Under the pieces are notes generated by a model that was not told where the DNA came from, made no database searches, and saw only the letters and a program-made list of their open reading frames with translations. From a virus, in the IMG/VR virus record IMGVR_UViG_3300028027_000281, positions 1 to 20,947 of that record: a stretch of DNA of 20,947 nt, one strand, 5' to 3'. Positions within the stretch are counted from its first letter, which is position 1, and each line of letters starts with the position of its first letter. Position numbers and translations under genes: made by a program. Of the stretch, positions 1 through 20,947 are shown piece after piece.

Positions 1-145
1 GCCTAGTATTGTTCAAATCAGATTCTTCTTCGGCTTGAGCAACTTGTGGTTTGCTAGAACCCAAACCGAATGTTTTTGCTATGGGTGAAACAACCCCCTT
101 TGAGGGGGCAACAGGCTTACCAGTAATGCCCTTTTTAATCACCAT
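1..145 (-). CDS. Partial hypothetical phage protein, cut by the left edge
   Basis: An open frame begins with ATG at 145 and runs off the left edge after 48 codons without a stop. The visible part is MVIKKGITGKPVAPSKGV followed by a Ser/Lys/Gly stretch and an acidic patch (AEEESD). It follows the 332-residue gene after 23 bases and lies on the same strand, as expected for the next gene of the late operon. I see no Shine-Dalgarno sequence in the gap. A CCCCCT/AGGGGG hairpin (94-108) falls inside the frame. Function is not recognisable; by position after the nozzle it could be another internal virion protein. The start is plausible but not proven. Confidence 0.55.
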   Translation of the reverse strand, partial: MVIKKGITGKPVAPSKGVVSPIAKTFGLGSSKPQVAQAEEESDLNNTR

Positions 146-168
146 ATATAATTAGCCAACCCGTTCTA

Positions 169-1167
169 TTAGTTGGTGAACTTGTTGCCCTTGGTACTTA
201 CAGGAATCTTGGGTCCCTTGGCTCCTTTGGCACCCTTTGGCTGTACTGGCACCACAACCTTCTGAGTTGCGTCCACACGAGCCTGACGAGCCGCTTCCTC
301 AGCCAACGCCTTGTTGGTAGCCAACTGAGCCAACTCATCAGCCAAAGTCTTATTAATCTTGGCTTGCTGAGTTTTCTGAAGTTCAGGCAACGCCACATCA
401 CGGACATAAGCACCATAATCAGAACCCAAAGCATTAAGAGCATCCATATTCGCTTTAGCAGCCTCAGCCCCACCAGCCACATTCTGTTGAGCAAAAGAAC
501 TCAACAAATTAGCCATCTCATTCTGCCTTGCAGAAGCCTCATCAATCTGTGCTGTCCCTGCACCTTGTCCACGCAAAGCAGCAAGCAACGGATTTTCACC
601 AGCAAGAGCAGGACCAGCCAACTGAACATTACTATAAGCCTTGCTAGGGATTTGCCCTGCGGCAAATTCCGCTAAAGCCTTCTTGATGTCTCCACCCGAA
701 CTAGCAATCTGCTTTTCCAACTCACCAGTAGCCGCAAGTTGCTCTGCTTCAGCGGCACTAGTAAGAGTGTCATATTTACCTGTAAGACGGTCCAAAGTTT
801 GTTGCAACTCTTGCATCGGGGTTATAACAGTACGATTATCTTTTGTACCTTTTCCACCAGTATTATATGCTGGCATGGCATTAGGGTCAACTGTCCCCTT
901 TGGGGCGGTTGCATAACCGCCACCAGCAGTAGTAATAATAGGTTGACCAGCAGTAATACCTTTAGCAAGTTTTTTTTCACCAGTTGGTACGCCATCCTGA
1001 TAAATAGGAACTGGCTCTTTAATAAGTCTTTTTTGCTCTTTCATCGCTGTTTGGCGCAACTTGTTTTCTTCAAGTTGTGCCGCATTATGTTTAGCCATAG
1101 CAATAGCCTTATCGGCTTCGTCAAGGTTTACAACACGACCAGTTTTAGAATCAAACACAACACCCAT
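169..1167 (-). CDS. Coiled-coil-prone virion protein, possible ejection protein
   Basis: A 332-residue protein starting at an ATG that shares its A with the TAA of the upstream gene (TAATG). It is rich in Ala, Gln, Lys and Glu. Residues 20-60 and 120-165 look like charged helices, the middle (about 165-255) is Ala/Gly/Gln-rich, and the C-terminal tail is basic (PKGAKGAKGPKIPVSTKGN). No catalytic motif is visible. In short-tailed phages the genes after the nozzle gene commonly encode internal virion proteins that are ejected with the DNA, and the helical composition fits that. This is inference from position and composition. It could instead be a minor tail component. Confidence 0.75.
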   Translation of the reverse strand: MGVVFDSKTGRVVNLDEADKAIAMAKHNAAQLEENKLRQTAMKEQKRLIKEPVPIYQDGVPTGEKKLAKGITAGQPIITTAGGGYATAPKGTVDPNAMPAYNTGGKGTKDNRTVITPMQELQQTLDRLTGKYDTLTSAAEAEQLAATGELEKQIASSGGDIKKALAEFAAGQIPSKAYSNVQLAGPALAGENPLLAALRGQGAGTAQIDEASARQNEMANLLSSFAQQNVAGGAEAAKANMDALNALGSDYGAYVRDVALPELQKTQQAKINKTLADELAQLATNKALAEEAARQARVDATQKVVVPVQPKGAKGAKGPKIPVSTKGNKFTN

Positions 1168-1598
1168 TAGTAACTCCCCAAATCCTTAAGAGTCAAAGCG
1201 GTCTGCAAAATTTCATTCTGCTTCTGACGATTCTGGTCAGCGATATACTGCTCTAACTCATTCTGACTATTAGCCTCATCCAAAGCAATACGGTTCAATT
1301 CTTCTTGCAAAGACATTTCTGCACCACCAATATCTTTTTGCAATCCAGCCGCATACTTCTCTAAACCTGCACGCTGAATACCACTAGCCACATTAGGACC
1401 AGCCAAACCACGCTGACCAAAAGAAGCAGCAAACGGTTGAAAACCCTCAAGACCCTGTTGACGCACATCTGCGATATTGCGTGTTCCACGCATCTGTCCA
1501 AGCAATGCTGCCTGCTGGTTAGCCAACGAACGCTGCTTAGTCGCAGCCTTCTTGTTCGTTATATTATATTCATATTGACCTAGGAATGGGGCAGCCAT
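1167..1598 (-). CDS. Helical virion protein, possible ejection or tail-hub component
   Basis: A 143-residue protein from ATG 1598, three bases after the stop of the 48-residue gene; its stop overlaps the next start as TAATG. The N-terminal half is Gln/Gly/Ala-rich with an FGQRGLAGPNVASG segment near residues 60-74. The C-terminal half (about 85-135) is a long amphipathic, probably coiled-coil helix. Similar Gln- and Ala-rich helical proteins are common just after nozzle genes in podovirus-type genomes, where they tend to be internal virion proteins. I recognise no domain, so the role rests on context. Confidence 0.72.
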   Translation of the reverse strand: MAAPFLGQYEYNITNKKAATKQRSLANQQAALLGQMRGTRNIADVRQQGLEGFQPFAASFGQRGLAGPNVASGIQRAGLEKYAAGLQKDIGGAEMSLQEELNRIALDEANSQNELEQYIADQNRQKQNEILQTALTLKDLGSY

Positions 1599-1601
1599 AA
1601 T

Positions 1602-1748
1602 TTACCTCTGAGGATTATTCTGTTGTTCAAGTTTTGTTAAAGCCATTTCAATGCGTTGCAGTTCTTCTTGCAAACTGGTGAATATCAGTTGCAAAGCATC
1701 TTTGTCGGTACCTACTAGCACGGACAAGAAGGGTGTTTGCCAAGCCAT
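1602..1748 (-). CDS. Small 48-residue phage protein with C-terminal helix
   Basis: This short frame fills the only sizeable gap between the nozzle gene and the next gene. The ATG lies two bases after the nozzle stop, and its TAA ends three bases before the next ATG. The product starts MAWQTPFLSVLVGTDKDALQ and continues as a Leu/Glu/Gln-rich helix (about residues 18-44). The tight fit at both ends and the heptad-like leucines support a real gene. Function is unknown; it may be a small virion subunit or a partner of the two helical proteins that follow. Confidence 0.6.
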   Translation of the reverse strand: MAWQTPFLSVLVGTDKDALQLIFTSLQEELQRIEMALTKLEQQNNPQR

Positions 1749-1750
1749 AA

Positions 1751-3358
1751 TTATCCCTTAACCCTTCGTGCTTGATACTTCAAACCAATACTGTTAATAC
1801 CCCACTGTTTTGCAAGTGGTCCAATGAACTCCAGTTGAATTGACCGTGCCAAACCGAGGTTGCGTCCAGCAACCACGGTTGAACTGATTGCGCCAACAGA
1901 CCAGTCCTCACCCCAGTTACCTGAGTCCCAAATCAAACCATCAGTTTTTGGTGTTTGATTCAGGTTAAAGATTTTGCGTTCGTTACCAGCACCCTCGGAG
2001 AAGTCATGGTAAACCTTGACAGTTATGTCTTGTGGTGTGTCTGCTTCTTTGACAACGAAGTCTGGTCGGCGGAACATTTTCTTCTGCATATAAGACCCAC
2101 CATCAAACCAACGAGTTTTATAATATGATTCAAATGGAACATTGGTTCCAGTTATGTCGTCATACTCTTGACCATAAAGGTCAACTTTCATAACATATGG
2201 TTGAGTTGGATGGCACATCAAACGAAACTCATTATTTGATGCGTCAGTATATTCACAACCAGAAATCAAACCATAACCATCAGCAGTACTGAACCGTGTG
2301 AAAACACCATTACGAACAGATGGGTCCAACACAAAGTTTGTTGTCGCAACTGTCTGTGCTGTTTCCGTTGAATACGGAACACTCAGCCACACACGCCTGC
2401 CAATCCAACTAACAGTAATAGCATTAGCAGCCGCAGCATTAATATAACCCAAGTCAATTGCTGGACGAATCTGTTCAAACATGTCCTGAATAGTTGAACC
2501 ATTATAATAATGCAAACCTTTATTGTTTGAATACCAGTAAACACCGTTTTCTGTTTGCGCAATGCAATGATGAGCAAAACAACCAATAGTGCTGGTTAGT
2601 TCAACGATACGGAAGTTGCTGTTGGTGTAACCAAACAGCACATAAATTGCGTGAGGCTTAAAGATAACTAGTTGACCATTAACAACAGCCAAACCAGTAA
2701 TACCTTGCCCGCCACCATTCAAATCAAAGTAATGGTTCGCATCCCAGTTATCAGGAACATTCTCCAACGAATAACGCAACCTGTTGGGATAATTCACACC
2801 ATCTTCAAGAGTGTTAGCAACAAACATTTTATTAGCATGGACAATGATATGTTCACTAACAGGCATCTTATGTGAGCCATCTGGCGTAGCCTGCCAAGCG
2901 TTAGGGTTAGTGCCAGACGGTGTTAAACCACTCGCATAAGTGTCACCATTAGTCCAACTATAACTACCAGTACCACTAGCACCAGTAACCATATACATAG
3001 TCAAACCCCACTGTGCCATACACGCACCATGAGGACTGTTAGATATAACATCAACACCAGCACTAGATTGTAGAACGCTGAAGTTGCCACCACTTGATTT
3101 ATAAACTCTGTTGTTATTTGTTAAAAACAACTGTCTAGTAGTACCAGTAAAAGGATAAAGTTTGTCTGGAGCCCAAGTTGCGGCAACAGGACTAGTGTGG
3201 AATCGTTGTTGCGCACCACGGCTAAAGATTCCACCTCGTGGGTCAATCTCCACATTTAACATGTCAGGCGACTCAAAAGAAGACAACTGAAACTGGTCAG
3301 CACGATAATTTATGCCGCCAGTAAAATCACTCAGTTCCGTTATGTTTATGCCAGCCAC
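1751..3358 (-). CDS. Tail nozzle / tail tubular protein B-like
   Basis: A 535-residue beta-rich protein. The start is GTG at 3358 (MAGINITELSDFTGGIN), eight bases after the adaptor stop, with an AGG about nine bases upstream. The opening, where a short strand is followed by FTGGINYRADQFQL and then MLNVEIDPRGGIFSRGAQQR, is typical of the podovirus nozzle family (T7 gp12 and P22 gp10 type), which forms the tail tube below the adaptor ring and carries a beta-propeller-like body. Repeated aromatic/Gly strands (residues 80-330) agree. The position directly after the adaptor gene supports the call. Family assignment is from pattern memory, not alignment. Confidence 0.85.
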   Translation of the reverse strand: MAGINITELSDFTGGINYRADQFQLSSFESPDMLNVEIDPRGGIFSRGAQQRFHTSPVAATWAPDKLYPFTGTTRQLFLTNNNRVYKSSGGNFSVLQSSAGVDVISNSPHGACMAQWGLTMYMVTGASGTGSYSWTNGDTYASGLTPSGTNPNAWQATPDGSHKMPVSEHIIVHANKMFVANTLEDGVNYPNRLRYSLENVPDNWDANHYFDLNGGGQGITGLAVVNGQLVIFKPHAIYVLFGYTNSNFRIVELTSTIGCFAHHCIAQTENGVYWYSNNKGLHYYNGSTIQDMFEQIRPAIDLGYINAAAANAITVSWIGRRVWLSVPYSTETAQTVATTNFVLDPSVRNGVFTRFSTADGYGLISGCEYTDASNNEFRLMCHPTQPYVMKVDLYGQEYDDITGTNVPFESYYKTRWFDGGSYMQKKMFRRPDFVVKEADTPQDITVKVYHDFSEGAGNERKIFNLNQTPKTDGLIWDSGNWGEDWSVGAISSTVVAGRNLGLARSIQLEFIGPLAKQWGINSIGLKYQARRVKG

Positions 3359-3366
3359 AAATAAAC

Positions 3367-4083
3367 CTAGGCGTTATCTTGCAAATTACGACCCATGTTC
3401 AACATCCAACCATTAAAGGTAGGACGACCAGTGGTCTTACCTGCGGAAAGACGCATATGAGCATGGCTGGTTGGTTTCATGATTGCTGTCCGTGCTAGTT
3501 GAACACCCTCATCAAAAGAACGCTTATATTCGGCTGCCATAGCAGAGTCCTCAAGACGCTGATACACACGACTGCAAGCATAATAAACTAAAGCAAAATG
3601 CAAACTAGGAGCAGCGTCAACAACATCATCTTCGCCAATCCAATCCGTAGGCTCACGATACGCACGAACCTGCAAAGTTCGTGCAGTCTCAGGCTTCGGG
3701 AAAAGATGAATTTTGCCTTCCCACACAGCATAAAACAACGGGTCACCAGCCGTGTCATACGAACCAATATAGGTTCGTTCAGCCTCATCATAACCCACCA
3801 TGTCCAACCTGAAACCAACACCACTAGGGTCAACAATAGAAATGACCTCACTAATTGGGTCACCAGTAAAAGAAGAAATACTGTAAGACTTCTGTTCAGC
3901 AATCGTGTTAAAAGTAAACGACTTCTCTAGGAAATTCCAACGCTTCTCAAGGTCCAGAATACGGTAGTAGCCGTCACGAATATACAGGTTCAACAGCGAA
4001 TCAGGCAAGTCTTCAATGTCAAGGTCTGTGATGTCACGAACCGTTTGACGCAACTCCGTTGCCGTCATCGTCTGATAAGCCAT
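3367..4083 (-). CDS. Head-tail adaptor / tail tubular protein A-like
   Basis: A 238-residue protein from ATG 4083, whose A is shared with the stop of the upstream gene. The N-terminal helices (TATELRQTVRDITDL, then LLNLYIRDGYYRILDLEKRW) and the central beta segment (residues 60-140, with FYAVWEGKIHLFPKP) match the podovirus adaptor family (T7 gp11, P22 gp4, and phage gp6-like adaptors). These proteins form a dodecameric ring joining portal to nozzle. A second helical block (about 158-205) includes YYACSRVYQRLED. It lies immediately before the nozzle gene, the usual order. Confidence in the general role is high; the exact subfamily is not settled. Confidence 0.85.
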   Translation of the reverse strand: MAYQTMTATELRQTVRDITDLDIEDLPDSLLNLYIRDGYYRILDLEKRWNFLEKSFTFNTIAEQKSYSISSFTGDPISEVISIVDPSGVGFRLDMVGYDEAERTYIGSYDTAGDPLFYAVWEGKIHLFPKPETARTLQVRAYREPTDWIGEDDVVDAAPSLHFALVYYACSRVYQRLEDSAMAAEYKRSFDEGVQLARTAIMKPTSHAHMRLSAGKTTGRPTFNGWMLNMGRNLQDNA

Positions 4084-4307
4084 TAGTCCTCAACCTTCTT
4101 GCTTACGCCCTTCATATGACCTGCGCACAATTCTTGTCCACGCACACGGTTGGCACCACAGGTGTCATCGTTTCCTGAGCATTTGTCACCACGCCCCACA
4201 TAGGGTGCGGAGGCGGCAGCAAGTTGTGCGCCAGCCACCGCACTTAAACGCTGGAAGTTCTGAGGAGTTCCATAATAGGCATGTGCAGGGACAGAGTTAT
4301 TGTTCAT
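4083..4307 (-). CDS. Small Cys/His protein, probable zinc binder
   Basis: A 74-residue protein read from ATG 4307. In-frame GTG 4310 and TTG 4313 are alternatives; ATG is preferred. The N-terminal half is Ala-rich (LSAVAGAQLAAASA). The C-terminal half holds C43, C50, C61 and H64 in the order DKCSGNDDTCGANRVRGQELCAGH (broken here only for length), a spacing that could hold one zinc ion. Its stop overlaps the adaptor start as TAATG, so it belongs to the head-tail block. Short proteins with the pattern Cys-GNDDTC-Cys-x2-His occur in other phages without known function. It could be a virion decoration or an assembly factor. Confidence 0.75.
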   Translation of the reverse strand: MNNNSVPAHAYYGTPQNFQRLSAVAGAQLAAASAPYVGRGDKCSGNDDTCGANRVRGQELCAGHMKGVSKKVED

Positions 4308-4333
4308 CACCAATAGGCGAGATGTTCCTTAAA

Positions 4334-4900
4334 TTAGCCTTTTTGGCTATCCATCCATAACTTTAAGATATTCTTAATATCATTAGGAAGCATACCGCCA
4401 GCAACCTTGGCACCCATAGCACCAGTCTTCTTGGCACCCTTAACAGCACCTGCACCACCCAGTGGTGCTAAAGAGAACAAAGCATTAGCAAAATCACCTG
4501 CATTGCCTGCCTTGCCACTTGGGTTGCCACCAGCAATGTTGCGGATTGCATCCGCACCAAACCATTGCCCAATACCGCTGGAGGTTATAGCGTTAGCCAA
4601 GTTGCCCGCAATGTCCATGCCACGAAGCGTGTAAGGATTATTTATAACATCCAACCCACTCATAGCCATAGCCTTGTTCTGACCTTTTCCAGCCTGAGAA
4701 AAGTCAGTTGTGGGATTAAAGATTTGGTTCAAATACTTTTCAGCCTCAGGACCAATAAGTTGATTTTTGGCAACGGTGGCTACCTCCGCAGCCCCCTTCT
4801 TAACTTTCTTTGCACCCGACTTTACAGCAGGGACAACATTAGCGGGGGCGATAAGCCCCAGCAAATCGTTAATAGAGAACTGCGGTTGCGCCTTAGCCAC
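4334..4900 (-). CDS. Ala/Gly-rich virion-associated protein
   Basis: A 188-residue protein starting with GTG at 4900 (MAKAQPQFSINDLLGLIAP), two bases after the previous stop. The N-terminus carries SINDLLG at residues 9-15, followed by AVKSGAKKVKKG, which looks like a degenerate copy of the GIDDI-K motif of the three preceding proteins. The rest is Ala/Gly-rich with weakly hydrophobic helices (LRGMDIAGNLANAITSSGIGQWFG and DFANALFSLAPLGGAGAVKGAKK), possibly membrane-active. By position and composition it may be packaged in the capsid and released with the DNA. No known domain is recognised. Confidence 0.72.
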   Translation of the reverse strand: MAKAQPQFSINDLLGLIAPANVVPAVKSGAKKVKKGAAEVATVAKNQLIGPEAEKYLNQIFNPTTDFSQAGKGQNKAMAMSGLDVINNPYTLRGMDIAGNLANAITSSGIGQWFGADAIRNIAGGNPSGKAGNAGDFANALFSLAPLGGAGAVKGAKKTGAMGAKVAGGMLPNDIKNILKLWMDSQKG

Positions 4901-4902
4901 AA

Positions 4903-5382
4903 TTACTTCTTGTTTGACTTCTTAGGAGCAGCAGCCTTCTTGGCGGCTGCACGCTTAGTGGTACGGGCTTGAACCTTCTTAGGTGCGTTAACACCACCAG
5001 CCTTATAGTTGGCTTCTTTCTTAATGCCTTGATTACGCTTCTTAACAAAGTACTCGGTTGGTCGGGCTTCAACCTTGCGACCCAAACCTTCAGCACGCTT
5101 AACTGAAGAACCAGCAACTTTTTTAGCCGCTTTTCCAGCCTTGCCACTTTTACCAGCAGCCTCATTAAGGTGACCAATGCGTCCACCAATCTTTGACCAC
5201 TGTGCCTGAGCCTGCTTCATAGCCCTAGGGTCTTGCATAGCAACTTCACCTGCACGGCGTAATTCACGCTCCATAGCACGCTTCTCAGGACCTGCTGCTG
5301 TTCTAGCAATCTTCCGTTCCAAAGCCCTGACGGCTTTGGCTCCACCCTTGAGAATATCGTCAATACCTTTTTTCTGTGCCAT
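4903..5382 (-). CDS. Highly basic virion-associated protein, GIDDI motif (copy 3)
   Basis: A 159-residue protein starting with ATG at 5382, overlapping the previous stop as TAATG. It begins MAQKKGIDDILKGGAKAV, with the shared motif at residues 6-12. Residues 15-60 form a charged Arg/Glu-rich helix, then comes a Gly/Lys/Ala segment, and the tail (about 140-159) is Lys/Ala/Pro-rich, like histone H1 tails. The composition suggests DNA binding or condensation inside the head; this is inference. It sits third in a run of basic genes after the capsid gene. Confidence 0.75.
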   Translation of the reverse strand: MAQKKGIDDILKGGAKAVRALERKIARTAAGPEKRAMERELRRAGEVAMQDPRAMKQAQAQWSKIGGRIGHLNEAAGKSGKAGKAAKKVAGSSVKRAEGLGRKVEARPTEYFVKKRNQGIKKEANYKAGGVNAPKKVQARTTKRAAAKKAAAPKKSNKK

Positions 5383-5672
5383 TACTTGTAAGTTCCTTTT
5401 GAGCCGAAACGGTTATACTGTACTTTGTGTTGCTTCACAACACGCTTAGTAACAGCCTTGGATTCTTTCTTTGATTTACCCAAACCGATATTATGTTCCA
5501 TAATTTCGCCCTTGAGTTTCTTGATTTCTGGCTTGGACATCTTGCCACCAGACTTGCCAGCCTTATGCTTAACAACAGCCTTCTTAATGATTGTTGCGCC
5601 AGCCTTGATAATGTCGTCAATGCCTTCTGGCTTTGAGTTCAGTTCAATAGCCTTCTTCTTTACTGTTGCCAT
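5382..5672 (-). CDS. Lysine-rich small protein, GIDDI motif (copy 2)
   Basis: A 96-residue protein, start ATG 5672 and stop 5382, both joined to the neighbours by TAATG overlaps. Residues 17-23 are GIDDIIK, followed by AGATIIKKAVVKHKAGKSGGK. Lysine is by far the commonest residue. The C-terminus (TKRVVKQHKVQYNRFGSKGTYK) is basic and aromatic. No domain is recognised. The motif sits after a 16-residue basic leader, whereas copy 3 has only five leader residues, so the motif rather than the leader seems conserved. Probable nucleic-acid-binding capsid protein, by inference. Confidence 0.72.
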   Translation of the reverse strand: MATVKKKAIELNSKPEGIDDIIKAGATIIKKAVVKHKAGKSGGKMSKPEIKKLKGEIMEHNIGLGKSKKESKAVTKRVVKQHKVQYNRFGSKGTYK

Positions 5673-6004
5673 TATCGTCTTCCTGACTTTACTTTTCGTG
5701 GTTTCATATTAACAAAACTGTTTACTGCTTTTCTTTCACCCATATGTTGAGTAAATGTTTTTCCAACAAGTCGTTCCATCTTCTTAACTTCTTGTTCTGC
5801 CTCACGAGCAACATTATATTCAGACGCACGCTTTCTACTAGCAGCATTATACTTACTAGCCTTTTTAAGTTGCTTTGCTGTGTTCTTTGTTGGCACAGCC
5901 TTTTGCTTAACAACTTTCTTCAATGCTTTGGCAATTGGCTTAACAATATCGTCAATGCCCTGAGCCTTTTCAATAGCGGGTTTACGCTTCTTTGATGTTG
6001 CCAT
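5672..6004 (-). CDS. Lysine-rich small protein, GIDDI motif (copy 1)
   Basis: A 110-residue protein from ATG 6004, two bases after the previous stop. Residues 16-22 are GIDDIVK, followed by PIAKALKKVVKQKAV, an amphipathic basic helix. A second helical stretch (about 45-80: KYNAASRKRASEYNVAREAE) and the end (MKPRKVKSGRR) are also basic. It is the first of three consecutive genes sharing this N-terminal block, placed right behind the capsid gene region. By analogy with T4 internal head proteins, which share a capsid-targeting sequence, the motif could direct packaging into the prohead. That comparison is mine and untested. Confidence 0.72.
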   Translation of the reverse strand: MATSKKRKPAIEKAQGIDDIVKPIAKALKKVVKQKAVPTKNTAKQLKKASKYNAASRKRASEYNVAREAEQEVKKMERLVGKTFTQHMGERKAVNSFVNMKPRKVKSGRR

Positions 6005-6006
6005 AA

Positions 6007-6363
6007 TTAAAACTGCTTTCTTGGTTTTCTTGGTTTTGGTACAACTCCACGAACTGCTTTACCGAGTTTTTGCTTTGGCTTCCCAAAGTCTTTCATAAAC
6101 TTCGGAATAGTCAACTCATCTTTCTTAGGCTTACGAGGATTCCGAGGCTTCAATGGAACCATGTTGTCAAGAGCCTCTTTTTGTTTTGGGGTCAAAGGTT
6201 TGCGAGGCATCTGACGACCTTTTGTCCCTGCTGCTTTTGACAAGCCACGCTGAGCCATACGACCCGAAGCATCTTCCTTACTTGGCTTCATCCTCTTTGC
6301 CTTAGCGGCAGCAGCCATACCCTTAGGGGTATAAGGATATTCTTTTCCGTCAACATTCGGCAT
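6007..6363 (-). CDS. Basic conserved phage protein (MPNVDGKEYPYTPKG type)
   Basis: A 118-residue, very basic protein starting at ATG 6363 behind an AGGAG ribosome site (about 6372-6376). Its opening MPNVDGKEYPYTPKGMAAA is a recurring N-terminus of small basic proteins beside capsid genes in many uncultured phages. The rest is Lys/Pro/Arg-rich (for example LKPRNPRKPKKDE and VVPKPRKPRKQF). It lacks the GIDDI motif of the next three genes. The composition suggests contact with nucleic acid, or with the capsid's inner surface. Function unknown. Confidence 0.75.
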   Translation of the reverse strand: MPNVDGKEYPYTPKGMAAAAKAKRMKPSKEDASGRMAQRGLSKAAGTKGRQMPRKPLTPKQKEALDNMVPLKPRNPRKPKKDELTIPKFMKDFGKPKQKLGKAVRGVVPKPRKPRKQF

Positions 6364-6384
6364 TATGATTTTCTCCTAAATAGA

Positions 6385-6412
6385 AATGGTGGGGGATTTC
6401 TCCCCCACCATT
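6385..6412 (-). terminator. 12-bp stem-loop after the major capsid gene
   Basis: On the minus transcript the sequence AATGGTGGGGGA pairs perfectly with TCCCCCACCATT around a GAAA tetraloop (GNRA type). It sits in the 72-base gap between the capsid gene and the next gene. The bases after it (TTCTATTT) are only partly U-rich, so it could be a leaky terminator that lowers expression of the downstream genes, or an RNA end that protects or processes capsid mRNA. Confidence 0.6.
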
Positions 6413-6435
6413 ACCAGTTTGTTCCCAAGACCCAA

Positions 6436-7374
6436 TTAGGCGGTCTTAGCGGTCAACTTGCCTTGCTTCTTACGGTTGCGGCAGGTCAAGTTACCGTAGC
6501 ACATGATAAGTGCATAACGGGCATCCAAGTTTTCTGGACGCACAAACTGTGTCTGCGAGAACCACTTGCCTGAGTGACCAACAAGCGTCAGGTACTTGCT
6601 GTTGATGAAGAACATGTTGCCCGTAGGAGCAGCAGTATCATAAACAACAGGAGCAGCCTTGAACAACAGGTTCTGGAATCCAGCATCTGCGGTCTTGGTG
6701 TCCGTGTAACGGAGTTGTGGTTGGAGCAATGCCTCGTACTTTTCAAACAAGGTACGGGTGGTCAGAATCAAGTCTGGGCGGTCGTTACCAACAGAAACGC
6801 TGTTGTAAGCCGTTGCCATCTGTGCGAGGGTCAAAGCACCTGCGGTGTTTTCCTCGTATGAACGCCAGTACTCGTTACCTGCGGTAGCCGAGTTGATTCC
6901 ACCAACGGTGTTGCCTGATTCAATCAAGTTGCCAAGACCGTTCCAGTTCTTTCCGCTGTTGCCAGTTCCGTCTGAGAAGAACATTGCGTTGAAACCTTCA
7001 CGCATTGACTCCTCAGCCTGCATGATTTTTGCTTCCAACAGGTTAATGATTTCCTGTTCGCCGTTGTTCTTTGCTTCTTCAATACCGCTGATTGCGATGG
7101 ATGCAGCATACTGCTTCCATTCGTATTCAGCAGCCGAGATGCCGTCTTGTGCGGTCAACGAAATTGGGTCGTAACCTGAGTACGAAGCAACAGTTGAGTT
7201 CTGACCGTAGATGAGTGGCTCTACGATTTTGGTTCCGCCGTTAACCATACGAATACGACCATTTGACATGAGGTGGTTCGTAAGTACACGGTCGGTGAAC
7301 ACATTGTCCGTGAGTTGGTCACGGTAGTTTGCGAGTGTCGTTGACAACAGCGCATCAAAGTTTGGGTTTGACAT
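6436..7374 (-). CDS. Major capsid protein (HK97-fold type)
   Basis: A 312-residue protein from ATG 7374 behind a strong AAGGAG site. The N-terminal arm (LANYRDQLTDNVFTDRVL) leads into GTKIVEPLIYGQN and the acidic AEYEWKQYAASIAISG block, a pattern of phage capsid proteins with the HK97 fold. A long spine-like helix follows (NGEQEIINLLEAKIMQAEES, residues 104-123). The C-terminal part contains DLILTTRTLFEKYEALLQP, another usual capsid feature, and ends in a basic tail with RNRKKQGKLTAKTA. It lies directly after the scaffold gene and before a stem-loop, as expected for the most abundant virion protein. No maturation protease gene is visible nearby. Confidence 0.9.
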   Translation of the reverse strand: MSNPNFDALLSTTLANYRDQLTDNVFTDRVLTNHLMSNGRIRMVNGGTKIVEPLIYGQNSTVASYSGYDPISLTAQDGISAAEYEWKQYAASIAISGIEEAKNNGEQEIINLLEAKIMQAEESMREGFNAMFFSDGTGNSGKNWNGLGNLIESGNTVGGINSATAGNEYWRSYEENTAGALTLAQMATAYNSVSVGNDRPDLILTTRTLFEKYEALLQPQLRYTDTKTADAGFQNLLFKAAPVVYDTAAPTGNMFFINSKYLTLVGHSGKWFSQTQFVRPENLDARYALIMCYGNLTCRNRKKQGKLTAKTA

Positions 7375-7390
7375 TTTGTCTCCTTAAAGA

Positions 7391-8173
7391 TTATGAATTG
7401 AGTGAGCGTTTGGCAGCCGCCCAAGCCTCAGCGATTGATGTAATCGGTTCAAAACTGTCATTAGTAGTACTGGCTGTAGCCGAAGCCCCACCTGATACCA
7501 CACTTGCCGCCCTTTTAGATTCAACAATGGCAGTTTCTGCTGCCTGTTGTTTCTGAAACGCTGCTCGTTCTAATTCTTGTTTTGCCATGAGTTTATCAAA
7601 CGCAATCTGCTTGTATGTGCCTTCCAAATCCGTTGAGCCAGTCCGCAAAGCGGCTGTCACAACTTCATTGATGTTGAAGTCCTCATAACGGGATTGCAAC
7701 CTCTTTACCTCAGCCTCAACTTGTTGTTTGCTTTGGTAATCCTCAAATGATGCTAAACGCTGGTCAAGTTCTCTGTAACGCTTTTCCGTTGGGTCAAGCG
7801 ATTCAAAGTCATCTTCAGCAACCATGTCGGCAGCAGCCTGACGGCTAATGCCATAATGGTTTGCAAGCAAATCTAGCGTTGCAGATGGGTCACGCTCAAG
7901 GGCAGTTTGTAAAGCACTGGCAAACTCAAATTGCTCTCGTTGCTGTGCTAACTCTTGCGTCTTGCGGGTGTAATCTGCTTGGCGTTGATAACCTGCCAAA
8001 GCCTCACTGAGTGGAACTTGCAATTCCTCACCATCTAGTTTTACAGGAACTCGGTATGTTGAGTATTCCTCTACACTTAGAACTGGTGTTTCTGTGACTT
8101 CTACGCTTTCCGATACGGGTGACCCTTGGGGTTCCACGGATTGCGGTACTACTTCTGTGACTTCATCAGTCAT
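7391..8173 (-). CDS. Capsid scaffolding protein
   Basis: A 260-residue acidic, Gln/Glu-rich protein from ATG 8173, with GGAG about 12 bases upstream. After a disordered Val/Glu/Pro/Ser leader (residues 1-35) comes the hallmark RVPVKLDGEELQVPLSEAL then GYQRQADYTRKTQ (41-73), found in many phage scaffolds. A long helical region with LASFEDYQSKQQVEAEVKRLQ follows. The Ser/Thr-rich C-terminal end, with a final helix EAWAAAKRSLNS, is the kind that binds coat protein in other systems. Its position between portal and capsid genes fits. It would shape the prohead and then leave or be degraded. Confidence 0.88.
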   Translation of the reverse strand: MTDEVTEVVPQSVEPQGSPVSESVEVTETPVLSVEEYSTYRVPVKLDGEELQVPLSEALAGYQRQADYTRKTQELAQQREQFEFASALQTALERDPSATLDLLANHYGISRQAAADMVAEDDFESLDPTEKRYRELDQRLASFEDYQSKQQVEAEVKRLQSRYEDFNINEVVTAALRTGSTDLEGTYKQIAFDKLMAKQELERAAFQKQQAAETAIVESKRAASVVSGGASATASTTNDSFEPITSIAEAWAAAKRSLNS

Positions 8174-8232
8174 TATGTTTTTATCTCCTAGAGTCCTTGG
8201 ATGGTTGCTCTATATATAAACGAACCCGTTCC
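8174..8232 (-). promoter_or_regulatory. Portal-scaffold intergenic region with possible promoter element
   Basis: This 59-base gap is long for an operon whose genes mostly overlap. On the minus strand it holds GGAACGGGTT right after the portal stop, then TATATATAG (8210-8218) and an AGGAG ribosome site for the scaffold gene. GAACGGGTT followed by TATATAT also occurs in the gap at 146-168. A promoter boosting scaffold and capsid expression is possible, but I see no standard -35 element. Confidence 0.3.
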
Positions 8233-9933
8233 CTATTGTGGGGGCATAGGTGGCATTGGTGGCATCTGAGGCATCGCACCTTCAGGTGGCATACCACCAG
8301 CAGGCGCTCCAGCAGCAGGGACAGGAGGAGGAGCCTGTTGAATAAACTCGTCAGGGTTCTTAATACCGAAACCATTCTGAAGCACATATGCAGCCAACTT
8401 TGGCATATTGATAATGCCAGAACCAGCGAACGGTGCCATAGCATCCACAATCTGCAAAGCCATCTGACGCTTGAACGATTCGTTATGTGGCTGTGTTGAA
8501 CCAGCCACAACTTCAAAGTCAAAGTTTCCTGCTAGATACTCACGGTCGTATTCAATCCAAATAGGTTCACCATCTTTGCCGATGATTCGGGCAACATGCT
8601 GACCAGTTGTAAACTGGTATGCCAAGGCAACCATGCGGCGACCAATCTCGCTGATGGCTTGCTCCACGATAGCCAACTTGTCTGCTGTCCGTGCATTACT
8701 GGCATCCTGTACCAATGATGCTTCAGTTGCGGTACGGCGGATTTCCGTTGTACCGCCACGCTGAATTTCAGACACACCAGACACACGGTCAATGTCAGCA
8801 ATAATGGTGTCACTCAGGTTATAAAACTCTGGTGGGTTAATGATTGCTGGCATAGCCATAACTGTGCCACCCAAAGCCTCATCACCGATAACGGGAACCA
8901 TCACATTGTCCTCATCGGATTCCAACGCTGTGCGACCCAACTGGTCAAACGCCGATTCCTTATAAAGATACTTGCGAGCGAACTTCTTACGATGGTTCAT
9001 CATCTGTGAACGGGTTTCGTTCAACTCACGCTGCAACGGTTCAATGCTTTCCAGTTCACCAATTGGATAGAAATGGTCTGGAATGTCATAGTCACGCAAC
9101 ATCACAAAAGGCTGACCAAACGAATATGGCAAAGGCATTGGCTTAACCAAATAGTGTTCTGCGCTTTCGCAGAACACGCTCAATGATTTGCCGACAATAT
9201 CATAAAATTCCCAAATCTCGGCATAACCCTGATTCTTGTCGTTAATCTTCTTACGGCTTGGGTCATCCGCATAACGGCTGACAGCCATAACCTGAACCTC
9301 GTCACGAGCAACCTTGCTGTAACGCTTGTCCGCCTTAACTTCACTTAGTGGTCGGCGGATGCGTTGAGCAATCCATTTGATGTCTTTCATGTTTGTGGCA
9401 TCTGGGTCCACAAACACATCCATAGGGCTCACACGCTCTGCAAATGGGCTATCCTCAAGGATTACGCTAATAGGGGTTGATTCGCCACCCAACTGTGGGT
9501 CAGACACTTCATCGTCCATGCCAACTGTTTCTTCTTCAACGAAACGGTAGCCAACTTTAATCCAACCATGACCGCAGGTCAACATGTCTTTTACTGCACG
9601 GCGGAACTGGTCACGGATGTCTCGGTGTCGCCACCAATAGTTGACGACAGCCTCGGCAATAACAGCCTGAGAAGCATGTTCAGGTTTTACAGCATTGACA
9701 GAAATTTTTGGGAAGTTGACAGAGATGTTTGGTGCAATAATGTTGACTGTTGAAAAAGCAACATTCACCAGCAGACGGTCTTCTTGAGCGTAATCGTCAT
9801 AATGATGACCTTTATACATGTCAATCATTCTGCGCCAGATAGCATCATAACCTTCGTCTTTGCGCCAACGCTTGGATGCTTCCAACTTCATCTTTTGTGA
9901 CTTGAGTTGGTCTGCTGCTGATTTCTTAGCCAT
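8233..9933 (-). CDS. Portal protein
   Basis: A 566-residue protein whose ATG directly follows the stop of the small membrane-protein gene. It opens with a basic helix (AADQLKSQKMKLEASKRWRKD), then WRRMIDMYKGHHYDD and VNVAFSTVNIIAPNIS, typical of dodecameric portals of podovirus-type phages. PMDVFVDPDATNMKDIKWIAQRI (172-194) and the helical ESIEPLQRELNETRSQMMNHRKK stretch (about 300-323) are characteristic. The C-terminus is an unusual Pro/Met/Ala-rich tail ending in repeated MPP units. The protein forms the DNA channel and packaging vertex, and lies between the terminase and the scaffold genes. Confidence 0.9.
   Translation of the reverse strand: MAKKSAADQLKSQKMKLEASKRWRKDEGYDAIWRRMIDMYKGHHYDDYAQEDRLLVNVAFSTVNIIAPNISVNFPKISVNAVKPEHASQAVIAEAVVNYWWRHRDIRDQFRRAVKDMLTCGHGWIKVGYRFVEEETVGMDDEVSDPQLGGESTPISVILEDSPFAERVSPMDVFVDPDATNMKDIKWIAQRIRRPLSEVKADKRYSKVARDEVQVMAVSRYADDPSRKKINDKNQGYAEIWEFYDIVGKSLSVFCESAEHYLVKPMPLPYSFGQPFVMLRDYDIPDHFYPIGELESIEPLQRELNETRSQMMNHRKKFARKYLYKESAFDQLGRTALESDEDNVMVPVIGDEALGGTVMAMPAIINPPEFYNLSDTIIADIDRVSGVSEIQRGGTTEIRRTATEASLVQDASNARTADKLAIVEQAISEIGRRMVALAYQFTTGQHVARIIGKDGEPIWIEYDREYLAGNFDFEVVAGSTQPHNESFKRQMALQIVDAMAPFAGSGIINMPKLAAYVLQNGFGIKNPDEFIQQAPPPVPAAGAPAGGMPPEGAMPQMPPMPPMPPQ
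9154..9177 (-). other. Perfect 10-bp hairpin inside the portal gene
   Basis: GTGTTCTGCG pairs perfectly with CGCAGAACAC around a four-base loop, inside codons for SVFCESAEHY of the portal. A stem this long and exact is uncommon in coding sequence, and could affect translation or mRNA cleavage. Confidence 0.55.
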
Positions 9934-10137
9934 TTATTGTGAGTCCTTTTGACCATCATGCCAGCCGATGTGCTGGTCAAGTTTGCTACCTATTTTGTCA
10001 ACCTTATTCCCGATAACCCGAAGAAGGAGTCTGCCTTCTTCGTGTTGCTCCGTGTTTTCTTTGCGCAGTTTTTGCAACACCACGACAACGGGTCCCGTGA
10101 TAACGGCGACAATGATTGGGACCCAGACTGACGACAT
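9934..10137 (-). CDS. Small membrane protein, DUF2746-like
   Basis: A 67-residue protein from ATG 10137, six bases after the previous stop; the portal gene follows with no gap. Residues 4-21 (VWVPIIVAVITGPVVVVL) form one membrane helix, then comes a basic hinge (QKLRKENTEQHEEGR) and a probable coiled coil (LLLRVIGNKVDKIGSKLDQHIGWHD). The layout recalls DUF2746-type proteins of mycobacteriophages and other small holin or antiholin candidates. The family match is from memory. It could be a second lysis regulator, although it lies outside the lysis group, between terminase and portal genes. Confidence 0.75.
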   Translation of the reverse strand: MSSVWVPIIVAVITGPVVVVLQKLRKENTEQHEEGRLLLRVIGNKVDKIGSKLDQHIGWHDGQKDSQ

Positions 10138-10143
10138 GACCCG

Positions 10144-10368
10144 TTACATCCAGTTCGTAACTGGCTCGGCGGTGATACCGTTGACCTTAGCGTCTTCAAC
10201 AGTTTTACGCTGACGCTCAGCAATAGTAGGACCGTGGAAATCTTCTTTACCATGAGTGAACCCCAATCGGATAGTTTTGACATGGCACTTAAAGCAGATT
10301 TCGCCACGGTGCGGCTTTTGTTCAGCCGAGAACTGGTCTTTGCAGTTTTCACATGTAAATTGCATCAT
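10144..10368 (-). CDS. Small zinc-binding protein beside the terminase
   Basis: A 74-residue protein, read from the ATG at 10368 (MMQFTCENC). An upstream in-frame ATG at 10419 would overlap the terminase end and add 17 residues; it lacks a good ribosome site, as does 10368. C6, C9, C25 and C28 make a CX2C-X15-CX2C zinc-binding pattern. The segment GEICFKCHVKTIRLGF and the end (TIAERQRKTVEDAKVNGI) resemble small conserved proteins found beside terminase genes in aquatic phages. Function is unknown; zinc proteins such as HNH nucleases can assist packaging, but no nuclease motif is seen here. Confidence 0.72.
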   Translation of the reverse strand: MMQFTCENCKDQFSAEQKPHRGEICFKCHVKTIRLGFTHGKEDFHGPTIAERQRKTVEDAKVNGITAEPVTNWM

Positions 10369-10393
10369 AGTAATGCAGGAATCGTTCCCAAGG

Positions 10394-11992
10394 TCAAAAA
10401 GGAGTTCGTTTTCTAACATTATGGGACCCAATATAAACTTTATTCTCACCAATCGGGTCAAAAAGATGCTGTTCCCACCACAACATGCTGTTGTGTGGGA
10501 TTTGGACATCATTACGGTACTCTGGAAGCCAAACATATTTCAGCATCTGGTTGGCGATAGCCAAACTGATGGTCCTGTCGTCATGCGGGCTGCCAGCCAT
10601 CTTACCGTTTTCTTTCCGAACAAAGGTTTTCAATTCGGCAATAGTTTTCCCACAGTAAACTTCAATAGCCCCATCACGCAAGTTGGCGTTCAACTCGTCA
10701 ATAGCCAACGGTTTCGTAGTCACCGTGGTACGCCAGCCCAGAATCTCTGTAGCCTCAGGACGAACATGACCCATACGGCGTTGCTTATAAAGATTCCTAT
10801 AGCCATGCTTCTGGGCAGCCTTCAAAGTGGTCAGACCGTGGTTGTTGTTTTCCACACCCAGCAAAGCCGTGTTATACCACCAACCCAACTCCGCCAGCAA
10901 GTCGCCAAACAAGTCTGGCTCAATATGTCCATGCCAATGCGCAACCATAATACCCGTAGCAGCATCAATGATATGGGCGGAACTGTAGTCACCATAACTT
11001 AGACCTTCAGCGACATCGGCTCCAATCACATAAACACCATCAATCTCAGGGTATTGCCAGACAGCCAACTCCCCTTCGGGAGTTGCCCTGAATTCACCGT
11101 TACCATCCGAATACAAATGGAAGTATCCTCTGTCAGGGTCTATCAGGTGCATCTCGTCTAGCATGTCAATATCAAACACAGGGTTACCTGATTTGATGAA
11201 CGCTTCCTCAGGGAAGCGTGGATATTCTTGGTGCATCTGCCAAGGTTGCATGTTACGGCTCTTAGCGGTGTACCAGTCCTCGTCACGCTCACCGTCAGCA
11301 TCCCAAGGGAAAAAGATACCTTGGAACTGATTGGTCCCAGTTTGGGAGTTCACCCACAACTGGTGAAAGAAGTTTCCTGAACCGTTAGCGGTGGACAAAC
11401 CAATAACACGACCACCAACATCGGCAATCGGTTCAATAGATGCCCATGCTTCTTCAGGGTTGGGCAAAAACGCCCACTCGTCCACAATAACCAAATACAC
11501 CGACTCACCACGAGCAGGGTCATTACCCGATGGCAACGACTCAATAGCAGACTCGTTATCAAACATCATCTTCTGCTGATGGTCAGTTGTCTGTTTAGGT
11601 CCACGCTCCTTCATCCACACAGGAAGAAATCGGAAACCATACTTACTCTTAGCAAGCAACTTTACAGATTCACGCTCGGTACGGGACAACATAACTACGA
11701 AGCGGTCTTGGCGGAAAAATACCAGCCAGAAAGCGTATGCCGCCGCTAGGGTGCTAAAACCAATCTGTCGTGCTTTTAGCACGATGCTGTAACGGTTTGT
11801 CATCCATGCTTCAATTGTTTCCAATTGGGCTTCACGCAACTCAAACTTTATGCGACCCTTTTCAGGATGTTTGATGCACCAATAGTTTTCGCAAAAGTAT
11901 TTGAACGCTTCAACTTGTTGTGCGATTGTGGCGTTTTCTTGTCCACGACAAGTACGCCACTCTTTTTCATTAAGAAGTTCTGCTAGTTCCAC
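10394..11992 (-). CDS. terL: Terminase large subunit
   Basis: A 532-residue packaging motor read from GTG 11992; TTG 12007 in the same frame is an alternative. The ATPase has a Walker A-like loop KARQIGFST (73-81), Walker B VYLVIVDEW (166-173) with D171 and E172, and a coupling motif GLSTANGSGN (198-207). The nuclease domain shows D326 in GADVAEG, E381 in GVENNNHG and D471/D472 in SPHDDRT, the expected acidic triad of an RNase H-like headful or end-cutting nuclease. It would pump DNA through the portal and cut concatemers. It overlaps the end of the lysozyme-like gene by ten bases. The small subunit candidate lies about 7.6 kb upstream, which is unusual. Confidence 0.95.
   Translation of the reverse strand: MELAELLNEKEWRTCRGQENATIAQQVEAFKYFCENYWCIKHPEKGRIKFELREAQLETIEAWMTNRYSIVLKARQIGFSTLAAAYAFWLVFFRQDRFVVMLSRTERESVKLLAKSKYGFRFLPVWMKERGPKQTTDHQQKMMFDNESAIESLPSGNDPARGESVYLVIVDEWAFLPNPEEAWASIEPIADVGGRVIGLSTANGSGNFFHQLWVNSQTGTNQFQGIFFPWDADGERDEDWYTAKSRNMQPWQMHQEYPRFPEEAFIKSGNPVFDIDMLDEMHLIDPDRGYFHLYSDGNGEFRATPEGELAVWQYPEIDGVYVIGADVAEGLSYGDYSSAHIIDAATGIMVAHWHGHIEPDLFGDLLAELGWWYNTALLGVENNNHGLTTLKAAQKHGYRNLYKQRRMGHVRPEATEILGWRTTVTTKPLAIDELNANLRDGAIEVYCGKTIAELKTFVRKENGKMAGSPHDDRTISLAIANQMLKYVWLPEYRNDVQIPHNSMLWWEQHLFDPIGENKVYIGSHNVRKRTPF
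11066..11085 (-). other. Perfect 8-bp hairpin at the terminase domain linker
   Basis: CAACTCCC and GGGAGTTG flank a four-base loop. The stem encodes TPEGELA (about residues 304-310), between the ATPase and nuclease domains of the large terminase. Possible translation pause site; this is inference. Confidence 0.45.
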
Positions 11993-12411
11993 GGCTCCCC
12001 GCCCCAAGGTCCAAACCCGTCACCATAACGATTATCAGCATAATCATAAATAGCCATAAATGCTTTACCGCTAATGACAGGATTATAAAGGTCTTTACAT
12101 TTTGTTAAAACACCAGCATCCTGAAGAAACCCCTGCTTAGTGTAACGATTTGGTTTGCACCAAAACTTGTTAATTTGGAATAACCCAATAGAGCCACCCA
12201 TAGGGTCATCACGGTTAATCACCGATGCGTTGCATCGTGATTCCCGATACATGATGTAATCAACCTGATACATCATTTCTTTATTGTCTGCAACCATCTC
12301 AATAATGTCATAGTGGTTCCAACACTTCAATGCCTGAAACTTCTTAGCGTGGACAACAGAGCCACCCAAAAGAACATATAGCAAAACAGTAACTAGCAGT
12401 ATTTTCTTCAT
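11983..12411 (-). CDS. Secreted lysozyme/transglycosylase-fold protein
   Basis: A 142-residue protein from ATG 12411. The start is chosen because it gives a clean signal peptide: MKK, a hydrophobic core (ILLVTVLLYVLLGGSVV) and a cut after VHA (residue 22). The mature part has YIMYRESRCNAS with E57 as the probable catalytic acid, and GGSIGLFQIN (72-81), the classic pair of lytic transglycosylase/goose-lysozyme-like folds that cleave peptidoglycan glycan strands. C30, C60, C85 and C105 could form two disulfides, consistent with export. It follows the endolysin after a 34-base gap. It may act in lysis, or locally at the wall during infection. Confidence 0.82.
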   Translation of the reverse strand: MKKILLVTVLLYVLLGGSVVHAKKFQALKCWNHYDIIEMVADNKEMMYQVDYIMYRESRCNASVINRDDPMGGSIGLFQINKFWCKPNRYTKQGFLQDAGVLTKCKDLYNPVISGKAFMAIYDYADNRYGDGFGPWGGEPWN

Positions 12412-12445
12412 AGTATTCCATTCTAGGCGAATAAACGCCAATCGG

Positions 12446-12901
12446 TTACTTGAACAATTCCTTAAACGCCGCATGAACCTTCTTAGGGTCATCAGCAAAC
12501 TCTGGTGACAGTTCTATATGATACCAGTCCCCGTTGGGGCTTCCACTAATTGTAGCCTTAGAGTACACATTCCAGCCCTTACGGGTACACTTGTATCCAC
12601 GCCCGAAAGGCTTAGGGAAGTAATCTAGGACCATTTCAACACCCAGTTTATCAGCATTAGCGACAATCATCTCAATAACCCTGTTGGCTTCTTGGCGGGA
12701 TTTGCCACGCCAACTTAAGTCCATAGCCCGACCCGTTGAGTGAACACTAAGGTATTCGGGTTTCCCTTTGACCGACCTAACGCCCCAAGTCCCATTATTC
12801 CACAGGTTGCCCTTAGAGAGCAGCGAGACATGTTTTACAAAGGCTTCTGTGCCTTTGCGTTTACCTTTTGATATGCCATCCGACACACCAGTATATTTCA
12901 A
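12446..12901 (-). CDS. Endolysin, M15-type peptidase
   Basis: A 151-residue protein. It starts with TTG at 12901, overlapping the holin stop as TTGA, with GAGGA about ten bases upstream; no better start fits. SVHSTGRAMDLSW (52-64) and GDWYHIEL (124-131) give the zinc ligands H54, D61 and H128, with E130 beside them: the SxHxxGxAxD...WxHxE pattern of M15/VanY-type carboxypeptidases that cut peptide bridges of the cell wall. There is no signal peptide, so release would depend on the holin. The central segment VLDYFPKPFGRGYKC is typical of related phage endolysins. Confidence 0.85.
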   Translation of the reverse strand: MKYTGVSDGISKGKRKGTEAFVKHVSLLSKGNLWNNGTWGVRSVKGKPEYLSVHSTGRAMDLSWRGKSRQEANRVIEMIVANADKLGVEMVLDYFPKPFGRGYKCTRKGWNVYSKATISGSPNGDWYHIELSPEFADDPKKVHAAFKELFK

Positions 12902-13128
12902 ACTAGGTCGTCCTCGCTAGGAATTTCGCTGAACAATGCTTCATCAGTTTTCTTGTTTTCTGCTCGTTGGGCGTATTCGCCCAAACCAAGCGCAGATAAA
13001 ACAAATGCGATGGCTGGTTCAGTTGGTACATCTGGTACCACAATAGAAACGATTAAAGCGACTGCTGAGGAAACAAAGGCTGCCACACGGACAGGATTAT
13101 TGTAAACAAGTGCTTTAATCTTTTCCAT
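12898..13128 (-). CDS. Holin-like membrane protein
   Basis: A 76-residue protein, read from ATG 13128 (MEKIKALVYNNPVRVAAFV), five bases after the previous stop and with GGG just upstream. One clear membrane helix (VAAFVSSAVALIVSIVV) and a second, shorter hydrophobic stretch (AIAFVLSALGLG) flank a VPDVPTEP turn, and the C-terminal tail is charged (YAQRAENKKTDEALFSEIPSEDD). Size, topology and tight coupling to the endolysin fit a holin. The PxAIAFVLSALGLGEYAQR ending resembles membrane proteins of actinobacterial phages, a weak host hint. Confidence 0.78.
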   Translation of the reverse strand: MEKIKALVYNNPVRVAAFVSSAVALIVSIVVPDVPTEPAIAFVLSALGLGEYAQRAENKKTDEALFSEIPSEDDLV

Positions 13129-13132
13129 ACCC

Positions 13133-13372
13133 TTAGGCTGGTTGTTCCCCCCATTTACCCAATGGGCATGTAGCCCGCAGGATTTTAACCTTACCAGACA
13201 TGAAACATCCACATTGGGTGCATTGACGGGTAACCGTCAAATGCGCACAATCATTACAAATGTGCATACGCTCATCCGCAACCTCATCAGAAACCTTTTC
13301 TATCTTGGGGTTCAGCAAATCCCAAGGACGGGCTGGACCAAGTTTCTTTTTATATTCCGCCCAAGCAGACAT
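13133..13372 (-). CDS. Zinc-ribbon protein, CPxGKW type
   Basis: A 79-residue protein whose ATG overlaps the upstream stop as TAATG. The N-terminus resembles a short helix (WAEYKKKLGPARPWDLL). C39, C42, C51, C54, C56 and C69 make a cysteine cluster in the order CNDC, QCTQCGCFM, CPLGKW. This signature is common in small phage proteins near tail or lysis genes; its function is not established. The cluster probably binds one or two zinc ions. It lies between a small conserved gene and the holin, at the edge of the lysis group. Confidence 0.8.
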   Translation of the reverse strand: MSAWAEYKKKLGPARPWDLLNPKIEKVSDEVADERMHICNDCAHLTVTRQCTQCGCFMSGKVKILRATCPLGKWGEQPA

Positions 13373-13569
13373 TATCGGACGAACTTTTCACCAGTCCAAG
13401 TAGAACCAAGGACCTCACCCAACAAACCATCCTGAGTATCTGGGGTCACAGGAACAATGATTGGATTAGATTCATAAACAGCAATAACTTTTTCTGCCTC
13501 AATAGGGAAAGCAACAACCTCTGCTACTTCACCATCAATAACAAATGCGAAAGATTTCCATTCACTCAT
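13372..13569 (-). CDS. Small conserved phage protein (WKSFAFVIDGEV type)
   Basis: A 65-residue protein from ATG 13569, behind the ribosome site TAGGAG that also contains the upstream stop codon. The sequence opens MSEWKSFAFVIDGEVAEVV, has a central helix or strand (EAEKVIAVYESNPIIVPV) and ends STWTGEKFVR. Comparable short beta-rich proteins with WKSFA-VIDGEV at the front and a W-G-x-F ending occur in tail regions of other phages, with no assigned role. Its leader sequence is identical to that of the 91-residue gene 3.4 kb away. Confidence 0.72.
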   Translation of the reverse strand: MSEWKSFAFVIDGEVAEVVAFPIEAEKVIAVYESNPIIVPVTPDTQDGLLGEVLGSTWTGEKFVR

Positions 13570-13583
13570 AATATTCTCCTAGT
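13567..13583 (-). repeat. 17-bp stop-RBS-start direct repeat, copy 1
   Basis: ACTAGGAGAATATTATG on the minus strand contains the last bases of the upstream gene, its TAG stop, the AGGAG ribosome site and the next ATG. It is identical to 16987-17003. Confidence 0.8.
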
Positions 13584-14049
13584 AGGCTGGATAGCATCCA
13601 GCACAGTAATCTCCACCGCTAAGTGTAGCACATGGACCTGAACAGAACTGTAGCGCAAAGCCACCAGCACCATCACAAACATAATTATAGGTACAACCAT
13701 TAGGAACTCCACCAACAGTCGCTGTATAATAAGTGCAATATGGTGCCGCTTGTGTACCAGCAGGACAAGGAACCGTAACTGTTACAGGACCAAACTGTGC
13801 TGAGGTTACAGTTGTGCTACCATCCGTAGCAGAAACCGTATAATAATATGAAGCATAATTAGTTAAACCAGTAACAGTTCTTGGTGAACTTGAACCAGTA
13901 TTAGAACTAGCACCAACAGCGGTGACAGTATATGATATTGCTCCAGCAACAGGAGTAAAGTAAACTGTTGCGGTACCGTATGCCGAACTAACAGATGTTA
14001 TAGTTGGTACACTTAGACCTGCGCCTGCGGCTGCGGCAAGAATTTGCAT
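13579..14049 (-). CDS. Fibronectin-III-like and cysteine-rich surface protein
   Basis: A 156-residue protein, read from ATG 14049, two bases after the previous stop. Residues 12-93 form a fibronectin-III-like beta sandwich (VPTITSVSSAYGTATVYFTPVAG, then YTVTAVGASSN, TVTGLTNYASYYYTVSATDG). The last 62 residues carry eight cysteines (95, 105, 119, 125, 136, 140, 149, 152) with many Gly, Tyr and Pro, and resemble a disulfide-knotted or metal-binding tip. It closes the fibre block, so a receptor-contact or particle-surface role is likely by inference. Cysteine richness is unlike all neighbouring fibre genes. Confidence 0.75.
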   Translation of the reverse strand: MQILAAAAGAGLSVPTITSVSSAYGTATVYFTPVAGAISYTVTAVGASSNTGSSSPRTVTGLTNYASYYYTVSATDGSTTVTSAQFGPVTVTVPCPAGTQAAPYCTYYTATVGGVPNGCTYNYVCDGAGGFALQFCSGPCATLSGGDYCAGCYPAY

Positions 14050-14051
14050 AA

Positions 14052-14570
14052 CTATGCAACCAAGTTGCCGACAAGAACCCAACTATTTGCTGCAACCTTA
14101 ACTAGGGTGGCAATAGAAAACTGTCCATTTAACTTCAACTTAGAACCCTGACTAGAAACAGTCACGCCAGCCGCACCAGCCACGGTAACCTGTCCAACGC
14201 CAGTCTGCAACAGGTTAACTTGGTCACCAATATTGAAAGCAACGCTATCAGCAGGGACAGTTACGGTAAAACTTGTTGCTTTGTTTAATGTCACAACTTT
14301 ATGGGCATCACTAAGAACTAAAGTGTATGTGTCCACAACAGGATTCAAAGTTAGGTTAGCCAATTCTGCCGAACCAACAACCCTGTCAGCCAATTTTGCT
14401 TGCGTCACAGCATTATCCGCTATTTTGGCTGCCGTGATAGCACCAGTGTCAATGTTTACACCAGTTTCAATAGCGTCAACAAATACCTTGACAGCCTGAA
14501 AGTTAGCGTTGACATCACCAGCAACCGCTGGTGTGGCAGGGCTAAAGGAGTTTGGAATAATTAACGGCAT
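14052..14570 (-). CDS. Tail fibre/structural protein with TAKLAD repeats
   Basis: A 172-residue protein with start ATG 14570 behind AGGA. It opens MPLIIPNSFSPATPAVAGDVNANFQAVKVFVD, a leader widespread in phage fibre proteins. ITAAKIADNAVTQAKLADRVVGSAELANL (about residues 45-73) is the repeated TAKLAD-like trimer stalk. The C-terminal domain (TYTLVLSDAHKVVTLNKATSFTVTVPADS, then GVGQVTVAGAAGVTV) is a compact beta domain usual at phage fibre ends. It would be an external fibre or spike subunit. Its place among collagen-like and glycine-rich fibre genes agrees. Confidence 0.8.
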   Translation of the reverse strand: MPLIIPNSFSPATPAVAGDVNANFQAVKVFVDAIETGVNIDTGAITAAKIADNAVTQAKLADRVVGSAELANLTLNPVVDTYTLVLSDAHKVVTLNKATSFTVTVPADSVAFNIGDQVNLLQTGVGQVTVAGAAGVTVSSQGSKLKLNGQFSIATLVKVAANSWVLVGNLVA

Positions 14571-14589
14571 ATATATGTCCTAAGTGTTC

Positions 14590-15594
14590 CTATGTGCGCC
14601 ATCTAATATAAACTATTCCTGAACCACCGTTACCGCCAGCACCGTTAACACCTGCGCTGCCAGCACCACCGCCACCGCTTGCAGTGTTTGCTGCTGCTGA
14701 GCCACCTGTAACAGTTGTTCCTGCTCCACCAACACCTGAACCGCCTGCTCCACCAGCGGCAGAACCCCCGCCACCACCACCTGCTGCTTTGAACAATGAT
14801 GAACCTGATATAAAAGCAGAAACATCATAACCAGCACCACCAGAACCACCCGTAGTTGTTACTGCGTTATTCCCAACAGCAGTAGAACCGCCTCCACCGC
14901 CACCAGCATGGTTTCCAGTTGTAGCACCATTGCCACCAGAACGCCCAGAAACTGTATCAAACAATGATGTTAAACCAGTTGCATACGCTCCACCCGCACC
15001 ACCTCCTCCGCCACCACCAGATGCACCACGGTAACCTGCAAAGTTTCCAACACCAACAACAGTAAAACCGCCGAACCCACCACCAAGTGCCTGCATTGTA
15101 CCCAAAGATGCAGTCAACGAACTACCACCTCCGTTTGAGCCACCACTGTTAACAGCACCTGCACCGCCAGCAGCAACTTGTATTGCATAAGTTCCTGCAG
15201 CCAAATAGATTGTTTGCAAAACTACTGCCCCCGCACCACCTCCGCCGCCGCTGTAAGCAGCGTTCATTGAAGAACCACCCGAACCACCGCCACCAAACAT
15301 CAAAACATCAAATACACCAGCAGAAGAAACCACAAAGTTCCCAGTAGAAATAAAAGAAGTATAATTATAATTAGTGCCACTAACAGTTACAGCCAAAACA
15401 CCAGTACCACCTGTCGCTGCTGAAACAGTATGCAAAGTTCCAGTTGACCATGCCGAACCAAGCCAAACTCTTATTAAACTGGTATCAGTTTCAAAAATAA
15501 CCTGACCAGTGTACGGACTCGCAGGGCGAGTCGTACTAGTGCATACGGCAGGTTGGATAATTGATTGTGCGCCAGTAATAGTACCTATCGGCAT
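14590..15594 (-). CDS. Glycine-rich fibre/adhesin-like protein (third)
   Basis: A 334-residue protein with ATG at 15594 overlapping the previous stop (TAATG). Residues about 17-51 form the shared N-module, with PAVCTSTTRPASPYTGQ and FETDTSLIRVWLGSAWSTG. A beta segment follows (FDVLMFGGGGSGG), then about 200 residues of Gly-rich sequence with poly-Gly runs, and it ends GSGIVYIRWRT. Poly-glycine tracts of this kind fold as packed polyglycine-II helices in the phage S16 gp38 tip adhesin, with variable loops that touch the receptor. Its body and end match the protein at 16999-17823 rather than its direct neighbour. Confidence 0.8.
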   Translation of the reverse strand: MPIGTITGAQSIIQPAVCTSTTRPASPYTGQVIFETDTSLIRVWLGSAWSTGTLHTVSAATGGTGVLAVTVSGTNYNYTSFISTGNFVVSSAGVFDVLMFGGGGSGGSSMNAAYSGGGGGAGAVVLQTIYLAAGTYAIQVAAGGAGAVNSGGSNGGGSSLTASLGTMQALGGGFGGFTVVGVGNFAGYRGASGGGGGGGAGGAYATGLTSLFDTVSGRSGGNGATTGNHAGGGGGGSTAVGNNAVTTTGGSGGAGYDVSAFISGSSLFKAAGGGGGGSAAGGAGGSGVGGAGTTVTGGSAAANTASGGGGAGSAGVNGAGGNGGSGIVYIRWRT

Positions 15595-16559
15595 TATGAA
15601 ACCACCAATGTTCCAGAAGAAGTGAATGTATGAATTGTATAACCATTTACAGATGTTATTACTCCACCCGTTGCTCGTGCTGTACCAAGATAAGAAACTA
15701 TTACCACACCAGAACCACCATTAGCGCCAGTTGATGCTCCACTACCACCACCGCCGCCACCACCAAGGTTGCTTCCACCAGCAGTGACAGCATTGCTTGA
15801 ATCCCCACCGTTACCACCACCACCAGCACCACCTAAACCCCTAGTTCCAGTAACAGTGATTCCACCACCACCACCACCTGCATATGTTACAGAAGCACCA
15901 GAAATGGTATTAGCAGTTCCTGCACCACCAGTTCCGCCAAGTCGTGATGCAGCAGCGGTCCCAGAACCAGTTGCGCCACCGCCTGCACCACCAGCAGAAT
16001 CTGCACCAAGGTTTCCTGTCCCAGCACCACCATTGCTACCTTGAGATGGGGAAACACTCGGAGTGTTTCCAGAACCACCAGGAATACTGTTGTTGCTTAA
16101 GTTTGCGCTTGAACCTCCACCGCCCGAACCACCTGAACCACCAGCAATGGTTGAGTTTCTACCCGCACCACCTCCGCCCCCAGCAGATGAAATTGAGTTA
16201 AATACAGATGCAACACCAGCAGTACCTTCTAGCGAACTTGCACCACCAGTTCCACCTCCGCCAACAGTAACAGTATATGAAGATGGTGAACTCAAACTTG
16301 CCGAACCAGTTCTATAGCCTCCAGCACCTCCACCGCCACCACCGTTATGACCACCACCACCTCCGCCACCAACAACAAGAAATGTTACTGGCAAATCATT
16401 TGTGTGCTGATATCCAGTTGACCATGCAGACCCCAACCATGCTCTCATTCGTTGAGTATCAGTTTCATAAATAACTTGACCCAAATATGGGTTAGTTGGT
16501 CGTGCAGTTGACAAACAAACGCCAGCCGAAATACTTTGGGTAGTAGTTGTAATAGCCAT
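15594..16559 (-). CDS. Glycine-rich fibre/adhesin-like protein (second)
   Basis: A 321-residue protein. The start is ATG 16559 (MAITTTTQSISAG), which overlaps the 52-residue gene's stop as TAATG; a longer frame to 16598 has no support. Residues 11-49 are the shared N-module (AGVCLSTARPTNPYLGQ, then YETDTQRMRAWLGSAWSTG). TFLVVGGGGGGGHNGGGGGG begins the Gly-rich body with many poly-Gly runs separated by Ser/Thr/Ala/Asn loops. The tail VIVSYLGTARATGG plus TIHTFTSSGTLVVS (about 286-321) is a usual end of this fibre family. Likely a receptor-contact protein; the specific receptor is unknown. Confidence 0.8.
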   Translation of the reverse strand: MAITTTTQSISAGVCLSTARPTNPYLGQVIYETDTQRMRAWLGSAWSTGYQHTNDLPVTFLVVGGGGGGGHNGGGGGGAGGYRTGSASLSSPSSYTVTVGGGGTGGASSLEGTAGVASVFNSISSAGGGGGAGRNSTIAGGSGGSGGGGSSANLSNNSIPGGSGNTPSVSPSQGSNGGAGTGNLGADSAGGAGGGATGSGTAAASRLGGTGGAGTANTISGASVTYAGGGGGGITVTGTRGLGGAGGGGNGGDSSNAVTAGGSNLGGGGGGGSGASTGANGGSGVVIVSYLGTARATGGVITSVNGYTIHTFTSSGTLVVS

Positions 16560-16717
16560 TATAATGTTTGTCCTATTGACCAAGCGCTGCCTAGCCAAAC
16601 TCTTAATACTTGTGTGTCTGTTTCGTAAATCATTTGACCAACATAAGGCGCTTGAGGGCGTGTTGAACTAGTACAAACACCATTTCTGTTTTGTCCTCGT
16701 GCAGCCTGAATACTCAT
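16559..16717 (-). CDS. Free-standing fibre N-module, 52 residues
   Basis: A frame from ATG 16717 (ATGA overlap with the previous stop) to a TAA that overlaps the next ATG. The product contains NGVCTSSTRPQAPYVGQ and IYETDTQVLRVWLGSAWSIG, clearly the same module that opens the next two glycine-rich proteins, but it ends two residues later with QTL. Exact coupling at both ends argues for a working small gene rather than random debris. It could be a base or adaptor piece that occupies the same site as the full fibres, or the remnant of a deleted third fibre. Function is inferred from similarity to its neighbours. Confidence 0.75.
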   Translation of the reverse strand: MSIQAARGQNRNGVCTSSTRPQAPYVGQMIYETDTQVLRVWLGSAWSIGQTL

Positions 16718-16989
16718 TGTGGAACGATGACCTGTGATTCTGCTTGTGGATAAACTGGTGCAACAAACTCATCTAATGCTGAATCATAACGATAACCAAT
16801 ACCAGCATAACGACCACGGAAGTTGCCATTATAAGATGTTTGTTTCCAAACGCCGTCTAAACCTAGTGAAGCAATAAATGCTTGACCCACTGGTTCTGAT
16901 TGTGGAAACTCGCCACCAGCACAATCATCGTTGCTTACAACGATGACTTGTGTAACTACATCTCCTGATACTTCTGCAAAATGTGCCAT
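16714..16989 (-). CDS. Conserved phage protein (MAHFAEV...WKQTSYN type)
   Basis: A 91-residue protein with ATG 16989, behind the repeated TAGGAG leader. It has the N-terminus MAHFAEVSGDVVTQVIVVSNDDC, then VWKQTSYNGNFRGRYAGIGYRYD (48-69) and a closing FVAPVYPQ. This layout is a well-known small family in cyanophages and other aquatic phages, usually near tail fibre genes; its role is not established. Many members continue with further Pro/Trp-rich repeats, so this copy appears short at the C-terminus. The neighbours suggest a tail-linked function. Confidence 0.8.
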   Translation of the reverse strand: MAHFAEVSGDVVTQVIVVSNDDCAGGEFPQSEPVGQAFIASLGLDGVWKQTSYNGNFRGRYAGIGYRYDSALDEFVAPVYPQAESQVIVPQ

Positions 16990-17003
16990 AATATTCTCCT
17001 AGT
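16987..17003 (-). repeat. 17-bp stop-RBS-start direct repeat, copy 2
   Basis: Identical to 13567-13583 and in the same orientation. It includes the TAG stop of the upstream glycine-rich gene, AGGAG and the ATG of the 91-residue gene. Recombination with copy 1 would remove 3420 bases exactly at gene borders. Confidence 0.8.
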
Positions 17004-17823
17004 TTCTGAACCTAATTAATACTAAACCTGAACCACCAGCCTGTGCAGATGCGCCTTCGGTTCCACCTCCGCCACCACCACCAGTATTTGCTGCACCTGC
17101 TGTAGCATTGTTATTGTAATATCCTCCACCTTGTCCACCTCCACCTATCCCGCCTGAAGCGAGCGTGGTGGAGCCGTAACCGCCACTGCCTCCGCCGCCT
17201 CCACCATAATATGTGGTTCCCGCTGCTTGTCCACGCCAAAGTGACCAGTCAATTCCAGCGCCACCGTTGCCACCGTTTGTCATGTTGTTATAGCCTCGGT
17301 TAAGATAGCAGTTGCTTCCAGCACCACCCATGCCTCCGCCACCTCCTCCGCCATTAGAGCCGTTGTTTGGTCCAACACCAATACCATTACCACCGCTGAA
17401 TCCTCCAACGATTGGTGAACCAGCGTTTGTGTTTCCGCTACCACCTTGGCTTGGACCTAATGGGCGACCGCTGGCGTATTTCCCTACATAGGAAATACTT
17501 CCTCCTCCACCAACTGCAACAACATATGTGCCTACAGCAAAATAGTTTTCTTGTGAAATAACCAATGCACCTGCGCCACCGCCACCGCCGCCGTTACCGT
17601 TGATTGCTCCGCTACCTGCTGCACCACCACCCATAATCATACAATCAAACATTCCAGCAGTTGTAACAGTAAAAGTTCCTGTGCTTGTAAAGGTTAACAT
17701 GGTATGCGCAAGACCACCAACAGTAATTGTTGATGATGTTCCGCCACTACCTACACCATACGGAAAATTATTAATAGTCGTATATGTGTAGTTGTAACCT
17801 TTTTTACCAACTGATAAAGCCAT
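16999..17823 (-). CDS. Glycine-rich fibre/adhesin-like protein (first)
   Basis: A 274-residue protein, read from ATG 17823 (MALSVGKKGYNYTYTT), which overlaps the upstream stop as TAATG; the longer frame to 17844 would overlap that gene by 22 bases. It lacks the shared N-module and starts instead with a short aromatic leader and HTMLTFTSTGTFTVTTAGMFDC. Residues about 65-262 are Gly-rich with several poly-Gly runs; NGGAGIDWSLWRGQAAG marks one loop. It ends GGSGLVLIRFRN, close to the end of the third glycine-rich protein, making those two the nearer paralogues. Probable receptor-contact protein. Confidence 0.8.
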   Translation of the reverse strand: MALSVGKKGYNYTYTTINNFPYGVGSGGTSSTITVGGLAHTMLTFTSTGTFTVTTAGMFDCMIMGGGAAGSGAINGNGGGGGGAGALVISQENYFAVGTYVVAVGGGGSISYVGKYASGRPLGPSQGGSGNTNAGSPIVGGFSGGNGIGVGPNNGSNGGGGGGGMGGAGSNCYLNRGYNNMTNGGNGGAGIDWSLWRGQAAGTTYYGGGGGGSGGYGSTTLASGGIGGGGQGGGYYNNNATAGAANTGGGGGGGTEGASAQAGGSGLVLIRFRN

Positions 17824-18161
17824 TATGCAGTCTGCTTTTCCCAACCGACAACCGTAACAGTTATCTTAGATGCACTGTCCGACAACCCTTGCAGGGTTTC
17901 GCCAGCAGCAAGAACAATTGCAGTATCCCAAACAATAACATCATTAGCGCCAATAGGTAGCGCGGACAAAAGTCGGTTTGCTGCGGTAGCGGCAGACCCA
18001 ATAGCCAAAGTAACGGTACGGTCAATCGTATCGGTGTTGGTTATAATGATTTGTTTAATGATTTCAGCAAAACCTGTTGGTGCTGTAGCAATCGTTGTTG
18101 TTGATGTACCAAGTTGAATTGGTCCACCAAGTCGTGCTTCACTTCTATCTCCGATAGCCAT
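17823..18161 (-). CDS. Small beta-rich virion protein
   Basis: A 112-residue protein with ATG 18161 directly after the collagen-like gene stop, and a TAATG junction to the next gene. The sequence MAIGDRSEARLGGPIQLGTSTTTIATAPTGFAEIIKQIIITNTD followed by alternating hydrophobic strands (VTLAIGSAA, DVIVWDTAIVL, KITVTVVGW) suggests a compact beta sandwich. Proteins of this size and pattern are found with phage tail fibre or decoration genes. It may be a fibre cap, a fibre-attachment protein or a head decoration; which one cannot be told here. Confidence 0.7.
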   Translation of the reverse strand: MAIGDRSEARLGGPIQLGTSTTTIATAPTGFAEIIKQIIITNTDTIDRTVTLAIGSAATAANRLLSALPIGANDVIVWDTAIVLAAGETLQGLSDSASKITVTVVGWEKQTA

Positions 18162-19133
18162 TTATGCTCCTATGTCCATAGTTATAATTGCAGCAAAACC
18201 TGCGTTGGTAATTGGGTTTGTTGCTGGTGCGTTAGTCCAAACTGTATTATAGTTTGTTGCATCAATCTTACTTAAGATTTGTCCAGCGGTACCACCAACA
18301 GGAACACCTGCACCAGTTGCTCCCGTAGGTCCAGTCGGTCCAGTTGGTCCAACATCTCCTTGGATTCCTTGCGGACCCTGAGGTCCCGTTGCGCCTGTGG
18401 CACCAGTAGGTCCTGTAGCACCCGTAGCACCAGTAGGTCCAATAGGACCAACATCACCTTGAATACCCTGTGGACCCTGTGGACCTGTCGCTCCAGTAGC
18501 ACCCGTTGGTCCAGTAGCACCTGTTAAACCTATAGGTCCTTGTGGTCCTTCGGCACCAACCGCACCAGACAAGTTAACTGTCCACGCCGAATATGTTCCA
18601 GAACCCTCAAAATCAGTTACAGTTGCAACCATTGCACCAGTTGATGAGTTATACGAATCAACCTCAGCATGAATATGGTTAGTAACATTATAAGAAATCA
18701 AAACAGTTTGGTTAACCGTATAAGAAAAACCAGTACCAATAGTTAAAGAAACAGTTCCACCAATTGTCGCTGGAATAGCAATAGTTGATGTTGATGTCGT
18801 CTGATATTTGTCACCAGCCAAACCTTGGATACCTTGGATACCTTGTGGACCAGTAGGACCAGTCGCACCAGTTGCCCCTGTAGGACCTTGAGGACCAGTT
18901 AAACCAATATCCCCCTGCGGACCAGTAGGACCTGTAGGTCCAGTCGCTCCTGTAGGTCCCTGAGGTCCAGTTGGACCAGTTGCTCCAGTTGGTCCAGTAG
19001 GACCCGTAGCACCCGTGTCACCCGTGTCACCTTTAGGACCATAAGACCCACTGGAGACAGTAGTGATTACAGCACTACGAACAATACCGTTGGTGACATC
19101 ACCACGGGAAACAACAACTCTAGTGATTGCCAT
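18162..19133 (-). CDS. Collagen-like tail fibre protein
   Basis: A 323-residue protein with ATG 19133 (TAATG overlap). Residues 1-31 form an N-terminal cap. Two Gly-X-Y blocks follow, about 26 triplets (32-109) and 29 triplets (190-276), made mainly of GPT, GAT and GPQ units. Between them is a beta domain (110-189) with the pattern [27 protein letters not shown] and [14 protein letters not shown], a common insert in phage collagen-like fibres. The C-terminal [23 protein letters not shown] is a usual closing motif. It would form a trimeric fibre shaft. Thr and Ala replace most of the Pro, as in bacterial and phage collagens that lack hydroxyproline. Confidence 0.88.
18345..18503 (-). repeat. 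Tandem collagen duplication with synonymous divergence
   Basis: Residues 211-230 (18444-18503) and 244-263 (18345-18404) are identical in protein, at a period of 33 residues. Compared codon by codon, 14 of 20 codons differ, each only at the third position. Confidence 0.8.
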
Positions 19134-19471
19134 TATCGGCTAACATCCGCCAACACAGTAACCGTACCAGCCAAAATTGTAGTCACAATACCGCTTTGGT
19201 TTTCTTCAAAGTCCCAATACTGTTTACCAGCAGCCAAAGTAGCCGAATTACCAGCAGTTAAAGTACAAGTAACCTCACCTGCGGGAGCATTAGTAACAAC
19301 ACAAACAAACGCAACAGAAACCGTAGGCGAATCTTTTGTAGCACGAATCTGCGCCCTGTAGGTACGACCAGTGATATTGATTGGAATACCAGCATTATCA
19401 TTAATGGTGATAACGACAATCTCGGTATCGCCTCTAGTGATAGTCAAATTTTGTGTTGCAGGAACAGCCAT
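19133..19471 (-). CDS. Small fibre-base or baseplate-like beta protein
   Basis: A 112-residue protein with ATG 19471, sharing A with the stop of the zinc-ribbon gene. The pattern [37 protein letters not shown], and a closing [19 protein letters not shown] is typical of short Ig-like or BppU-N-terminus-like proteins that sit at the root of phage fibres. It directly precedes the collagen-like fibre gene, so it may anchor that fibre to the tail. Alternative: independent virion decoration. The fold assignment is from pattern, not from alignment. Confidence 0.72.
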
Positions 19472-19593
19472 TAATCCAAATCCTTCATTTTCCTAGGTTC
19501 AACATCCTTAGAGTCACACTCAGGGCAAACCCATTGCGTAACCCGTGGAGGGTAAATACACCCACACTTAGGACACTCAACCACATCATCCAC
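19471..19593 (-). CDS. Tiny 40-residue zinc ribbon protein
   Basis: A short frame filling the gap between the small terminase and the next gene. It starts with GTG at 19593, sharing a G with the terminase TAG (TAGTG), and its TAA shares an A with the next ATG (TAATG). The product begins VDDVVECPKCGCIYPP (Met at the GTG) and continues to WVCPECDSKDVEPRK. C7 and C10, then C23 and C26, give CX2C-X12-CX2C, a rubredoxin-like zinc ribbon; C12 is an extra cysteine. Exact overlaps on both sides and the metal-binding pattern make it convincing despite the size. The role is unknown; a cofactor of the terminase is possible given its position. Confidence 0.78.
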   Translation of the reverse strand: MDDVVECPKCGCIYPPRVTQWVCPECDSKDVEPRKMKDLD

Positions 19594-20021
19594 TATTGCG
19601 CTTTTAGTTCCCTACGAGAAGTAATCTCCTGATGAGCGACTGACGCTATCAGGGCATCCAGTTCTGCGTCAGATATTTCTGAGGTTTTCTGGCTGTGTTC
19701 TACATTAAGTTGCATTGGGGCTAGACGGTTGGTTGCTTGTAGGTATAGTTTGGCTGAGTTGTTGTCGCCATCTAACGCACGCTGGTATAGGTTATCTAGT
19801 AGTTTTTGGGTTCGTTCGGGGGATTGTTGTAGTTCTGAGACTCGTTTTTCCCATGCGGCTTTGAACGCTGGTTTCTTTTTCCAACGCCTCAGGGTTGAGT
19901 CGTCTATGCCTTCGGCTGCTGCATAGTTTTTTTCGGAGGATGGCACACGCCCGTTGGGCGGGGTGCATAACCATTCTAAGAATTTTTGTTGACGGTCATC
20001 CAGCATAGGGTTGTTGTCCAT
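19593..20021 (-). CDS. terS: Putative terminase small subunit
   Basis: A 142-residue protein from ATG 20021 (a second ATG, 20006, gives MLDDRQQKF). An N-terminal helix-turn-helix (about residues 33-50, with YAAAEGIDDSTLRRWKKKPAF) is the DNA-binding part of many small terminases. The helices around 60-100 (ERTQKLLDNLYQRALDGD, SAKLYLQATNRLAP) suit oligomer formation, and the C-terminus is acidic then basic. It would recognise the packaging site and regulate the large subunit. It is the first gene of the leftward operon, about 7.6 kb away from terL. I see no clear ribosome site. A transcription regulator is an alternative. Confidence 0.75.
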   Translation of the reverse strand: MDNNPMLDDRQQKFLEWLCTPPNGRVPSSEKNYAAAEGIDDSTLRRWKKKPAFKAAWEKRVSELQQSPERTQKLLDNLYQRALDGDNNSAKLYLQATNRLAPMQLNVEHSQKTSEISDAELDALIASVAHQEITSRRELKAQ

Positions 20022-20049
20022 GCTAATAGATGGATTGTTCTATGATGTG

Positions 20050-20063
20050 TTAGGTGTACCTAA
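20050..20063. promoter_or_regulatory. Operator-like inverted repeat
   Basis: TTAGGT-GT-ACCTAA is a perfect 6-bp inverted repeat with a 2-base spacer, 28 bases upstream of the terminase small subunit start, in the gap between divergent operons. It has the form of a dimeric repressor or activator site. No repressor gene is seen in this window. Confidence 0.4.
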
Positions 20064-20082
20064 CTTGTATGCAACTTGTCTA

Positions 20083-20125
20083 GGGAACAGGGGGAACAAG
20101 GATGGGGGGAACCTACGGAGGGGGG
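20083..20125 (+). repeat. G-run array in the divergent gap
   Basis: The plus strand has G-runs of 3, 5, 6 and 6, the first three followed by AAC and the last by AA, separated by 4, 9 and 10 bases. The regular GGG...AAC units suggest protein-binding repeats or, with long loops, a weak G-quadruplex. The site lies between the palindrome and the rightward promoter. Confidence 0.45.
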
Positions 20126-20138
20126 AAGGATAACTAGG

Positions 20139-20169
20139 TTGCACCGAGCGTAAGCGTAGGTGCTATACT
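20139..20169 (+). promoter_or_regulatory. Rightward extended -10 promoter candidate
   Basis: TTGCAC (20139-20144) and TGCTATACT (20161-20169) match sigma-70 -35 and extended -10 elements; the spacing is 19 bases, a little long, but the TGN before TATACT compensates. It faces the membrane-peptide, DUF6496 and DUF6321 genes and the tRNA, the first start being 66 bases downstream. Confidence 0.5.
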
Positions 20170-20234
20170 GGATAACGGAACAAAGGATAAAACTTTCTTA
20201 CAGAAAGTTTCCCACTAGCACAGCATGGACAGAA

Positions 20235-20360
20235 ATGATTCACACAATAGCAATCATCCTAGGGACAACGGTTTTAACCCTGCTAGGTATCATCGTGTTT
20301 CTAAGAAGTTTATTTTCAACTCTGGAACAAATAGACAAGGAGACATCAAATGGCGAGTAA
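20235..20360 (+). CDS. Small one-helix membrane protein
   Basis: A 41-residue product from ATG 20235 (MIHTIAIILGTTVLTLLG). Residues 2-25 form one membrane helix; the rest (LFSTLEQIDKETSNGE) is charged. The frame can be read open upstream to 20160, but only this start gives a sensible membrane protein, with a weak GGACAG upstream. Its TAA lies inside the next gene's start region (11-base overlap, ATGGCGAGTAA), indicating coupled translation. It is the first gene of the rightward operon. Role unknown; small membrane peptides of phages include superinfection and lysis factors. Confidence 0.6.
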   Translation: MIHTIAIILGTTVLTLLGIIVFLRSLFSTLEQIDKETSNGE

Positions 20361-20511
20361 GAAAGCCAAGAAAAAAGTAGCAAAAGTAATGCGAGAATAC
20401 AAGTCAGGCACCCTGCACAGTGGCAAAGGTGGCAAGGTTGTAAAGTCCCGTAAACAGGCTATCGCTATAGCGTTATCCGAATCTAGGAAAGTAAAAAAGA
20501 GTGGCAAGTAA
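20350..20511 (+). CDS. DUF6496-like small basic protein
   Basis: A 53-residue protein starting MASKKAKKKVAKVMREYKSG. The body has KVMREYKSGTLHSGKGG, then KSRKQAIAIALSESRK (33-47), the signature of DUF6496-type proteins of bacteria and phages, whose function is not known. It is strongly basic and may bind nucleic acid. It overlaps the membrane-peptide gene by 11 bases and the next gene by 11 bases. The first 16 bases reappear with three changes at the start of the following gene, so the gene is framed by near-direct repeats. Confidence 0.8.
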   Translation: MASKKAKKKVAKVMREYKSGTLHSGKGGKVVKSRKQAIAIALSESRKVKKSGK

Positions 20512-20516
20512 AAAAG
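20350..20516 (+). repeat. Near-direct repeats framing the DUF6496-like gene
   Basis: Positions 20350-20365 and 20501-20516 match at 13 of 16 bases ((A/G)TGGC(G/A)AGTAA(G/A)AAAG). Each copy holds the start codon of one gene and the stop codon of the previous one, in the same relative frame. Confidence 0.65.
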
Positions 20517-20788
20517 ACTCACGACTAGCACGAGCAGGTGTCAGCGGCTACAACAAGCCAAAGCGCACACCAAACCATCCAAAGAAATCCCATATTGTCG
20601 TAGCCAAATCAGGCGGACAAGTCAAAACCATCAGGTTCGGACAACAAGGCGTCACAGGCTCACCAAAAAAAGCAGGCGAAAGCAAGGCTTACGCCAGCCG
20701 CCGCAAACGATTCCAAACCCGACACGCCAAAAACATAGCCAAAGGACCAATGAGCGCAGCCTACTGGGCAAACAAAGTAAAATGGTAA
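20501..20788 (+). CDS. DUF6321-like protein
   Basis: A 95-residue protein with a GTG start at 20501 that overlaps the preceding stop by 11 bases; no ATG alternative lies nearby. Near the start is RLARAGVSGYNKPKRTPNHP, followed by KSHIVVAKSGG and KTIRFGQQGVTG; it ends RHAKNIAKGPMSAAYWANKVKW. These match the DUF6321 pattern seen in many phages and some bacteria. Very basic, with conserved aromatic residues, it may bind nucleic acid or virion components. Function is not established. The tRNA gene begins four bases after its stop. Confidence 0.85.
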   Translation: MASKKDSRLARAGVSGYNKPKRTPNHPKKSHIVVAKSGGQVKTIRFGQQGVTGSPKKAGESKAYASRRKRFQTRHAKNIAKGPMSAAYWANKVKW

Positions 20789-20792
20789 ACAT

Positions 20793-20868
20793 TGGCTCCT
20801 AGCATAACTGGCAGTGCAACGGACTGTTAATCCGTAAAGTCTTGGTTCAAACCCAAGGGAGCCAGCCA
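20793..20868 (+). tRNA. tRNA-Asn (anticodon GTT)
   Basis: Full cloverleaf by hand: acceptor TGGCTCC/GGAGCCA (7 bp), D stem GCAT/GTGC with one weak (A-G-flanked) loop containing GG, anticodon stem ACGGA/TCCGT with loop CTGTTAA (GTT at 20826-20828), variable AAAGT, T stem CTTGG/CCAAG with loop TTCAAAC, discriminator G and an encoded CCA. It is a 76-base gene following the DUF6321-like gene on the plus strand. Confidence 0.95.
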
Positions 20869-20947
20869 AATCATATAACAACCCATATACAATAAGGGAC
20901 TCCCTCAAAAAACACCCCCACCCCCAGTACAGCAAGGACAAGGGGAC

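Follow-up and report, generated by a model that had tools for sequence, protein, structure and literature searches.

A shared N-terminal motif on basic proteins encoded behind the coat gene of a short-tailed phage: a candidate tag for loading into the virion interior

Why do three neighbouring, lysine-rich but otherwise variable proteins, encoded between the coat and adaptor genes of a phage, begin with nearly the same seven residues, and could this motif address them to the inside of the capsid? The DNA analysed here, referred to as the window, is a 20,947-base IMG/VR virus record in which nearly every gene lies on the minus strand.

The cassette behind the coat gene and its tagged proteins

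The features on which the following rests are:

10394-12007, minus strand, TerL
8233-9933, minus strand, portal (Pfam matches to P22_portal, 5.8e-21, and SU10_portal)
7391-8173, minus strand, scaffolding protein (phrog_3927, 8e-12)
7403..7438, minus strand, scaffold C-terminal helix SIAEAWAAAKRS, presumed to bind coat and set against the tag below
6436-7374, minus strand, major coat protein (HK97 fold; residues 4-27 form an N-terminal helix), a possible partner of the tag
4083-6363, minus strand, cassette of small proteins between coat and adaptor
6007..6363, minus strand, basic0, a basic cassette protein without the DD tag and with another shared N-terminus (phrog_33179)
5672-6004, minus strand, p1, tagged basic protein of 110 aa, net strongly positive, with leader and tag in common with p2
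5939..5959, minus strand, tag core GIDDIVK of p1 (exact pattern match)
5382-5672, minus strand, p2, tagged basic protein of 96 aa (TAATG overlap with p1)
5604..5624, minus strand, tag core GIDDIIK of p2 (exact pattern match)
4903-5382, minus strand, p3, tagged basic protein of 159 aa (TAATG overlap with p2)
5347..5367, minus strand, tag core GIDDILK of p3 (exact pattern match)
4334-4900, minus strand, p4, last tagged cassette member, 188 aa, less basic, with a Gly/Ala-rich C-terminal half
4856..4876, minus strand, variant tag SINDLLG of p4, kept at the same place in 14 p4 relatives
3367-4083, minus strand, adaptor (SU10_adaptor, 1.7e-20)
1751-3358, minus strand, large protein

The Pfam matches of portal and adaptor, together with an Mx8-related coat of HK97 fold, bear out the original prediction of a podovirus-type phage and place it in the short-tailed P22/SU10/Mx8 type. 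The predicted coat structure shows the HK97 fold with good confidence (pLDDT 83.7) and is nearest to cyanophages Mic1 and A-1(L), followed by SU10, while the coat sequence groups with Myxococcus phage Mx8 and its kin. Comparison of the scaffold with PDB sequences gave no match, and a search for a host by way of prophages found no portal relatives in the prokaryote genome collection.

As originally described, GIDDI[V/I/L]K has exactly three matches, one close to the N-terminus of each of three neighbouring lysine-rich proteins, and the gene coordinates are correct. The degenerate pattern GIDDI(x)K matches only these three places in the window, all on the minus strand, and gives no match on the reversed control. 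Six of the seven motif columns are identical among p1, p2 and p3, where 300 shuffles of the same N-termini reached at most four. In relatives the motif is broader than first stated, [GSPN]-[IVLWA]-D-D-[IL]-x-[KR], and begins an amphipathic helix; if helical, the tag region has a moment of 0.63 as compared to 0.31 in the rest of the protein. The SINDLLG of p4, described as a degenerate copy, is no isolated oddity: relatives of p4, for the most part with 17–43% identity, have F-[DN]-I-x-[DE]-[LI]-L or something close to it in that position. The predicted structure of p4 has a mean pLDDT of 45.8. The claim that the rest of each protein is unrelated holds only in part, as p1 and p2 are alike over about 38 N-terminal residues comprising leader, motif and the next helix (57.5% over 40 aa, E 1e-5). 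The scores of p3 against p1 and p2 are weak and go with biased composition (E 6e-4 to 3e-3).

Several further features of the window should be mentioned in their own right. The N-terminus of basic0, MPNVDGKEYPYTPKGMAAAAKA (phrog_33179, 7e-6), is a second start common to basic proteins of different size, and in another phage group this same start occurs as a free-standing basic protein of 35–41 aa encoded before the coat gene (L239:2497-2619, L240:5073-5198, L237:5461-5586, L222:57-164). The cassette gene p5 (4083-4313, minus strand) encodes GRGDKCxGNDDTCGAN and further Cys/His residues in a product of 74–85 aa; it precedes the adaptor in nearly every relative and is far better conserved than the other cassette genes, with no family match; the gene is listed with a TTG start, but translation probably begins at an ATG two codons further in. 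Two small basic proteins are encoded on the opposite strand (20350-20511 and 20501-20788, plus strand), one of which is a DUF6496 protein (2.9e-15); the other (..GYNKPKRTPNHPKKSH..AAYWANKVKW) has relatives located before the coat gene in other phages, e.g. L239:2777-3052. Three tail-like neighbours (14590-15594, 15594-16598 and 16559-16717, minus strand) have in common the N-terminal segment RPxxPYxGQxIxETDTxxxRxWLGSAWSxG, which precedes unlike or Gly-rich C-terminal parts and is again a case of one N-terminus on several bodies. Finally, a collagen-like protein with many repeats (18162-19133, minus strand) is probably part of a tail fibre.

Conservation and exchange of the tag in relatives

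Eighty relatives were picked by their portal only and not by the motif, and in these the interval between coat and adaptor proved to be a variable cassette. A relaxed motif, [DE]D[ILVF]x[KR] within the first 40 residues, was found in 29 of 75 cassette clusters, where shuffling of the same residues predicts 0.38. Inside the same cassette proteins, 1 of 199 internal windows had it; among upstream genes the count was 3 of 238 and among downstream genes 0 of 67. Of the three upstream genes, two bear the complete tag: one lies just before the portal gene (L014:7558-7839), the other in the lysis cluster that precedes TerL (L068:1949-2317). The remaining one appears to be a chance match. Each of the 32 complete cassettes contains at least one tagged gene, and 25 contain at least two, so that the expectation of finding the motif in homologous small basic proteins near capsid genes was strongly confirmed. 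Moreover, an unsupervised search of the cassette N-termini recovered [SG]-[IV]-D-D-I-x-K-A-[IL], and a gene-by-gene scan of ten long relatives showed the tag to be nearly confined to these genes. When the whole of IMG/VR was scanned for GIDDIIK, 78 stretches were obtained; contigs of this phage group were the only ones with the motif close to the N-terminus of a protein that is strongly basic and at least 70 residues long. No such tag was seen in other phage groups that encode small basic proteins near their capsid genes.

Behind the tag the proteins differ widely. Composition-adjusted BLAST sorts the tagged bodies, which belong to proteins of up to 491 aa, into about 15 groups, a rough count because Lys/Ala-rich sequence may join groups falsely. 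No convincing family match was obtained for 54 cassette proteins in Pfam, PHROGs and NCBIfam, and the proteins tried against 50,697 phage records had no relative; two single weak PADLOC matches near E 0.005 were taken as chance. An exchange is visible in L004, a relative whose portal is 99% identical to that of the window, where one gene consists of about 16 first codons of p1 and the body of p2. The codons of the tag vary between clusters (GAT 33, GAC 24; ATT 24, ATC 14, ATA 2), and this mixture of synonymous Asp and Ile codons indicates that the protein sequence is what is kept. A second shared element is the leader K-[KR]-K-P-A-I-[EQTD], which many genes have ahead of the tag and some have with no tag at all; its concerted evolution within genomes is unsupported (p 0.15). 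As judged from these comparisons, the tag module is both conserved and exchangeable. As a separate observation on L004, its scaffold is, like its portal, 99% identical to that of the window while TerL is only 83% identical, placing a mosaic junction between TerL and portal.

A candidate loading signal and its presumed partner

The closest precedent is phage T4, whose internal proteins, variable and basic, are loaded by means of an N-terminal sequence of 10 residues (PMC9026906). As with the T4 capsid-targeting sequence (CTS) of IPI–IPIII, a short N-terminal sequence is found here on variable basic proteins with divergent bodies that turn over between related phages (PMC9026906), in this case on 29 of 75 clusters and about 15 body groups; the genes likewise lie next to the coat gene, with coupled starts and products whose median net charge is +17 per 100 aa. 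The sequence itself is unlike that of T4, the phage is of another type, and loading is proven for T4 and proposed here. The T4 sequence is also cleaved by the gp21 protease, whereas 13 long relatives, searched with working controls, gave no match to prohead proteases of the S78 or ClpP type (the search for the S77 family, that of T4 gp21, was run without a positive control). From the lack of an S78 or ClpP-type match, the tag is probably retained uncleaved.

Two further systems involve scaffold ends. The scaffold of phage 80alpha binds the coat N-arm and the cleft between the A and P domains by a C-terminal helix and RIIK hook, and the satellite (SaPI1) protein CpmB has an almost identical end (PMC5644958). 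There, too, unrelated proteins have a short amphipathic helix in common, with binding to coat from the inside proven for 80alpha and proposed for the tag. However, CpmB is a size-changing scaffold rather than cargo, and in place of a C-terminal helix and hook with R-I-I-K the tags are N-terminal and read D-D-I-x-K. In P22, the C-terminal helix-turn-helix of the scaffold binds coat, and cargo fused to it is packed (PMC9962691, PMC12005531). A coat-binding scaffold end takes cargo into an HK97-fold shell there, although these fusions are engineered and contain the greater part of the scaffold, as opposed to a natural short N-terminal helix. Encapsulins load cargo into a HK97-fold shell by a short terminal peptide; they resemble the present case in peptide size and shell and differ in peptide sequence and in being non-viral and scaffold-free. 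The window combines such features, namely variable basic proteins with a common N-terminal helix encoded by genes adjoining the coat gene. Prohead loading is the most likely function.

The scheme we propose for this uncultured phage lineage is as follows. Late genes directly behind the coat gene, partly translationally coupled, encode small, mostly very basic proteins; as the sequence shows, each opens with a leader rich in Lys, continues with an N-capped acidic turn (G/S-I-D-D) and then forms an amphipathic helix. During prohead assembly the helix would bind an inner partner, the likeliest candidate being coat at the site of the scaffold C-terminal helix, which is the weakest step of the scheme. 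The scaffold would then exit, and the basic bodies would remain on the DNA after packaging and accompany it into the cell, by analogy with the T4 internal proteins. Address and body being separate, bodies can be exchanged, as in the one swap seen in L004. Position, charge, gene turnover and tag exchange all fit the T4 kind and lend partial support to the capsid-loading role originally predicted. We estimate a probability of roughly 0.6 that the motif forms the centre of a transferable tag at the N-terminus, serving to load proteins into the virion interior.

The partner of the tag was approached through the scaffolds. Among 69 scaffold clusters of the Mx8-like coat superfamily, a motif was learned unsupervised from 66, leaving out the group of the window and the distant relative L118. 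The last 12–20 residues contain one recurring motif, S-[LI]-[RED]-D-x-[LI]-[RE]-x-x-[LMF], exemplified by SLDDVIRHF (Ruegeria phage 45A6), SIDDTLAQT (ctMlz233), SLEDEIRQL (a Bradyrhizobium phage) and SVRGSLEAAW (Mx8). The scaffold of L118, which has no N-terminally tagged cargo, ends in GIDDIIKQSWDEMFA and contains the exact tag GIDDIIK. On the cassette N-termini the scaffold motif outscored all of its 500 column-permuted versions (0/500), with NLDDIIRQAL (19.8 bits), SIDDIVKAVM and PLDDIIKAVL as top scorers; tags of the GIDDIIK form score low because the scaffold motif prefers S in the first position and a hydrophobic last residue. Relative to all other proteins of these phages, the excess of scaffold-like cassette N-termini is modest (4 compared to 0.61 expected at 10 bits, p 0.0036; p ~0.03, i.e. 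0.033, at 6–8 bits). The scaffold end of the window's own group, SIAEAWAAAKR, is nearly constant within the group and fits the frame of the motif without the DD core, and is only partly like the tag. No scaffold-like tag was seen in other phage groups with basic-protein arrays. Conversely, a tag PSSM run on the scaffolds had its best match in the C-terminal end of 12, where 3.6 are expected, a count that was not used because several matches are DDSW stretches and not the motif. A 44-aa basic protein in L169 (L169:12247-12381) ends SSVREKFVKTAMGY, somewhat like the scaffold end RSVKESAMEALKKL of the same phage, and could be a C-terminal version of a scaffold-like tag, at a score of only 0.8 bits.

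These similarities are suggestive of a tag that may mimic the scaffold C-terminal helix, a lead rather than a result, with coat binding by these scaffold ends itself presumed from better-studied phages. Taken by itself, the idea that the tag binds coat through scaffold mimicry is tentative and less likely than not. The cargo role would be the same if the helix instead recognised the helical core of the scaffold, the portal or a common internal complex, the likeness to scaffold ends then being that of any short N-capped amphipathic helix; this alternative agrees with the loading tag on function and differs in the partner. In P22 the ejection proteins are believed to attach to the column of scaffold and not to coat (PMC12005531), the statistics of the scaffold motif are modest, and no co-variation of the tag was seen with the scaffold end, which is nearly constant within the group; all of this would suit another receptor. 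The outcome of the column-order test (0/500) and the exact tag at the scaffold C-terminus of L118, within the same coat superfamily, argue against this alternative. A different receptor is regarded as less likely than not.

Possible action inside the cell, and what a loading tag would mean

A function without any role in the virion must also be weighed. The helix could be a dimerisation or host-factor binding module shared by late-made small DNA-binding proteins that act in the infected cell, e.g. on the host nucleoid or the replicating genome. The high Lys/Ala content would suit such proteins, and a position beside the coat gene can reflect late expression only. Still, the tag is also found on the less basic, Gly/Ala-rich p4 and on proteins as long as 491 aa, and its place is a late structural operon; we consider a purely intracellular module unlikely. 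Very improbable is an absence of function, with N-termini alike through duplication or recombination of neighbouring 5' ends and Lys-rich starts favouring translation: p1 and p2 are indeed alike over about 38 residues with nearly the same tag codons, and L004 shows recombination in a 5' end, but the motif is kept over diverged bodies with mixed synonymous codons, occurs at other genome positions and has an acidic amphipathic core that is more than a mere Lys-rich start.

For the loading tag, the present analysis adds to the original prediction a wider motif, a second leader element, tagged genes outside the cassette and the resemblance to scaffold C-termini. To our knowledge, little has been learned about how short-tailed phages choose their head-internal proteins, T4-like phages and a few others being the exceptions. 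A portable tag would allow candidate injected proteins to be listed by a sequence scan of N-termini, and it could supply a small loading peptide for shells of the P22/Mx8 type. In some T4-like phages injected proteins are counter-defence factors, and the turnover of the cassette would fit counter-defence or DNA-organising proteins as the delivered cargo. If the link to the scaffold holds, phages would be natural users of a method that P22 nanotechnology arrived at by design. It is a tentative proposal, less likely than not, that a coat-binding scaffold helix has been placed N-terminally on a whole exchangeable set of accessory proteins, as a natural scaffold-mimic cargo tag; if true, the product of any gene landing behind the tag would be taken up by the capsid and delivered together with the phage DNA.
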